From NCBI GenBank assembly GCA_963205315.1, contig CAUJIO010000023.1, positions 83,907 through 147,906 of the forward strand: a DNA stretch of 64,000 bases, in the 5' to 3' direction. Numbering within the stretch: position 1 is the stretch's first letter; each line of letters begins with the position of its first letter. Below are positions 1 through 64,000 of this stretch, in pieces. The notes under the pieces were generated by a model, which saw nothing but the letters and a program-made list of their open reading frames with translations, was not told the origin of the DNA and ran no database searches. The stretch is from Pseudomonadota bacterium. Lineage in GTDB: Bacteria; Pseudomonadota; Alphaproteobacteria; Rhizobiales; Aestuariivirgaceae. Position numbers and translations under genes: made by a program.

Positions 1-1
1 T

Positions 2-982
2 GGTGGGCAGCACGAAGCGATCATCACCAAGGAGCTTTTCGACGCTGTTCAGGCAACTTTGGACGAGCAGTCACCCGGAGAGGAAGCGCGGGTCAAGAGA
101 CCGACCGGCGACCTTCTCAAGGGCAAGGTCTTCGACGGCAGCGGCAGCCGCATGCAACCAACCTACAGCAACAAGAAGGGTGTCCGGTACCACTACTATA
201 CATCGTCGAAGCGCCTGCGGTCGGCAAGCGATGATCCGAATGGCATCCGGGTTCCGGCAGGCGATCTCGAGCGGTTGGTGATCTCGGCTGTCGCAGATCG
301 GTTGAGGGATGCCAATCAGATGCAGCAGTGGCTCGCACCCCGGACGTCACCGTCAGAGCTCCTTGGCCTTCTGAGGCGCTGCGCAGATCTTGCCTCGCAC
401 ACTTCATGCAGACCCTTAACAGACACGACCAAAGCCATTGATCTGATTCAGAAAGTGGCGGTCACGAAAAGGAAGATTGAAGTCCTGATCTCAAGTCAGG
501 AGCTTCAGAACCAACTCGGTTTCGCGGCAGCGTCTCATCAGCAGCAAGGCATCAGTCGCGACGGAATACATTCCGCCAACACTTGCGAAGAACCTGATCG
601 AGATACAGATGACGATGCACTGCGTGTCGTCATCGCCAGCCATCTCCTCAGATGTGGCAAACAGGTAAAGCTTGTCCTCGGGCATGAGCCCGATGGGACT
701 AAGAAGGCGAATCCACAGCTGGTCGACATGATCGTCAAGACGCGACGCTGGTACGAAGGGCTCACCTCAAGGCGGTATCCAACACTGCGTTCAATTGCGG
801 CTGAGGAGCAGTGTGACAAATCTTATGTCAGCCGCCTGCTCTCGATCGCCTTCCTCGCACCCGACATCGTCGAAAGCATCTTGACCGGAGATCACGCAGC
901 AACATTCACGCCCGAGCGGCTGCGCAAGGCGTGTCCCCTTCCATTGCGATGGGAAGAGCAGCGCGCCATGTTACTCGACTGA
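2..982 (+). CDS. Large serine recombinase, C-terminal part (5' truncated by window edge)
   Basis: This is the C-terminal part of a recombinase-family site-specific DNA recombinase. The reading frame is open from base 2, so the catalytic N-terminal resolvase domain lies outside the window; a TTG at 59 is in frame but is not the real start. The residues encoded by bases 2-70 (HEAIITKELFDAVQATL) match the end of the recombinase domain. The next segment (LLKGKVFDGSG, then GVRYHYYTS) is the zinc-ribbon region in the alphaproteobacterial form, where the usual zinc cysteines are absent. The last 150 residues hold a helix-turn-helix-like stretch (CDKSYVSRLL). It ends 277 bases from tRNA-Val, which suggests the edge of an integrated element. 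Family identity is secure; the target site is unknown. Confidence 0.85.
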   Translation, partial: GGQHEAIITKELFDAVQATLDEQSPGEEARVKRPTGDLLKGKVFDGSGSRMQPTYSNKKGVRYHYYTSSKRLRSASDDPNGIRVPAGDLERLVISAVADRLRDANQMQQWLAPRTSPSELLGLLRRCADLASHTSCRPLTDTTKAIDLIQKVAVTKRKIEVLISSQELQNQLGFAAASHQQQGISRDGIHSANTCEEPDRDTDDDALRVVIASHLLRCGKQVKLVLGHEPDGTKKANPQLVDMIVKTRRWYEGLTSRRYPTLRSIAAEEQCDKSYVSRLLSIAFLAPDIVESILTGDHAATFTPERLRKACPLPLRWEEQRAMLLD

Positions 983-1007
983 TTCAACAGCAAAACGCGA
1001 TGTGACT

Positions 1008-1026
1008 GCCCGGCCGAGTGCCGGGC
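1008..1026 (+). terminator. Hairpin downstream of the recombinase gene
   Basis: A 7-bp GC-rich inverted repeat (GCCCGGC, loop CGAGT, GCCGGGC) lies 26 bases after the recombinase stop and is followed by TTCTCACTT. The weak T-tract makes this only a possible intrinsic terminator. Confidence 0.4.
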
Positions 1027-1259
1027 TTCTCACTTCGTGATCTCGATACGGCACATCGATACGCGCGATGCGCTTTTTCGTGGTGCATCATTCCGTTGAC
1101 CAGAATTTGGGGATGCAGAGATTCCAGCCGAGAAACTCGGGCAAAGAGACCGCAAAAACGGATGGTCTCGCAAACAGAGACGACGACGCTCCTGTAACCT
1201 CCGGAAATGTCGGAGGAACTCGCAAAGCACCACGGTACTGAGGTTTGGTCAAAAGAGAA
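1027..1259. other. Non-coding stretch between recombinase and tRNA-Val
   Basis: No convincing gene is visible here. A 67-codon frame on the minus strand (1030-1233) has no recognisable features and no ribosome binding site. A small inverted repeat CCTCCG/CGGAGG (1198-1216) and a T-rich run just 3' of the tRNA on the minus strand may help terminate the tRNA transcript. Confidence 0.4.
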
Positions 1260-1334
1260 TGGTGGGTGGTACAGGGATCGAACCTGTGACCCCTACCATG
1301 TCAAGGTAGTGCTCTACCGCTGAGCTAACCACCC
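1260..1334 (-). tRNA. tRNA-Val (anticodon GAC)
   Basis: Read on the minus strand, the sequence begins GGGTGGTTAGCTCAG and folds as a complete cloverleaf. The 7-bp acceptor stem pairs GGGTGGT with ACCACCC. The D arm carries AGCTCAGCGGTAGAGC, and the anticodon stem CTACC/GGTAG closes the loop TTGACAT, giving anticodon GAC (valine). The T arm contains GGTTCGATCCC. The discriminator base is A and the CCA end is encoded (1260-1262). Its 3' end faces the recombinase gene. Confidence 0.97.
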
Positions 1335-1356
1335 ACGCCTGACATCAAGAAGCGCC

Positions 1357-1385
1357 CCTATAGCTGGCCTCGCGGAGGAGCGCAA
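1357..1385 (-). promoter_or_regulatory. Sigma-70-type promoter of tRNA-Val
   Basis: On the minus strand a -35-like TTGCGC (1380-1385) and a -10-like TATAGG (1357-1362) are separated by exactly 17 bases. This would start transcription about 15 bases before the tRNA 5' end at 1334. Confidence 0.55.
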
Positions 1386-1722
1386 GCGTTGTCGAAGCGA
1401 TTATTTTCAGGGCTGGAATCAGCCCGGACTATGAAATCCGGAGCGTTCGCGTGCTGGCTGCGGGATGTTCAAACGCGGCCTACGCATAAAGGCTGAAAAT
1501 TACATCCGGGCTGATCAGCAGGGACAAGACCATCGGCGGTGACGAGCGTGTGTGCTGCCTGATTCGGCGGGAACGGGGTTGTTGGCGCTGGTGAAATCAT
1601 TCGCATCGATGTCCGGGCCCGTCGCGCAAAACCCGCACGGCCTCAATCAAGCCGAATTCAACGCAGGGAACTTTCGCGGGAAAGGTGTTGGCCGGCGGGT
1701 GAGGAATCGAATTGCGGGTTTT
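1386..1722. other. Intergenic region with no recognised feature
   Basis: About 340 bases between the tRNA promoter and the end of cpdR. The visible plus-strand reading frame only mirrors cpdR on the other strand. I see no RNA motif, repeat or mobile element remnant that I can support. Confidence 0.4.
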
Positions 1723-2082
1723 TCAGGCAGCCATCATGCGCTCGACCTCGGCGACGAGATCGCGCAGATGGAACGGCTTGGAAAGAACCTTGGCGTCCTT
1801 GGGTGCCTTGGAATCGGGATGAAGAGCCACGGCGGCAAAGCCGGTGATGAACATGATCTTCAGCGCCGGATCGAGTTCGGAGGCGCGGCGCGCCAGTTCG
1901 ATACCGTCCATTTCCGGCATGACGATGTCGGTGAGCAGCAAGTCGAAGGTCGTCTGCTTGATCTCCTCGAAGGCACTCGCGCCCTCGCCGAAGCTCTGCA
2001 CCTGATGGCCAGCCTTCTCCAGCGCTTTCACCAGAAAGCGCCGCATGTCGTCATCGTCTTCTGCAAGAATGATTTTGGCCAT
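1723..2082 (-). CDS. cpdR: CpdR, single-domain response regulator
   Basis: CpdR is a stand-alone receiver protein that, when unphosphorylated, primes ClpXP for regulated proteolysis, including CtrA turnover, in the alphaproteobacterial cell cycle. The 119-residue product starts MAKIILAEDDDDMRRFLVKA. It carries the acidic pocket (EDDDD), the phosphoacceptor Asp52 in LLLTDIVMPEMDG, the switch residues FITGF, and the conserved SKPFHLRDL near the end. The start at 2082 was chosen because homology begins there, although the frame is open further upstream. It is divergent from the N-formylglutamate amidohydrolase gene, an arrangement known from other rhizobiales. The length and near-family-consensus sequence make the call firm. 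Confidence 0.93.
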   Translation of the reverse strand: MAKIILAEDDDDMRRFLVKALEKAGHQVQSFGEGASAFEEIKQTTFDLLLTDIVMPEMDGIELARRASELDPALKIMFITGFAAVALHPDSKAPKDAKVLSKPFHLRDLVAEVERMMAA

Positions 2083-2252
2083 GGTCTTCGCTGTCATTCT
2101 ACCCGTCATCCACCCGGTTTGGGAACACCCCAATGCACCGGAAGCCGTTTTAATGGTCAGGGGTAAATGGGGTATGAAGCCTGCACCGCTCTGGACAGTT
2201 GATCACGGCTCATGGATGATATGAGCAATACCTTGGCATAGATGTTGCCGGC

Positions 2253-3143
2253 ATGATGGACAAAGACAAGACCTTGGCATTCGAAATCATTCCTCCCGCC
2301 GAATGGACGGCACCCGCCGTGTTCAATTCGCCGCACAGCGGACGGCAGTTCCCCCCGCAATTCCTGCGTCAGTCGCGCTTGTCTCAGTCTGCCTTGCGGA
2401 AATCCGAGGATTGTTATGTCGATGAGCTGTTCGGATCCTGCGTCAGGCATGGTGCGCCAATGTTGCGCGCAATGGTGCCGCGCAGCTTCATCGATCTCAA
2501 CCGGGAGCCCTACGAGCTTGATCCGCGCATGTTTTCCGGCAACCTGCCGGGCTATGCGAACACCGGCTCGCCGCGCGTTGCCGGCGGCCTTGGCACCATT
2601 CCGCGCATCGTCTCCGAAGGCGAGGACATCTATCGCGGACGTCTCGACTTCGCAGAGGTCCGGCATCGCATAGATCAGGTCTACATGCCCTATCACCGCA
2701 CGCTTGCGGCACTGGTGAAGGAAGTGATGGCCAAGGCCGGCGAGGTTTTGCTGATCGATTGCCATTCCATGCCGGCCAGCGCCACGGCGCATGTCACGCC
2801 TCCGGTATCCGGCAACATCGACATCGTGCTCGGGGATCGCTTCGGCTCCTCATGCTCTGAAGATATTTCCACATTCGCCCAGGAACGTCTGCAGGCGCAT
2901 GGCTTGCGTGTTCTCCGCAACAAGCCTTATGCCGGAGGCTTCATCACCCAGAATTATGGTGCACCGCACAAAGGCCAGCACGCTCTGCAAATCGAAGTCA
3001 ACCGCAACCTCTACGTGAACGAGACGACACTCAGGAAGACTGCAAACTTCGAAGGCTTGAAAACCACGCTCGAAAGCGTCATCTGCGATCTGCTTGTTTT
3101 CGTGGAAAACCGCTTCAATCCCCGGCAGTTGGCAGCCGAATAG
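2253..3143 (+). CDS. N-formylglutamate amidohydrolase family protein
   Basis: The protein (296 residues) belongs to the N-formylglutamate amidohydrolase family, zinc enzymes that hydrolyse N-formyl-L-glutamate to formate and glutamate, as in the last step of one histidine degradation route. Visible family motifs are FNSPHSGR near residue 24, the following RKSEDCYVDELF, FIDLNRE, LIDCHSMP in the middle, and a C-terminal ALQIEVNRNLY. No other hut genes are present in the window. The conserved context with cpdR and hisN suggests a housekeeping role, and the true substrate in this family branch is not certain. The first of two consecutive ATG codons was taken as start. Confidence 0.85.
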   Translation: MMDKDKTLAFEIIPPAEWTAPAVFNSPHSGRQFPPQFLRQSRLSQSALRKSEDCYVDELFGSCVRHGAPMLRAMVPRSFIDLNREPYELDPRMFSGNLPGYANTGSPRVAGGLGTIPRIVSEGEDIYRGRLDFAEVRHRIDQVYMPYHRTLAALVKEVMAKAGEVLLIDCHSMPASATAHVTPPVSGNIDIVLGDRFGSSCSEDISTFAQERLQAHGLRVLRNKPYAGGFITQNYGAPHKGQHALQIEVNRNLYVNETTLRKTANFEGLKTTLESVICDLLVFVENRFNPRQLAAE

Positions 3144-3151
3144 CTGCAACA

Positions 3152-3237
3152 AGAAAAAAGGGCCGATGCACCAAGGTGATCGGCCCAAGTCTAGGGAGGA
3201 AACGCCCAGGAAGGGCTGCAAGGCATCGCTGCCTCAC
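3152..3237 (-). ncRNA. mmgR: MmgR / suhB-type (alpha-r8) trans-acting small RNA
   Basis: Read on the minus strand there is an upstream stem (GGCA/TGCC), then a GCCC/GGGC hairpin, then the single-stranded run TTTCCTCCCT, then a strong terminator hairpin GGGCCGAT...ATCGGCCC followed by TTTTTTCTT. This order, with the unpaired UUUCCUCCCU between two stem-loops, matches the alphaproteobacterial MmgR/suhB RNA as I remember it. The position also fits: in rhizobia this RNA lies in the gap beside an inositol-monophosphatase-family gene, here hisN, and opposite to it. In Sinorhizobium meliloti MmgR restrains polyhydroxybutyrate accumulation. The ends are estimates from the promoter and T-tract. Confidence 0.75.
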
Positions 3238-3243
3238 AACCGC

Positions 3244-3273
3244 TATTTGGCAGTGCAAAAGCATTTGTTCAAG
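3244..3273 (-). promoter_or_regulatory. Promoter of the MmgR-like sRNA
   Basis: On the minus strand CTTGAA (3268-3273) and CAAATA (3244-3249) form -35 and -10 elements 18 bases apart, placing the start near 3237, at the 5' side of the predicted RNA. Confidence 0.5.
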
Positions 3274-3501
3274 TGGATTCCTGCAAAATTTTGCTCAGAC
3301 GGTCAAATTCTGCTCTGGAAACCCGCTGAAAACCAGTATCATCTATTTGAAATATATATTGAATTTCAGACAGACTTGGCAACCTCATAAAGTCATGCAA
3401 ATTTTGCATGTCGATGGAATTTATGGTGCAACGCACAAAAACTCTGGCCTTGAGGCCATGGGTCCCCTCTTCTAGGACGTTCTCACAACAAGGATTCGAA
3501 T

Positions 3502-4293
3502 ATGGCGCAGCCCGATTGGATGGAACTCACGCACTTCGCAATTGCGCTGGCAAAGGCCTCTGCTTCGGAGATCCTGCCGTTTTTCCGCCGCAACACCGCG
3601 ATCGACGTCAAGCAGGCCATCGCCTGGGATCCGGTGACCGAGGGCGACCGGGCCGGCGAGCGCATTATCCGCCAGATGATTGAAGACCGTTACCCGGACC
3701 ACGGCATCAACGGCGAGGAATATGGTATCAAGGAAAGCTCCTCGCCGTTCAGATGGGTGCTGGACCCCGTGGACGGCACGCGGTCCTTTGTCTGCGGCAT
3801 GCCGACCTGGGCCACCCTCATCGGCCTGAGCTATGAGGACCGGCCCGTCATCGGCCTGATGAACCAGCCCGTTGTCGGCGACATGTTCTACGGCAGTCCC
3901 GACGGGGCGTGGCACGACTATCAGGGCCAGATGGAGCCCATCCGGACCCGCAGCGGCGTTCCGCTCTCTGGTGCCATGATCGGAACCACGGCGCCGGAGC
4001 TTTATCGCAGCCCGGCCGACCAGGCGGCTTTCCAGCGCCTGCGTGGCAAGGCCCGGCTCACCCGCTATGGTGGGGATGCCTATTTCTTCTGCATGGTGGC
4101 GGCGGGCCATCTTGATATCGCCATGGACTGCGGCCTTCAGGCCTATGACATTTCCCCCCTGTTGCCGATCGTGACGGGCGCGGGCGGTGCAGCCGCCGAA
4201 TGGACCGGCAAGGATCCGGCCAGGGGTGGCAATGTCATCACCGCCGGATCACAGGCCCTGCTGGAGGAAGCCATGGCAGAAATGTCCGGCTGA
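3502..4293 (+). CDS. hisN: Histidinol-phosphatase (inositol monophosphatase family)
   Basis: HisN removes phosphate from histidinol phosphate, the penultimate step of histidine synthesis, in organisms that lack a HisB-type phosphatase. The 263-residue protein has the Mg2+-dependent IMPase fold signatures: NGEEYG at residues 70-75 supplies the metal-binding Glu, WVLDPVDGTRSF at 85-96 holds the two catalytic Asp residues (88 and 91), and a late AYDISPLLPIV supplies the third Asp. An AAGGA ribosome binding site precedes the ATG at 3502. It lies downstream of the N-formylglutamate amidohydrolase and the sRNA, as in other rhizobiales. Other IMPase-family phosphatases are alternatives, but the sequence is closest to HisN as I know it. 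Confidence 0.85.
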   Translation: MAQPDWMELTHFAIALAKASASEILPFFRRNTAIDVKQAIAWDPVTEGDRAGERIIRQMIEDRYPDHGINGEEYGIKESSSPFRWVLDPVDGTRSFVCGMPTWATLIGLSYEDRPVIGLMNQPVVGDMFYGSPDGAWHDYQGQMEPIRTRSGVPLSGAMIGTTAPELYRSPADQAAFQRLRGKARLTRYGGDAYFFCMVAAGHLDIAMDCGLQAYDISPLLPIVTGAGGAAAEWTGKDPARGGNVITAGSQALLEEAMAEMSG

Positions 4294-4342
4294 TTGCGCC
4301 GCGCGGCCCGGCCCGTATAGTGCGGTGCTCAAGGAGTACAAG

Positions 4343-6136
4343 ATGACCTCATTGCTGACCTGGGCCGAGGCCGCATCCCGCCTGATCGATACCGCAATGG
4401 GCCGCGCCAGGGCCGATATGGTGATCCGCGGTGGCGCCTGGGTGAACGTACATTCCGGCGAGATCATTCCGGACACCGACATCGCCATTTCCGCCGGGCG
4501 CTTCGCCTATGTCGGGCCGGATGCGTCTCACGCCATCGGGCCGCAAACGAAGGTCATCGAGGCCGAAGGCCGCTACATGGTTCCGGGTCTCTGTGATGGC
4601 CATATGCATGTCGAGAGCGGCATGGTGACGGTCACCGAATTCGCCCGCGCCGTCATTCCGCACGGCACCACCTCGATGTTCATCGACCCGCACGAGATCG
4701 CCAATGTGCTGGGCCTGCCCGGCGTCCGGCTGATGCATGACGAGGCGATGGGCCTGCCCGTGAACGTCTTCGTGCAGATGCCGTCCTGCGTGCCCAGCGC
4801 CCCCGGCCTTGAAAACCCTGGTGCCGAACTGGGACCCGGCGAAGTGCGTGAGGCCATGGCCTGGCCCAATATCATCGGCTTGGGCGAGATGATGAACTTC
4901 CCCGGCGTGATCAATGGCGATGCCAAGATGCTGGCCGAAATTGCGGCGACGCAGGCGGCAGGCAAGACCGTGGGCGGCCATTACGCCTCGCCCGATCTTG
5001 GCCTGCCCTTCCACGCCTATGCCGCGGGCGGACCCGCCGATGACCATGAGGGCACCCGCGCCGAAGATGCCATCGCCCGTGTGCGGCAGGGCATGCGCGC
5101 CATGCTGAGGCTGGGTTCGGCCTGGTATGATGTCGCGGCGCAGGTGAAGGCCATCACCGAATCCGGTCTAGACTCGCGCAATTTCATTCTGTGTACAGAT
5201 GATTGCCATTCTGGCACGCTCGTCAACGATGGCCACATGAACCGCGTCGTCCGCCATGCCATTGCGCAAGGCCTGAAACCGGTCACCGCCATCCAGATGG
5301 CAACGCTGAACACCGCGCAGCATTTCGGCCTCGAGCGCGAGCTGGGTTCGATCACGCCCGGACGGCGGGCCGATCTCTTCCTCACCTCGGACTTGTCGAC
5401 ATTGCCGATTGAGCTCGTCATCGCCCGGGGCGTCGTCATGGCCGAAAACGGCAGGCTCCAGGCTGACATCCCCCCGTTTGCCTATCCCGCCTCCGCCAGG
5501 AACACCGTGAAGATGGCGCGCGAACTGACAGCGTCAGACTTCGCCATCGCCGCCCCCAAGGGTGCGAATGAAGTCACTGCCCGGGTCATCGGCGTGATTG
5601 AAAATCAGGCTCCCACCAAAGCCCTCGAAAAACGCCTGAAAGTCTCATCGGGCCTCGTCGACACTGGCCTGGAGTCAGGCGTATGCCAGATTGCCGTGGT
5701 CGAGCGTCACAAGGCGACCGGCGGCGTCGTAAACGCCTTCGTTTCGGGCTTCGGATATGATGTCGACTGTGCCGTGGCCTCGACCGTCGCTCACGACAGC
5801 CACCACATGATCGTCGTCGGCACCAACCGCTCCGACATGGCGATGGCCGCCAACATCCTTAAGAGCGTTGGAGGCGGCGCCGTGGTTGTGAGCAAGGGCC
5901 GGCAACTGGCGCTCGTGGAACTCCCGATCGCCGGCCTGATGTCGGACGAGCGCGCCGAGATCGTGGCGCGCAAGGCAGACCAGCTGGTTGCCGCCATGAA
6001 GGCCTGCGGCTGCACCCTCAACAACGCCTACATGCAGCACTCGCTGCTGGCTCTGGTGGTCATTCCGGAACTGCGTATTTCGGACGTCGGCCTTGTCGAC
6101 GTCCGCACCTTTGAGAAAGTCGACCTGTTCCTCTGA
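4343..6136 (+). CDS. ade: Adenine deaminase
   Basis: Ade converts adenine to hypoxanthine and ammonia in purine salvage. The 597-residue protein is an amidohydrolase-superfamily enzyme: the metal-binding HMHVE motif is at residues 87-91, followed by a FIDPHEIANVLG segment, a second metal region (GGHYASPD), and the CTDDCHSGTLVNDGH motif typical of the Ade subgroup. The C-terminal domain contains FVSGFGYD and HDSHHMIVVGTN, also family hallmarks. The ATG at 4343 is preceded by AAGGAG with good spacing; the frame is open further upstream but homology starts here. It follows hisN after 49 bases and may be co-transcribed. Confidence 0.93.
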   Translation: MTSLLTWAEAASRLIDTAMGRARADMVIRGGAWVNVHSGEIIPDTDIAISAGRFAYVGPDASHAIGPQTKVIEAEGRYMVPGLCDGHMHVESGMVTVTEFARAVIPHGTTSMFIDPHEIANVLGLPGVRLMHDEAMGLPVNVFVQMPSCVPSAPGLENPGAELGPGEVREAMAWPNIIGLGEMMNFPGVINGDAKMLAEIAATQAAGKTVGGHYASPDLGLPFHAYAAGGPADDHEGTRAEDAIARVRQGMRAMLRLGSAWYDVAAQVKAITESGLDSRNFILCTDDCHSGTLVNDGHMNRVVRHAIAQGLKPVTAIQMATLNTAQHFGLERELGSITPGRRADLFLTSDLSTLPIELVIARGVVMAENGRLQADIPPFAYPASARNTVKMARELTASDFAIAAPKGANEVTARVIGVIENQAPTKALEKRLKVSSGLVDTGLESGVCQIAVVERHKATGGVVNAFVSGFGYDVDCAVASTVAHDSHHMIVVGTNRSDMAMAANILKSVGGGAVVVSKGRQLALVELPIAGLMSDERAEIVARKADQLVAAMKACGCTLNNAYMQHSLLALVVIPELRISDVGLVDVRTFEKVDLFL

Positions 6137-6219
6137 AAAGCCCGCATTGCGCGGGCTCGGTGCTGCGCTATGATCGTCCCTGGCGGGGGCCGTCAAAGAT
6201 ACAGCACAAGGAGGAAGCC

Positions 6220-6780
6220 ATGGTTCGAGCATTGATCCGGATGGCCGCGACGGCGCTGGCAATGAGCATGATTCCGTCGGCCCTGGCGGAAACACGATCG
6301 GTCTACATCTCGCCTGCGACGATGGGCGTGCAGCCGGTATACCGGAGCGACATTCTCAATCCGGTCCTTCTGACGGACAAGGGCGATTCGAGCATTCGCG
6401 TCGGCTTCATGTTGCCGCCCGACTATTCCCCAAACACGACGGTGACGTTGCGCATCCATATGCAGTCCGCGACCAGCTGTTCGATTGTCTTTGGCGTGCT
6501 CTATTTCGACCGCTCGCGGCCGGGCCAGGACATTTACGAAACGTCTCCGCCGAATGTGGACGGCATGACCAAGGCAAATATGGCGGTCGTCAGTCTTCCG
6601 GCGCAGAAACTGACTGCAAAGACATTTCAAATCAGCGCACCGCTGAAAGCGCCATTCACCGGCCAGAAACCCGGCGACGGATTCCTGGCGTGGTTCGAGC
6701 GCAGCAAAACGAATCCGCTCGATACCTGCGGAATCATCACGATCTGGCACGCTGAGGCCCGTTACACGTCGGCACCGTAA
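6220..6780 (+). CDS. Small secreted protein of unknown function
   Basis: I do not recognise this 186-residue protein. It starts MVRALIRMAATALAMSMIPS and has a typical Sec signal peptide with likely cleavage after ALA, near residue 24. The mature part is predicted to be beta-rich, with hydrophobic strands alternating with Asp/Gly/Pro turns and two cysteines far apart (CSIVFG and DTCGIIT) that could form a disulfide. The start was chosen for its strong AAGGAGG ribosome binding site; an in-frame start at 6160 lacks one. It sits alone after ade and convergent with dksA. Periplasmic or surface location is inferred. Confidence 0.7.
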   Translation: MVRALIRMAATALAMSMIPSALAETRSVYISPATMGVQPVYRSDILNPVLLTDKGDSSIRVGFMLPPDYSPNTTVTLRIHMQSATSCSIVFGVLYFDRSRPGQDIYETSPPNVDGMTKANMAVVSLPAQKLTAKTFQISAPLKAPFTGQKPGDGFLAWFERSKTNPLDTCGIITIWHAEARYTSAP

Positions 6781-6808
6781 TCACGATGCCGGCGCCGGCG
6801 GTGAGCGC

Positions 6809-7225
6809 TCAATCGTCCCGGTATACCCGCTCGCGGCGCTCGTGGCGTTCCTGCGCCTCGATCGACAGCGTGGCGATGGGGCGTGCGTCCAGCCGGCGAA
6901 GGCTGATGGGATCACCCGTCTCCTCGCAGTAACCATAGGACCCGTCTTCAATCCGCTTCAGCGCCGCATCGATCTTTGAGATCAGCTTGCGCTGGCGGTC
7001 ACGCGTCCGGAGTTCCAGCGAGCGGTCGGTCTCCGAGGAGGCACGGTCCGCAAGATCCGGCAGGACGTGATTCTCATCCTGCAGGTGGGTAATCGTTTCC
7101 CGGCTTTCCTTGAGGATATCTTCCTTCCAGCTCATCAGCTTGGTGCGGAAATAATCCCTTTGCCGCTCATTCATGAACGGCTCGTCATCACTGGGTTTGT
7201 AGTCTTCGTCGACTTCGACAGCCAT
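6809..7225 (-). CDS. dksA: DksA-family RNA polymerase-binding transcription factor
   Basis: DksA binds the secondary channel of RNA polymerase and, with ppGpp, redirects transcription in the stringent response. The 138-residue product starts MAVEVDEDYKPSDDEPFMN and contains the coiled coil with the tip residues DLADRASSETDR, followed by the C4-type region GYCEETGDPISLRRLDARP. Only the first of the four zinc cysteines of E. coli DksA remains, which is usual for the alphaproteobacterial form, so zinc binding is probably lost. A GAGAG ribosome binding site supports the start at 7225. It is convergent with the small secreted protein gene and divergent from the MoxR gene. Confidence 0.92.
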   Translation of the reverse strand: MAVEVDEDYKPSDDEPFMNERQRDYFRTKLMSWKEDILKESRETITHLQDENHVLPDLADRASSETDRSLELRTRDRQRKLISKIDAALKRIEDGSYGYCEETGDPISLRRLDARPIATLSIEAQERHERRERVYRDD

Positions 7226-7421
7226 CTCGAACTCTCTTTCAACCCTCTCGTGGCGCGGGCTTATAGCGGCACGCCACGGCTTCCACAATAGGCTGGGATG
7301 ACAACCGCAAACACCATCCACATGCCCCCTATCGCCATGATTTGGCGACGTTTTCATGACATATGACACAAATCCCTGAAAATCTGGCAAACAGCTTCGG
7401 TGACATCCGAAGGAACCCCGC

Positions 7422-8267
7422 ATGCGCTTTGAAGGCACCGCCGACTACGTCGTCACCGATGATCTCCGCATGGCGGTCAATGCCGCCATCGTGCTCGAAC
7501 GGCCACTGCTGGTGAAGGGCGAGCCGGGCACCGGAAAAACCGTACTGGCCCGCGAAATCGCGACGTCAATTGGCTGCCCCATCATCGAATGGCACATCAA
7601 GTCCACCACCAAGGCGCAGCAGGGACTTTACGAATATGACGCCGTCGCCCGCCTGCGTGATTCGCAGCTTGGCGATTCGCGCGTCCACGACATTCACAAC
7701 TACATCCGCCGTGGCAAGCTGTGGGAGGCCTTCACGCTTGAGCAGCGCCCGGTGCTGCTGATCGACGAGATCGACAAGGCCGACATCGAGTTCCCCAACG
7801 ATCTGCTGCAGGAACTCGATCGCATGGAATTCTTCGTCTACGAAACCGGCCAGACGGTGAAGGCGGCGCGCCGCCCCATCGTCGTCATCACCTCCAACAA
7901 CGAGAAGGAATTGCCGGATGCCTTCCTGCGCCGCTGCTTCTTCCACTACATCAAGTTCCCCGATGCGGAGACCATGCAGCAGATCGTCGACGTGCATTTC
8001 CCCGGCATCAAGAAGAAGCTCGTCGCCGAAGCCCTCAACATTTTCTTTGAACTGCGCGATGTGCCGGGCCTCAAGAAGAAGCCCTCGACGTCGGAACTCC
8101 TCGACTGGCTGAAGCTCTTGCTCAACGAAGACATGGCGCCTGAAACCCTGCGCGAGCGCGATCCCCGCAAGGTCATCCCGCCACTGCATGGCGCATTGTT
8201 GAAGAACGAGCAGGATGTCATGCTGTTCGAGCGCTTGGCATTCATGGCACGGCGCGAGGACCGCTGA
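7422..8267 (+). CDS. MoxR-family AAA+ ATPase
   Basis: MoxR ATPases act as chaperones that insert metals or activate partner enzymes, generally with a VWA-domain partner. This 281-residue protein has a Walker A motif GEPGTGKT (residues 33-40), a Walker B motif VLLIDEID (111-118), a sensor-1 region VVITSNNEKELP and the arginine-finger region AFLRRCFFHYIKFP. It closely resembles the CoxD/MoxR subgroup that in many alphaproteobacteria sits beside a CoxE-like VWA gene. Here that partner gene (18666-19841) is about 10 kb away on the same strand. The ankyrin gene follows after 2 bases. Confidence 0.9.
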   Translation: MRFEGTADYVVTDDLRMAVNAAIVLERPLLVKGEPGTGKTVLAREIATSIGCPIIEWHIKSTTKAQQGLYEYDAVARLRDSQLGDSRVHDIHNYIRRGKLWEAFTLEQRPVLLIDEIDKADIEFPNDLLQELDRMEFFVYETGQTVKAARRPIVVITSNNEKELPDAFLRRCFFHYIKFPDAETMQQIVDVHFPGIKKKLVAEALNIFFELRDVPGLKKKPSTSELLDWLKLLLNEDMAPETLRERDPRKVIPPLHGALLKNEQDVMLFERLAFMARREDR

Positions 8268-8269
8268 TC

Positions 8270-8932
8270 ATGGCAACGCGGCGTGCAGTCCTGCTCGCAT
8301 CGGCACTTATCGTCACACACGCGAAGGCGGAGGACTTCATGGAAACCGAACTGCATGTTGCTGCGGCTGCCAATGATGCCGGACGGGTGAAGGCGTTGCT
8401 TGCATCCGGGGCAAAGCGCGATGCCCGCGACAACGCCCAGCGCACGCCCCTGCTCGCCGCCACGCGCGCCAACGCTGTCGAAGCCGCGGCCGCGCTGATC
8501 GAGGCCGGCGCCGACGTCAACGCCAAGGACAATATCCGCGACACGCCCTTCCTCTATGCCGGCGCCGAGGGCCGCCTCGACATCCTCCGGCTCCTGCTTG
8601 CGACAGGAAGAGTGAACCTCAAGGACACCAACCGTTACGGCGGCAACGCGCTCATTCCGGCCTGCCACCACGGCCACCCTGAAACCGTGCGCGAACTCCT
8701 GAAGACGGAGATCGCCATCGATCACATCAACAATCTCGGCTGGACCGCCCTGCTCGAAACCATCATCCTCTCGGACGGCGGCTCCACGCACCAGGACATT
8801 CTCAGGCAGTTGATCGAGGCCGGGGCCAACGTGAACATCGCCGACAAGGATGGCGTCCCGCCCCTCGCCCACGCCAGGCAGCGCGGCTACGCGGAAATGA
8901 TCGTCATGCTGGAAAAGGCAGGCGCGAATTAG
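8270..8932 (+). CDS. Secreted ankyrin-repeat protein
   Basis: The 220-residue protein begins MATRRAVLLASALIVTHAKA, a clear signal peptide, and then has about five ankyrin repeats. Typical repeat cores are ELHVAAAANDAGRVKALLAS, TPLLAATRANAVEAAAALIE, TPFLYAGAEGRLDILRLLL and ALIPACHHGHPETVRELL. It is probably a periplasmic protein-binding scaffold. It starts 2 bases after the MoxR stop, so the two are very likely co-transcribed, and it ends 11 bases from the convergent FAD oxidoreductase gene. Its partner and function are unknown. Confidence 0.85.
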   Translation: MATRRAVLLASALIVTHAKAEDFMETELHVAAAANDAGRVKALLASGAKRDARDNAQRTPLLAATRANAVEAAAALIEAGADVNAKDNIRDTPFLYAGAEGRLDILRLLLATGRVNLKDTNRYGGNALIPACHHGHPETVRELLKTEIAIDHINNLGWTALLETIILSDGGSTHQDILRQLIEAGANVNIADKDGVPPLAHARQRGYAEMIVMLEKAGAN

Positions 8933-8943
8933 CGGCCTGTCCT

Positions 8944-10239
8944 TCACCGATCCTGGCGGCTCATCCACCTAATTGCCGCCGGCACGAACCAGGGATTGCC
9001 GGTGTAGAAGAACTTCGTAGGCGGCGGCGTATCGAACACGCTCTCGCCGCCCGTCTGGCCCAGAATCCGCTGCGCCAGCTTCTTGCCGAACAGCGTGCCC
9101 ATCGGCACCCCGGCGAAACAGTAGCCGCCAGCATAGTGCACGCCCTCATGGCAGCCGATGCGCGGCGTAATGTCGAAAGTGCCGCCGCATTTGCCCGTCC
9201 ACACATGGTCGAACTGCAAGTCCGTCAGATCAGGAAACACCCGCAGCAATCGCAGATGCAGCCGTTCCGCCATGATGCGGAGATCGGCGTTTCGCTCACC
9301 CGTGAGCCCGCCGAAGATGATGCGCGACGGATCGCCCGGCGCGCGCCGCATCCAGTCGACGTTGAAATTCCAGTCGATGAACGTGCGGTCCCCCGGCAGC
9401 AACTGCCGCACCCGCTCTTCGCCCAGCGGTGCAGACACGGTCTGATAGGCGTCGAACGGCATGATGCGCCGCTGCAGCCAGCTCCACGCCGGCCCCGAAT
9501 AACCATTGGTGGCGACGATCAGGTCCCGCGCCGCAATCCTCTGCCCACGGACGAACAGCGTGAAGCCGTCTTCCGCCCTGCGGAAACCCGCCACTGGCGA
9601 ATAGGCGCAGATGGCAACACCCGCTGCCCGTGCCGCATCGAGAAGCCCGTCATGATAGAGGCCGGGATGCAGCCCGGCATGATCCTCGATCTTCACCCCG
9701 CCGAAATAGTGGTCGCTGGCGATCTCTACCCGCTGCCCGCCGCGGTCGACCGTTGCAAACGGCTCTCCCAGATGCTTTTCACGCAGGGCAAATTCCCGCG
9801 CCATCGCATCATACATTGCAGTCGAGGTTGCCAGCAGCAACCGCCCCTGCTGCCGGTAGTGGCAGGCGATCTTCTCCTGTTCCACCGTGTCCTTCACCGC
9901 GATGAAGGCCTCCATCAATTCGCCATAGACGCGCTTTGCATGGTCGAGTCCCTGGCCTTCCATGATCTCGCCGAAACCGTGCTTCAGCGTACGCCCGACA
10001 TAACCGGCATTGCGTGTCGATGCGCCATGGCCCGGTTCCTGCGCCTCGAACACCGTCACCTGCCGCCCACCGCGCGCCAGATCGATCGCTGCCACAAGTC
10101 CGGTGATGCCGGAGCCGATGATGGCCACATCCGTCTTGACCGGCAAGGCGGACGGCATTCCGGCCTCATGCGGGGCGGCCCGCCACCAATAGGGATCGAA
10201 CGACGCAGTCGCACTCAGGACGTTGCTGCCAAACGCCAT
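8944..10239 (-). CDS. FAD-dependent oxidoreductase (DAO family)
   Basis: This 431-residue protein belongs to the D-amino-acid-oxidase-type flavoprotein family. The FAD-binding Rossmann motif DVAIIGSGITGLVAAIDLA follows an N-terminal lead of about 40 residues, with GHGASTRNAGYVGRT shortly after, and the C-terminal CFAGVPMGTLFGKKLA completes the FAD site. Members of this branch oxidise amines or amino acids such as gamma-glutamylputrescine, but the substrate cannot be read from the sequence. It lies 1 base downstream of a second, related oxidoreductase on the same strand, so they are probably one operon. The start MAFGSNVLSA at 10239 was chosen; the frame is open upstream. Confidence 0.85.
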   Translation of the reverse strand: MAFGSNVLSATASFDPYWWRAAPHEAGMPSALPVKTDVAIIGSGITGLVAAIDLARGGRQVTVFEAQEPGHGASTRNAGYVGRTLKHGFGEIMEGQGLDHAKRVYGELMEAFIAVKDTVEQEKIACHYRQQGRLLLATSTAMYDAMAREFALREKHLGEPFATVDRGGQRVEIASDHYFGGVKIEDHAGLHPGLYHDGLLDAARAAGVAICAYSPVAGFRRAEDGFTLFVRGQRIAARDLIVATNGYSGPAWSWLQRRIMPFDAYQTVSAPLGEERVRQLLPGDRTFIDWNFNVDWMRRAPGDPSRIIFGGLTGERNADLRIMAERLHLRLLRVFPDLTDLQFDHVWTGKCGGTFDITPRIGCHEGVHYAGGYCFAGVPMGTLFGKKLAQRILGQTGGESVFDTPPPTKFFYTGNPWFVPAAIRWMSRQDR

Positions 10240-10240
10240 G

Positions 10241-11530
10241 CTACGCTGCCTTGTCCGAACGGCGCTCGTCGAGCCTGTCCCTGATCTGCATCGCCCAATA
10301 GCCGGCCTGAACGCCAATCCGGCCGAAGGGTCCGCCTGCCCATTGCAGGCCGAAGGGCGCAAAACGGCGGTACTCGTCATCCTTCTGCGCAATGGCCCGC
10401 GCCATCAGGATGCCGCCCATGGCGGTCGTGTTCATCCCATGGCCGCCGAACGCCGTGGCCCACCATTGCCCCTGCCCGTCGCTGCCGATCAGCGGCATGA
10501 AGTGGCGCGCATAGCCCATGAGGCCCGCCCAGGCGTAGTCGATCTTCGGATTACCCAGCGACGGAAACACCGACAGCATGTCGCGCTTCATCCGTTCGGC
10601 CAGCCGCGATGGTTCGGATACGCGCGTGGTGATGGCGCCACCCCACAGCAGCCGGTCCTCGTCCACCAGCCGGTAATAGTTGCCGGCCCGCCGCGAGTCC
10701 GAGATGGCGCTCCGTGTACGGATCACATTCTGGGTGAGCGGCTCGGTCACCGCCACATATGTCGCCACCGGCAGGATGGCCCGGCCGGTTGGCGGATGGA
10801 TCGACCGGTCGAGCGACGACACACAATGAACGACGTGCTTGCAACGGACCTCGCCACCAGCCGTCTTCACCCGGTGCCCTGTCCCCTCGGAGTTCACGGA
10901 CAGGGCTGGCGCGTTCTCGCAAAGCCGCGCACCGGCCTTTTCGGCCTTGTCGGCGATCATCAGCGCATAGCGAAGCGGATGCATGTGAAACGCCGTCGGA
11001 TCGTAGGACGACTGGAAATAGCGCGTGCTGTTCACCAGCGCCCGCGTTTCGGCGACATCGAGAAATTGCATCTCCTGGCCATAGGTCGCAGTCATCGCCT
11101 GCACCGAAGCCCGCTTCGCTTCCGCATTGGAATAGCGGATGCAGCCAAGCCAGCCTTCGCCCATCTTGATCGATGGATCGCTCTCGGCAATCTCGCGGCG
11201 CACGAACTCGGTGCCAAAACATGACAATTGATACAGCGCCCTGGCGGCCTCGATTCCGACCCGCGCCGCTACCGCATCCATGCCCTCGGCAAAGCCGTTG
11301 GACACGAACCCGCCGTTGCGCCCCGAAGCTCCCCAGGCAATGCGTTTGGCCTCCAGCAGCACCACGCTCACACCGCGCCGCGCCAGTTCCAACGCCGCCG
11401 TCAGGCCAGCCAAACCGCCGCCGATCACACAGACATCGGCCTCCAGGGGACCCGCAGGCCCCGGCCGCACTGGCCCCCGGCTGGCTGTGGCTTCATACCA
11501 GGTCACTTCAGAGCTATTCACGTCGATCAT
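10241..11530 (-). CDS. FAD-dependent oxidoreductase (PuuB/OrdL-like, DAO family)
   Basis: The 429-residue protein has an N-terminal dinucleotide-binding motif DVCVIGGGLAGLTAALELA, the GASGRNGGFVSNGF motif characteristic of gamma-glutamylputrescine-oxidase-like enzymes, and a C-terminal AFGGHGMNTTAMGG that closes the FAD site. It probably oxidises an amine or amino acid and produces an aldehyde or keto product plus H2O2 or reduced acceptor. No puu genes are nearby, so the substrate is open. It is the first gene of a two-gene unit of similar-sized flavoproteins. The ATG at 11530 was preferred to a TTG two codons upstream; the ribosome binding site is weak. Confidence 0.85.
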   Translation of the reverse strand: MIDVNSSEVTWYEATASRGPVRPGPAGPLEADVCVIGGGLAGLTAALELARRGVSVVLLEAKRIAWGASGRNGGFVSNGFAEGMDAVAARVGIEAARALYQLSCFGTEFVRREIAESDPSIKMGEGWLGCIRYSNAEAKRASVQAMTATYGQEMQFLDVAETRALVNSTRYFQSSYDPTAFHMHPLRYALMIADKAEKAGARLCENAPALSVNSEGTGHRVKTAGGEVRCKHVVHCVSSLDRSIHPPTGRAILPVATYVAVTEPLTQNVIRTRSAISDSRRAGNYYRLVDEDRLLWGGAITTRVSEPSRLAERMKRDMLSVFPSLGNPKIDYAWAGLMGYARHFMPLIGSDGQGQWWATAFGGHGMNTTAMGGILMARAIAQKDDEYRRFAPFGLQWAGGPFGRIGVQAGYWAMQIRDRLDERRSDKAA

Positions 11531-11588
11531 GTCCAATCCCGAAACCGGGCAGTTGCTCCTGCCCCATGCCTTCCGCTAAGGAGCGCTC

Positions 11589-12452
11589 ATGCGCTTCTCA
11601 TCCGGTAAAGATTTCGCGAACTGGCCCCAGAAGGCCGTGACCATATTCGGCATGTCCGGCGTGGGCAAGACCACATTGGCCCAGCTGCTGCAGGAATCCG
11701 GCTGGTTCCATTATTCGGTCGATTACCGCATCGGCACCCGCTACATGGGCGAGCACATCGTCGACAATTTCAAGCGCGAGGCGATGCGCGTGCCCTTCCT
11801 GCGCGATCTGCTGCTGTCGGACTCGATCCACATCAATTCCAACATCACGTTCGAGAATCTGAAGCCGCTGTCCACCTATCTCGGAAAGCCCGGAAATCCC
11901 GCGCGCGGCGGCATCAGCTTTGCGGAGTACAAGCGCCGCCAGCACCAGCACCGCGAAGCCGAGATCGCATCGCTTCTCGATGTGCCGAGCTTCATCGTGA
12001 AGGCGCGCGACATTTATCAGTATGGCAATTTCGTTTGCGATTCCGGCGGCAGCCTGTGCGAAGTGGTCGATCCCTCGAACCCGTTTGATCCGGTGCTCTC
12101 CTGCCTCTCGCAGAACAGCCTGCTCCTGTATATAGAAGGGACGCCCGAACACACCCGCATGCTGGTCGAGCGTTTTCGCAAGCACCCGAAGCCGATGTAT
12201 TATCAACCGCAGTTTCTCGAGACGAAATGGGCGGAATACAAGGCGCTGAACGAAATCGAAAACGACGATGACGTCGATCCCGATGGCTTTGCCGTGTGGG
12301 GCTTCGAACAGCTGCTGCATCACCGCATCCCGCTCTACAAGGCAATCGCCGATAATTTTGGCTACACGGTCCGAATGCGAGACATTCCCGCCGTTCAGTC
12401 CATCGCGGACTTCGAAGCCCTTGTCGCGCAAGCCATAGACCAGAAGCAGTAA
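11589..12452 (+). CDS. P-loop ATPase of unknown role, coupled to metA
   Basis: The 287-residue protein has a clear Walker A motif GMSGVGKTT at residues 21-29 and otherwise no recognised domain. It is the conserved ATPase-like protein found upstream of metA in rhizobiales, and here it ends only 5 bases before metA. Motifs that stand out are [26 protein letters not shown] and [14 protein letters not shown]. The kinase-like fold suggests ATP-dependent phosphorylation or conformational work, but no function is established that I know of. An AAGGAG site lies 6 bases before the ATG at 11589. Confidence 0.8.
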
Positions 12453-12457
12453 CGATC

Positions 12458-13375
12458 ATGCCGATCCGTATTCCGAACGATCTTCCCGCCCGCCACACCC
12501 TCGAGTCCGAAGGCGTGATGGTGATGACCGAGGCCACGGCCGCCCGTCAGGATATCCGGCCGCTGCGCCTGGGGTTACTCAACCTCATGCCCAACAAGAT
12601 CAAGACCGAGACGCAATTCGCACGATTGATCGGTGCCACGCCGCTGCAGGTGGAGCTGACGCTCGTCAAGATCGGCAGCCACACGCCGAAGAACACCTCT
12701 GCCGATCACATGCTGGCCTTCTATGAGGACTGGCAGTCTGTCGCCCACGAGAAATTCGACGGCTTCATCGTCACCGGTGCCCCCGTCGAGTTGCTGGACT
12801 TCGAGGACGTCACCTATTGGGACGAACTCTGCCGCATCTATGACTGGACCCAGACCCATGTGCATTCGACCATGAACATTTGTTGGGGTGCGCAGGCGGC
12901 TCTCTATCACTTCCACAAGGTGCCCAAGCACGCCCTGCCGAAGAAGGCCTTCGGCGTCTACAATCACCGCAACCTGCGGCCGAACTCCCCCTATCTGCGC
13001 GGTTTTTCCGACGACTTCTCGATTCCCGTCTCGCGCTGGACGGAAAACCATCGGGCCGACCTGCCGGCGGACAAGGGTCTTGAGGTGTTGATGGAATCGG
13101 ATCAGGCGGGTCTCTGCCTCATCAACGATCCGACGCGCCGCTCGCTCTACATGTTCAACCACATCGAGTACGACACCAACTCGCTGGGCGACGAATATTG
13201 GCGCGACACGACGGCAGGCAAGCCGATTGACCTTCCGGCCAACTACTTCCCCAACAACGATCCGAAAATGCCACCGGAAAACCGCTGGCGCAGCCACGCC
13301 CATCTGCTCTTCGGCAACTGGATCAACGAGGTCTACCAGACCACGCCGTTCGACCGCAGGCGAATCGGAAGCTGA
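12458..13375 (+). CDS. metA: Homoserine O-acyltransferase MetA, predicted acetyl-specific
   Basis: MetA acylates the hydroxyl of L-homoserine in methionine synthesis. The 305-residue protein has the MetA fold with the nucleophile Cys142 in [11 protein letters not shown], the HPEYD-equivalent HIEYD, and the C-terminal [13 protein letters not shown]. Residue 111 is Glu (TGAPVE). Published work on this family links Glu111 to acetyl-CoA use and Gly111, as in E. coli, to succinyl-CoA, so homoserine O-acetyltransferase activity is predicted despite the usual succinyltransferase name. It is 5 bases behind the P-loop gene. No SAM-II riboswitch was seen in the 58 bases before that gene. Confidence 0.92.
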
Positions 13376-14641
13376 TCAGCGCGACATGCGCGCCACGCGG
13401 TTCTTGATCTGGCTGGTAATCTGATTGAACACCTGCTTGATCTCGTTGCCGTTGGCATCGGGTTCAAAATAGCGGCCCGGCGCACAGGCCTTGAGCAGGT
13501 CGGTGACCTTCGGGTCGGTGATGTCATAGGCAATGGTGAACACCGTTATGCCGGCATCGCGCATGTTGGTGCAGAGGGTCACGAGATTGTCGTTGCCATG
13601 CGACACGGCGCGCCCATTGTCTTCCCCGAACTCGCGCGACGTTTGAACGCCGTCGGTCAGCAGCACCATGAACTTGCGGGTCTTCTTGTCGTTGTAAGGT
13701 GCGCCTTCAGCATAGGGTTCCTGCCGATCGAGCAGGTTCCAGCCGAACTCGGCACCAAGCGGAATATTGGTGTTGCCGAGCGGCCGCATCTTGCCGATCG
13801 CCGTCTTGATGCTGGCGACATTCGATGTCAGCGGCTTGATCATCAGGTTCTTGTTGTCATATGCTGAACAGCCGTACTGCCCGCCATTCTCGCCATTGCC
13901 GTCGATATATCCCCATTTGGTGGCACTATCGGCCGTCGGCGTATCAACCGTCGTGTTGTAGGGATATTTGCGGTCCTGCGTGCAGCCGGTCCAGGTTTCG
14001 GTGGCCGACGCCTGGTTGACGTAATTCTTGTTCATGCTGGTGTAGACCATGGCCGAGAACGGCACGACGCCGATCTTCAGCGCGTCATCTTTCAGCGCCG
14101 CATCCAGTTCGTCGATCATTCCGGTCGCGGCCGACGCCATGCTCTGATACTTGCCCTTCTGGTTCATCGAACCGGAATAGTCGAGGACCAGCGCCACCTC
14201 GGCCTTGCCGTCGAAGGGCCGCATGACTTCCGCCATCTCGTCGATCACCATGGTATGGATTCCGCCGATGGCCATGAACGATGTTGCCATCCGGGAGTTG
14301 ACCCGTGCGGTCACGGTCGTTTCCGCCACCACCACGTCGATGTCGATGTCGCCGCCCTTGTCGTCCTGAACGGAAACATTTTTTCGGAAATAGTCCTTGG
14401 CGAGATTGATGCGCTTGGCGTCCGTCATGTCGGGAGGCAGGGCTGCCGCGAGCGCCGCACCGTCCAGTGCAGCTTGCACCGATGTCTTGGTATCGACATA
14501 GCGCATGTAATCAATTGCCGATCCAGCTGCCAGCAACAACGGAACAGAGGCCAGGGCCAGCATCACCGTGACCTGGCCTTCCGTACGATGAAACAACGAC
14601 TTGAGCGAGCGCTTCACGGCGAAATTCTCCGATCCATCCAA
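13376..14641 (-). CDS. TadG-like pilus assembly protein with VWA domain
   Basis: The 421-residue protein has a TadE/G-type N-terminus: positively charged residues, then a transmembrane segment VTVMLALASVPLLLAAGSAI near residues 24-43, followed by the DGAALAAA motif. A von Willebrand A domain with an intact MIDAS motif DYSGSM fills the C-terminal two thirds. Such proteins are exported, cell-envelope-anchored pseudopilin-like or adhesive factors, often linked to Flp/Tad pili. No tad cluster is present in the window, so this is an orphan. Its stop codon directly abuts that of metA on the other strand. Confidence 0.8.
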   Translation of the reverse strand: MDGSENFAVKRSLKSLFHRTEGQVTVMLALASVPLLLAAGSAIDYMRYVDTKTSVQAALDGAALAAALPPDMTDAKRINLAKDYFRKNVSVQDDKGGDIDIDVVVAETTVTARVNSRMATSFMAIGGIHTMVIDEMAEVMRPFDGKAEVALVLDYSGSMNQKGKYQSMASAATGMIDELDAALKDDALKIGVVPFSAMVYTSMNKNYVNQASATETWTGCTQDRKYPYNTTVDTPTADSATKWGYIDGNGENGGQYGCSAYDNKNLMIKPLTSNVASIKTAIGKMRPLGNTNIPLGAEFGWNLLDRQEPYAEGAPYNDKKTRKFMVLLTDGVQTSREFGEDNGRAVSHGNDNLVTLCTNMRDAGITVFTIAYDITDPKVTDLLKACAPGRYFEPDANGNEIKQVFNQITSQIKNRVARMSR

Positions 14642-14911
14642 TTCGCATCAATTTACGATCGGACGAGTCTCGAAAGGCCTACCGGCATTGATAAAATTTG
14701 AAAGGTTCGCGACAATTTGCTCCTAAGCGCAGTCCAAATCCCTCAAACAATACACGCATATCGAGCAACAGGTTGGCAACGTCAGCCAGAAGCTGTTTCC
14801 CACATAGACCGCCGATCGCGGTGAAGACCGCTGCACATTCGGCAAAGCGCAGCTTTATATTGTCTTTGCGGCTACTTGCCCCCAACTATTGGGTTCCAGA
14901 GGTGACCGGAC
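14642..14911. other. Intergenic region between tadG-like gene and ycjX
   Basis: About 270 bases between two divergent genes. Short frames exist on both strands (14679-14885 minus, 14698-14937 plus), but they overlap each other, lack convincing ribosome binding sites and show no recognisable motif. It presumably carries both promoters. I could not pick out a supported promoter pair. Confidence 0.35.
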
Positions 14912-14998
14912 ATCGCAACATTTCCCGCCATAACTGATCAGGCCCGCATCGCGGCGGGCGGATTTGCCGATTTTGCAACGGGCCTTATTAGCCCAACC

Positions 14999-16348
14999 GT
15001 GCGCATTGGCGTCACCGGCCTGTCGCGCGCCGGAAAAACCGTTTTCATCACCGCCCTTGTCCAGGCCTTGCTGAAGGGCGGCCGTCTGCCGGCTTTAGAG
15101 GCCATGGCGCAGGGCCGTATCACGCGATGCTATCTGGAACCACAGCCTGACGACACGTTGCCGCGCTTTGCCTATGAGGACCACGTCACTGCCCTCTCCG
15201 GCAAGGACCGGCACTGGCCGGAGGGCACCAACCGCATCAGCCAGCTTCGCATCACCGCCGAATATGAGCCGCGCGGCCTCATTGCCCGCAATCTGCGCTC
15301 CGGCAAGTTGCACATCGATCTCGTCGATTATCCCGGCGAGTGGCTGCTCGACCTGCCGCTGATGCAAATGACTTATGCCGAGTGGTCAGCGGCTACCGTT
15401 GCCGCCAGCCGCGTTGCGCCACGCCTCAACTGGGCCGAGGACTGGCATCGCCTGCTTGCCAGTCTTGATCCGCTGGCCCCGGCCGTGGAGCAACTGGCGA
15501 TCAGATCGGCAGAGGTCTTCACCGCCTATCTCGCCCGCTGCCGCAAGGACGACGTGTCGCTGTCCACATTGCCGCCGGGGCGTTTCCTCATGCCCGGCGA
15601 TTTCGCCGGCTCTCCGCTGCTGGCCTTTGCCCCCCTTGACATTCCTCCGTCTACGGATCTTCCAAGGGGTTCGCTCGGCGCGCTGATGCAACGCCGCTAT
15701 GACTCCTACGTCTCGACCATCGTCAGGCCCTTTTTCTTTGGCCATTTCGCGCGGCTCGACCGGCAGATCGTATTGGTCGACACGCTCACCGCCCTGAATG
15801 CCGGGGCTGGCGCCGTGAAGGATCTGCAGCAGGCACTGACCCAGATCCTCACCTGTTTCCGCCAGGGCTCGAACTCCATTCTCTCGGCCATGTTCGGCCG
15901 CCGCATTGATCGCATCCTGTTCGCCGCAACCAAGGCCGACCTGCTCCACCACACCAGCCACGACAAGCTTGAGAACATCCTGAAGCTGATCGTCGAGGAA
16001 GCGATGTCGCGGGCCGAATATGCCGGGGCCGAAATCGAAGTCGCCGCCATCGCTGCCATCCGCGCCACCCGCGAGGCGAGCGTCAGGCAGAAGTCCGAGA
16101 CACTGGAATGCATCGTCGGCACGCCGCTCGCGGGCGAAGCCCTGGGCAACACCCGGTTCGACGGAGAGACGGAGGCAGCGATCTTCCCTGGCGATTTGCC
16201 CGCCGAAGCCCGCAGCGCACTCGACGGGTCGCTCGAAGGTACACTGAAATTCATTCGGTTCCGCCCGCCCCTGCCGAAGGACGGCGCCTTTCCTCACATC
16301 CGGCTCGATCGCGCCATCGAGTTTCTGCTGGGAGACCGTTTCGCATGA
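14999..16348 (+). CDS. ycjX: YcjX-family P-loop NTPase
   Basis: YcjX is a GTPase-like stress protein usually paired with the DUF697 membrane protein YcjF. From the first standard start (GTG 14999) the product is 449 residues with a Walker A motif GLSRAGKT at 7-14, the IDLVDYPGEWLLDLPL switch-like region and the ATKADLL motif typical of GTPase base recognition. Family similarity clearly continues upstream of this GTG through about 22 more codons (DQARIAAGGFADFA), where no ATG, GTG or TTG exists. An ATC at 14912 behind AGAGG may be the true start. It overlaps the next gene by 4 bases (ATGA). Confidence 0.88.
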   Translation: MRIGVTGLSRAGKTVFITALVQALLKGGRLPALEAMAQGRITRCYLEPQPDDTLPRFAYEDHVTALSGKDRHWPEGTNRISQLRITAEYEPRGLIARNLRSGKLHIDLVDYPGEWLLDLPLMQMTYAEWSAATVAASRVAPRLNWAEDWHRLLASLDPLAPAVEQLAIRSAEVFTAYLARCRKDDVSLSTLPPGRFLMPGDFAGSPLLAFAPLDIPPSTDLPRGSLGALMQRRYDSYVSTIVRPFFFGHFARLDRQIVLVDTLTALNAGAGAVKDLQQALTQILTCFRQGSNSILSAMFGRRIDRILFAATKADLLHHTSHDKLENILKLIVEEAMSRAEYAGAEIEVAAIAAIRATREASVRQKSETLECIVGTPLAGEALGNTRFDGETEAAIFPGDLPAEARSALDGSLEGTLKFIRFRPPLPKDGAFPHIRLDRAIEFLLGDRFA

Positions 16349-17379
16349 CCGGCAGCCACAGAACCCCCAAGGCCTTCGTCATCGACGATGAGAAGCCCGC
16401 CGCCAGGCAGCAAGAACAGACGAAGCGCAAGCCGCGGGCGATCACCGGCATCACCTTCGAACCGGACCCGGATGACAACGCGCTGATCGTTATCCCCCCG
16501 AAACCGCCGCGTTCTTCGCGCACCCTGCGCTGGGGCGGCATTCTCTTTGGTGCGCTCGCCACTTTGGTGTCGCTCTGGGCCGGCCTCGCCGTCACCCAGT
16601 TGATCGAGGAGTTTTACGCCCGATCCCCCGCACTGGGTTGGATAACGCTTGGCGTTGCGGGCATCGCTGCCTTTGCCGCCCTGACCATCATCCTGCGCGA
16701 AGCCTGGGCGCTCGCACGGCTGCGCCGCATCGAACACATCCAGGCGGACGCCGCCCATGCCATCAACACCGACGACCTGGCCTCGGCGAAGCGCGCCGTC
16801 TCGCACCTGCAGAGTCTCTATGCGGCACGATCCGATGCCCAGCTGGGCCTGAAGGACCTGAAGCAGTACGAGTCGGACATTCTGGATGGACGCGACCGCG
16901 TCAAGCTTGCCGAGCGGCTGCTTGTGTCCACGCGCGATGATGAAGCCCATCGCATCATCGCTCATGCCGCCCGGCGGGTGACACTGCTCACCACGGTCAC
17001 GCCAACGGCCGCGCTCGACATGATCTTTGTCGCGGCTCTGAACTTGCGCATGATGCGCGAAGTCGCGACACTCTACGGCGGCAGGCCTTCGACGCTCGCC
17101 ACGTTGCGTCTGGCACGCATGGTGCTGGGCCATCTCGCGGTCACGGGTGGACTGGCGCTGTCCGACAATCTGCTGCAGCATGTGGTCGGCAAGGGACTGC
17201 TCGGAAGGCTGTCCGCGCGCTTTGGCGAGGGCGCCGTCAATGGCATCCTCACCGCCCGGGTCGGTCTTGCGGCGCGTGACGTTTGCCGTCCCATTCCGCA
17301 GGAAACCTCAGCCAAGGAAACGCTGGGCAGCCTGATGCGCGAACTGACCACGCTGGCCGGAGAGCCGAAGTCCGAATGA
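16345..17379 (+). CDS. YcjF-type TIGR01620/DUF697 membrane protein
   Basis: This 344-residue protein is the usual partner of YcjX. After a charged cytoplasmic N-terminus it has two transmembrane segments, around residues 60-85 (GGILFGALATLVSLWAGLAV) and 95-115 (GWITLGVAGIAAFAALTII). The DUF697 domain in the C-terminal half includes TAALDMIFVAALNLRMM and GLLGRLSARFGEGAVNG. The exact role is unknown; in enterobacteria the pair belongs to the phage-shock and envelope-stress response. ATG 16345 overlaps the ycjX stop, and the gene's own TGA overlaps the start of the next, indicating translational coupling. Confidence 0.87.
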   Translation: MTGSHRTPKAFVIDDEKPAARQQEQTKRKPRAITGITFEPDPDDNALIVIPPKPPRSSRTLRWGGILFGALATLVSLWAGLAVTQLIEEFYARSPALGWITLGVAGIAAFAALTIILREAWALARLRRIEHIQADAAHAINTDDLASAKRAVSHLQSLYAARSDAQLGLKDLKQYESDILDGRDRVKLAERLLVSTRDDEAHRIIAHAARRVTLLTTVTPTAALDMIFVAALNLRMMREVATLYGGRPSTLATLRLARMVLGHLAVTGGLALSDNLLQHVVGKGLLGRLSARFGEGAVNGILTARVGLAARDVCRPIPQETSAKETLGSLMRELTTLAGEPKSE

Positions 17380-18341
17380 GCAACTACGCCAACATCAATC
17401 CCGATGTCCGCCGCAACCACGACCTGCGCAATGCGCTGCATACGCTGATCCTCATTGCCGGCACAGGCCTGCTCGCCGGCGCCATCGCCTGGGTCGTCTT
17501 CGGCTTCGATGGTCTTATATACGCTGCGGTCTTCAGTGCCGTCGGGCTGTTCATGGCCAGCCGGATCTCCCCCAAGATGGTGTTGACGCTCTACAAGGCA
17601 CGCCCGCTAACGGCTGAGGAAATGCCGGAGATTCACGCCCTCGTTGACGATCTGGCCGCCAATGCGCAATTGCCTGCCCGGCCGCAGCTCTATTACGTAC
17701 CGAGCAAGATGCTGAATGCCTTCGCCGTCGGCCGGCGCGAGGACTCGGCGATCGCCGTTACCGATGGCCTTCTGCGCGCCATGACATTGCGCCAGCTCGG
17801 TGGCATTCTCGCCCACGAGATTTCGCATATCCGGTCTGGCGACCTCCGTGTCATGGGCCTCGCCGACGTGCTGAACCGCATCACCGGCTTCATGTCGACA
17901 TTGGGCCTTCTGGGCGTGCCGCTGATGTTCGGCACCGGATGGAACATCCCGCTGCTGGGGCTCCTGCTGCTGATCTTCGCGCCCACCATCGGCGGCCTGT
18001 TGCAACTGGCCCTGTCGCGCGCCCGCGAGTATGACGCCGACCTCGACGGCGCCGCATTGACTGGCGATCCCGAAGGCCTGGCCTCGGCCTTGGCCCTCCT
18101 TGAGCGCCGACAGGGCGCGGTCTGGGAAGGTCTGGTGCTGCCCGGCTCGCGTATTCCAGATCCCTCGCTGCTCCGCACCCATCCACGAACCGAAGACCGC
18201 ATCGCGCGTTTGCTCGCACTCCGCCGCGATACATCAAACCCGGTGAACGTCTCGACCGCCCGCGCATCACCCGATCCCACCATCGTTCCGGTGGTGCGTG
18301 ATCCGCGCATCCACTGGCACCGGCTTGGCATATGGTACTGA
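17376..18341 (+). CDS. M48-family zinc metallopeptidase (HtpX-like)
   Basis: The 321-residue membrane protease has two N-terminal transmembrane segments (LIAGTGLLAGAIAWVVFG and IYAAVFSAVGLFMASRI), the zinc-binding motif AHEISH, two further membrane segments (around GLLGVPLMFGTG and LLGLLLLIFAPTIGG), and the third zinc ligand in SRAREYDADLDG. It probably degrades damaged inner-membrane proteins. Lengthwise it is close to HtpX (about 290-320). Its start overlaps the stop of the DUF697 gene by 4 bases, placing it in the ycjX operon, which suggests a joint membrane stress role. It lacks the N-terminal sequence usual for rhizobial HtpX, so a paralogue is more likely. Confidence 0.87.
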   Translation: MSNYANINPDVRRNHDLRNALHTLILIAGTGLLAGAIAWVVFGFDGLIYAAVFSAVGLFMASRISPKMVLTLYKARPLTAEEMPEIHALVDDLAANAQLPARPQLYYVPSKMLNAFAVGRREDSAIAVTDGLLRAMTLRQLGGILAHEISHIRSGDLRVMGLADVLNRITGFMSTLGLLGVPLMFGTGWNIPLLGLLLLIFAPTIGGLLQLALSRAREYDADLDGAALTGDPEGLASALALLERRQGAVWEGLVLPGSRIPDPSLLRTHPRTEDRIARLLALRRDTSNPVNVSTARASPDPTIVPVVRDPRIHWHRLGIWY

Positions 18342-18661
18342 GAGCCGCCCTCGCACTGTTGTTGTCTGGCGGTTCCGCAACAGCGGCGAACCGCAGCACG
18401 AATATTGCCATGGCCGTGGCCCTGCTTGATGTCGCCCGGGAACATTGCGCCATCACTGTCGACGCAACGGTCGAGACGAAGCTGATGAAGGACTTTCACG
18501 AGTACGACATCGCAGGCCTGGCCTCGATCCTCTCGGGGCCGCTCAACGCCTTCTACGAAGATTTCCTGCACGAAATGAGAAGCGGCCGCGCCGGTTTCTG
18601 CAAGCAGTCCCCGGTGCAGGCCGCCAGCACCGGCTATCCCGTCATCAGGGCGGCAGAGTAG
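18332..18661 (+). CDS. Small secreted protein of unknown function
   Basis: I do not recognise this 109-residue protein. It begins MVLRAALALLLSGGSATAAN, a short signal peptide, followed by a mostly helical mature part with two cysteines (REHCAIT and AGFCKQ), possibly a disulfide. Its start lies inside the last codons of the M48 peptidase gene (10-base overlap) and the VWA gene starts 4 bases after its stop, so it is embedded in the same operon. It may be a periplasmic helper of that unit; this is inference only. Confidence 0.65.
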   Translation: MVLRAALALLLSGGSATAANRSTNIAMAVALLDVAREHCAITVDATVETKLMKDFHEYDIAGLASILSGPLNAFYEDFLHEMRSGRAGFCKQSPVQAASTGYPVIRAAE

Positions 18662-18665
18662 CGCA

Positions 18666-19841
18666 ATGTTTCTCACCTTCTTTACCGAGCTGAGAGTGGC
18701 CGGCGTGCCCGTCTCGCTCAACGAGTATCTGACGCTGATCGAGGCCCTCGAGGCCGGCCTCGCAAGTTACAGTACAGAAGAATTCTACTTTCTATCGCGC
18801 GCGGCACTGGTCAAGGACGAACGCAACCTCGACCGCTTCGACCGCGTCTTCGGAAACGTCTTCAAGGGCCTCGAACACAACCCCGGAAGCCTGCTGGCCG
18901 AGATTCCCGAGGAGTGGTTGCGCAAGCTCGCCGAAAAGCACCTGACTGACGAAGAGAAGAGACTTATCAAGGCTTTAGGTGGACTTGATAAGATTCTGGA
19001 GGAACTCCGCAAACGGCTTGAAGAACAGAAAGGCAGGCATCAGGGCGGCAGCAAATGGGTTGGCACGGCGGGCACATCGCCCTTCGCCGCATATGGCTAC
19101 AATCCCGCGGGCGTGCGCATCGGGCAGGACAAGAACCGTAACAATAGCGCCGTGAAAGTCTGGGACAGGCGCGACTTCAAGGACCTCGACGACACGGTCG
19201 AACTCGGCACCCGCAACATCAAGATCGCGCTCCGGCGTCTGCGCAAGTTCGCCCGCGAAGGTGCCGCCGATGAGCTCGATCTCGATGGCACGATTCACTC
19301 GACTGCGCGTCAGGGCTGGCTCGATGTAAAGCTGGTGCCGGAACGGCGCAACACCGTGAAGGTTCTGATCTTCTTCGACGTTGGTGGCTCCATGGATCCG
19401 CATGTAAAGATCTGCGAGGAGTTGTTCTCGGCCGCACGCACGCAGTTCAAGCACATGGAATATTTCTACTTCCACAACTGCATCTACGAGAGCGTGTGGA
19501 AGAACAACCGCCGCCGCACGGATGAGCGAATCGACACATGGAAAGTGCTGCATACCTATTCGCACGACTATAAGGTGATCATCGTCGGTGACGCGTCGAT
19601 GAGTCCTTTTGAACTGACCCATGCTGGCGGCTCGGTCGAACACTGGAACGAGGAACCGGGCGTCTCCTGGCTGAGCCGCATCGCCGCCGCCTATCCCAAG
19701 ACCGTCTGGATCAATCCCTCGGCGGAGAAATACTGGTCCTATTCGCCTTCAATCGGCCTGGTTTCGCGCGCATTTGGAAATCGCATGTTTCCGCTGACGC
19801 TTGGCGGACTCGATCGCGCGATGCGCGACCTGACCCGCTGA
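18666..19841 (+). CDS. CoxE-like VWA domain protein
   Basis: The 391-residue protein starts MFLTFFTELRVAGVPVSLNEY, the family's typical opening, and has a central CoxE/VWA domain with a modified MIDAS motif FFDVGGSMDPH (Gly in place of the first Ser). YFYFHNCIYE and KVIIVGDASMSPFE follow. Proteins of this kind work with MoxR ATPases in maturation of target enzymes. The matching MoxR gene here is at 7422-8267, so the pair, usually adjacent, is split by about 10 kb. It follows the small secreted gene after 4 bases and is followed by a hairpin terminator. Confidence 0.88.
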   Translation: MFLTFFTELRVAGVPVSLNEYLTLIEALEAGLASYSTEEFYFLSRAALVKDERNLDRFDRVFGNVFKGLEHNPGSLLAEIPEEWLRKLAEKHLTDEEKRLIKALGGLDKILEELRKRLEEQKGRHQGGSKWVGTAGTSPFAAYGYNPAGVRIGQDKNRNNSAVKVWDRRDFKDLDDTVELGTRNIKIALRRLRKFAREGAADELDLDGTIHSTARQGWLDVKLVPERRNTVKVLIFFDVGGSMDPHVKICEELFSAARTQFKHMEYFYFHNCIYESVWKNNRRRTDERIDTWKVLHTYSHDYKVIIVGDASMSPFELTHAGGSVEHWNEEPGVSWLSRIAAAYPKTVWINPSAEKYWSYSPSIGLVSRAFGNRMFPLTLGGLDRAMRDLTR

Positions 19842-19869
19842 AGATTACCAAGAATTCATCTGCTGCCAC

Positions 19870-19904
19870 AGACGGAACAGCCGGACCCCGTCCGTCTTTC
19901 ATTC
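19870..19904 (+). terminator. Probable terminator after the VWA gene
   Basis: A 7-bp stem AGACGGA (19870-19876) pairs with TCCGTCT (19891-19897) and is followed by TTCATTC. It lies 29 bases after the VWA stop and before the EF-hand gene. Confidence 0.5.
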
Positions 19905-19929
19905 ATCGGACAACCAATGGAGTTAAACG

Positions 19930-20568
19930 ATGCAGAAGAGAACCAAATTGCTGATCGCCGCCGGAGCCGTGGGTCTCTTGGCAGTGGGCGGTGTCGCCGG
20001 CCTCGCCAATGCCGATATGGGCCGCATGGGCCGGGGCATGATGGGACACGGCATGATGGGTCACGGCATGATGGGCGGTGGCCCGCAGCAGATGATGGAG
20101 CGCTATGACGCCAACAAGGACGGCAAGCTCACCCAGGACGAGATCGACCAGAACCGCACCAGCTGGCTCAACGAATTCGATACCGACAAGAACGCCACCC
20201 TGTCGCTCGACGAGTTCAAGTCCCTTTGGCTGAAGGCCCGTAACGAAGAGATGGTGCGCGAGTTCCAGTTCTTCGACCGTGATGGCAATGGCCAGGTGAC
20301 GCTCGATGAATACAAGCAGCCGATGTCCGATCTGGTCGCCAGCCATGATCGCAACGGTGATGGCGCCTTGAGCAAGGACGACCGTCCGCAACGCGGCGAA
20401 GGCCGCGGCATGGGGCACCGGGGCAAGCACGGCATGGGCCAGGGAATGGGCCAAGGCATGGGTCAAGGAATGGGTCAAGGAATGGGCCAGGGCATGATGG
20501 ACCAGGATGACGACGAAGGTCAGCCGGAAGATACGCCGGACGCACCCGCAGCGCCCGCCAATCCGTGA
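19930..20568 (+). CDS. Secreted EF-hand protein with Met/Gly-rich repeats
   Basis: The 212-residue protein has a signal peptide (MQKRTKLLIAAGAVGLLAVG...). A MGHGM repeat stretch of about 20 residues follows, then four EF-hand loops: DANKDGKLTQDE, DTDKNATLSLDE, DRDGNGQVTLDE and DRNGDGALSKDD. A GMGQ tetrapeptide repeat and an acidic, proline-rich tail end the protein. Loops 1, 3 and 4 have good calcium ligands; loop 2 has Ala at the usual Gly position and is weaker. The Met/His-rich parts could bind copper, which is inference. It is periplasmic or surface exposed. It stands alone with a GGAG ribosome binding site and its own strong terminator. Confidence 0.88.
   Translation: MQKRTKLLIAAGAVGLLAVGGVAGLANADMGRMGRGMMGHGMMGHGMMGGGPQQMMERYDANKDGKLTQDEIDQNRTSWLNEFDTDKNATLSLDEFKSLWLKARNEEMVREFQFFDRDGNGQVTLDEYKQPMSDLVASHDRNGDGALSKDDRPQRGEGRGMGHRGKHGMGQGMGQGMGQGMGQGMGQGMMDQDDDEGQPEDTPDAPAAPANP
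20431..20502 (+). repeat. Six tandem 12-bp units encoding GMGQ
   Basis: Units of the pattern GGNATGGGNCAR repeat about six times, encoding Gly-Met-Gly-Gln. Third-position differences show the array is not freshly expanded. Copy number probably varies between strains. Confidence 0.8.
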
Positions 20569-20590
20569 TCGAAGAATTCCCTTGAAAGGT

Positions 20591-20622
20591 GGCCCGGAAC
20601 AGCGATGTTCCGGGCCTTTTTG
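20591..20622 (+). terminator. Strong intrinsic terminator of the EF-hand gene
   Basis: A perfect 11-bp stem GGCCCGGAACA (20591-20601), loop GCGA, TGTTCCGGGCC (20606-20616) is followed directly by TTTTTG. Confidence 0.9.
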
Positions 20623-20735
20623 TTGCATCCGTACATTTCGAGGCCTGCCGTTAACGGATGATTCACCAGTGCCGCGTCTCTAAATGATTTCTCAGGGAAT
20701 GGCTGCGACACTGCGGTCTCCCAGCGCAGGAAGTC

Positions 20736-21968
20736 ATGACGCATCTTCGTCTCGAACTCGCCGACGGCACCGCACCGGTCTTGCGTGAGGCCGGGCATTC
20801 GCCTGCGCCTGCCGTTCATCCGTTGGCCTCGGGATCCCATCTCCGCACCGTCCATGAGTTCTGTGACTTTCTGGCGCTGGAGACCGAGTGGCGCCGCCTC
20901 GAAACCGGCTGTCGGTCTCACCCTAATATTTTCCAGACGTTCGACTGGCTGAAGACCTGGGCCGAGGTCTACAGCGCAGCCCCCGGGAGCCAGGAACTCC
21001 ACGTCATTCTCGGCTACCGCGATAGCCGGCTGGTCTTTGCCTGGCCGCTCATGCGCACCCGCTCCGGTCCCCTCACCATCCTGCGCTGGATGTCGGAGCC
21101 GTTGTCGCAATATGGAGACGTGCTGATAGCCTCCGGCGAATGCGCCAAGGCCTGGATGACGGCGACCTTGATCCAGCTTCGCAGCACTCCCGGTGTCGAC
21201 GCCATTCGCCTGCGCCATGTCCGCTGCGATGCCGCGGCCACGCCGTTCCTGCACATGAATTTCCGCAATGCCCGTTTGGCGGAACAGGCGCCCTGGCTTG
21301 ATCTCACCCGCTTTGCCGATGAGGCCGCCTACGAGGCCCGTTACACCTCGTCCCAGCGCAAGCGCCGCAAGAAGATCCGCAAAGCCCTCGAAGATGCCTT
21401 CGGTCCCGTCGCCTTCACCGCGCTGAAACCCGGTCATGCCGGCGATCTTGCCATCGATCAGGCGATTGCCGAGAAATCCGAATGGATCGAGGAACGCGGC
21501 CGCCAGAATCGTGCCCTGAGTGGTCCTGGCCTCAGTACATTTCTGAAGCGGCTGGCGCGATCGCAGGACGGCGCCATGGATCTTGTGGTGACAGCCCTCA
21601 CTGCCGGCGGCAAGCCTGTGTCATGGGAAATCGGCCTCCGCCACGCCGGCACGCACTTCGCTTTCATCACCAGCCATGTGAACGCACTCACCGACTACTC
21701 GCCCGCCCGCCTGCACATGGATCTGTCGCAGCGGCACGCCCTCAACCACGGCATGCGTGCCTTTGATCTCATGCTCCCGCATGATGTCTACAAGGACTCC
21801 TGGTCGTCCGGCCACACCGATACGGCCGACTTCCACCTGCCGCTGTCGGCCGGGGGCTGGGCCTATGGCGTCATCTATCTCGAGCGCCTGCGGCCCATGC
21901 TCCGCCATGCCTACTATCGGATGTCTCCGGGCCTCCTGCGCCTGCTGAAGCCCATCGTCGGGCATTGA
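20736..21968 (+). CDS. GNAT-fold acetyltransferase, CelD/BcsL type
   Basis: The 410-residue protein belongs to the acetyltransferase_6 group (annotated CelD/BcsL family), often tied to cellulose or exopolysaccharide acylation. Typical motifs are WRRLETGCRSHPNIFQTFDW near residue 52, LMRTRSGPLTILRWMSEPLSQYGD, the RYTSSQRKRRKKIRKALED stretch, and FDLMLPHDVYKDSWSS towards the end. It is cytoplasmic, with no signal peptide or membrane helix. There are no polysaccharide genes directly beside it, so the acceptor is unknown. A GGAAG site precedes ATG 20736. Confidence 0.8.
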   Translation: MTHLRLELADGTAPVLREAGHSPAPAVHPLASGSHLRTVHEFCDFLALETEWRRLETGCRSHPNIFQTFDWLKTWAEVYSAAPGSQELHVILGYRDSRLVFAWPLMRTRSGPLTILRWMSEPLSQYGDVLIASGECAKAWMTATLIQLRSTPGVDAIRLRHVRCDAAATPFLHMNFRNARLAEQAPWLDLTRFADEAAYEARYTSSQRKRRKKIRKALEDAFGPVAFTALKPGHAGDLAIDQAIAEKSEWIEERGRQNRALSGPGLSTFLKRLARSQDGAMDLVVTALTAGGKPVSWEIGLRHAGTHFAFITSHVNALTDYSPARLHMDLSQRHALNHGMRAFDLMLPHDVYKDSWSSGHTDTADFHLPLSAGGWAYGVIYLERLRPMLRHAYYRMSPGLLRLLKPIVGH

Positions 21969-22070
21969 CGGCGTGCACATGCCGCATGCGCTTGGACGGT
22001 GATTGCGGCCGGAGCCTCTGCTATAGCCGGATTGATCGAGACTCCTCCTCACCCTGAACCCAGTGAAGCC

Positions 22071-24125
22071 ATGACGACAGTGATCCGCGCCAACGATCCC
22101 TTGCTGCAGCCCTACAAGCTGAAGCATCTGACCCTCAAGAACCGCATCATGTCGACGGCCCATGAGCCGAACTATGCCGAGGACGGCATGCCGACCGACC
22201 GCTACCGCCTCTATCACGTCGAAAAGGCCAAGGGCGGCATCGCGCTGACCATGACGGCGGGTTCGGCCATCGTGTCTCGCGACTCGGCCCCGGTCTTCGG
22301 CAACCTGCTTGTCTACAAGGACGAAATCGTGCCGTGGCTGAAGAAGCTGACCGACGAATGCCACGAGCACGGCACCGCCGTGATGATCCAGCTGACCCAT
22401 CTGGGCCGCCGCACGGTATGGAACAAGGCCGACTGGCTCCCGGTGATCGCCCCTTCGCCGCTGCGCGAGCCCGCCCACCGCGCATTCCCCAAGGAAATGG
22501 AAGACTGGGATATCGAGCGCGTCATCAAGGACTATGCCGATGCCGCAGAGCGCATGAAGGCCGCCGGCCTCGATGGTTTCGAACTGCAATGCTACGGCCA
22601 CCTGATGGACGGGTTCTGGTCGCCCGCCACCGGCCAGCGGACCGATGGCTATGGCGGCTCTCTCGAAAACCGCATGCTGTTTGGCCTGCGTGTTCTGAAA
22701 GCGATTCGTGACCGCATCGGCGACTCGCTCGTCGTCGGTCTGCGCATCGCCGCCGACGAGGACTGGGAACAAGGACTGACCCGCGCAGAAGGCCTTGAGA
22801 TCTGCAAGCGCTTCCGTGACTCGGGTTTGATCGACTTCCTCAACATCATCAAGGGCCACATCGAACATGATGCCCCTCTGGCCGATGTCATTCCGGTCGC
22901 AGGCATGAAGGCCTCGCCACACCTCGACTTTGCCGGTGAAGTCCGTGCACTGACCAAATTCCCGGTCTTCCACGCTGCCCGCATCAACGATGTCGCAACA
23001 GCCCGCCATGCCGTCGCCGAAGGCAAGCTGGACATGGTCGGCATGACCAGGGCTTTTATCGCCGATCCGCACATCGTCAAGAAAATCACCGAGGGCCGTG
23101 AGCAGGACATTCGCCCCTGTGTCGGCGCCACGTATTGCCTCGACCGCATCTACGAAGGCCACGAGGCACTCTGCATCCACAATCCGGCCACCAGCCGCGA
23201 AGCAAGCATACCGCATGTCATAGCCAGGGCAAAGAAGGCGAAGTCCGTCGTCATCGTCGGCGCCGGGCCGGCGGGACTCGAAGCCGCCCGTGTCGCGGGC
23301 GAGCGGGGCCACAAGGTCACGTTGTTCGAGGCTGCCAACGAAGCCGGCGGCCAGATCCGCATGGCTGCACGTTTGAAGCGACGTCGCGAACTGATCGGCA
23401 TCGTCGATTGGCGCGTGGCACAGGCTGAGCGCCTGAAGGTCGATTTGCGTTTCAACACGCTTGCCGAAGCATCCGACGTCCTTGCCCTCGAACCGGATAC
23501 CGTCATCATCGCCACGGGTGGCATGGCCCAGAATCTCAGCATCGAATCCGGCAGCGACCTCGCGGTATCTAGCTGGGACATCCTCTCGGGCGACGTGAAG
23601 CCAACGGGTGAAGTCCTGCTATTTGACGACAACGGCGCCCATTCCGGTATGACTGCGGCTGAACTCATCGCCGAGGCTGGCACGCCGCTCGAAATCGTCA
23701 GCCCCGAACGCTTTTTCGCGCCCGAAATGGGTGGCCTCAATCTCGTGCCCTACATGAGAGCGCTGACGGACAAGGGGGTGACCATAACGACCATGACGCG
23801 CGTCCGCACCCTCGCACGCGAGGGCAACCGGATTCGCGCCACACTGTGGAGCCCCTATACCCAGGCGGACTGCGGCAGCCGTATTGTCGATCAGGTCGTG
23901 GTCGAGAACGGCACCAGCCCGCTGGCCGATCTCTATTTCGATCTGAAGGAACTCTCGTCCAACCGCGGCGAAGTCGACCACATGGCCTTGATCAACGGCC
24001 GCCCGCAATCCATCGTGAGCAACAGCCAGGGCCGCTTCCAGCTCTTCCGCATCGGCGATGCCGTGGCCTCGCGCAACATCCACGCGTCGATCTACGACGC
24101 CCTGCGGCTGCTCAAGGATATCTGA
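22071..24125 (+). CDS. FMN/Fe-S/FAD oxidoreductase, possible N-methylproline demethylase type
   Basis: The 684-residue protein has the layout of 2,4-dienoyl-CoA reductase and trimethylamine dehydrogenase: an N-terminal TIM barrel for FMN (starting LLQPYKLKHLTLKNRIMST), a small Fe-S region, then FAD- and NAD-binding Rossmann domains (SVVIVGAGPAGLEAARVAG). The Fe-S motif reads C350-V-G-A353-T-Y-C356-x11-C368; the expected second cysteine is Ala, so one cluster ligand is missing. I recall the same CVGA/GxYCLDRIYEG signature in proteins annotated as N-methylproline demethylase, suggesting an N-methyl amino acid as substrate. The split YeeE/YedE genes follow 2 bases later. ATG 22071 was chosen by homology. 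Confidence 0.83.
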   Translation: MTTVIRANDPLLQPYKLKHLTLKNRIMSTAHEPNYAEDGMPTDRYRLYHVEKAKGGIALTMTAGSAIVSRDSAPVFGNLLVYKDEIVPWLKKLTDECHEHGTAVMIQLTHLGRRTVWNKADWLPVIAPSPLREPAHRAFPKEMEDWDIERVIKDYADAAERMKAAGLDGFELQCYGHLMDGFWSPATGQRTDGYGGSLENRMLFGLRVLKAIRDRIGDSLVVGLRIAADEDWEQGLTRAEGLEICKRFRDSGLIDFLNIIKGHIEHDAPLADVIPVAGMKASPHLDFAGEVRALTKFPVFHAARINDVATARHAVAEGKLDMVGMTRAFIADPHIVKKITEGREQDIRPCVGATYCLDRIYEGHEALCIHNPATSREASIPHVIARAKKAKSVVIVGAGPAGLEAARVAGERGHKVTLFEAANEAGGQIRMAARLKRRRELIGIVDWRVAQAERLKVDLRFNTLAEASDVLALEPDTVIIATGGMAQNLSIESGSDLAVSSWDILSGDVKPTGEVLLFDDNGAHSGMTAAELIAEAGTPLEIVSPERFFAPEMGGLNLVPYMRALTDKGVTITTMTRVRTLAREGNRIRATLWSPYTQADCGSRIVDQVVVENGTSPLADLYFDLKELSSNRGEVDHMALINGRPQSIVSNSQGRFQLFRIGDAVASRNIHASIYDALRLLKDI

Positions 24126-24127
24126 GC

Positions 24128-24565
24128 ATGACCGAGTTCACACCCCTCGCCGGTGCGATCGGCGGCATTCTCATCGGTCTTTCGGCCGTCGTCCTGATGG
24201 CCGGCATCGGCCGCGTCGCTGGCCTGAGCGGCATCTTCGGCGGCTTGCTCACGGTGAACTGGTCCGCGGAACAGGGTTGGCGCGGCACGTTCATCCTTGG
24301 CCTCTTTGCCGGCGCTGCCTTGACCGCGCTGCTGGGTGGCATCGATGTCTCGGCAATCAGTTTCGCCGGTGGTCCAGTCGGCATCATCGTCGGTGGATTG
24401 CTGGTGGGAATTGGCACGGCGCTGGGCTCGGGCTGCACCAGCGGTCATGGCATCTGCGGTATCGCCAGGCTGTCACGGCGCGGCATCACCGCCACGATCA
24501 TATTCATGGCCGCCGCTGTCGTCACCGTGTTCGTGACGCGTCACATCGTAGGAGCCGGATCTTGA
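24128..24565 (+). CDS. YeeE/YedE-family membrane protein, first half (PmpA-like)
   Basis: This 145-residue integral membrane protein corresponds to the first half of full-length YeeE/YedE transporters, linked to uptake of sulfur compounds such as thiosulfate. It has about four transmembrane segments and the signature ALGSGCTSGHGICGIARLSRR, with conserved cysteines that line the transport path in the family. Its stop overlaps the start of the second half-gene, so the two halves probably assemble as one transporter. It starts 2 bases after the flavoprotein gene. Confidence 0.87.
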   Translation: MTEFTPLAGAIGGILIGLSAVVLMAGIGRVAGLSGIFGGLLTVNWSAEQGWRGTFILGLFAGAALTALLGGIDVSAISFAGGPVGIIVGGLLVGIGTALGSGCTSGHGICGIARLSRRGITATIIFMAAAVVTVFVTRHIVGAGS

Positions 24566-24999
24566 ACCACATTGCAGCCCTCGTCTCCGGCCTGCTCTTC
24601 GGCGCAGGCGTAGCGCTCTCCGGCATGGTCAACCCGGTGAAAGTTCTGAACTTCATGGACATCGCCGGAACCTGGGATCCGACGCTGATCTTTGTCATGG
24701 CTGCCGGACTGATCGTCACCTTCGCCGGCTATCGCCTCGTCCTCGCCCGCCGACAACCGTTGTTTGCGCCATCCTTCTCGCTCCCGGCCACAAGCGGCAT
24801 CGATGCGCGGCTGATTGCCGGCGCAGGGCTTTTCGGCCTCGGCTGGGGCCTCACCGGCTTCTGCCCCGGCCCCGCCGTGGCATCGCTGGTCTTCGGCTAT
24901 TGGCAGTCGGCGCTGTTCGTGGCCGCCATGGCGGCAGGCATGATCGCCATGCGGCTGATCACCCACCGCCCGGCAGCAACCGAATCGGTCGAGGGTTAG
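24562..24999 (+). CDS. YeeE/YedE-family membrane protein, second half (PmpB-like, DUF6691)
   Basis: The 145-residue partner of the preceding gene has about four transmembrane segments. Its motifs are GVALSGMVNPVKVLNFMDIAGTWDP and GLGWGLTGFCPGPAVASL, with a conserved cysteine near the C-terminus. The start is the TTG at 24562, whose last two bases overlap the upstream TGA, a tight coupling arrangement. The stop overlaps the stop of the convergent DUF2892 gene. Crp/Fnr control is suggested by neighbours but the visible operator faces the DUF2892 gene. Confidence 0.87.
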   Translation: MNHIAALVSGLLFGAGVALSGMVNPVKVLNFMDIAGTWDPTLIFVMAAGLIVTFAGYRLVLARRQPLFAPSFSLPATSGIDARLIAGAGLFGLGWGLTGFCPGPAVASLVFGYWQSALFVAAMAAGMIAMRLITHRPAATESVEG

Positions 25000-25199
25000 G
25001 CTCTCTTCACCGGGCAGGTGCTGACGCCGAGGATCGAATAGAGCGGACAGTTGCCGATCAATGCCGTCACCAGCGGAATGACGCCGATCCAGCCGATCCA
25101 GTTATAGCCCGTAGGTGCTGCCAGCACAGCATACCACAAGAGTGCGAGGCCGATGATGACGCGAATGACACGGTCGATGGTTCCGACATTGGTGGTCAT
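24996..25199 (-). CDS. DUF2892 (YgaP-like) small membrane protein
   Basis: The 67-residue protein starts MTTNVGTIDRVIRVIIGLAL and has two transmembrane segments with a glycine-rich turn, ending in GNCPLYSILGVSTCPVKR; the two cysteines are conserved in the family. Such proteins accompany rhodanese domains and sulfide or thiosulfate handling genes, in line with the convergent YeeE/YedE pair. An AAGGAG site precedes the start at 25199. Upstream lies a perfect CRP-type palindrome placed for activation. Confidence 0.88.
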   Translation of the reverse strand: MTTNVGTIDRVIRVIIGLALLWYAVLAAPTGYNWIGWIGVIPLVTALIGNCPLYSILGVSTCPVKRA

Positions 25200-25227
25200 G
25201 GAATAGCTCCTTCTTTGTTCCGGCCCC

Positions 25228-25272
25228 GGGATAGGCCATCGGCATCGCGGTTTCTGTGACTTGATCACAGAA
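25228..25272 (-). promoter_or_regulatory. CRP/FNR-type operator and promoter of the DUF2892 gene
   Basis: The palindrome TTCTGTGA-CTTGA-TCACAGAA (25252-25272) has perfect 8-bp arms. On the minus strand a -10-like TATCCC/CCTATC lies at about 25228-25235, putting the start near 25222 and the operator centre near -40. This is the spacing of class II Crp/Fnr activation. The site overlaps the stop codon of the Crp/Fnr regulator gene itself, the natural candidate for the binding protein. Confidence 0.7.
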
Positions 25273-25909
25273 GGCTTGGAAATTTTTCCAGCGCGGGCAT
25301 ATCCGCTACGACAATCTGCCGCCGCTCCAGCCTGACCAGCCCTTCCGACTCGAAATGCTTCAGCAGCCGGCTCACCACCTCGCGTGCCGTGCCAAGCTCG
25401 GTGGCAATCTCCTGATGACTGGCGGCAATCGCTCCCGCGGCGCCCCGCTCGCACAAAAAGCGCGCCAATCGCCGGTCGACATGGCGTTGTGATACCTCCT
25501 GGACCAACGCAATGAGATCTCGCAGTCGGCTGCCATAAGATGCAAAGACGAAATGCCGGAACGCGGCCGATTGCGCCAGAAGCGACTCGAAGAGCGCCTT
25601 GGGGATCACCACGGCCTTCGTCTCGGTTTCTGATACTCCTTCGGCATCATAGCCGGACGCAGAGAGCAGGCACGCGGTGGTCAGCACGCAGGTCTCATCC
25701 GGCCCCACCCGATAGAGCAGCAGCTCGCGGCCGCTCTCGGTCGTGGTCGAGACTTTCACTGATCCGGCCTTCACCAGCAGGAACGCGGAACAGGCTTGCC
25801 CTGGCGAGAATACCTTATGCCCAGCCTTGAGGTGAACCACGCGCGCGCCCACGGCCACCAATGCCTGACCCGTTGCATCGAGTCCGGGAATGAGCTGTTC
25901 CGCGTCCAT
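25265..25909 (-). CDS. Crp/Fnr-family transcriptional regulator
   Basis: The 214-residue protein has an N-terminal cyclic-nucleotide-binding-type beta barrel (VFSPGQACSAFLLVKAGSVKV...), a dimerisation helix and a C-terminal winged helix with recognition region HQEIATELGTAREVVSRLLK. Two cysteines near the middle (ETCVLTTACLL) might sense redox or sulfur species, but there is no FNR-like N-terminal Fe-S motif. ATG 25909 overlaps the stop of the upstream peptidase gene by one base (TGATG); a GTG one codon earlier is also possible. It probably activates the downstream DUF2892 gene through the palindrome at 25252-25272. Confidence 0.88.
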   Translation of the reverse strand: MDAEQLIPGLDATGQALVAVGARVVHLKAGHKVFSPGQACSAFLLVKAGSVKVSTTTESGRELLLYRVGPDETCVLTTACLLSASGYDAEGVSETETKAVVIPKALFESLLAQSAAFRHFVFASYGSRLRDLIALVQEVSQRHVDRRLARFLCERGAAGAIAASHQEIATELGTAREVVSRLLKHFESEGLVRLERRQIVVADMPALEKFPSLL

Positions 25910-26994
25910 CACATGCGTCCGTATCGCCGCATCAACGCGACCAGCTCGTCATGCGGCAGGGCGATGGCCCGATTGTTGTCGCGGCCCACCATGGTGTCGG
26001 CGCTCAGCATCGCGTCGATCACCGCTTCCTCTGTCGCCTCGACCGTCGCCTTGAACAAGGGATCGAGACTGGTATTGGTCAGCGTCCGCATCGAGACAGT
26101 AGCCTTGTCGCGGGACGCGTAGGCATCCTCGTTTGCCGTCGAGAAGGCGAGGAAAATATCCCCAGACGAATTATTGGCGACGGTGCCAGTGCGCGCCAGT
26201 CCCATTGGCACGCGGCGCGCGATGCGTTTCAATTGATGTGCCAGCAGCGGCGCATCGGTCGCAACGATTGCGATCACCGATCCCTGATCCTTGCCGCGTA
26301 ACTTGTCATGTGTGATGTGGCGCCCCACCGGTACACCGAGCACCGTCAGGTCCTCGCGGCGCCCGAAGTTCGATTGCACGAAAACGCCGAGCGTGTAGGC
26401 CGCACCATCAACCACAAAACGCCGCGACGCCGAGCCGTTCCCCGCCTTGAAATCATAGGTCAGCATGCCGGTGCCGCCACCAACGCTCCCCATCTCGATC
26501 GGCCCGCCTGAGGCCTTGTCGAGCGCTTCAAGCGTATGTTCCGAAGTCACGTGGAAGCCATTGATATCGTTCAGTTCCCCATCATAGGTTTCGGCGGCCA
26601 CGGGGAGCCCCCAATCCTGCCCGGTGCCGACGCCCCTCGACACCAGCCAACGGATTGTTGCGTCACGCGTCACGCCGCAGGAATGCGTATTGGTGATGGT
26701 GATCGGCGTCTGCAGTTCCCCCGCCTCTTCGATCCACACGGCACCTGTCATTTCGCCATTGCCGTTGAGTGCATAGTAACCTGCCGCACATGGCACATGC
26801 GCCTTCGCCTTGCCGCGCGGCAGGATCGCCGTGACACCAGTGCGCACCGGTCCCTGGCCTGCAACGAGCGGTCCATCGCCGGAGATGAGCGTGACGGTGC
26901 CAACCTCGACGCCCATGACATCGGTGATGGCATTATTTGGTCCCGTCTCCCCCGGAAACGGCAAACCCAGATCGCGTCCTCTTGGCTTCGGCAT
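25909..26994 (-). CDS. P1-family (S58/DmpA-type) aminopeptidase
   Basis: The 361-residue protein belongs to the DmpA family of self-cleaving N-terminal-nucleophile aminopeptidases that release N-terminal L- or D-amino acids or beta-amino acids. Family motifs are GPNNAITDVMGVEVG at the start, GVTRDATIRWLV, the GSVGGGTGMLTYDFKAG loop, and GTVANNSSGDIFLA, where autocleavage before the serine would release the catalytic residue. It is cytoplasmic as no signal peptide is seen. It is translationally linked to the Crp/Fnr gene by a one-base overlap. Confidence 0.88.
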   Translation of the reverse strand: MPKPRGRDLGLPFPGETGPNNAITDVMGVEVGTVTLISGDGPLVAGQGPVRTGVTAILPRGKAKAHVPCAAGYYALNGNGEMTGAVWIEEAGELQTPITITNTHSCGVTRDATIRWLVSRGVGTGQDWGLPVAAETYDGELNDINGFHVTSEHTLEALDKASGGPIEMGSVGGGTGMLTYDFKAGNGSASRRFVVDGAAYTLGVFVQSNFGRREDLTVLGVPVGRHITHDKLRGKDQGSVIAIVATDAPLLAHQLKRIARRVPMGLARTGTVANNSSGDIFLAFSTANEDAYASRDKATVSMRTLTNTSLDPLFKATVEATEEAVIDAMLSADTMVGRDNNRAIALPHDELVALMRRYGRM

Positions 26995-27079
26995 TGGCTG
27001 GCACTCCTTGCAGTAAGATCTTGCGATCGATGGATGACACAGACAGTATCAAAATCCAAACTTGCACTCTGAGCCCGGC

Positions 27080-28228
27080 ATGCGGATAAAGATGGCTCAG
27101 AAAACCGGAGGATTGAAATTCGTGGCATCGACGGGTCACACAGCCGGAAATCCGTGGTGGACGGTCGCTATGCCGGTGCTGTCTGTCGTGTTCCTCGCGG
27201 CGGTCTTTGCAGGACTCGTCCCCATGTTGAATGGTGGCGTGAAGGCGGTTGCCATGGTCCTCCTCTGCGGCGCCATCTTCGCCGCCGTGCATCATGCCGA
27301 AATGATCGCTGCGCGCGTTGGCGAACCGTTCGGGTCGATCATCCTCGCCGTCGCTGTGACCGTCATCGAGGTTGGGCTCATTGTCGCCTTGATGCTGGCC
27401 TCGCCCGATGGCGGACCGGCAATCGCCAGAGATACAGTGTATTCGGCGGTGATGATCGTCCTCACCGGGCTGATCGGCCTGTGTCTGGTGCTCGGCAGCC
27501 ACCGGCATTTCGAACAGACGATCCGCGTACGCGGAACTTCGTCCTATCTCGCCGTCCTAGGCACACTCGCCACCATCGCATTGATCCTGCCGAACTACAC
27601 AGTGTCCGTGGAAGGCCCGTCTTATAGCAAAGTGCAGCTGGCAGCCGTGGCTCTGGTCTCGCTCGGCCTCTACGTCGCATTCCTGTTTGTCCAGACGGTC
27701 CGCCATCGCGACTATTTCCTGTCGGCTCCTGATGATTCCGACAGCGCAATGGAACAACACGTCATCCCGGCCAACGGTGTGACCATCGTCAGCAGCATCC
27801 TTCTGCTCTTCGCTCTCACGGCCGTCGTGCTGCTGGCAAAGCTGCTGTCGCCGCAACTGAGCAGCCTCATCGCGCAGGCCGGACTGCCAAGCGAATTCAC
27901 CGGCGTCATCATCGCCGGTCTCGTGCTGGCCCCGGAAAGTATCGCCGCAGTACGCGCGTCACTCGCCAACCGGCCCCAGACAAGCCTCAACCTGGCGTTG
28001 GGCTCGGCTCTGGCCAGCATCGCCCTCACGATACCGGTCATCACGCTCTTCACGGCGTTTTCGACCAGCAACCTTGTGCTCGGCGTATCGCCGGCCAAGA
28101 CGGTGCTGCTCGTGCTGGCGATGTTTGTCAGCGTCATCACCTTGCTCCCCGGCCGGACGAGCGTCTTGCAGGGCATGGTCCACCTCGGCATTTTCGTCAT
28201 CTTCATCGTGCTGTCCGCCGTGCCCTGA
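27080..28228 (+). CDS. chaA: Ca2+/H+ antiporter, ChaA family
   Basis: The protein (382 residues from ATG 27080) has about eleven transmembrane segments in two homologous halves. The CaCA-family motifs are RVGEPFGSIILAVAVTVIEVGLI in the first half and VLAPESIAAVRASLANRPQTSLNLALGSALASIALTIP in the second; their Glu residues bind the cation. It probably exports Ca2+, and perhaps Na+ or K+, under alkaline or salt stress. Another ATG at 27092 has a better ribosome binding site, so the start is uncertain by four codons. The monocistronic gene is divergent from the DmpA-type peptidase. Confidence 0.9.
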   Translation: MRIKMAQKTGGLKFVASTGHTAGNPWWTVAMPVLSVVFLAAVFAGLVPMLNGGVKAVAMVLLCGAIFAAVHHAEMIAARVGEPFGSIILAVAVTVIEVGLIVALMLASPDGGPAIARDTVYSAVMIVLTGLIGLCLVLGSHRHFEQTIRVRGTSSYLAVLGTLATIALILPNYTVSVEGPSYSKVQLAAVALVSLGLYVAFLFVQTVRHRDYFLSAPDDSDSAMEQHVIPANGVTIVSSILLLFALTAVVLLAKLLSPQLSSLIAQAGLPSEFTGVIIAGLVLAPESIAAVRASLANRPQTSLNLALGSALASIALTIPVITLFTAFSTSNLVLGVSPAKTVLLVLAMFVSVITLLPGRTSVLQGMVHLGIFVIFIVLSAVP

Positions 28229-28320
28229 CGGCAGAAGCGCGTCGTCAATTCCGGCGCGCTTGCAATTCCGCCTTCCCTTTGGCCGCCTGATCCCACAAGA
28301 TGCCGCGGGAAGGGGCAGGC

Positions 28321-30120
28321 ATGGCAGCGGAACACGTTTCAAACTACAAGGAATTCCTCATCATTCTGGGTGTCGCAGGACTGGTCGTCCCGCTGTTCCT
28401 GCGCATCGGCGTCAACGCCATCCTGGCTTTTTTGCTGGTCGGCATCCTGCTCAGCCCCGATGTTCTGGGTCGGCTGGTCTACGACATCCCGCTGCTCAAT
28501 GCCCTGGTCATCACCGATTCGGAAAACCTGTCGGCGGTCGCCGAACTGGGCGTCGTCTTCCTGCTCTTCCTCATCGGGCTCGAACTTTCGTTCGAGCGCC
28601 TCAACACCATGCGCAGGCTGGTCTTCGGCCTCGGAGGTCTTCAGGTTTTCCTGAGCCTTCTCATCATCGCCGGCAGCGCCGCCCTGATCCTCGGCTTCGA
28701 CACGCGTGCCGCCCTGATCGCCGGCGCAGCCCTGTCGCTGTCATCGACCGCCATAGTCGTACAGCTGCTGTCGGACTCGAAGCGCCTCGGCTCGCAAACC
28801 GGCCGCACCAGTTTTGCCATCCTGCTGTTTCAGGATCTTGCCGTCATCCCCTTGCTCTTGCTTGTGTCGATTCTGGGCCAGCAAGCTGAAGCGAATCTGG
28901 TGCTGAGCATTGCCAAGGCCCTGCTCCAGGCTCTCCTCGCCATCATTCTCATCGTCGGCGTTGGCCGCTACCTGTTGCGCCCCTTGCTCCGCTTGGTGGC
29001 AGGCACCAACAGTGCCGATCTGTTCATGGCGGCAACCCTTCTGATCGCGGTCGGAACCGGCGTGGCCGCCAACATGGCCGGCCTCTCCATGGCGCTGGGC
29101 GCCTTCATCGCCGGACTGATGCTCGCCGAAACGGAATACCGCCGCGCCATCGAAGCCATCATCGAGCCGTTCAAGGGCTTGCTGCTCGGCACCTTCTTCC
29201 TGGTTGTCGGGCTGAGGCTTGATCTCGACGGCTTGCTGCAGCAGCCGCTGTTCATTCTGTCGGCCGCCATTGGCCTCATGCTGCTCAAGGCCGTCATCAT
29301 CCACGTATTGGCCCGTCTGTTCCGCGTCAGCCGCGGCGCAGCGCTCGAAACCGCGCTCCTGCTCGGGCCCTGCGGCGAGTTCGGCTTCGTCATCATCGGC
29401 GCCGCCCTCGGCCTTGGCGTCATTGATGATCCAACCAGCCGCTCGGCGCTGCTGATCGTCACGCTCACGATGATCGCCATTCCGGTTATTGCCCGCTTTG
29501 GCGCAGGAATCACCCGCAAACTGCGCCAGAAGGCTGCCGCTGCGGCCGCACTCCAAACACCGCTGCCAGCCGATCAACAGCCGCGCGTCATCATCGCCGG
29601 ATTCGGCCGCGTCGGTCACCTCGTTGCCGCGATGCTCGAGGAGCACAAGATTCCCTATATCGCCGTCGACTATGACGCCGCCCTCGTGGCGCGGGAAAGA
29701 GACAGCAACCCATTGCTCTTTTACGGCGATGCAGCCAACGCCGAGTTCCTCAAGCGTTGCGGACTCGCCGAAGCCCTGGCACTGGCCGTCACCATGGACA
29801 ATCAGGTGCGCGTCGATGACGTGACGAAGAACGCCCGCGCCTTGCGTGCGGATCTCAAGATCATTGCCCGCGCCCGCGATGAGCGCCACGCCCAGAAGCT
29901 CTATACGCTGGGCGTCACCGAAGCCGTGCCCGAGACAATCGAATCAAGCCTGCAGCTCGGCGAAGCCTTGCTGGTCGAAACCGGCGTCCCCATGGGCTTG
30001 GCGATTGCCTCCGTGCATGAGCGCCGCGACAGCTTCCGCAAATTGCTGGGCCGCCCCAACCGCAAGGAACAGCTCGATCTCGCCAGGAAGCGCTTGCGCC
30101 GCGAGAAGAGTGTCAGCTGA
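28321..30120 (+). CDS. CPA2-family cation/proton antiporter, KefB/KefC type
   Basis: The 599-residue protein has an N-terminal transport domain with about twelve membrane segments, including GVVFLLFLIGLELSFERL and ALSLSSTAIVVQLL. A C-terminal RCK_N (TrkA-N) domain begins near residue 421 with PRVIIAGFGRVGHLVAAML. The ligand-binding Rossmann motif is intact, as is the downstream YGDAANAEFLKRCG. It probably effluxes K+ in exchange for H+ under electrophile or acid stress; no KefF/KefG ancillary gene is next to it. The start has AAGGGG 6 bases upstream. Its last 8 bases overlap the convergent GNAT gene. Confidence 0.9.
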   Translation: MAAEHVSNYKEFLIILGVAGLVVPLFLRIGVNAILAFLLVGILLSPDVLGRLVYDIPLLNALVITDSENLSAVAELGVVFLLFLIGLELSFERLNTMRRLVFGLGGLQVFLSLLIIAGSAALILGFDTRAALIAGAALSLSSTAIVVQLLSDSKRLGSQTGRTSFAILLFQDLAVIPLLLLVSILGQQAEANLVLSIAKALLQALLAIILIVGVGRYLLRPLLRLVAGTNSADLFMAATLLIAVGTGVAANMAGLSMALGAFIAGLMLAETEYRRAIEAIIEPFKGLLLGTFFLVVGLRLDLDGLLQQPLFILSAAIGLMLLKAVIIHVLARLFRVSRGAALETALLLGPCGEFGFVIIGAALGLGVIDDPTSRSALLIVTLTMIAIPVIARFGAGITRKLRQKAAAAAALQTPLPADQQPRVIIAGFGRVGHLVAAMLEEHKIPYIAVDYDAALVARERDSNPLLFYGDAANAEFLKRCGLAEALALAVTMDNQVRVDDVTKNARALRADLKIIARARDERHAQKLYTLGVTEAVPETIESSLQLGEALLVETGVPMGLAIASVHERRDSFRKLLGRPNRKEQLDLARKRLRREKSVS

Positions 30121-30601
30121 TGTCGCGGGTCCAGTAGCGCACCGTCTTGCCCTTGCCTTCGAGAGCTTGCGAACCGATCGGTCGGAAGCCGAGCTTCTCG
30201 TGGAATGCGTCGGATTGCGGGTTGGGTGGCTCGCTGTTGATCTCGCACACCAGCCGCTCGCGGCCCTCGTCCCTGGTCCGCGCCGCAAGTTCATCATAAA
30301 ACGCCCGCGCCAGTCCGCGCCCGCGCGCGGCATCCGAAACCACCACCCGGTCGATATAATAGAAGCTCTGGAAGCGCTGCTTCAGCCAGTGGAAATTCGG
30401 ATTGTCGTATGTGCAGCTGTCATCGAAGGCCACGATCAGCGCCAACCCGCCTGCCTCCGCCCGCACATGTGAGGCGGCTTCGATCAGCGCGGCGAAGTCT
30501 TCCGGGGTCTTGTATGAAAGTTCCTCGGCATGCGCGTTGTTCAGCGCCAGCAACGCCGCCGTGAGATTGGCATCAAACGGCGGCGCCACGCAGTCACGCA
30601 T
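30113..30601 (-). CDS. GNAT-family N-acetyltransferase
   Basis: The 162-residue protein has the GNAT core with the acetyl-CoA-binding motif DAARGRGLARAFYDEL, a preceding beta strand FYYIDRVVVS, and a C-terminal FHEKLGFRPIG. The substrate is unknown. It lies 6 bases downstream of the ferredoxin reductase gene on the same strand, so it may be the last gene of that unit. Confidence 0.85.
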   Translation of the reverse strand: MRDCVAPPFDANLTAALLALNNAHAEELSYKTPEDFAALIEAASHVRAEAGGLALIVAFDDSCTYDNPNFHWLKQRFQSFYYIDRVVVSDAARGRGLARAFYDELAARTRDEGRERLVCEINSEPPNPQSDAFHEKLGFRPIGSQALEGKGKTVRYWTRDIS

Positions 30602-30607
30602 GGCGGC

Positions 30608-32425
<1,818 letters not shown>

Positions 32426-32761
32426 CGTTATGCTTTCTGCCTCCGTCCCGAACATAGAATAGGCCAATTTGCTTGAGCGGGAGGTAAAGGAAGGCGGTGA
32501 ATGGAGGATTTCGTGAATCATTTCAATTCGATCCACAATTTTAACCAAAACTTAAATTACCCGGGCGGCGGTCGGAGCTTCTGGTTCAACCGGGGGCCCC
32601 GATCAGGTATGGTGAAGATTGCGGACCCACCTCCCGGGGGGACAGGCCATTTCGCGTGCAGGCATTCCAACGCCGGTGCGGGAAGACCTTGAGGGGGATG
32701 GAACAGCGGCACGGTGAAAAAAACACCGTCAACCAGTATGTGAGAGTGCGGGAAAAAGACC
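32426..32761. other. Shared divergent regulatory region of the Hpt and GPR-like genes
   Basis: About 336 bases without a gene. It contains the CtrA-type box at 32541-32555, an AT-rich patch around 32517-32560 and then a G/C-rich leader with several short GGGGG/CCC runs up to the GPR-like start at 32762. No clear -10/-35 pair could be fixed by eye. Confidence 0.5.
32541..32555 (+). promoter_or_regulatory. Perfect CtrA box TTAA-N7-TTAA
   Basis: TTAA (32541-32544), seven bases CCAAAAC, TTAA (32552-32555). This is the full consensus for the cell-cycle regulator CtrA. It lies 207 bases before the GPR-like start and 116 bases before the divergent Hpt start, so either or both could be controlled by it. 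Confidence 0.65.
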
Positions 32762-35700
32762 ATGGCAAATACCACCGAGACGCGCCGTCCAGACCGCCGC
32801 CCGGGTGAACCCGAGGCACCGCGTCGCGAAGCCCCGCGCCTGTCCGCCGATCCGGCTCCTGTCCGCAACCGCCCCGCCAATGAGAATGATCCCGGAACGT
32901 CGATGATGCTGGCCAGGTTGCGCCGCCAGCCGTCCTATGCTCCCTATTATGTTGCTTTCGCGCTGTCGCTCGCCTGGGTCGGCGGCTGGTTCTTCATCTT
33001 CTCCAACACACTGTTTGGCACGGCCAACGCTGCCGGCGACATGTCGCACACCATGCAGGGCGTTGCCTTGCTCGTCCTGCCCATCGCGATCATCTGGGTC
33101 ACCGCCTATTTCCTCTGGCGCGCCTCGCAGATGCGCCTCGTTTCGGAAGTGCTGATGCAGTCGGCCATGCGCCTCATCCGCCCGCAGGATGTCGCGACCG
33201 AAGGATTGACGACGATTGCTCAAGCCGTTCGCTCCGAGGTCGACCTGCTGGTCGGCGGCGTCGAACATGCCGTGCAGCGCGCCGCCGTGCTCGAGGAAAT
33301 CGTCCACAAGGAAATCGCCGCCATCGAGCGCGCCTTCGGCGGCAATGAGGAGCGCATCCGCAGCCTCGTCACCGGCATCGAGAACCAGCGAACGGCACTG
33401 CACCAGGCAACGCTTGTCATCAACAACGACGCCAATCCACTGATTGCCCGCCTCGAAGCCAACACCAAGAATCTCGACGGCATCATCGGCACGGCCCATG
33501 ATACGCTGGGCCGCCTCGAATCCGGCCTGCGTGATATGGCTGGCGGCGTCGTCCGCGCGCTCGACGACATGACCGAGCGTGCCAACTCTGCCGGAACAGA
33601 AATCGGCGTCCAGACATCGCACATGGAAGACGTGTCGGTTCAGATGGTCTCCCGCCTGCGCGAATTCTCGCGCCAGCTGACCGGCCAGATCGACGAGTTG
33701 TCCCAGGTCTCCGGCACGCTGCAGAACGACTCCGTCGACTTCAGCCGCTCGATGCAGGACATGGAGTCCAGCATGGCGCAGACCGTCCGCAATTCCATCG
33801 ACCAGCTCACCAACATCAACCAGGACATCGCCCGCACCATCGAGCGCGCCAGCGTGACCTCGGCCGATCAGATCAAGGCCCAGGTCGCCGATTTGGCCGA
33901 GGTCGTGCATAATACCAGCAGCAACCTCGCCTATCATCTGAAGAACTCGACGGACGAGGTGACCTCCTCGATCGAACGCGCCGGACTCGACACCTCGCAG
34001 ATGATCGAACAGAGCCGCAACCTCGTCACTCAGGGGCTGCAGACGGTCGCCACCGACTATCTGGATCGCGTCGCCCACTCGCGCGCTGAACTCGTCTCCT
34101 ATCTGGACTCCTCCGCCCTTGGCGTTTCGGCCGCCATCGAAGACGCCACCGACAACGTGGCAGGCCGCCTCAATGCCGCCGGCACGCAATTTATTGCCGG
34201 CATCGACCAGACCGCCAACTCCCTGCTCTCGGAGCTCGGCTCGATGAGCACCGGGCTGTCCGGCCGCGTCGAAGAAACCACCGGCAAACTGTTTGGCGAA
34301 ATCGGCACGCGCGCCGATTCGATCATCAACCGCCTCGATGATTCGGCTGGCGGCGTCTTCGCCCGTCTCGATGAACAGGCGAACCTCGTCACCTCGCGCG
34401 TCGAGGAGACTGCCAACCGCATTCTCTATTCGATCGAGGACCGCACCAACAATGCAACCTCGCGCGTTGGCGAAACTGCGGCCCAGGTGCTGGCCGCCAT
34501 CGACCAGCAAAATCTCGACTCCGCTGCACGCATTACCGACTCGGCATCGCGCGTTCAGATCGCGATTGCCGACGTTACCGAAAATCTCACGCGCCGCCTC
34601 GATGGCTCGTCGAACGATCTTGTCAATCACGTCGAAGGCGCCATTGCCACGGCCTTGAGCCGCTTTGAGCAGGCATCGACGGAACTCCGCAACCTGGTGG
34701 GCGACACCAGCGCCGAAGTCCTCTCCGCACTCGACCAGCGTTCGCACGACGTTGTCGGCCAGCTCGATCTGGCCATCGGCACTGCCCACGGCAAGATGGA
34801 CGAAACGGCCCGTCTGTTCCAGACGCTCATCAGTCAGACCACGGACAATCTCGAAGACCGCATCGGCGGCTCCTCCGACAGTCTCAACACCATCATGACG
34901 GCGGCGGTGAACAATGCCACCAACCGCCTGGAAGAAGCCTCGAACCTCTTCCACACGCTTGTCGAACAGGCCACCGGCGGCGTCGAAAGCCGCATGAGTT
35001 CGTCCACCGCCCTGCTGCAGGACCAGGTCGCGACGGCACTCTCTGCTGCCACCACGCGCCTCGACGAGACCTCGCGTCTCTTCCAGCAGCTCATCGGCGG
35101 ATCTTCGGATGAACTCGAAGCCCGCATCGACGGCGCTGCGGAACGCATGAGCAGTCATGTCAACACCACCATCACCTCGGTTGCCACGCTGATCGACGGG
35201 GTGTCCAAGACATTCGAGGAAGTGGTCACGGGTTCCGCAGGCGAAATGGAAAGCCGGATCAATCAGGCGGCGGCCACCCTGCAGGGCGTGGTCACCGGTT
35301 CCGCCGGCCAGATGGAAAGCCGCGTCAATGCAGTTGCCTCCACCTTGCAGCAAGTCGTCACCGGCTCGACGCAAGACATGGAAACCAGCATCAACACCGC
35401 TGCCGCAACCTTGCAGCAGGTCCTCGGTGGATCGACTGGCCAAATGGAAGAACGCATCGAGACGGCTGCGGCCACCCTGCAGCAGGTTATTGGCGGTTCC
35501 ACCGGACAGCTTGAAAACCGCATCAACACGGCAACGTCGACCTTGCAGCAGGTCATCGGCGGTTCGACCAGCGAGATGGAAAGCCGCATCAACACCGCGG
35601 CCTCTACGCTGCAGCAGCTCATGGGCGGTGCCGGCGAACAGCTCGAAACCACCATCGACAGCGCCGCCGAGCGTCTCTATGGCCATATGAGTGCCACGGT

Positions 35701-38700
35701 GACCTCCGTTGCCGGATCGATCGACGGCGCCACCAAGACGTTCCAGTCGCTCATCAGCGGCACGGCCGGCGAATTGGTCAGCCGGCTGGACGGCTCGTCG
35801 CGCCAGCTCACCAGCGCTCTCGATACGTCCATCAATGATGCCGTGACCCGCTTCGACGCGGCGACGGCCACCTTCCAGAGTCTGGTCGGCGGTTCGTCCG
35901 AAGAACTCGAACAGCGCATCGACAGCGCCGCCGAGCGTCTCTACGGCCACATGAACGCCACCGTCACCTCCGTCTCGGGCAAAATCGATCAGGTAACGGC
36001 CGCAGTTGCAGGCCAGCTCACCCAGACTCAGGCCGGCCTCTCCAGCCAGCTCCAGTCTGTCAGTTCCTCGGTCAACGACCTCATCGTCACCACCAGCGGC
36101 ACCATCGTCGCCCACCTCAAGGAAACCGCCGAGATCGTCAACCGCGAGATGACCGACTCCGGCCTTGCACTGGCCGAGCGCATCGAGAACTCGGGCGGTG
36201 TCGTCACCGAGAAGCTCATCAGCGCGTCCGACAGCTTCGTCCACCGCGTCGGCAAGGCACGCGAAGATCTTCTCACCCTGCTGAGCAACTCCGCCAATGA
36301 CGTGACCAAGCGTCTGGAGGAAACCTCGACGCAACTCTACAGCAGGCTTGACGGCACCACCGCCTCGATGACCGGCCAGCTGGAACAGACCGCATCGAAA
36401 CTCTACACCCGCCTCGACCAGGTCTCGGCCCACATGGGCGGCGAGCTCGAGCAGACGGCCCAGCGTATCACCGATTACATCAACGCCACGACGTCGGATG
36501 CCACCAGCAAGGTTGCCGTCACCACCGACCGGTTGACGCTGCAGCTTGACCATTCTTCCAAGCAGATCGGCGAACTGCTCGACCAGACCTCCGAGCGCCT
36601 GGGCACCCAGCTCGACTCGGCAACAACCGAGCTGGCCAACATCTTCGGCAACGGCACCGAGATGCTGACCAAGCGCCTTGATGGCACGTCCAGCATGCTG
36701 TCGGATCTGTTCACCTCGCAGACCGGCAAGCTCTCGACCCAATTGCAGCAGACCTCGTCCGGCCTCTCCAGCCTGTTCTCGAGCAACGCCGAACAGCTGT
36801 CGCAAACCCTCGACCAGACGTGGAGCAGCCTCTCGGGGCTCTTCACCAGCAAGACCCAGACTCTCACCGAACAGCTTGGCCAGACCTCGGCCGAAGTCTC
36901 CGCCCTGTTCTCCGCCAACACCCGGATGATGACGGAGCAGATCGACCAGACAGCTTCGGAAATGACCAACAGCTTCGCCGAGACCGCCGTGCGCGTCACC
37001 CGCCAGGTCAACGAAGTGAACCAGTTGATGGCCCAGCGATTGGAGAAGACGTCGGCCGACGTCACCAGCCAGCTCGACTCGGCCGGCAACTCGGTGCTCT
37101 CGCGGCTCGATCAGACCGCGCGCGATCTGGGCCAGCGCTTCGACGTCGCCAGCCACCTGCTCGAACGCGTCTCGGGCGATATCTCGGGCAAGCTCGAAGG
37201 CTCCAGCCAGAAGTTCGCCGAAATCATCGACACGGCATCGAGCCAGATTCTCACCGATCTCGGCAAGGCCAGCAATGCCTTCTCCGAGGGCCTTGGCCAG
37301 ACGACGATGCAGATCACCGGCCGCCTCGAACAGGACTCCGGCCTGCTGATCGACCGCATCGATCAGGCGGCTGGCAAGCTCGAGCAGGTTTCGGTTTCGA
37401 CCGCGGTCAAGCTCGACGAAGCCAACCGCAAGTTCTCGAAGCACGTTGAAACCGCCAACACCTACCTCGCGGATCAACTGGCGACGGCGGCCGGCGTGAT
37501 GGACGAGCGTATCGAAACCATCTCGATGCAGCTCACCGGCAAGCTCGAAACCACCAGCTCGCGCGTCTCCGAGCGTCTGGATGATGTGACGCTGCTGGTC
37601 GAACGTTCGCTCGACAAGTTCAACGGCGAAATGGAGCGCGTGCTCGGCAACCGCAAGACGGCGCTCGACTCGCTCATCAACGATGCCGCCAAGCGCGCCA
37701 CCGAGATCGACGCGGTCATGACCAGCTACATGAACCTGATCGAGGACTCTCTCTCGGCCTCGGAAGCGCGCGCCAAGGAGATCGGACGCATAATCGCGGA
37801 GCAGTCAACACTCGCCAGCCGCAACCTCGAGCAGGAAATCGAGAAGCTTGAATCGGCTTCCGGCGGCCAGATCAGCCAGGCCGCGCGCATGCTGCGCGAT
37901 CAGCATGAGCGTGCCATGGCGGCAATGAACGAGATGCTCTCCTCCACTGCCACCGACTTCCAGCAAACGGCGCAGGACATGCGCATCACCGCCCAGCAGG
38001 TGGTGAAGGACATCGATGCCGCCCGCAATGAGCTGAAGCGCTCGATCCTCGAACTGCCCGAAGAAACCCGCAGCAATGCCGATGCCATGCGCCGCGTTGT
38101 CTCCGACCAGATCAACGCGCTGAACGCCCTCGCCGACGTGGTGAAGCGCCAGACCGGCACGCTCGACATCTCGGGGCCAGGTGTGTCTCTCAGTCGAAGT
38201 TACAGGGATCCCTCACCGGGAAAAGCTGAGGGCGCCATGGTTTCTGCTCCGCTGACCGGAACCATGAGCGCCCAGGGAATGATCGCCGAGCGGAGCGAGA
38301 AAGCCGTCGAAAGCCTGTCGATCAGGGAGCGGCTCTCCGCCCCTGACCGCCAGCCGGAGGCAAAGCCCGCCAGGACAAAATCGGCACCGACCCCGCTGCC
38401 GCAACTGTCCAAGGACATGGACACGCTGGTGCAGAAACTGCACGCCGCCGCACGCGACATCGTCGAGGCCGTCGATGGCAGCCTGCCGCGCGATATCGAG
38501 AAGAAATTCTCGGGCGGCGAACGCGACGTCTACACGCGCCGTGTCTTTGAGGGCCGTGCCAAGCGCCTGGAACGCACCATCGGCGAACGCTATCGCGCCG
38601 ACCGGCTGATGCGCTCGCGGGTCGACAGCTACATCCGGCTGTTCGAGCGGTTGCTCGACACCATGAACGCAGCTGCCGATGGCGAGAAACTGGTGGAAGC

Positions 38701-38776
38701 CTGCCTGGCCTCGGATTCCGGCCGCATCTATGTCATGCTGGCTGAAATCGCCGGACGCATTCCTCCTCAAACCTGA
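32762..38776 (+). CDS. Giant coiled-coil membrane protein, GPR/RgsE-like growth pole ring protein
   Basis: The 2004-residue protein has a charged, proline-rich cytoplasmic N-terminus (1-60), two transmembrane helices (about 62-82 and 100-120) with a short periplasmic loop, then some 1600 residues of helical, Ser/Thr/Gln-rich apolipoprotein-like repeats. A short proline-rich linker (about 1810-1880) and a conserved helical C-terminal domain (LSKDMDTLVQKLHAAARDIV to AEIAGRIPPQT) end it. This architecture and size match GPR of Agrobacterium and RgsE of Sinorhizobium, which form a ring at the growing pole and direct polar growth. Residues 821-974 are seven 22-residue repeats. A CtrA box lies upstream; dgcN follows after one base. 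Function is by family analogy. Confidence 0.8.
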   Translation: MANTTETRRPDRRPGEPEAPRREAPRLSADPAPVRNRPANENDPGTSMMLARLRRQPSYAPYYVAFALSLAWVGGWFFIFSNTLFGTANAAGDMSHTMQGVALLVLPIAIIWVTAYFLWRASQMRLVSEVLMQSAMRLIRPQDVATEGLTTIAQAVRSEVDLLVGGVEHAVQRAAVLEEIVHKEIAAIERAFGGNEERIRSLVTGIENQRTALHQATLVINNDANPLIARLEANTKNLDGIIGTAHDTLGRLESGLRDMAGGVVRALDDMTERANSAGTEIGVQTSHMEDVSVQMVSRLREFSRQLTGQIDELSQVSGTLQNDSVDFSRSMQDMESSMAQTVRNSIDQLTNINQDIARTIERASVTSADQIKAQVADLAEVVHNTSSNLAYHLKNSTDEVTSSIERAGLDTSQMIEQSRNLVTQGLQTVATDYLDRVAHSRAELVSYLDSSALGVSAAIEDATDNVAGRLNAAGTQFIAGIDQTANSLLSELGSMSTGLSGRVEETTGKLFGEIGTRADSIINRLDDSAGGVFARLDEQANLVTSRVEETANRILYSIEDRTNNATSRVGETAAQVLAAIDQQNLDSAARITDSASRVQIAIADVTENLTRRLDGSSNDLVNHVEGAIATALSRFEQASTELRNLVGDTSAEVLSALDQRSHDVVGQLDLAIGTAHGKMDETARLFQTLISQTTDNLEDRIGGSSDSLNTIMTAAVNNATNRLEEASNLFHTLVEQATGGVESRMSSSTALLQDQVATALSAATTRLDETSRLFQQLIGGSSDELEARIDGAAERMSSHVNTTITSVATLIDGVSKTFEEVVTGSAGEMESRINQAAATLQGVVTGSAGQMESRVNAVASTLQQVVTGSTQDMETSINTAAATLQQVLGGSTGQMEERIETAAATLQQVIGGSTGQLENRINTATSTLQQVIGGSTSEMESRINTAASTLQQLMGGAGEQLETTIDSAAERLYGHMSATVTSVAGSIDGATKTFQSLISGTAGELVSRLDGSSRQLTSALDTSINDAVTRFDAATATFQSLVGGSSEELEQRIDSAAERLYGHMNATVTSVSGKIDQVTAAVAGQLTQTQAGLSSQLQSVSSSVNDLIVTTSGTIVAHLKETAEIVNREMTDSGLALAERIENSGGVVTEKLISASDSFVHRVGKAREDLLTLLSNSANDVTKRLEETSTQLYSRLDGTTASMTGQLEQTASKLYTRLDQVSAHMGGELEQTAQRITDYINATTSDATSKVAVTTDRLTLQLDHSSKQIGELLDQTSERLGTQLDSATTELANIFGNGTEMLTKRLDGTSSMLSDLFTSQTGKLSTQLQQTSSGLSSLFSSNAEQLSQTLDQTWSSLSGLFTSKTQTLTEQLGQTSAEVSALFSANTRMMTEQIDQTASEMTNSFAETAVRVTRQVNEVNQLMAQRLEKTSADVTSQLDSAGNSVLSRLDQTARDLGQRFDVASHLLERVSGDISGKLEGSSQKFAEIIDTASSQILTDLGKASNAFSEGLGQTTMQITGRLEQDSGLLIDRIDQAAGKLEQVSVSTAVKLDEANRKFSKHVETANTYLADQLATAAGVMDERIETISMQLTGKLETTSSRVSERLDDVTLLVERSLDKFNGEMERVLGNRKTALDSLINDAAKRATEIDAVMTSYMNLIEDSLSASEARAKEIGRIIAEQSTLASRNLEQEIEKLESASGGQISQAARMLRDQHERAMAAMNEMLSSTATDFQQTAQDMRITAQQVVKDIDAARNELKRSILELPEETRSNADAMRRVVSDQINALNALADVVKRQTGTLDISGPGVSLSRSYRDPSPGKAEGAMVSAPLTGTMSAQGMIAERSEKAVESLSIRERLSAPDRQPEAKPARTKSAPTPLPQLSKDMDTLVQKLHAAARDIVEAVDGSLPRDIEKKFSGGERDVYTRRVFEGRAKRLERTIGERYRADRLMRSRVDSYIRLFERLLDTMNAAADGEKLVEACLASDSGRIYVMLAEIAGRIPPQT
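35222..35683 (+). repeat. Seven tandem 66-bp (22-residue) repeats in the giant coiled-coil gene
   Basis: The translated units follow the pattern VxxGSxxxMExxINxAAxTLQQ. Seven consecutive units of exactly 22 residues run from residue 821 to 974; units 2 to 6 are the most alike and the last drifts toward the neighbouring sequence. A 22-residue helical period is the one known from apolipoproteins. Confidence 0.85.
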
Positions 38777-38777
38777 G

Positions 38778-39803
38778 ATGACGGGCCAGCCTATGGAAAT
38801 TGCCAAACCCTATCTGCTCTTCCTGGGCGACGTGCAGGACCAGCTGGCGGCGAAGACAGCCATGGGGATCGTCGACTGGCGGCCGGAATGGTGCGTCGGC
38901 CAGATCAGGCTGGAGGGCTGCAAAGCCGATACCGGCCTGCCCGACATGTCGATCTCCGAAGCGGTGGCCAAAGGCGCCAAGACCATGGTGGTGGGCGTTG
39001 CCAATGCCGGCGGCGTCCTGCCGGATCACTGGGTTTACGAGATCGTTGCCGCCTTGCATGCCGGCCTCGATGTCGCCACCGGCCTGCACAAACGCCTGTC
39101 GTCATTTCCGCGCATCGCCGATGCCGCGACGCTCAACGGCCGCAAGCTGCATGATGTGCGCTTCTCGGATGTGAACTTTTCCACCGGCAAGGGCACCAAG
39201 CGCGGCGGCATGCGCCTGCTCACCGTCGGCACCGATTGTTCGGTTGGCAAGAAATACACGGCCCTGGCCATCGACCGCGAAATGCACCGCCAGTCGATGA
39301 GTTCGGACTTCCGCGCCACCGGCCAGACCGGCGTGCTGATTTCAGGCCGGGGGCTGGCGCTCGATGCCGTCGTGGCGGATTTCATCTCCGGCGCCGCCGA
39401 GTGGATCAGTCCCGAAAACGATCCTGGCCACTGGGACATCATCGAGGGCCAGGGTTCGCTGTTTCACCCCTCGTTTGCCGGCGTCACGCTCGGATTGCTG
39501 CACGGCGCCCAACCCGACGCCTTCGTCGTCTGTCATGAGCCGACACGGTCCACCATGCGCGGCGTCAGCCATCCGCTTCCCAGCATTCAGCAGGTCATTG
39601 ACCGCACCATTCTCGAGGGCCAGCTCACCAATCCCAAGATCGCCTGCATCGGCATCGCCATCAACACCGAACATCTCTCCGACGAAGTCGCCCGCACCTA
39701 TCTGAAGGAAACCGGCGAGGCTCACGGCCTTCCCTGTGTCGATCCGATTCGAACCGGTGTCGAACCGATTGTCGCCGAATTGATCCGCCGCTACGGCCGC
39801 TGA
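38778..39803 (+). CDS. dgcN: DgcN, DUF1611 family N-acetyltransferase
   Basis: DgcN-type DUF1611 proteins are reported to N-acetylate D-glutamate as the first step of a D-Glu catabolic route. The 341-residue protein has the family's opening KPYLLFLGDVQDQLAAKTAMGI, a P-loop-like GTDCSVGKKYTAL near residue 150, EGQGSLFHPSFAGVTLGLLHG and a VCHEPTRSTMRG segment. It is 1 base after the giant coiled-coil gene and 1 base before dgcA, so all three could share a transcript. An internal ATG at 38793 is an alternative start. Activity is by family analogy. Confidence 0.85.
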   Translation: MTGQPMEIAKPYLLFLGDVQDQLAAKTAMGIVDWRPEWCVGQIRLEGCKADTGLPDMSISEAVAKGAKTMVVGVANAGGVLPDHWVYEIVAALHAGLDVATGLHKRLSSFPRIADAATLNGRKLHDVRFSDVNFSTGKGTKRGGMRLLTVGTDCSVGKKYTALAIDREMHRQSMSSDFRATGQTGVLISGRGLALDAVVADFISGAAEWISPENDPGHWDIIEGQGSLFHPSFAGVTLGLLHGAQPDAFVVCHEPTRSTMRGVSHPLPSIQQVIDRTILEGQLTNPKIACIGIAINTEHLSDEVARTYLKETGEAHGLPCVDPIRTGVEPIVAELIRRYGR

Positions 39804-39804
39804 C

Positions 39805-40785
39805 ATGCTGAAGCTGGGTGCAGTCGCCGAAAGCTGGCCCATTGCCGGAAGCTTCACCATCTCGCGCGGCAGCAAGACGGCCGCCGATGTCGTGGCCGTG
39901 ACGCTGTCGGACGGCACGCATGTTGGCCGCGGCGAATGCGTGCCATATCCCCGCTATGAGGAGACCGTGCCGCAGGTCCTCGCGGCACTGCAGGAAGCCA
40001 GGGGCCGCATCGAGGCGGGCTTCGGCCATGCCGACGTCGCAGCCATCGTCAAACCGCATGCGGCGCAGAATGCGCTCGATTGCGCCCTGTGGGATCTTCG
40101 CGCCAAGCAGGAAGGCCTGCCCGCATGGCGTCTGGCCGGCCTGCCCGAGCCCAAGCCCACCATCACCGCTTACACCTTGAGCCTCGATACACCGGAAGCC
40201 ATGGGCGAGGCCGCAGCCCGTGCTGCCGGGCGCCCCCTGTTGAAACTCAAACTCGGCCGCGATGGCGACATCGAGAGGCTGAAGGCCATCCGCGCCAATG
40301 CCCCGCAATGCCGTCTCATCGTCGATGCCAACGAAGGATGGACACCTGACAATCTCGCCAGCATGCTCAAGGCATGCACGGACGTCGGGGTCGAACTGGT
40401 CGAACAGCCTTTGCCCGCCGGCAATGACGAAGCACTGCGCAACATGCCGCGCGACGTGGTCGTCTGTGCCGACGAGTCAGCCCACGGCCGCACCGGACTG
40501 GATCAACTCGTCGGCAAGTATGATGCCATCAACATCAAGCTCGACAAGACCGGCGGCCTGACCGAGGCGATCGCGCTGGCGCGGGCCGCGCAAGCCCGCA
40601 AGCTCAAGATCATGGTTGGCTGCATGCTGGCGACATCGCTGGCCATGGCACCAGCCTTCCTCTTGTCGCCGCTGGCCGACTTCATCGATCTCGATGGTCC
40701 ACTGCTGTTGAAGCAGGACCGCGATTCCGGCATCCGCTTTGATGGCAGCCTGATGTATCCGCCCGCTAGTGAACTCTGGGGCTGA
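39805..40785 (+). CDS. dgcA: DgcA, enolase-superfamily N-acetyl-D-glutamate racemase / dipeptide epimerase
   Basis: The 326-residue protein has the muconate-lactonising subgroup active site: KLK at residues 147-149, metal ligands Asp174 (VDANEGW), Glu200 (VEQPL) and Asp223 (CADESAHGR), and Lys245 (NIKLDKTGG). Enzymes of this branch were first annotated as L-Ala-D/L-Glu epimerases acting on murein peptides. Those next to DgcN are reported to convert N-acetyl-D-Glu to the L form. Together dgcN and dgcA would feed D-Glu into ordinary glutamate metabolism. It begins one base after dgcN and its last 20 bases overlap the convergent MFS gene. Confidence 0.87.
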   Translation: MLKLGAVAESWPIAGSFTISRGSKTAADVVAVTLSDGTHVGRGECVPYPRYEETVPQVLAALQEARGRIEAGFGHADVAAIVKPHAAQNALDCALWDLRAKQEGLPAWRLAGLPEPKPTITAYTLSLDTPEAMGEAAARAAGRPLLKLKLGRDGDIERLKAIRANAPQCRLIVDANEGWTPDNLASMLKACTDVGVELVEQPLPAGNDEALRNMPRDVVVCADESAHGRTGLDQLVGKYDAINIKLDKTGGLTEAIALARAAQARKLKIMVGCMLATSLAMAPAFLLSPLADFIDLDGPLLLKQDRDSGIRFDGSLMYPPASELWG

Positions 40786-41926
40786 CGCGCCGCAGGATCA
40801 GCGCCAGTGCGAAGGCAATGGCCGAATATGACGCCATGACGAAATAGGCCTTTCCGCCCATCAGCCCATAAAGCGGTCCTGACGACCACATCGTTGCCGA
40901 CATGAGGATGCCGCTCGACAGCACCGAGAACAGCCCTTGCATCGAATTGCGCATGTTGTCGGGAACGTTTTCGCGGATGAAGTGCATGGTTCCAAGATGC
41001 GTGAGGCCGAAGGACCCCGCATGCAGGGCGCTGATGACGAACATCATCGCCAGCGGCGGCTCCAGTCCCATGACGAACCAGCGCAGGATTCCACAGCCGG
41101 TGCCAATGGCGATCAGCGTCACCGATCCGAACCGCTTGTAGAAGACCCCCGAGAAGGCGAACATCAGGATTTCGAACGTGACGCTCACTGCCCACAGCTC
41201 ACCGATGGTGAGTTTGGAAAAGCCGAGATCATCGTAATAGACCGAGCCAAACGCATAGAGCAGCCCGTGGCTGGACTGTCCGATGCTCGCCGCCGCCATG
41301 AAGATGACGAACACCGCTGACAAGGCCACGGCGAAGACAGCCGGCAGGCTGGTTGGCGTTTGTTCTCCCAGTCGCAACGCGCCATCATGCGGCAGCACCA
41401 GTGTCACCAGCGCTCCTAGGCCCTGCGCCGCGGCGATCAGCAGAATGACCGAATGCACCGGAATGACTTCGAGCAGTGCCCCGGCGATCAGGCTGCCGGC
41501 CAGAAAGCTGAGCGACGCCCACAGCCGAATGCGCCCATAGTCGATGCCAAAATGCGCGCTGCCTTCAATCGCCAGAACCTCCGTCAACGGCGCGATAGGT
41601 GCCAGCATCGCCGCTGCCAGCATTCCGACGATGAGGATCGGCACGAAGCCGTTCATGAAATGCAGCAGGAGATAGGCGGCAAACGTGCCGAAGGCCGAGA
41701 CGATAATGATGATCCGGCGGCTGCCCGTCAGGTCGGCCACGAATGTGCCGACTGGAATGGCGAGGATGCGCACGGCCATCATCATCGCCACGACGAGTGC
41801 GATCTCGCCTTCGCTCAGCGCCTTGTCCTTCAGCCACAGCGGCAGGAACGGCAGCTGGATGCCGCTGCCGAGAAACAGAACTGCATTGAAGAGCGAAAGC
41901 CTGAGGCCGAAAATGCGCGATGACAT
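40766..41926 (-). CDS. MFS transporter
   Basis: The 386-residue protein has twelve predicted transmembrane segments in the major facilitator pattern, beginning LSLFNAVLFLGSGIQLPFLPLWL, with the short RIIIIVSAFGTFAAYLLL after a GSRR turn in the first half. The pattern resembles the MFS_1-like (3-phenylpropionate/nucleoside-type) group. Direction and substrate are unknown. It is convergent with dgcA and its 3' end overlaps it by 20 bases. No obvious ribosome binding site precedes the ATG at 41926. Confidence 0.85.
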   Translation of the reverse strand: MSSRIFGLRLSLFNAVLFLGSGIQLPFLPLWLKDKALSEGEIALVVAMMMAVRILAIPVGTFVADLTGSRRIIIIVSAFGTFAAYLLLHFMNGFVPILIVGMLAAAMLAPIAPLTEVLAIEGSAHFGIDYGRIRLWASLSFLAGSLIAGALLEVIPVHSVILLIAAAQGLGALVTLVLPHDGALRLGEQTPTSLPAVFAVALSAVFVIFMAAASIGQSSHGLLYAFGSVYYDDLGFSKLTIGELWAVSVTFEILMFAFSGVFYKRFGSVTLIAIGTGCGILRWFVMGLEPPLAMMFVISALHAGSFGLTHLGTMHFIRENVPDNMRNSMQGLFSVLSSGILMSATMWSSGPLYGLMGGKAYFVMASYSAIAFALALILRRVSPRVH

Positions 41927-42046
41927 GGATTTTTGGATTGAATGGCACGGGCTCTAAACCAAAGATTCACCACTCGCCACAATAATACCGGGCGGGCGGC
42001 CTTGCGCTGGATGCAGGGGTCGGGCCCGGTGTGAGTGGAGTAGCGT

Positions 42047-42733
42047 ATGTCATCGAACGAACTGGCTGAGGCGGGTGGCCTCAGGCCGCAGGACTTCGAA
42101 TCGATCCGCGATGCGGTGATGGAAACCCCGCGGGGGCGCTGGTTTCTCAACGAATTCGCCAACCGGCTGCGGAGCACCGAGACGGCGGGCCTGCTCAACA
42201 GCATGAAGCGGCTGGAGACCGCGGTCTCCTCCAATCACGATGCTCTGATGTCCCGGCTCGCCGAAGCGCTCACACGCGATGCGGCACCGGCTTCGCCATC
42301 GCCGCCGCAAGCCGATCTGGCGCCCAAGCACATGAAGTTCTTCAAGCAGGATGAGGAAATTTTTGAGCCGGCGCCGCAGGCCCAGATCGCCGCCGTGCCG
42401 GACGCCGTGAAGCCTGCACCAAAACCGGAGGTGCCCAAGGGCGCCCGCGTCGTGATCCGCCGGTCCACTGAAACGGTCGAGGCCACGATCCAGCCGGAGC
42501 CGGCGAAGGCTGATGTGCCTGCAGCGGCCGAACCTGTGATGGCCGAGGCTCTCCCCTCGCCGCAGCCGGCCTCCGTTGCCGACATTCTACCGGACCCTGC
42601 ACTCGAATCTCAGGCCACCGCTTCGCCCGACCAGGCAGACGCCCAGCCCAAGCGCCGCATCGTCATCATCCGCCACAAGCCCGGCGAAAACATTGACGTG
42701 CCGCTGCAAAAGGAAATGGCGGCGACGGGTTAG
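42047..42733 (+). CDS. Conserved alphaproteobacterial protein of unknown function
   Basis: I do not recognise a named family. The 228-residue protein has a helical N-terminus (about 1-85) with a block resembling sequences seen in other rhizobial hypothetical proteins (DAVMETPRGRWFLNEFANR). Next comes a Pro/Ala/Glu-rich low-complexity middle, then a short basic conserved motif PKRRIVIIRHKPGENIDVPL near the end; a shorter version (GARVVIRRSTE) appears in the middle. It is cytoplasmic with no membrane segment. It overlaps the stop of the convergent threonine dehydratase-like gene by 4 bases. Confidence 0.7.
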   Translation: MSSNELAEAGGLRPQDFESIRDAVMETPRGRWFLNEFANRLRSTETAGLLNSMKRLETAVSSNHDALMSRLAEALTRDAAPASPSPPQADLAPKHMKFFKQDEEIFEPAPQAQIAAVPDAVKPAPKPEVPKGARVVIRRSTETVEATIQPEPAKADVPAAAEPVMAEALPSPQPASVADILPDPALESQATASPDQADAQPKRRIVIIRHKPGENIDVPLQKEMAATG

Positions 42734-43710
42734 ATCTCCCGCCGCAATATCCTTGCATAGAGTTGCGCATCGCAATTGCCGCCTGAGGCGATGATGCCAA
42801 TGTTGCGGCCCTTGGTGTCGAGCTTGCCGGTCAGCACGGCGGCCAGCGTCACCGCGCCTCCGGGTTCGACCACCAGTTTGAGGACCTCGAAGGCGAAGCG
42901 CACCGCCGCGGCGGCTTCGGCGTCTGTCACGGCATAGCCCTCGCCCAGCAACCGCTTGTTGATGGCGAAGGTCAGTTCCCCCGGCTGCTGCGTCAGCAGC
43001 GCATCGCAGATCGAGCCGGATGCCGTCGGGTTCTTCTCGCGCACGCCGCTCCTGAGGCTGCGCGCCGTATCATCGAAGCCCGCTGGCTCGACGCTGTGCA
43101 CCTTGGTGGAAGGCGACTTCGCCTCGATAGCAAGCGCGATCCCGGCGGTGAGCCCGCCGCCTGAGCAACACACCAGCACATCGTCCAGCACGACGCCGCG
43201 CGCCGCTGCCTCATTGGCCAGTTCCAGCCCGGCGGTCCCTTGTCCGGCAATGACATCGGGATGATCGAACGGCGGCACCATCACCGCACCCCGCTTCTGG
43301 CAGTGAAAGCCGGCAATCTCCTCGCGGCTCTCGGTCGCCCGGTCATAGGTGACGACCTCGGCCCCAAAGCCTCGCGTATTGTCCTGCTTGATCTGCGGCG
43401 TATCGGCCGGCATCACGATCAGCGCCGGGAGCCCGCGCAACTGTGCCGCCGCCGCAACGCCCTGCGCGTGATTTCCGGAAGAGTAGGCAACCACGCCGCC
43501 CGGGTTCTTCGCGGCATCGATTTGCGAGATGCAGTTCCACGCCCCACGGAACTTGAAAGAGCCCGTCCGCTGCAGGCACTCGGCCTTGATCAGGATGCGC
43601 CCACCCGTCAGGGCATTGAGCTTCGGCGACTCGATCACCGGGGTTTTCACCGCATAGCCCTCAAGCCGCTTTGCCGCAGCTTCAACGTCCTTGAAATCCG
43701 GCAGCTTCAT
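42730..43710 (-). CDS. Threonine/serine dehydratase-like PLP enzyme
   Basis: The 326-residue protein is a fold-type II PLP enzyme of the threonine ammonia-lyase/serine racemase group. The PLP lysine lies in TGSFKFRGAWN, the substrate loop is SSGNHAQGVA, the phosphate-binding glycine loop is CCSGGGLTAG and the C-terminal IIASGGNCD completes the site. It lacks the regulatory ACT domain of biosynthetic IlvA, so a catabolic threonine/serine deaminase or racemase is likely. ATG 43710 has GGGGA upstream; ATG 43731 is an alternative. It is divergent from the next flavoprotein gene. Confidence 0.87.
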   Translation of the reverse strand: MKLPDFKDVEAAAKRLEGYAVKTPVIESPKLNALTGGRILIKAECLQRTGSFKFRGAWNCISQIDAAKNPGGVVAYSSGNHAQGVAAAAQLRGLPALIVMPADTPQIKQDNTRGFGAEVVTYDRATESREEIAGFHCQKRGAVMVPPFDHPDVIAGQGTAGLELANEAAARGVVLDDVLVCCSGGGLTAGIALAIEAKSPSTKVHSVEPAGFDDTARSLRSGVREKNPTASGSICDALLTQQPGELTFAINKRLLGEGYAVTDAEAAAAVRFAFEVLKLVVEPGGAVTLAAVLTGKLDTKGRNIGIIASGGNCDAQLYARILRREI

Positions 43711-43798
43711 ATGTCCCCGCAATTCGCTCATGTCGCTGGCACCATAGCGGAGACACATGCGGATTTGCTAGAGAGGTCGCACAAGCCCCGGAGCCACC

Positions 43799-45847
43799 AT
43801 GACCCGCGACCCCCGTTACGACATTCTCTTCGAGCCCGTCCGCATCGGACCGCATGTGGCACGCAACCGCTTCTACCAGGTGCCGCATTGCAACGGCATG
43901 GGCTACCGCGACGCCTCGGCGCTCGCCGCCATGCGCGGCATGAAGGCGGAAGGCGGCTGGGCGGTTGTCTGCACTGAGATGGTGGAAATCCACCATGGTG
44001 CTGATGTCTCGCCCTATGTCGAACTCCGGTTGTGGAGCGATGACGACATACCCATGCTGGCCCGCATTGCCGAGAAAGTGCACGAACATTCCTCGCTGGC
44101 GGGAATTGAACTCTGCCATTCCGGCTACACCGCCAATAATCTCTGGTCGCGCGAAGTGCCGATCGCCGCCAGCCCCATGCCGACGGGCAGCTCCTACAAC
44201 GATCCCGTACAGGCGCGCGGCATGGACAAGGAAGACATCCGCAATCTCCGCCGCGCCCATCGCGCCGCCGCTCTGCGCTCCAAGCAGGCAGGCTTCGATC
44301 TCGTCTATGTCTATGCCGGCCATGGCCTTGGCATCTTCCAGCACTTCCTGTCGCGGGCCACCAACTTCCGCACTGACGAATATGGCGGCTCCCTCGAAAA
44401 CCGCGCCAGGCTTCTGCGCGAGGTGATCGAGGATACCAAGGATGCGGTGGGCGATACCTGCGCGGTGCCCGTCCGCATCGCCATGCACGAGTTCCAGGGG
44501 TCGGCGGGCCTGGAACCCGCCGAAGTCGAGGATGCAATCGCCATGATGGCCGAGCTTCCCGATCTCTGGGATCTGTCGCTCTCCGACTGGTCGAAGGATT
44601 CGCAAACCTCGCGCTTCTCCGAGGAAGGCTTTCAGGAGCCCTATATCAAGGGCGTCAAGAAGCTCACCACCAAGCCCGTCGTCGGCGTCGGCCGCTATAC
44701 CTCGCCTGATACGATGGTGCGGGTCATCAAGCAGGGCATCATGGACATGATCGGCGCGGCGCGTCCCTCGATCGCCGATCCCTATCTGCCGAACAAGATC
44801 GCCGAGGGCCGGCTCGACGACATCCGGGAATGCATCGGCTGCAACATCTGCGTGACCAATGACTTCACCATGACGCCACTTCGCTGCACCCAGAACCCGT
44901 CGATGGGTGAGGAATGGCGCCGCGGCTGGCATCCGGAAAAGATCGCACCGAAAAAGGCCGATGCCCATGTGCTGATCATTGGCGCCGGCCCCGCGGGCCT
45001 TGAGGCGGGCCGCGCCCTGGGACAGCGCGGACTTCAAGTAACGATTGCCGACAAGGCCTCGGAAGCTGGCGGGCGCGTGGCGAAGGAATGCCGCCTTCCC
45101 GGCCTGGCCGCCTGGAGCCGCGTGCGCGACTGGCGACTGCAGCAAATCAGCAGGATGCCCAATGTCGCGCTTTATCTCGAAAGCGAAATGACGCCCGAGG
45201 CGATTGCTGAAGTGGGTGCCGATCACGTCCTGCTTGCCAGCGGTTCAAGCTGGTTGCGCGATGGCACCGGCCGTCATTTCTTCAGTTCGATTGCCATCGC
45301 CGCGAACAGCGACGTGCTGACCCCGGACGATCTGATGGCGGGCTTGCGTCCGAAGTCTCGCGACGTGGTAATCTACGATGACGATCATTATTACATGGGT
45401 GGCGTGCTGGCCGAACTGCTGCGCAAGGAGGACTATGCCGTCACCCTCGTTACCCCCGCGGCTCTCGCCTCCAATTTCACCAAGACGTCCCTCGAACAGA
45501 AGGCGATCCAGAAGCGCCTGCTGGGTCTTGGCGTGAGGATCGAAGCCAACAAGGCCGTCTCGGCGATCGCAGCGGAACACGTAACGACACAATGCACGTT
45601 CACCATGGATGAGACCCGGCTCCCCACCGCCTCTGTCGTGCTTGTCACCGCCCGCAAGCCCCATGACGCACTGTTCCATCGGCTCTCCGCGCAAGGCATC
45701 GCCTGCACCCGCGCCGGTGATTGCTATGGCCCCGCCACCATCGCAGCAGCGGTCCATGCCGGCCGCAAATTCGCTGAGTATTTCGGCAGCCCGGAACCGG
45801 ATCATCTCGACCAGCCCTTCCGCCGCGAGGTCACAGCCCTGAGCTGA
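43799..45847 (+). CDS. Trimethylamine-dehydrogenase-like FMN/4Fe-4S/FAD oxidoreductase
   Basis: The 682-residue protein matches trimethylamine/dimethylamine dehydrogenase in length and order: FMN barrel, 4Fe-4S site, FAD/ADP domains. Cys31 in QVPHCNG corresponds to the cysteine that links FMN covalently in TMADH. The cluster cysteines are C345, C348, C351 and C363 (ECIGCNIC...LRC), complete here. Trp264 of the aromatic substrate cage is kept (SDWSK), but Met and Asp/Phe stand where TMADH has Tyr60 and Trp355. A different methylated amine, such as dimethylglycine, is therefore more likely. It is divergent from the threonine dehydratase-like gene and has GGAG 4 bases upstream. Confidence 0.85.
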   Translation: MTRDPRYDILFEPVRIGPHVARNRFYQVPHCNGMGYRDASALAAMRGMKAEGGWAVVCTEMVEIHHGADVSPYVELRLWSDDDIPMLARIAEKVHEHSSLAGIELCHSGYTANNLWSREVPIAASPMPTGSSYNDPVQARGMDKEDIRNLRRAHRAAALRSKQAGFDLVYVYAGHGLGIFQHFLSRATNFRTDEYGGSLENRARLLREVIEDTKDAVGDTCAVPVRIAMHEFQGSAGLEPAEVEDAIAMMAELPDLWDLSLSDWSKDSQTSRFSEEGFQEPYIKGVKKLTTKPVVGVGRYTSPDTMVRVIKQGIMDMIGAARPSIADPYLPNKIAEGRLDDIRECIGCNICVTNDFTMTPLRCTQNPSMGEEWRRGWHPEKIAPKKADAHVLIIGAGPAGLEAGRALGQRGLQVTIADKASEAGGRVAKECRLPGLAAWSRVRDWRLQQISRMPNVALYLESEMTPEAIAEVGADHVLLASGSSWLRDGTGRHFFSSIAIAANSDVLTPDDLMAGLRPKSRDVVIYDDDHYYMGGVLAELLRKEDYAVTLVTPAALASNFTKTSLEQKAIQKRLLGLGVRIEANKAVSAIAAEHVTTQCTFTMDETRLPTASVVLVTARKPHDALFHRLSAQGIACTRAGDCYGPATIAAAVHAGRKFAEYFGSPEPDHLDQPFRREVTALS

Positions 45848-45952
45848 ATCACCGCGCTGCCTCATTCCGGTCGCAGGCTCCGGTTATTGTAATCACATAA
45901 AGTGCTCAGTTAAGACACCATTTACCAAACTTGCTCACTGTCTCTTTGAGTA

Positions 45953-47257
45953 ATGCCCAGGGGATCTTCCGTGCTCACGCGTCGCGCCTTCAACTCCCAG
46001 CTCCTTTCACTTGGAAGCCTGTTCGCCATTGCTGCGGCCGCTCCGGCCCTCGCCGAGGAACCGGTTTTCACCAGTTCGATTTCGAGCGTGGCGCCGGCAA
46101 CGGTACCAGCCAATGGCAAGCTCGCGACGCAGACCGAGATTGTCGCCGGCCTTGACCAGATCCCCATGCTGTCGCCTGGCTCGCCCGATGCGATGATGGG
46201 TGCTGTCGCCATGTACGAGGAAATCGTCGCCGGCGGCGGCTGGCAGCAATTGCCGGAGAAGACGCTCAAGAAGGGTGCAAAGGGCGAGGCCGTGCAGGCG
46301 CTCCGCCAGCGGCTGGTGGCAGAAAACTATCTGCCCTTCGATACACTCGGCGGCGCAAGTTCCGCCCTCTATGATGATGAACTGGTAGAGGCCGTCCGCG
46401 CCTTCCAGCTCAATCACGGCGTCCTTCCCAGTGGCATGGTGGCCGAGAAGACCTTGGCCCAGCTCAACATTCCGGCCGAAACCCGTCTCGCCATGCTGCG
46501 CGAGAACGTGGCGCGTGTGGATGCCTATGTGCAGAACTTGTCGAGCTTCGCCATCCTCGTCAACATCCCCGCCGCCCAGCTCGAAACCGTCGAACAGGGC
46601 CGCGTCTACTCGCGCCACAACATCGTCGTCGGCAAGCTGGAGCGCCCCTCGCCGACGCTGGCCAGCAAGGTCAGTGACATCAATTTCAATCCCTACTGGA
46701 AGATCCCGGCCTCGATCGTCGCCAAGGACATCGTGCCGAAATATCTCGATGACCCTGGCTATCTCGAGGCCAATCGCATTCGCGTGTTCGAAAGCGTCGA
46801 CGGCCCCGAAATCGACCCTCTGCTGATCGACTGGGAAACCACACCGGCCGACCGCTATTTCTTCCGTCAGGATCCAGGCGATCACAACTCACTGGGTCTG
46901 GTGAAGATCAATTTTCCCAACGATCACATGGTCTACATGCACGACACGCCGCACCGCGAGCTGTTCGGCCGCAATGTTCGCTTTGAGAGCTCTGGCTGCG
47001 TGCGCATCGATCAGGTCGCAACCGTGGTGAAGTGGATTCTCGACCGCTCCGGCAGTCCTGTCGATGACACCCAGTATGAAATGCTGATCGCCAGCGCCGA
47101 ACCCTACGATCAGCAGATCCAGAATGGCCCCGATATCCGCTGGATGTACCTGACCGCCTGGGCGACCGAAGACGGCCGCGTCAATTTCCGCAATGACGTT
47201 TACGGCCTCGATGGCACCGGGTTCATCTTCGGTCAGCCGCAGCCAAAGACCTATTAG
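45953..47257 (+). CDS. L,D-transpeptidase (YcbB/YkuD type) with peptidoglycan-binding domain
   Basis: This 434-residue exported enzyme cross-links or attaches peptidoglycan through L,D bonds. After a twin-arginine-like signal (LTRRAFNSQLLSLGSLF) it has a peptidoglycan-binding domain near residues 100-175 (KGAKGEAVQALRQRL, VRAFQLNHGVLPSGMV). A YkuD domain with MHDTPHRELFGRN and catalytic Cys349 in SSGCVRID follows. Polarly growing rhizobiales rely heavily on L,D-crosslinks, so this fits the GPR-like gene. A GTG at 45971 is an alternative start. It probably acts in the periplasm on the sacculus. Confidence 0.9.
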   Translation: MPRGSSVLTRRAFNSQLLSLGSLFAIAAAAPALAEEPVFTSSISSVAPATVPANGKLATQTEIVAGLDQIPMLSPGSPDAMMGAVAMYEEIVAGGGWQQLPEKTLKKGAKGEAVQALRQRLVAENYLPFDTLGGASSALYDDELVEAVRAFQLNHGVLPSGMVAEKTLAQLNIPAETRLAMLRENVARVDAYVQNLSSFAILVNIPAAQLETVEQGRVYSRHNIVVGKLERPSPTLASKVSDINFNPYWKIPASIVAKDIVPKYLDDPGYLEANRIRVFESVDGPEIDPLLIDWETTPADRYFFRQDPGDHNSLGLVKINFPNDHMVYMHDTPHRELFGRNVRFESSGCVRIDQVATVVKWILDRSGSPVDDTQYEMLIASAEPYDQQIQNGPDIRWMYLTAWATEDGRVNFRNDVYGLDGTGFIFGQPQPKTY

Positions 47258-47311
47258 GCCTGGCACAACGGCCAGTACGTTGCGGCGGACTGACTTGAAT
47301 GCGTGAACCGG

Positions 47312-47689
47312 ATGAACCTCGCTGATATCTATCGCGATTACATTGCCTGCCTGAACCGGCAGGATTGGCCGAAGTTGAAAGACTTCGTCGCCGAAGATGT
47401 CGTCCATAACGATCAGCAATTCGGATTGTCCGGCTATCGCCAGATGCTGGAACGCGACTACGAGCAGATTCCCGATCTTCGGTTCAACATCAAGCTGCTG
47501 GTATCCGATGCGCCCTATGTCGCAAGCCGGCTTGGTTTTGATTGCCGGCCAATCGGAAAATTCCTCGGCCTCGACGTGAACGGCAAGCGGGTCGTGTTCA
47601 CCGAGAACGTGTTCTATGAGTTCCGGGACTCGAGGATCACACGCGTGTGGTCACTCATCGACAAGGCGGCCATCCCGTCTCAGCTTTGA
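47312..47689 (+). CDS. SnoaL-like ester cyclase family protein
   Basis: The 125-residue protein has the NTF2/SnoaL fold signature, with a conserved N-terminus (IYRDYIACLNRQDWPKLKDFVAEDVVHN), a GLSGYRQMLERDYEQIPDLRF block and C-terminal VFYEFRDSRITRVWSLID. Members are ubiquitous small enzymes or binding proteins with mostly unknown substrates. It lies 54 bases after the L,D-transpeptidase gene. ATG 47312 was preferred to a GTG three codons earlier. Confidence 0.8.
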   Translation: MNLADIYRDYIACLNRQDWPKLKDFVAEDVVHNDQQFGLSGYRQMLERDYEQIPDLRFNIKLLVSDAPYVASRLGFDCRPIGKFLGLDVNGKRVVFTENVFYEFRDSRITRVWSLIDKAAIPSQL

Positions 47690-47774
47690 GTTATCACGTG
47701 ACAGGGCTCATGCGCTTGCGGCGCGCGGCGTCCGGTTCTATGCCTGAAATCATGGCAACGAACCGGATTCCCAC

Positions 47775-48611
47775 ATGACCGACCGCAGCTATTTTTCCGC
47801 CCTCGGCGGCCACCCGCCACAGACCGATCTCCTCACCGGCCGCGCGGTTTTCACCGAGGCCTATGCAGTCATCCCGAAGGGCACGATGCGTGACATCGTG
47901 ACGAGCCTGCTGCCGTTCTGGGACAAGACCAGAGCCTGGGTCATCGCCCGCCCGCTCTCGGGCTTTGCCGAAACCTTCTCGCAGTACATCATGGAAGTTT
48001 CTCCCGGCGGCGGCAGCGACAAGCCGGAACTCGACCCCGAAGCCGAAGGCGTTCTCTTCGTCGTTTCAGGCGAACTCTTGCTGACGCTTGACGGCAAGAC
48101 CCACGAGCTGAAAACGGGCGGCTATGCCTTCATTCCTCCATCCTCGAGGTGGAGCGTGAAGAACGTCACCACCGCGCCGGTGCGCTTTCACTGGGTGCGC
48201 AAGGCCTATGAGAAGGTCGAGGGCATCGGCATACCCGAGGCCTTCGTCACCAGCGATGACGCCGTGAAGCCTCACCCCATGCCCGGCACCGATGGCAAAT
48301 GGGCCACCACACGCTTTGCCGATCCCAATGACATCCGCCACGACATGCATGTCAACATCGTCACCTTCGAGCCCGGCGCCATCATCCCCTTCGCTGAAAC
48401 CCATGTGATGGAACACGGCCTCTATGTGCTTGAAGGCAAGGCAGTCTATCGCCTCAACAGCGACTGGGTGGAAGTCGAGGCCGGAGACTTCATGTGGCTC
48501 CGCGCCTTCTGCCCGCAGGCCTGTTACGCCGGCGGTCCCGGCCGCTTCCGCTATCTGCTTTACAAGGATGTGAACCGCCACATGAAGCTTTCAAGTCCGT
48601 TCCGGCGGTAG
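47775..48611 (+). CDS. (S)-ureidoglycine aminohydrolase (bicupin)
   Basis: The enzyme releases ammonia from (S)-ureidoglycine to give (S)-ureidoglycolate in allantoin breakdown. The 278-residue protein has two cupin domains. The second holds the likely Mn-binding residues in FAETHVMEHGLYVLEGKAVYRL, with Glu and His ligands, and the first has FVVSGELLLTLDGKTHELKTGGYAFIPPSSRW. Family-typical residues run through both. No allantoinase or allantoate amidohydrolase gene is in the window, so it is an orphan of the pathway here. Confidence 0.85.
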   Translation: MTDRSYFSALGGHPPQTDLLTGRAVFTEAYAVIPKGTMRDIVTSLLPFWDKTRAWVIARPLSGFAETFSQYIMEVSPGGGSDKPELDPEAEGVLFVVSGELLLTLDGKTHELKTGGYAFIPPSSRWSVKNVTTAPVRFHWVRKAYEKVEGIGIPEAFVTSDDAVKPHPMPGTDGKWATTRFADPNDIRHDMHVNIVTFEPGAIIPFAETHVMEHGLYVLEGKAVYRLNSDWVEVEAGDFMWLRAFCPQACYAGGPGRFRYLLYKDVNRHMKLSSPFRR

Positions 48612-48675
48612 ACCGGGCCGACCCCGCAAGCTGGGATGAAAGCATCACAAGGCTGCAATTTCTGCGGCTGCGACA

Positions 48676-48701
48676 TGATGTATTATACATCAGTATTGAC
48701 A
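48676..48701 (+). promoter_or_regulatory. Palindromic operator and -35 element before the XRE gene
   Basis: TGATGTAT-T-ATACATCA (48676-48692) is a perfect palindrome with 8-bp arms. It is followed after 3 bases by TTGACA (48696-48701), a consensus -35. A -10 element is not obvious. It lies 72 bases before the XRE start and may be the regulator's own operator. Confidence 0.5.
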
Positions 48702-48763
48702 TACAGAACTTGCATTATTAGGTTTCGCCTACACTAAATCCTATTGAGTGGAGATCATCCCCC

Positions 48764-49030
48764 ATGATCACCTCGACCCAGATTCGCGCCGCTCGCGCCA
48801 TGCTCGGTATCGACCAGAAAGCATTGGCGGATCTGGCAGGACTCTCCCTTCCGACCATCCAGCGCATGGAAGCAAGCGACGGTCAGGTCCGCGGCGTGGT
48901 CGATAGCCTTGTGAAAGTTGTCCAGGCGCTCGAGGGGTCGGGAATCGAGCTGATTGGCGAAGGTGCAACAAGTGCCGGTGGCGGGCGCGGCGTGCGGCTG
49001 CGAAGCAAGTCTTCCCCGCCGCAGACGTGA
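48764..49030 (+). CDS. Small XRE-family HTH regulator
   Basis: The 88-residue protein is almost entirely an HTH domain: MITSTQIRAARAMLGIDQKALADLAGLSLPTIQRMEAS, with the recognition helix LSLPTIQRMEAS, then a linker and GIELIGEGA. It is of the short type common in rhizobiales that occurs singly or next to SulP transporters. A palindromic operator candidate is immediately upstream. The SulP gene follows 35 bases later, suggesting it may control it. Confidence 0.85.
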   Translation: MITSTQIRAARAMLGIDQKALADLAGLSLPTIQRMEASDGQVRGVVDSLVKVVQALEGSGIELIGEGATSAGGGRGVRLRSKSSPPQT

Positions 49031-49064
49031 ACCGTGCACCCACATCCCCCGTCCGAGTTTTCCA

Positions 49065-50789
49065 ATGTCCGTTGAAACCGCCTCCTCCCGCCGCGCACCC
49101 CACAGCGCCAGCTTCATCGAACTCTTCACACCGAAACTGGTGACCGTTCTGCGCGAGGGTTACAGCTTCGCCAATCTGCGGACTGACGCGATCGCCGGAT
49201 TGACGGTGGCCATCGTCGCCTTGCCGCTGTCCATGGCCATTGCCATCGCGTCGGGCGCGTCTCCGGCTCAGGGCCTGTACACAGCGATCGTCGGCGGCTT
49301 CATCATTTCCGCCCTCGGCGGTTCACGGTTCCAGATCGGCGGCCCCGCTGGCGCCTTTATCGTGCTGGTCGCCTCAACCGTCGCCGTGCACGGCATGGAT
49401 GGGCTGATCCTTGCCACCTTCCTCTCCGGCCTGATGCTCGCCGCCATTGGCTTCCTGCGCCTCGGCACCTACATCAAGTTCATCCCTTTTCCGGTCACCG
49501 TGGGCTTCACCTCGGGCATTGCCGTCATCATCTTCGCCAGCCAGATCAAGGAACTCCTGGGGCTGACGTTGAGCGGCGGCGAGCCGGGTCCGTTGCTCGA
49601 GAAGCTTCCGGTCCTTTGGGCGGCCCTTGGCAGCATCACCCCGGCAGCCGTTGCGCTCTCTGCCGGCACCGCTGCCATCATCATGGGCCTCAAGAAAATC
49701 CGCCCCCATTGGCCCGGCATGCTGATTGCGGTTGCCGCTGCTGCAGCCCTCACAGCCATCCTGCAGCTGCCCGTCGCCACCATCGGGACGCGGTTCGGCG
49801 GTATTCCCAGTGCAATTCCACTGCCCTCCCTGCCCGCATTCGACCCGGCGAAAATTCTTGCGGTCCTCCCCGCCGCGATTTCCTTCACGTTGCTGGGCGC
49901 CATCGAGTCGCTTCTCTCCGCCGTCGTCGCCGATGGCATGACCGGCCGGCGGCATCGGTCCAATTGCGAACTCGTGGCCCAGGGTATCGGCAACATGGCC
50001 TCTGCCCTGTTCGGCGGCTTCTGCGTCACCGGCACCATCGCGCGCACCGCCACCAATGTCCGCGCTGGCGCGCACGGCCCGGTGTCCGGCATGTTCCACG
50101 CGCTCTTCCTGCTGCTGTTCATGGTGCTGGCCGCTCCGCTCGCCTCCTACATTCCGCTCGCCGCACTGGCCGGAGTCCTCGCCGTCGTGTCCTGGAACAT
50201 GGTGGAGAAGACCGCGATTGCGGTGCTGGTCCGCTCCGGCTGGGGAGACGCCGCGGTGCTCGCCGTCACTTTCTTCCTGACTGTTTTCCGCGATCTGACC
50301 GAAGCGATCGTCGTGGGCTTCGCCTTGGGTTCGGTTCTCTTCATCCACCGCATGTCGCAAGCCACCGCGGTTGAAACCCACACGCCGTTCGTCGGTGAGG
50401 ATCAGTCCGATGCCGATGCGCCGCGGGGCGCCTATCACGAAGAAGCGGCCGCCGATCCGGAGATCGTGGTCTATCGCATCACGGGCGCATTCTTCTTTGG
50501 CGCCGCTGCCACGATTGGCTCGGTTCTCGACAACATTCAGGACACGCACAAGGCGCTGATCATCGACTTCGCTGCCGTACCCTTCCTCGACTCGACTGGT
50601 GCCAACGTCATCGAAGGCCTCGCCCGCAAGGCCGCGCGGCGCGGCGTTCACCTTTATGTGGCCGCTGCCAATTCCGGCATCCGTCGTGCACTCCTCACGC
50701 ACGGCGTACGTCCACCGCACGTCGAATATGCAGCGTCACTCGATGACGCGTTGAATGCGGCCCGGGAGAAGTCCAGACTCAATACGTGA
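49065..50789 (+). CDS. SulP-family anion transporter with STAS domain
   Basis: The 574-residue protein has ten or more transmembrane segments with the SulP signature (GLYTAIVGGFIISALGGSRFQIGGPAGAF) and a C-terminal STAS domain (about residues 465-560, ALIIDFAAVPFLDSTGANVIEGL). SulP members move sulfate, bicarbonate or dicarboxylates. With no carbonic anhydrase or sulfur gene adjacent the substrate is open. It follows the small XRE regulator on the same strand and its last 11 bases overlap the convergent pilus adhesin gene. ATG 49065 was chosen by homology. Confidence 0.88.
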   Translation: MSVETASSRRAPHSASFIELFTPKLVTVLREGYSFANLRTDAIAGLTVAIVALPLSMAIAIASGASPAQGLYTAIVGGFIISALGGSRFQIGGPAGAFIVLVASTVAVHGMDGLILATFLSGLMLAAIGFLRLGTYIKFIPFPVTVGFTSGIAVIIFASQIKELLGLTLSGGEPGPLLEKLPVLWAALGSITPAAVALSAGTAAIIMGLKKIRPHWPGMLIAVAAAAALTAILQLPVATIGTRFGGIPSAIPLPSLPAFDPAKILAVLPAAISFTLLGAIESLLSAVVADGMTGRRHRSNCELVAQGIGNMASALFGGFCVTGTIARTATNVRAGAHGPVSGMFHALFLLLFMVLAAPLASYIPLAALAGVLAVVSWNMVEKTAIAVLVRSGWGDAAVLAVTFFLTVFRDLTEAIVVGFALGSVLFIHRMSQATAVETHTPFVGEDQSDADAPRGAYHEEAAADPEIVVYRITGAFFFGAAATIGSVLDNIQDTHKALIIDFAAVPFLDSTGANVIEGLARKAARRGVHLYVAAANSGIRRALLTHGVRPPHVEYAASLDDALNAAREKSRLNT

Positions 50790-51741
50790 TCGTCACGATC
50801 ACGTTGTCGGTATAGAGCTGCGACCACGGGGTTGGCTGCGGCGGCACAAGGCCATAGCCGGTGAAGGTCTGCGCCGTTCCGGTCGACGTGGCGCTCATCG
50901 TATCCGTTCCGATGGTATTGCCCCAGATTTGCGTGCGCCCGGAGTCGCGATAGATCTGATATTTCACCGTCTGTGACGGCGTCACGCTGCCGCGCATCTT
51001 GCGATTGGCGGGAACGGTGGCCCCTGACGAACCGTTGTTGAGCCCGATTTCATAAGTGGTGCCGACGGTGCATGTGGCAGTGATGCTGTTTGTCGCCTGA
51101 ATGGCCGTATCGAGCTGCAGCCGGGATCCGAAGTCCATGGTGCTCGAAACGACCGTACACGTGCTGTTGTTCGAGGTCCTGACCGTGAATGGAACATTCT
51201 GCGCTCGCGCCGACAATGTCGCGCTGCAGCTGAACGACGGAGCAAGACCATAGTCGATCTGCGTCTGCGATCCCGAGAATACCGACGAATAAGTGCCGGT
51301 CGGCAACGCACCTTGCTGATTGTAGAGACGGCCGAATATGGTCTGGGTCGTCGAGCCAAAGCCATTGTTGCCGATGGTAACGCTGATCGCCGGCGGCCGG
51401 GCAGAATAGGCCCAGGTATAGGAGCCCCAGCTCTGTCCCACGCCATTGCTGCGAAACAGATCGTAGCTCATTCGCGTTGCGCCCTGCGTGAGATAGCGCG
51501 GGCTGCCGGAGGTCGATGCGCCGCCGGAGCCGGCATTGAAATTGGCACAGATGCGGATCGTTTGTCCCGCTGTACCCGCGCAATCCGCCGTGAAGGTTCC
51601 TGTGGCCGTCTGGAAGCCGCCCGAATTCAGGTTGACGTTGCCGAAATCGATGCCGGTGTTGCTGAACGAGCATGAGAAGGCCTGCGCCGGAGCGCACCAG
51701 CATAACAGGAACATCAGGAAAAGCGGAAATCTCAGCTGCAT
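50779..51741 (-). CDS. Spore coat U-domain protein, probable archaic pilus tip adhesin
   Basis: The 320-residue protein has a signal peptide (MQLRFPLFLMFLLCWCAPAQA) and two spore coat U (SCPU) domains, each starting with CxFSxxGIDFGNV-like or CxxSARAQNVPF-like strands and paired cysteines. In Csu-type archaic chaperone-usher systems a two-domain protein of this kind is the tip adhesin (CsuE-like). Its start overlaps the usher stop by 10 bases, so it is the last gene of the locus. The 3' end overlaps the SulP gene. Confidence 0.85.
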   Translation of the reverse strand: MQLRFPLFLMFLLCWCAPAQAFSCSFSNTGIDFGNVNLNSGGFQTATGTFTADCAGTAGQTIRICANFNAGSGGASTSGSPRYLTQGATRMSYDLFRSNGVGQSWGSYTWAYSARPPAISVTIGNNGFGSTTQTIFGRLYNQQGALPTGTYSSVFSGSQTQIDYGLAPSFSCSATLSARAQNVPFTVRTSNNSTCTVVSSTMDFGSRLQLDTAIQATNSITATCTVGTTYEIGLNNGSSGATVPANRKMRGSVTPSQTVKYQIYRDSGRTQIWGNTIGTDTMSATSTGTAQTFTGYGLVPPQPTPWSQLYTDNVIVTITY

Positions 51742-54473
51742 GGCACCGGACCGATCATCGTCTGCGCATCACCGCCCGGCTTGAAGTCGAAGCTGGCGCT
51801 GCACACGCCCTTGGTTGATTTCACGGTGATGCTGTTCGAAGCCGAAAGCCCCGTCAGATAGACCTGGCCATCATAGCCAACGATGAAGGGATCGGGCTCT
51901 CCGGCCATGAAGACCTCGGAGCTCTCCGGCAGGAATTGTCCCGCGCTATCCGTGAGCACAACCAGCGCCGAGGCCGTTTCGGCCTTGACGCCGAAGTTCA
52001 CGACCACACCGGACTTGTCGCGCGGCACCACGATCATCTCTGTCTCGGCAATATCGGCATTGATCGGCAATCCAGTCACATCGATCGAGATCTTGTTCTT
52101 CTGGAACGAATTCAGATAAGGCACGAGAAGCTTTCCGCTGCTCCCGGTCGTTCCGGCCGGCCGGTTCTCGAATTCTACCGGCACATCCTTTGCGCCGACG
52201 TTAACGATGGCGAAGGAGTCCCCGATCTTGCGCCCCGCCAAAACGCTGCCATCGGCCATCACCAGCGAGCCTTCAATGGTGGCATTGCCGCGCAACGAGT
52301 CGTCTTCCTTCGTCACCGAACCCTGGAACTCGGCCAGATTTGTGCGGACTGCACCATTGGCCATTGTAACGCGGCCGTCGCCCTCGGAGTGGTTGATTCG
52401 CCACGCCGTCGGCAGGCTTTCATCATCATTGTAGGGTTTGGAGACTTCCGCCATGGCCGAGACCGTCTTGCCGGCCATCGCCGCACCGGCAGTGGAGGTC
52501 ATCGTCTCGCCCAGCGGCATCGACACGCTGAGGAACGCGCCATACTCGTGCTCGTCGCCAAAATCCGCAAAGGCCGTTGCCGACAGCATGATGTCCTGGC
52601 CGATCGTCTGGGAATAGCTGCCGCTCAGCAGCAGGGAGCGCTTGCCGTCGGCCGCCTCCTGATGAATGAAGGTGGTGCCAACGCCCGCCTTCAGCTTCGG
52701 CAGCGCATAGGTCACCGATAGCCGGTCAAGGGCCTTCGGCACGTCGGCCGTGGGGTCGATCTTCCCAAACGCATCAAGCGTCGAGATCGCCGCCAGATCA
52801 TGATAGTTCCCGAAGGTCCGGCTGCTGCTGGCCGACAGGCCGACACTGCCGATCCGCCCTTCCCAGCCGGCCTGCAGGAAGGCCCCCGTATCGCCCTTGA
52901 AGGTGCTCATTGCACCCGCGCCGCTGAACAGGCCGAACTTGCCCGCAGAAACGAGAAAACCGGCACCGCCGGAGATCAGGTCCAGTCCGGTTTCCGCATG
53001 CGCCTCGCCGGTTAGCCAGTCCGTGACGCCATATCGCACACTGCCCAGGGCCACCGGCTCATCGCCATAGCCGAACGAGTCGACCCCGAAGTCTCGTCGC
53101 ATCACCCCGGTGTCGACGGAAAAATCATAGAGATCGCGTTTCAGCAAATCGGGTGACGTTGAGAAATCGGATTCCGATGTGACCTCACGGCCCGTCGTGT
53201 CGGTGAGAACCACTTTCACCGTGCCATTCGTTGTGTAGACGGGCAGGCTGTCGAGTTCGAACGGACCTTCCTGGATCTTTCCCGAGTAAGCCTTGAACCC
53301 GTCGACATAGACATCGAGCGTCGAAGGCACCTTGGCGCTTCCGGCGACATTCGGCACCGGCATGGTGATAAGATCGGGTCGCAGGTCGAAATTGCGATGC
53401 ACCTGGCCGCCGCCCATGCGGATCGGCCGCGTCCAGCTCAGGCCTCCGCTGATGATGTCGCCAAGCCGGTAGCTGAGGGCGCGCTTCTGATCGGAGTATG
53501 ACCAGGTCGTGTCATAGCGTACCGTCGTCATGTCGGAGAAGGTCGTCGTTCCCACCATGCCGGTTTGCTGGATTGTGCCAAGACGAGAGAAGGCACGCAT
53601 GTCGAAAGATACAGAGCCGCCGTTGAAACCGCCATCCGCCTGATCGATATTGTAGCTGCCGGCGCCATAGGCCGTGTAGTTGATCACGGCCCCGGTGGAA
53701 CTGATGGCCTCCAGCATGTCCTTGTCTTCGGATGCATTCAGTTTCTTGGCCTGACGCGATCCTTCGGCCGCCTCCATCTCGATCGTCTGTGCCTGATCGT
53801 CATAGACATAGGATAATCCGGGAACAGAGCTGAGCGGGATGATATCCTCCGGCTTGCCGTCACCGGGCACAGCAATTCCAAGTTCATTGAGTTCGGAGCG
53901 GGCCGCGCCGAGTTTTCCATCTGGCAGCAAGGCGAAGGCGCCGATGACGTTGAGCGGCACCTTGTTCATCGTCACTTCGAGCTGCAGTTCGGCGCCTGCG
54001 GCGATCAATGCGGGATCTGCCGGCGCCAAAGAGGCATCCGCCGCAGCCGCAGTATCGGGAACGATGTCCGTTGGCACGTTTGCTTCGGTGCTATTGCTCG
54101 CTACGGTATCGGCAGTGGCATCCGTTGCAACAGCCACGTCCTGCGGTTCGTCAGCAGCAGGTTGCGCATTCGCATGATTATTCGACGGCTGCGAGTCAAA
54201 TGCCTCGGCCTCTTCCGGCAAAATCTCGTCCGCTGTCAGCGCTGCGTTTTCGTCATCCGATTGCTTGACGATATCGGTTGCATTGATCGAGTCAGTTTTC
54301 CTCGCAGGAGCAGATAATTGCTTGACGACCGTCGCCTGGAGATCGGACTTGCCAGTCCCCGCTTCTTCCGCTCCCGCTGCGGCTGGCAACCAGCACAGCA
54401 GGAACGCGAAGAAGGCGGTTCTGATGAAATCAATTCGCTGCCTGCACCTGGGCTGTTGCTTCGATCGAGCCAT
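51732..54473 (-). CDS. Archaic chaperone-usher pilus usher, CsuD type
   Basis: The 913-residue protein is an outer-membrane usher that assembles pilin subunits. It has a signal peptide (IDFIRTAFFAFLLCWLPAAAGA) and then an unusual acidic, low-complexity stretch of about 120 residues (rich in Ala, Asp, Glu, Thr). The usher N-terminal domain follows (ELQLEVTMNKVPLNVIGAF), then a beta barrel with the plug, and C-terminal domains ending at GPVPCS. It overlaps the chaperone gene by 44 bases, indicating coupled translation. ATG 54473 is the only good start in the region. The low-complexity insert is not normal for the family. Confidence 0.87.
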   Translation of the reverse strand: MARSKQQPRCRQRIDFIRTAFFAFLLCWLPAAAGAEEAGTGKSDLQATVVKQLSAPARKTDSINATDIVKQSDDENAALTADEILPEEAEAFDSQPSNNHANAQPAADEPQDVAVATDATADTVASNSTEANVPTDIVPDTAAAADASLAPADPALIAAGAELQLEVTMNKVPLNVIGAFALLPDGKLGAARSELNELGIAVPGDGKPEDIIPLSSVPGLSYVYDDQAQTIEMEAAEGSRQAKKLNASEDKDMLEAISSTGAVINYTAYGAGSYNIDQADGGFNGGSVSFDMRAFSRLGTIQQTGMVGTTTFSDMTTVRYDTTWSYSDQKRALSYRLGDIISGGLSWTRPIRMGGGQVHRNFDLRPDLITMPVPNVAGSAKVPSTLDVYVDGFKAYSGKIQEGPFELDSLPVYTTNGTVKVVLTDTTGREVTSESDFSTSPDLLKRDLYDFSVDTGVMRRDFGVDSFGYGDEPVALGSVRYGVTDWLTGEAHAETGLDLISGGAGFLVSAGKFGLFSGAGAMSTFKGDTGAFLQAGWEGRIGSVGLSASSSRTFGNYHDLAAISTLDAFGKIDPTADVPKALDRLSVTYALPKLKAGVGTTFIHQEAADGKRSLLLSGSYSQTIGQDIMLSATAFADFGDEHEYGAFLSVSMPLGETMTSTAGAAMAGKTVSAMAEVSKPYNDDESLPTAWRINHSEGDGRVTMANGAVRTNLAEFQGSVTKEDDSLRGNATIEGSLVMADGSVLAGRKIGDSFAIVNVGAKDVPVEFENRPAGTTGSSGKLLVPYLNSFQKNKISIDVTGLPINADIAETEMIVVPRDKSGVVVNFGVKAETASALVVLTDSAGQFLPESSEVFMAGEPDPFIVGYDGQVYLTGLSASNSITVKSTKGVCSASFDFKPGGDAQTMIGPVPCS

Positions 54474-55152
54474 TGTCGCTCTGCGCAACGATCTTGATGG
54501 AGCTGCCGGGCTTGATGGACTTAGATTTTGCGATCCACATGCGAGACGATTGGCCAAGCACATATCCCGATAGCCCACTTCCAAAGCTCACGTCTTTGCC
54601 GCTTCCACCCACGACCTTGAGATTGGCAAGCCGCACACGGCGGCCACCGGTATTTGCTGCCGTCACGACGATCTTGCCGTTGCTGACGGAGGCCTTCCAG
54701 TTGAGGTCGGTGTCCTCACCGGGTTTGGAGAAAAACACGGGGATCGAATATCTGATCGCGAACCCGACGCCGGCCTGGCCGGGCTTTGGCGGCTTCGGCA
54801 CTTCATCGACGATGAGCCGGTATGATTCTTCCGTCGTCGCCGGTGTCTTGCTGACTCGCACAACGCGGATCACACTCTTCTTGCCTGCGCCCATCTTGAT
54901 GGCGGGCGGGCTGGCAATGACGTCGCGTGTTTCCACGAGTTCGTCCTTGCCGTTCTTCTGCACCCACTTGAACAGCCGGACCTGAGCGTTGACGCTCTCA
55001 TCCCCGGAGTTCGTGATGGTGACTTTAGATGCGGCTCCTGGAGCCGGCACTTCGATGTTGACGGGCGAGATCTGTAGAGATGACGCCAGAGCTTCGCCGG
55101 AGAATACGGCTGCGGTCGAAGCAAGGAGAAGTGCGGCAATCCAGGAGCGCAT
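54430..55152 (-). CDS. Pilus chaperone, CsuC/PapD family
   Basis: The 240-residue periplasmic chaperone has a signal peptide (MRSWIAALLLASTAAVFSGEALA) and two Ig-like domains. The PapD-type binding region is visible in SLQISPVNIEVPAPG, the conserved Arg/Lys cleft in KKSVIRVVRVSK, and YRLIVDEVPKPP with a long following strand AIRYSIPVFFSKPG. It donates strands to pilin subunits before export. It is the second gene of the locus, starting 16 bases after the pilin stop. Confidence 0.9.
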   Translation of the reverse strand: MRSWIAALLLASTAAVFSGEALASSLQISPVNIEVPAPGAASKVTITNSGDESVNAQVRLFKWVQKNGKDELVETRDVIASPPAIKMGAGKKSVIRVVRVSKTPATTEESYRLIVDEVPKPPKPGQAGVGFAIRYSIPVFFSKPGEDTDLNWKASVSNGKIVVTAANTGGRRVRLANLKVVGGSGKDVSFGSGLSGYVLGQSSRMWIAKSKSIKPGSSIKIVAQSDNGSIEATAQVQAAN

Positions 55153-55168
55153 GTTCAGTCAGTTCCGA

Positions 55169-55597
55169 TTAGTAGTTCACGTAGACGGTGCGGTTGTCGG
55201 TATAGATGCCGGGGGCCGGGGTGACCTGGGCGGGCAGAACTGCGTTCACGGTGAAGTTGCCCGGGCCAACGCCGCCGGCGCCAGAGAGCGCGGCGCTATA
55301 GGCCACGTTGGATGTGCCGTCCGTCATGTTGCCGGCGTAGTTGAAGATCGTGCCGGCGGCATCGAACGACAGCGTGTAGGCCGTGCCGGCCGAGCAGTTG
55401 ACCGAAACGGAACCCGAAGCCGATTCACCACCGGCGATCACACCGACGTTGCCGAAATCGACGTCGTTGGCGGTCACCGCGCAGCTGGTCAGAATGTTGA
55501 TACGGGTCTGGAAGTTGTCGCTCGTGGTCACGGCGAGAGCTGAAGAAGAAGCTGCAGCGAGTGCAGCGAATGAGAGCGGAAGGATATATTTGCGCAT
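55169..55597 (-). CDS. Spore coat U-domain major pilin (CsuA/B-like)
   Basis: The 142-residue secreted protein has a signal peptide (MRKYILPLSFAALAAASSSALA) and a single SCPU domain with FQTRINILTSCAVTANDVDFGNVG and the C-terminal strand TDNRTVYVNY. It is the presumed shaft subunit of the archaic pilus and the first gene of the four-gene locus. ATG 55597 has AGGA 7 bases upstream; an upstream open frame (to 55624) lacks support. Confidence 0.88.
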   Translation of the reverse strand: MRKYILPLSFAALAAASSSALAVTTSDNFQTRINILTSCAVTANDVDFGNVGVIAGGESASGSVSVNCSAGTAYTLSFDAAGTIFNYAGNMTDGTSNVAYSAALSGAGGVGPGNFTVNAVLPAQVTPAPGIYTDNRTVYVNY

Positions 55598-55864
55598 CAC
55601 GGATCCTGTTTGTTTAACGTTCACACTGGGGGATTGTCTGACGCACTTTTTCTGTCGTCATGATCTGTCCCCGCGTCAGTACTACCGTTCTCCCCGTTAA
55701 GTTGAGGTAGAAAAACGAAGTAAAACTTGAGTCACGGGTGTGATTCGAATCGGCACACAAATCCGGCATGGTGAATCAATTGCTTCACGCCTGATTCAAT
55801 CCGCAAATAATATGGTAAATTTGAAGATTAGTCAGCGTACGGAGTAATTAATTCCGCGGCGCAT
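55598..55864. other. Pilus promoter region with palindrome GATTCGAATC
   Basis: About 267 bases with higher A/T content than the surroundings. A 10-bp palindrome GATTCGAATC (55742-55751) sits within GTGT...ACAC and is about 145 bases upstream of the pilin start. No confident -10/-35 pair could be assigned. No coding sequence is visible. Confidence 0.4.
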
Positions 55865-57616
55865 TTAGGTCTGCGGCTTCGGCTTGCGCTGGAATGAGGA
55901 CAATCCATGTTCTGTCTTGTTCCAGTGAAATGGCGCAGTGATGAATTGCCAGAGCCCGAACCATGCGGCAGCTGACATCATCAGCCAATACACCGGCATG
56001 GTGATGAGCGGTACGTACCATCCAAACAATCCGCGCCGCTTCAAGGCCCGCGACGATACCAGGAAGGTCACGCCGTAACCGCCGGCGAAAACAAGCAGGT
56101 TGATACCAGCCAACAACAGCATCAGCGGATGGGCCCCATCCTCTGTCATCGGCGTGCTGAGATAAAGTGCGATCGAGGCTGCAAGGCAGAACGGATGCAG
56201 CAAGGCGGATGCGAATACGCCCAGTGTCAAGGCCTGTGCGGCCCAGAAACCTGCGAGGCCAACGTCTTTGGCAAAAACCTTGGGATGCCGCATGTGCACC
56301 AGCCAGGTCGCGAGAAAACCCTTCTGCCACCGCGCCCGTTGCCGCATCCAGTTCAGCGGCCTCGTATTGGCTTCTTCATAAGTGAGACTATCGAGCGTAT
56401 CCGTCCCATAGCCGAACCGCGCCAGCCGGAGACCGAGATCGGCATCTTCCGTCACATTGTAGGGATCCCAAGCCCCAACCTCCTTCAACGCGCGGACGCG
56501 AAAGTGATTTGAGGTGCCGCCCAAAGGCAGCGGCAGACGGTGATTGGCCAGCACGGGCAGCAGCACGCCAAAGAGGACCGCGTATTCGATGGTGAATTGC
56601 CGGGTCAGCCAATTCTCGTTGGGATTGAAGAAGGTCAGTTGCGCCTGCAGGCAGGCGAGGTCTGGCGGCGCGGCATGAAACCGGTCCGCCGCCTTGCGCA
56701 GTTGGTCCAACTCCGGGATATCTTCGGCATCATAGATGGTCAGCAGTTGGCCGCGGCAGAACTGCAGCGCGTAATTCAACGCCCGCGGCTTGGTCTGTGG
56801 GTGCCCTGCCGGCACCACGATGATCTCGAATTGCACCGGGAGGCAGATGGCCGCCAGCGCCCGTTGCATCACGGTGTCGGTTTCCTCGATGATCAGTTTG
56901 ATGTCCAGCTTGTCAGCCGGGTAATCCAGGTTCGTCATCGCGCCGAGCAGCTGCTTCAACACCGCCGTTTCCCGGAACAGCGGCACCAGAACCGAATAGA
57001 CCGGCAACATGCTGTCAGCCTGACGGACCATCCGTTGACGTTTGAGCCGCAGTGGCGGGAACAGGCAAAGAATGCGGAGGGCGATTACCGACAGGAAGAA
57101 CAGCCCGCTCACCGCGCTGGCGGCAACCCACGTCACATTGAGCGGCAGCAGCAGCGCCCCAAACAGCAGCAGGACCGCCAGCACCGTGCCAATCATGGCC
57201 TGTGCATCCGACAGGCGCCGGCTGGCCGAAAACTCCGGCATGCGGCGGGCAAGGCCGGACGTTGCTTCCTGCAACAGCTTTGCGCCATGCACGGCGCGGG
57301 CGGCCGCAACAAGTTCGCCAGCTTCCGCATAGGCAATCACAGTCGACCGCTGCTCCGCCGCCTCCTCAAGCGCCAGTTGCCCGCAGGCGGCATAAAGGTG
57401 AAGTCCGGGCAGTGATACGAGAGGAACGAGTTTTCGGCTGCAGGCAAGGCGGAGGTCTTCGGGCGGTAGCCGCCGCAGGGCGTCACAAAGTGTCTCGATA
57501 TCCAGTCTCGGCAAGACATTGCCACGTTGTGGCAGTAACGTCCGGAAACTGAAGCCTTCATTGAACCCATAGGGTTCACCGACATCCGGCAGAGACAAAA
57601 TACGCACCCACGGCAA
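55865..57616 (-). CDS. Membrane GT2 glycosyltransferase
   Basis: The 583-residue protein has an N-terminal domain of about 150 residues resembling the GspE-N/MshEN type, two transmembrane segments (IGTVLAVLLLFGALLLPL and AVSGLFFLSVIALRI), and a family 2 glycosyltransferase domain. The catalytic motifs are DAED, TEDADLG and QRARWQKG, followed by three or four more membrane helices. It resembles NfrB-like and cellulose-synthase-like processive enzymes. The product polysaccharide is unknown. The start is a TTG at 57616 and is uncertain; a GTG three codons further in (57607) is possible. It is divergent from the next gene by 18 bases. Confidence 0.82.
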   Translation of the reverse strand: MPWVRILSLPDVGEPYGFNEGFSFRTLLPQRGNVLPRLDIETLCDALRRLPPEDLRLACSRKLVPLVSLPGLHLYAACGQLALEEAAEQRSTVIAYAEAGELVAAARAVHGAKLLQEATSGLARRMPEFSASRRLSDAQAMIGTVLAVLLLFGALLLPLNVTWVAASAVSGLFFLSVIALRILCLFPPLRLKRQRMVRQADSMLPVYSVLVPLFRETAVLKQLLGAMTNLDYPADKLDIKLIIEETDTVMQRALAAICLPVQFEIIVVPAGHPQTKPRALNYALQFCRGQLLTIYDAEDIPELDQLRKAADRFHAAPPDLACLQAQLTFFNPNENWLTRQFTIEYAVLFGVLLPVLANHRLPLPLGGTSNHFRVRALKEVGAWDPYNVTEDADLGLRLARFGYGTDTLDSLTYEEANTRPLNWMRQRARWQKGFLATWLVHMRHPKVFAKDVGLAGFWAAQALTLGVFASALLHPFCLAASIALYLSTPMTEDGAHPLMLLLAGINLLVFAGGYGVTFLVSSRALKRRGLFGWYVPLITMPVYWLMMSAAAWFGLWQFITAPFHWNKTEHGLSSFQRKPKPQT

Positions 57617-57634
57617 CTGACATAGCGTAAACCA

Positions 57635-58495
57635 ATGATGCGACCCTACGTAAATTTAGCAAGCACCTTATGCGTGTATTTTCTGTCATTTTTTCACTTT
57701 GAAAGTGCACTGGCGCAAACAGCTCCCGACAAGGGCTATGAGCCGCCACTGTATCGCAATGTCCTGGACTTGCCGCCGCCCCAACTGCCGGCCACGACGG
57801 AAGTGCGGCTGCTGGCCGACGATGACTTTGCCCCCTACAGTTTCCTGTCTTCGTCTGGAGCGCCGGGTGGCTTGTCGGTGGAACTGGCCATGGCCGCCTG
57901 TGCCGAGCTTGGCATCCGCTGCACCGTCTCCGCCCTGCCCTTTGCCGAGATCCTCCCGGCCCTCGCGCGGGGCGAGGGAGACGTGGCCATTTCCGGCCCG
58001 CGGCTGGATGAGGCCTCCGTCCGCGAGGCGCTGGCGACCCGCCCCTATTTCCGCACGATGGGCCGCTTTGCCGTGCAGACAGCAAACCCTGTGACCGATG
58101 CTGGCGTAGCGGCTTTGGCCGGCAAGCGCATAGCCGTCACCGCCAAGACCCTGCACGCCCGCTGGCTTGAAACCTATTACACAGGTTCCGAGATCGTCCC
58201 CTTCGAGGATGCGGCGACCGCCGCCGATGCCCTGCGCACCGGCAAGGCCGACATCCTCTTTGGCGACAACGTCCAGCTGATTTACTGGACGTCTGGCCAG
58301 GCCTCCGGCGGCTGCTGCCGCCTGCTCGGCGGCGCCTATTCCGACGCCGGCCACTTCAGCCGCAATTTCGTCTTCATGGTGCAGAAGCAGAAACCCGAAC
58401 TGCGTGCCGCCTTCGACTATGGCCTCGACATGGCGCAGAAGAACGGCGCCACGGCACGCATCCTCAAGGCCTACTTCCCTTTGAGTCCGTGGTGA
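57635..58495 (+). CDS. Periplasmic substrate-binding protein (SBP_bac_3 type)
   Basis: The 286-residue protein has a signal peptide (STLCVYFLSFFHFESALAQ) and the bilobal fold of amino-acid-type solute binding proteins: the opening EVRLLADDDFAPYSFLSSSGAPGGLSVELAMAACAELG, then EGDVAISGPRLDE and the C-terminal hinge. No ABC permease or ATPase genes are present, so it may be a stand-alone receptor or serve a distant transporter. Its last 25 bases overlap the convergent pyrD gene. The start has no good ribosome binding site. Confidence 0.82.
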   Translation: MMRPYVNLASTLCVYFLSFFHFESALAQTAPDKGYEPPLYRNVLDLPPPQLPATTEVRLLADDDFAPYSFLSSSGAPGGLSVELAMAACAELGIRCTVSALPFAEILPALARGEGDVAISGPRLDEASVREALATRPYFRTMGRFAVQTANPVTDAGVAALAGKRIAVTAKTLHARWLETYYTGSEIVPFEDAATAADALRTGKADILFGDNVQLIYWTSGQASGGCCRLLGGAYSDAGHFSRNFVFMVQKQKPELRAAFDYGLDMAQKNGATARILKAYFPLSPW

Positions 58496-59553
58496 GCGAT
58501 CGCCTCTGCATCGCAGCCACAGAGGTGGGCAAGCGTCGTGCCCTGGCGTGAGAGCTCATCCGAAATGCCGCCGAGGATCTCGCTCACCAGCCTGGGCCCC
58601 TTGTAGACCAGCGCCGAATAAAGCTGCACCAGGCTTGCTCCGGCCCTGATTTTCAGCAGCGCCGATGCCGCATCATGAACGCCGCCGGCGCCCACCAGGG
58701 GAATGGCACCTTTCGTCAGCATACGGAGTTTGGCCAGCTGCACCGTCGACAGCTGCAGCAATGGCAGTCCCGAAAGCCCGCCCGGCTCCGCCTTCAACGC
58801 CGAACGTAGGCCATCGCGGCCGAGCGTCGTATTCGACACGATAATGCCATCGACAGCGCCATTTCCGCAGGCGATCGCGATATCCTCCATCTCGTCGTCG
58901 CGCAGGTCCGGCGCGATCTTCAGCAGCATCGGCGGCCTGAGGTCTTGCATGTCGCGCGCCACATTGAGCCGCGTCAGCAAGGATTCGAGCTCGGCCCGCG
59001 ACTGCAGCGCGCGCAGGCCCGGCGTGTTGGGCGACGAGATGTTGACGGTGAAATACGACGCCAGATGCGAGAAGGCATGAATGCCCTTCACATAGTCGCC
59101 GATCCGGTCGCCTGAATCCTTGTTGGCGCCGATGTTGACGCCGACGATACCGGGTCTTGCCCGTCGCACCGCCAGCCGTTTCAGCGCCGCGTCATGGCCC
59201 TCGTTGTTGAAACCCATCCGGTTTATGACGGCCAAGTCCTCCGCCAGCCGGAACAGCCGCGGCCGGGGATTGCCGTCCTGCGGCTTCGGCGTCACCGTGC
59301 CGATCTCGGTAAAGCCGAAACCCAGCGACAGCATCTGGTCCGGCACCAGCGCATTCTTGTCGAACCCTGCCGCCAGTCCCAGCGGATTGGGAAAATCGAG
59401 ACCGAAGGCCCGCACCGCCAGCCGCCCGTCGCAAGGTGGTGGCGCCGGGGCTGGCATCAGGCGCAACGCCCTGATGGTCAACTGATGCGCCGTCTCGGCG
59501 TCGAGCGCGTGCAGCAGCGGCTTCGCCAGGGGAAACCCCAATCGCGCCAGCAT
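58471..59553 (-). CDS. pyrD: Dihydroorotate dehydrogenase (quinone), class 2
   Basis: PyrD oxidises dihydroorotate to orotate in pyrimidine synthesis, passing electrons to quinone at the membrane. The 360-residue protein has the N-terminal amphipathic membrane-binding helix typical of class 2, the FMN-barrel motifs PLGLAAGFDKNALVPDQMLSLGFGFTEIGTVTP, the IVSNTT and KAEPGGLSGLPL loops, and GVHDAASAL near the end. ATG 59553 overlaps the DUF952 stop by one base (TGATG). Confidence 0.95.
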   Translation of the reverse strand: MLARLGFPLAKPLLHALDAETAHQLTIRALRLMPAPAPPPCDGRLAVRAFGLDFPNPLGLAAGFDKNALVPDQMLSLGFGFTEIGTVTPKPQDGNPRPRLFRLAEDLAVINRMGFNNEGHDAALKRLAVRRARPGIVGVNIGANKDSGDRIGDYVKGIHAFSHLASYFTVNISSPNTPGLRALQSRAELESLLTRLNVARDMQDLRPPMLLKIAPDLRDDEMEDIAIACGNGAVDGIIVSNTTLGRDGLRSALKAEPGGLSGLPLLQLSTVQLAKLRMLTKGAIPLVGAGGVHDAASALLKIRAGASLVQLYSALVYKGPRLVSEILGGISDELSRQGTTLAHLCGCDAEAIAHHGLKGK

Positions 59554-59894
59554 CACGTGCCGGTCTCCGGCGGAAACACGTGCACGCCGCCCACCAGCGG
59601 CAATGGCTTCACCCATGCCGCGCGGGCCGGGTCGATCGCTCCATAGACATGGGGAAACAGATCACCGCCGCGTGACGGCTCCCACTTGAGTGTGTCGATC
59701 TGGTCTTCGGCGAAGGCCACCAGCACCAGCCCGTTCTGGCCTGCGAAATGCCGGGCCGCCGTTTCGCGCACTTGATGCGCGGCGGAAAGATGGATGAAAC
59801 CATCCTTGAGGTCCACGGCGGCGCCCTCGAAACGGCCGGCGGCATTGGCCCGGGCCCAGTCTTCGGCCGCCAGGATCTTGAACAGGAATCGCAT
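59553..59894 (-). CDS. DUF952 family protein
   Basis: The 113-residue protein starts MRFLFKILAAEDWARANAAG and follows the DUF952 pattern, with DGFIHLSAAHQVRETAARHFAG and DLFPHVYGAIDPARAAWVKPL. Its fold resembles ADP-ribosyltransferase-like proteins but its function is unknown to me. It lies directly before pyrD, an arrangement seen in several alphaproteobacteria, with a one-base overlap. Confidence 0.87.
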   Translation of the reverse strand: MRFLFKILAAEDWARANAAGRFEGAAVDLKDGFIHLSAAHQVRETAARHFAGQNGLVLVAFAEDQIDTLKWEPSRGGDLFPHVYGAIDPARAAWVKPLPLVGGVHVFPPETGT

Positions 59895-59948
59895 GGGGCC
59901 GGACCATAGGCGCAAGGCCGCATATGGACAATGCCGCCATTCCAAGGT

Positions 59949-59960
59949 ATAGGTTCCTAT
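59949..59960. promoter_or_regulatory. Palindrome ATAGG-TT-CCTAT before the S24 regulator
   Basis: Short inverted repeat in the 113-base gap between two divergent genes, 48 bases before the S24 regulator start. It could be the regulator's own operator or a divergent promoter element. Confidence 0.4.
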
Positions 59961-60007
59961 CAATAAGAAATTTTTGCGGCACCCTTTACGATTTCAGAGG
60001 CGGAAAC

Positions 60008-60643
60008 ATGCTCAGTCACAAGCAGGTCTGGAACGCGATCGACGTGATCGCCGAACGTTATGGCTATTCGGCCTCGGGGCTTGCCAAGAAATCCGGACTG
60101 GATCCCACCTCCTTCAATCCCTCGAAGCGCAACGGGCCGGATGGCCGCCCGCGCTGGCCGACGATGGAATCGATCTCCCGCCTGCTGCAGGCGTCTGGCG
60201 CGAGCGTCGAGGAATTCTCCGATCTGCTGACCGGCCGCAAGGGCCAGCCGCCGAAGCGCAAGCAGATTCCGCTGATGGGCTTCGCCAAGGCCGGCAAGGG
60301 CGGCTTCTTCGATGATTCAGGCTTTCCCGCCGGCAATGGCTGGGATGAGATCGACGTTCCGGGCGTCACCGACCAGAACGCCTATGCGCTGGAAATCACC
60401 GGCGACTCGATGCTGCCGGTCTACCGCGAGGGCGACACCATCATCGTCTCGCCCGCCGCCACCATCCGGAAGGGCGACCGTGTCGTCGTCCGCACCGTCG
60501 ATGGCCAGGTCATGGCCAAGCTCATGCAGCGCCAGACCTCCAAGACACTCGAACTCGCCTCCTTCAACCCGTCTCATGCCACCAAGGTTTTGGACATGAA
60601 GGACGTCGACTGGATCGCCCGCATTTTGTGGGCGAGCCAATAG
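60008..60643 (+). CDS. S24-family HTH regulator (LexA/CI-like)
   Basis: The 211-residue protein has an N-terminal helix-turn-helix region (residues 1-75, SASGLAKKSGLDPTSFNPSKR) and a C-terminal S24 peptidase-like domain with the catalytic Ser134 in TGDSMLPVYREGD and Lys171 in QVMAKLM. An Ala-Gly pair at 95-96 in FAKAGKG could be the self-cleavage site. It resembles alphaproteobacterial single-copy phage-repressor-like regulators. The 3' end of the gene is partly duplicated 1.1 kb downstream. ATG 60008 was chosen by homology. Confidence 0.87.
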   Translation: MLSHKQVWNAIDVIAERYGYSASGLAKKSGLDPTSFNPSKRNGPDGRPRWPTMESISRLLQASGASVEEFSDLLTGRKGQPPKRKQIPLMGFAKAGKGGFFDDSGFPAGNGWDEIDVPGVTDQNAYALEITGDSMLPVYREGDTIIVSPAATIRKGDRVVVRTVDGQVMAKLMQRQTSKTLELASFNPSHATKVLDMKDVDWIARILWASQ

Positions 60644-60673
60644 GCGTTCGCCGGTTCGCCCTTCAAAAAGACA

Positions 60674-60705
60674 GAAGCCCGGCCGAACCCGCCGGGCTTC
60701 CTCAT
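60674..60705. terminator. Bidirectional hairpin between S24 regulator and beta-helix gene
   Basis: A perfect 10-bp stem GAAGCCCGGC (60674-60683) and GCCGGGCTTC (60691-60700) with a 7-base loop lies between two convergent genes. The plus-strand tail CTCAT is weak in T. Confidence 0.65.
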
Positions 60706-60727
60706 ATGTGGAGCAGACACCTGCGCC

Positions 60728-61507
60728 TTACTGAAGGCCGTTGGTATCGTTGGGCGCTCCCGAACCAATGACATTGTTTCCATAAGACCCGACCACCGCC
60801 GAGTTGCTGACGTCAATATCAAGCGCTGCCCCGCGGGCGGTCGACCGGTTGAGCGTGATGCGCGCGCCAGCGCCAGCCGCCTTGACGGAGAAGGTCTGAT
60901 TTTTCGAAATCACGCTATCCTCGACGAACACCCGATTCACGGAGCCCGTGCTGCTGACATTGACGCCACCGAGATTTCCGAAAATTGTCACGTTATCCAG
61001 CATGACATCGACAGCCAGCGAGCTCTGGACATCAATGCCAAAGCCCGCCCCTCCCCGATGGTTCATGATCGTCGTGTCGCGGATCTGGACGCTGTCAGCC
61101 CCCAGAACGCGGATGCCGTTGAGGCCCGTGCCTGCACCGTTGATCTTCAGGCCGTCGATGATGACGCGGCGGGAGGGAGGCGGAAACGTCGCGGAGTTGA
61201 TGTTGATGACGATGCCAGAGACGCTCGCGGACAGAATGCTGCCGAGGCTGCCGTCCGAGACGATGCTGATCGGCTTGGTGATCGTCACCGCCCCAAATCC
61301 GCCCGGGTCCAGAACGCTGATCTCGCCGTTGTTTGCCGTTTTGGAGATGGCGCCGGCAAATGTCTTGCACGGTGCGGTTCTGCTGCAAGGATTGGCATCG
61401 TCGCCAACTCCAGACACCCATGTCCGTGTCGCCTGTGCATTGGCTGATAGTGTCGAGGAAGCAATCGCCGCCAGTGCGGCAATGATAAGTTTGCAAGCAG
61501 TACGCAT
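60728..61507 (-). CDS. Secreted right-handed beta-helix protein
   Basis: The 259-residue protein has a signal peptide (MRTACKLIIAALAAIASSTLSANAQA) and the periodic short hydrophobic strands of a parallel beta-helix: RTWVSGVGDDANPCSRTAPC with a probable disulfide, GEISVLDPGGFGAVTITKPI, VIIDGLKINGAG, VQIRDTTIMNH and VFVEDSVISKNQ. This fold is found in surface lectins, pectate-lyase-like enzymes and adhesins. No catalytic residues were recognised. It sits between the S24 gene and a decayed copy of that gene's 3' end. Confidence 0.82.
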   Translation of the reverse strand: MRTACKLIIAALAAIASSTLSANAQATRTWVSGVGDDANPCSRTAPCKTFAGAISKTANNGEISVLDPGGFGAVTITKPISIVSDGSLGSILSASVSGIVININSATFPPPSRRVIIDGLKINGAGTGLNGIRVLGADSVQIRDTTIMNHRGGAGFGIDVQSSLAVDVMLDNVTIFGNLGGVNVSSTGSVNRVFVEDSVISKNQTFSVKAAGAGARITLNRSTARGAALDIDVSNSAVVGSYGNNVIGSGAPNDTNGLQ

Positions 61508-61682
61508 GTGAGCAATTCCTTGTGCTGTCGTTGCTTCAAATCTGTCACGCAATTGGACAACTGTCCACAGAGCAGGAATGATGCCACTCTCACAGTTTCG
61601 ATCGGATGGACCTGCTACTGACAAGCAGGCGTTCCGTAAATCGAGCGGCTACGGCAACCCTGGGTTATCACTTCACCACGCA

Positions 61683-61770
61683 CTGCCCGTCCATCCGCCT
61701 TCATGCCAGCAAGGTCTTGGGCATGAAGGTTGTCGGCAGGATCGCCCACATTTTACGGGCGAGCCAATAG
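61683..61770 (+). pseudogene. Decayed 3' fragment of the S24 regulator gene
   Basis: Bases 61701-61770 match the last 70 bases of the S24 gene (60574-60643) at 60 of 70 positions with no gap, ending at the same TAG. In that frame it reads HASKVLGMKVVGRIAHILRASQ, against HATKVLDMKDVDWIARILWASQ. No start or upstream domain is present. It is a relic of duplication or recombination. Confidence 0.8.
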
Positions 61771-61784
61771 CCGTCCCTCCGGCC

Positions 61785-62267
61785 TTATTCCTGGATATCG
61801 ACGGCGAAGGTCCACGGCCCGATATGGGCATTCTCGATCGTGTTGCCGGTTTGCATCGTGATCCGCACGGTGTGCTGGCCAGCGCTGACCCTCGTCACCC
61901 ATTCGAAAGAATGAGCCGTGCCGCTGTTGGTTTTGTCATTGCTGAATCTCAGGGCGTTGGAGAACCACGCAGGCTTCATCTCGGTTGTGTCAACAACGGC
62001 CCTCATGAAACATGACAAGGGACAATTGGCGATCGCACTGAAGCGCACCCTCACGCAATTGGTTGTCCCCGCCGGCACCGTGAAGTTGGCTGCGGCTCCC
62101 TTGAAGTTCACCGGAATTTCCGAATTCGTCGTGAAGAAGTCGATGTCGGACTTGACGATGCTTTTGATCAGGGGGCCGCATTGCGTGGCAATCGGCGCGG
62201 CTTGAGCCGTGCCGGCAAGCGGCAGGGCGAGAAGTAAAAGGACTGCGGCAGGCTTCGTGAATCGCAT
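61785..62267 (-). CDS. Secreted protein of unknown function
   Basis: The 160-residue protein has a signal peptide (MRFTKPAAVLLLLALPLAGTAQA), then a beta-rich mature part. Its cysteines lie in ATQCGPL, TNCVRVRF and NCPLSCFM, possibly forming two disulfides. It ends with a jelly-roll-like segment (HTVRITMQTGN, IGPWTFAVDI). I do not recognise a family. A GAGGAG site 7 bases before ATG 62267 supports the start. It lies between the S24 fragment and lysK. Confidence 0.7.
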   Translation of the reverse strand: MRFTKPAAVLLLLALPLAGTAQAAPIATQCGPLIKSIVKSDIDFFTTNSEIPVNFKGAAANFTVPAGTTNCVRVRFSAIANCPLSCFMRAVVDTTEMKPAWFSNALRFSNDKTNSGTAHSFEWVTRVSAGQHTVRITMQTGNTIENAHIGPWTFAVDIQE

Positions 62268-62316
62268 GGCAGGTCTCCTCAGCTGCGACACACCCAACGA
62301 GCCTCATATACCCCAA

Positions 62317-63942
62317 TCAGTGAGGCTTGACGAGACCTCCGCCAACCGCCTTTGCGATCAGCGCCCGTGTATTGGCAATGCCGTAAAGCGCCACGAAGCT
62401 GCCGAAGCGCGGCCCCTTCTCTTCCCCGAGCAGCACCTGATACAGCATGTTGAACCAGCTCTGCGCCACGCCCACCGAGCCGTCCTTCTGCGTCGTCTTG
62501 TAGGGATCGCGGCGGCCGATGTCATAGACCTTGAGCTGGATGTCTTCGGGTGAAGACCCTTCCGGCAATGTGCCGAGAGCCGCCGCGAGATCGTTGAGGG
62601 CTGCGGCCTCTTCATCCGTGGGCAGACGATATTGCTTCTTCGGCTTCACGAAATCGTCGAAGTAGCGCAGCGCATAGCCGGTGAGAGCATCGAGCCGCGG
62701 ATGCGTTTCCGGCGTCAGATGCGGCGCATAGCGCTGGATGAAGCCCCACAGCGCCGACTTCTCATGCGCATTGGCAACCGCTGCAAGATTCAGCAGCAGC
62801 GAGAAGGTGATGCCGCCCTCTTCCGGCAGCGGCGGATGCCCCTGATGGATGTGCCACACCGGATTCATCAGCTGGTCCACCGGCTTGTCGAGCTGCCGTT
62901 GATATGCCGAGAGATAGGCTGCGTAGTCATCGACGGCGCGCGGGATCACGTCGAAATATAGCCGCTTGGCCTCGCGCGGCTTGTTGTACATGAACAGCGA
63001 CAGCGAGTCCGGGTCGGCATAGGTCAGCCACTCGTCGATGGTCAGCCCGTTGCCCTTCGACTTGGAAATCTTCTGGCCCTTGTCGTCGAGGAACAGCTCG
63101 TAGACGTAATGCTCAGGTGCCACGGCGCCGAGGATCTCGCTGATCCGGTCATAGATCGGCGCATTGGTTTGATGATCCTTGCCGAACATCTCGAAGTCGA
63201 CGCCGAGTGCGGCCCAGCGCATGCCGAAGTCCGGCTTCCACTGCAGCTTGGTGCGGCCGCCGCGCACATCGAGCGTCACATCGGTACCGTCTTCGTCCGC
63301 AAACGTAATGGTGCCTTGGCTGGCGTTCACATCCTTCATCGGCACATAGAGCACGCGGCCCGAGGTCGGTGAGATCGGCAGGAACGGGCTGTAGGTCGCC
63401 TGACGTTCCTCGCCCAGCGTCGGCAGCATCACCGCCATGATGTCGTCGAACTTTTCCAGCGCCCGGATCAGCATGTCGTCGAACTTGCCAGACTTGTAAT
63501 AGTCGGTGGCGCTGGCGAACTCGTACTCAAAACCAAAGGTGTCGAGAAAGCGCCTGAGCATCGCGTTGTTGTGATGGCCGTAGCTCTCGAAGCCGCCATA
63601 AGGGTCGGGCACCACGGTTAGCGGCTTGTGTAGATGCGGCAGGAGAAACGACCGGTCCGGCACATTCTCCGGAATCTTGCGCATGCCGTCCATGTCATCC
63701 GAGAAGCACAAGAGCCGCGTCGGGATATCGCACAGCAGCTCGAAGGCGCGGCGCACCATGGTGGTGCGCGCCACTTCGCCGAACGTGCCGATATGCGGCA
63801 GGCCCGAAGGCCCATAGCCGGTCTCGAACAGCACTTCCTGTTTGCCGGTGCGCTTGACACGGGCGACGAGCTTGCGCGCCTCCTCGAAAGGCCAGGCCTT
63901 GCTGGTCTGTGCGGCTTCGCGAAGGGCGTGATCGGCGGTCAT
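62317..63942 (-). CDS. lysK: Lysyl-tRNA synthetase, class I
   Basis: The class I (archaeal-type) LysRS charges tRNA-Lys in most alphaproteobacteria and spirochaetes, in place of the class II enzyme. The 541-residue protein has the HIGH-type motif [10 protein letters not shown] near residue 50 and the KMSKS-type motif KISKSKGN in the second half, then a helical C-terminal anticodon-binding domain. Length agrees with the family (about 520-550). Start ATG 63942 ([10 protein letters not shown]) was chosen; the frame is open upstream to 63996 without support. It lies close to the window end and 49 bases upstream of the secreted protein gene on the same strand. Confidence 0.95.
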
Positions 63943-64000
63943 GTGCGGGCTTCCGGATGAAATGGGACGGGCCTGTTTAGGGAGGAGCCCGCCCAAGGTC

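Follow-up and report, generated by a model that had tools for sequence, protein, structure and literature searches.

What sets the moment at which a new growth pole arises in polarly growing rhizobia? The question is raised by a locus in a window (the whole stretch of DNA analysed, 64,000 nucleotides) from an Aestuariivirga species whose genome carries genes for CtrA, ChpT, GcrA and CpdR. The original prediction had placed a TTAA-N7-TTAA box upstream of a 2,004-residue open reading frame, in a region common to that frame and a divergent Hpt gene. Both points were confirmed: the ATG lies 207 bases past the last base of the box, and the divergent frame at 32054-32425 matches PF01627. The features considered here are the following.

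1723..2082, minus strand: cpdR, recognized by NF046022; without link to the gpr promoter
32054..32425, minus strand: divergent Hpt phosphotransfer protein, 123 aa (PF01627, 1.2e-11)
32509..32535, no strand assigned: genus-conserved block left of the box, TTTcc.gAatcg.TTCAATt.g.TCca, from the genus comparison
32515..32519, plus strand: GANTC site (CcrM methylation motif), from the genus comparison
32541..32555, plus strand: CtrA-type box TTAACCAAAACTTAA, a putative site from motif scan and conservation
32583..32589, plus strand: GGTTCAA, a conserved block predicted to form the -35 region for gpr
32606..32613, plus strand: GGTATGGT, a conserved block predicted to form the -10 region for gpr
32762..38776, plus strand: gpr, GPR/RgsE orthologue of 2,004 aa, from the open reading frame, PF01442 and N- and C-terminal homology

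Sequence comparison supports the 2,004-aa protein as an orthologue of GPR/RgsE, the identity originally proposed, because homology at the N- and C-termini is joined by synteny. By reading, two hydrophobic N-terminal segments were seen at about residues 61-84 and 99-119, the first of which was the only one flagged by a crude scan. A long coiled coil separates them from a conserved C-terminal domain, and PF01442 apolipoprotein-like repeats were found in eight stretches (216.7 bits). When the N-terminal membrane region was searched as a profile (profile A1, built with the window protein included), matches were obtained in 247 of 249 genomes of the order, nearly always one in each. The C-terminal domain aligned with that of the Sinorhizobium sp. 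BG8 orthologue (28.5% over 291 aa, 8.6e-29) and was matched in 48 of 61 genomes, while the divergent Hpt neighbour was kept in 54 of 57. Matches to the ZorA and ZapG models, which were below cut-offs, and to LA_3659 (NF047516; 45.3 bits against a cut-off of 36) were read as coiled-coil composition.

The protein resembles GPR of Agrobacterium (Atu1348, 2,115 aa) and RgsE of Sinorhizobium meliloti (SMc00190, 2,089 aa) in size, and shares with them the two N-terminal membrane segments, the PF01442 repeats and the C-terminal domain, whose homologue is required for function in Agrobacterium GPR. Full-length identity to the Rhizobiaceae proteins compared was about 22%, and at the ends it was 28-33%; it is at both ends that the BG8 orthologue matches. 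In Agrobacterium the giant GPR organises polar growth, forming a ring at the growing pole, and its loss gives rounded cells; such a role is predicted for the window protein. The passages of the literature covered here describe no promoter control of GPR and report no CtrA control of GPR/RgsE, and SMc00190 goes unnamed in the text of the S. meliloti study of CtrA (PMC4433202), apart from its tables.

The box TTAACCAAAACTTAA at 32541-32555 is the sole TTAA-N7-TTAA in the window. Shuffled versions of the window contained a mean of 0.05 such sites, and 5 of 100 shuffles had one. A single exact box is nevertheless weak evidence, because the whole genome contains 31 such sites and the reversed control still gives 19. 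A narrower pattern, TTAACCA-N4-TTHA, which was derived from the gpr site and its relatives, occurred four times in 4.67 Mb and not at all in the control.

We then compared the upstream regions within Aestuariivirga, using 37 genomes, from which we excluded two without a GPR N-terminal match and one truncated at the edge of a contig. TTAACCA was found at the same place in all 34 remaining loci, starting 177-223 bp ahead of the chosen gpr ATG; 11 of these sites were exact boxes, 21 had one mismatch and two had two mismatches. With the sequences anchored on TTAACCA, mean pairwise identity was 0.82 in the box but 0.33 in the gap next to it. Strong conservation also marked the stretch from -32 to -6 on the Hpt side (mean information 1.10), and 26 of the 34 genomes had a GANTC within the 45 bp preceding the box.

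Beyond the genus, the comparison across Hyphomicrobiales gpr orthologues that the original prediction had proposed as a check showed the box to be kept in part of the other families. Among 101 genomes from other genera, 19, representing 12 of 49 families, had an exact box within 600 bp of gpr; it was absent from that interval in every genome sampled in the other 37 families. Other spacings occurred in the same 101 genomes in 0-8 cases, and dinucleotide shuffles of the order sample gave a mean of 0.93 and a maximum of 4 in 200 shuffles. Fifteen of the 19 exact boxes stood at -300..-175, a zone picked after the box positions had been seen. With up to one mismatch allowed at -330..-140, sites were found in 37 of 99 genomes of other families (21 of 48 families), compared with 3-15 genomes for other spacings; the remaining 62 genomes had no such site there. 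Distances to gpr outside the genus carry errors, because starts were set by rule (nearest in-frame ATGGC, else ATG) and 3 of 103 loci were left without a start. CtrA wiring of polar growth had been proposed for this lineage: the conserved CtrA-type box upstream of gpr supports the proposal in part, and its restriction to one lineage is ruled out by the exact boxes in 12 of the 49 families sampled.

A matrix made from the genus sites was applied to the first 23 outgroup genomes, with 100 shuffles each. It reached p≤0.01 in eight (0.00 in G040, G046, G048, G051, G053 and G041; 0.01 in G059 and G037) and not in the other 15, and in some genomes (G046, G051) the top-scoring site stood a long way from where the box normally lies. 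The matrix outcome was thus mixed; the fixed-distance test was clearer, though its zone was chosen with the positions in view.

In Rhizobiaceae, where 30 of 60 matches were examined, a site with at most one mismatch was present in 27 of 30 genomes; an exact spacing of 8 was found in 16 of the 30 and an exact spacing of 7 in only four. An information profile was calculated from the 19 of the 30 sequences whose site began TTAAC and had TT at +11/+12. Left of the box (-32..-6) the mean information was 0.07, compared with 0.97 in the -35 zone and 1.08 in the -10 zone. The -35/-10-like blocks stood on the gpr side at equal offsets from the box in these sequences and in Aestuariivirga, so that the box begins about 78 bp ahead of the predicted gpr start. 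They were visible only within these two groups, and a gapless promoter profile of 36 sequences of other families revealed almost nothing past the box. Conservation in the genus and across the order, together with the same-offset blocks in Rhizobiaceae, makes it likely from the alignments that the motif belongs to an old gpr promoter and not to one lineage.

Could the box instead serve the divergent Hpt gene, with gpr merely sharing the intergenic region? The retained divergent gene order and the strong conservation of the Hpt side in Aestuariivirga favour this. However, in the 19 Rhizobiaceae sequences the Hpt side was unconserved (0.04-0.07 bits) past the five bases adjoining the box (0.54), and conservation lay instead in the gpr-side blocks. 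Distances are weak evidence either way, because starts outside the genus were rule-chosen and Hpt was anchored by a loose motif, which was located at 106 of 165 loci and gave at least one clearly erroneous value: the standard deviation was smaller from box to Hpt than from box to gpr in Rhizobiaceae (53 versus 67, 20 loci) and in family f6 (6 versus 18, four loci), but smaller from box to gpr than from box to Hpt in the genus (13 versus 90, 24 loci), in family f14 (4 versus 126, four loci) and in the remaining families taken together (38 versus 151, 28 loci). Exclusive service of the Hpt gene, which the original prediction had allowed for, is weakened by the gpr-side conservation in Rhizobiaceae and seems to us unlikely; dual use of the box for gpr and Hpt is possible in Aestuariivirga, since both of its sides are conserved there.

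We also considered it rather improbable that the box is a conserved promoter element of another factor, such as a MucR-like or unknown regulator, that merely looks like a CtrA box. A CtrA site would not usually stand at such a distance from the predicted start, and the genus consensus of the box is asymmetric (TTAACCAAa..TT.A), yet a spacing of 7 was preferred in the order sample and the same motif recurs at FtcR-like and hemE/PPPase sites. As for chance, TTAA pairs are common in AT-rich intergenic DNA, as the genome-wide counts for the box and the reversed control illustrate. Conservation in all 34 genus loci, with the excess across the order relative to shuffles and to other spacings, led us to reject it as extremely improbable.

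Components of the CtrA circuit are encoded in this genome. CtrA scored 424.2 bits with NF045991 (cut-off 350), the ChpT gene adjoins ctrA, and GcrA scored 177.9 bits, far above its cut-off, with a model that also matches a Sulfolobus control genome. The cpdR gene, claimed near 2 kb, is genuine (NF046022, 203.9 bits against 180); offered as support for a CtrA-gpr link, it has no direct bearing, lying 30 kb from the box. As in the CtrA regulon of alphaproteobacteria, which uses the same TTAA-N7-TTAA motif, further copies were found here. In eight genus genomes, picked for having the exact gpr box, TTAACCA-N4-TTAA had 22 matches, eight of them at gpr, against one control match. Other copies lay at a winged-helix regulator gene, which we take to be of the FtcR/Rem kind, and in the hemE/PPPase interval, presumably the alphaproteobacterial origin region. 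That region is a classical CtrA target. Some copies sit at genes outside the classical targets, and neither TTAA-N7-TTAA nor TTAACCA was found at the locus around ctrA.

According to PMC4287350, Caulobacter CtrA sites activate from near -35 and repress over -10, and the podJ and mipZ promoters, of polarity and division genes, carry CtrA, DnaA and GANTC motifs. The gpr box, at about -78 from the predicted start and not at -35, differs from the classical activating sites, which are nearer the start; the Caulobacter placement is usual for CtrA-controlled promoters but does not define them. The upstream region of gpr resembles podJ and mipZ in pairing a CtrA-type box with GANTC sites at a polarity gene, but gene, distances and organism differ, and GANTC occurs here only in part of the genus.

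Collectively, these data show the 2,004-residue protein to be a GPR/RgsE orthologue and make it probable that the conserved box is a CtrA site, which would tie gpr transcription to the cell cycle. Phosphorylated CtrA would bind the box and, from this upstream position, would most likely activate a transcript whose start, as the -35/-10-like blocks suggest, would lie about 78 bp past the box's first base. Activation would raise GPR late in the cycle, ahead of the onset of growth at the new pole; in part of Aestuariivirga the box-adjoining GANTC may add a replication-dependent methylation input, and the Hpt gene may be a second target of the box. A broader model, for and against which we see the balance as about even, is that the ancestral Hyphomicrobiales gpr promoter had a CtrA site through which the CtrA phosphorelay directly times how the growth-pole ring is supplied, with the GANTC input in part of Aestuariivirga and loss of the site in some families. 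The dose of GPR matters, because very slight over-expression gives extra poles and loss gives spherical cells, according to PMC8262873. If the model is true, unipolar growth in this order would be wired into the division cycle via transcription of its organiser, and the conserved CtrA-type site in the gpr promoter region would link the cell-cycle phosphorelay directly, and in a way open to experiment, with the formation of poles.

A pattern scan found TTAA-N7-TTAA once in the window, as TTAACCAAAACTTAA, between gpr and a divergent Hpt phosphotransfer gene, and found no copy of the motif with a spacing of 6. The box and both reading frames agree with the original prediction, and the CpdR gene it reported near 2 kb is also present:

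1723–2082, cpdR, encoding CpdR
32054–32425, Hpt open reading frame, divergent from gpr
32541–32555, the box TTAACCAAAACTTAA (TTAA-N7-TTAA)
32762–38776, gpr open reading frame, 2,004 amino acids

The genome belongs to Aestuariivirga, for which our genome set includes A. litoralis KCTC 52945, and it also encodes CtrA (NF045991, 424 bits against a cut-off of 350), ChpT from a gene adjoining ctrA (NF046018, 249 bits against 240) and GcrA. Genome-wide, the exact box occurs at 31 sites versus 19 for the reversed pattern, so that a single box is little proof and conservation had to decide.

Homology at both ends together with synteny identifies the window protein as GPR/RgsE, as originally proposed. 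Its coiled coil is matched by PF01442 (Pfam), and its N-terminal and C-terminal parts match a Sinorhizobium sp. BG8 protein (29% over 197 amino acids, 6.8e-21, and 28.5% over 291 amino acids, 8.6e-29). The N-terminal 250 residues found matches in 58 of 61 genomes, its own included, and an N-terminus profile of 18 diverse sequences matched 247 of 249 genomes of the Hyphomicrobiales and 60 of 61 in family f23. We identified f23 as Rhizobiaceae, as pieces of two genomes are identical to Sinorhizobium sp. BG8 and Hoeflea sp. IMCC20628 plasmids; a third piece was unmatched. Among 57 genomes whose GPR locus could be used, 54 had an Hpt gene as the divergent neighbour; in the other three the contig carrying GPR contained no Hpt match. 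This small protein, kept across the order, may be functionally tied to GPR. RgsE of S. meliloti is a 2,089-residue homologue of Agrobacterium GPR (PMC7327166). GPR itself comprises 2,115 residues, with two membrane segments predicted at the N-terminal end, and needs its C-terminus to function (PMC8262873).

Six A. litoralis-group genomes (G001, G011, G018, G019, G029 and G032; loci L262 and L264–L269) carry a GPR about 185 residues shorter than the window's that ends in a common new tail, GRGK.xTKN-like, with a mandelate-racemase-like (MR_MLE) gene within about 20 bases after it; the window differs in that the C-terminal domain is present and a DUF1611 gene (38679–39803) lies in between. The domain had no match at E≤0.001 anywhere in these six genomes, nor in seven more of the 61 (G006, G009, G010, G026, G035, G041 and G057), among which gene neighbours were examined for G026 alone. 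This natural loss is notable because C-terminal GPR deletions blocked complementation in Agrobacterium (PMC8262873). Weak second GPR-like N-terminal matches in G001, G011, G018 and G019, in open frames of about 690–725 amino acids, could possibly represent a short paralogue.

The upstream region of gpr was usable in 34 of 37 Aestuariivirga genomes (two had no N-terminal match and one was cut by a contig end). We found that TTAACCA starts 177–223 bp before the chosen ATG at all 34 loci, with 11 exact boxes, 21 with one mismatch and two with two. When sequences were anchored on TTAACCA, mean pairwise identity was 0.82 in the box, 0.66 at +15 to +18, 0.75 at +41 to +49 and 0.56 at +61 to +73; to the left it was 0.50 at −5 to −1 and 0.68 at −32 to −6. 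All other positions, on either side, gave 0.32–0.36. The right-hand blocks resemble a −35/−10 pair directed toward gpr: GGTTCAA comes first, followed by GGTATG or GGTTAATG. A conserved block adjoining the box (32509–32535) contains GANTC sites, with the sequence GAATCGATTC in many relatives. Of the 34 genomes, 26 have a GANTC in the 45 bp to the left of the box; it is missing there in the six short-GPR genomes, G026 and G006.

Comparison across the Hyphomicrobiales, which the original prediction had called for, supported conservation in part. The sample drew 103 genomes of other genera from 49 families, as a rule one per genus, by working down the match list of the N-terminus profile and through earlier searches, and so covered part of the profile-matched genomes; 101 had at least 380 bp upstream. 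An exact box stood no further than 600 bp from the gpr start in 19 of 101 genomes and 12 of 49 families, 15 of the 19 at −300 to −175, compared with 0–8 genomes for control spacings of 3–6 and 8–12 and a mean of 0.93 (maximum 4) in 200 dinucleotide-preserving shuffles. With Rhizobiaceae counted apart and up to one mismatch allowed at −330 to −140, 37 of 99 genomes and 21 of 48 families had a site (other spacings, 3–15 genomes in 3–12 families), but the other 62 genomes had none. Among 30 of the 60 Rhizobiaceae matches, the box was exact in four, including Sinorhizobium sp. BG8, and within one mismatch in 27; a common form, TTAACCTTATGTTTA(A), fits a spacing of 8 exactly, as was true of 16.

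In 19 of the 30 Rhizobiaceae sequences the site begins TTAAC with TT at +11/+12, and in these the Hpt side beyond five adjoining bases is unconserved (0.04–0.07 bits), whereas the gpr-side blocks at +41 to +49 and +61 to +73 reach 0.97 and 1.08 bits, at offsets identical to those in Aestuariivirga. We assign the box to gpr mainly on this block offset common to two families. Action at the Hpt gene is an alternative. One finding speaks against the assignment to gpr: in Rhizobiaceae and family f6 the distance from the box to the gpr start is no less variable than that to Hpt.

As to whether the motif is that of CtrA, TTAACCA-N4-TTHA has four sites in the window's genome (control 0), and TTAACCA-N4-TTAA has 22 in eight genus genomes picked for an exact gpr box, eight of them at gpr (control 1). 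The motif recurs at a winged-helix response regulator gene, presumably FtcR/Rem-like, both in G001 and in the window's genome, where this regulator gene neighbours a T3SS/flagellar-type ATPase gene. Others lie in the hemE/PPPase interval of G018, where hemE was tested, and of G030, where PPPase was tested, the other flanks being identified by reading. In alphaproteobacteria this interval is the region of the replication origin, to which CtrA binds. Neither TTAA-N7-TTAA nor TTAACCA turned up in a scan of the 3.7 kb surrounding ctrA. Sites were also found at a nitroreductase gene and yebC, neither a classical CtrA target; copies recur near them in several genus genomes (L115, L288, L289 and L291; L281 and L290), and both are possible unrecognised targets.

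We found no statement of CtrA control of GPR/RgsE in the literature searched, which excluded most subscription papers; the portions seen of PMC9022086, PMC8546619 and PMC9731437 mention GPR/RgsE and CtrA only apart. SMc00190 (rgsE) is unnamed in the main text of the S. meliloti CtrA study (PMC4433202). As its peak tables also lay outside that scope, the site may already be present, unnoticed, in a published table.

We propose that CtrA~P would bind the box and change gpr transcription from there, some 78 bp upstream of the start predicted near 32619. This distance is unusual, since Caulobacter CtrA sites lie near −35 for activation or over −10 for repression (PMC4287350); a second start nearer the box is an alternative. 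Our best guess is class-I-like activation of gpr by CtrA, and in some members of the genus the GANTC sites would supply a further, methylation-dependent input.
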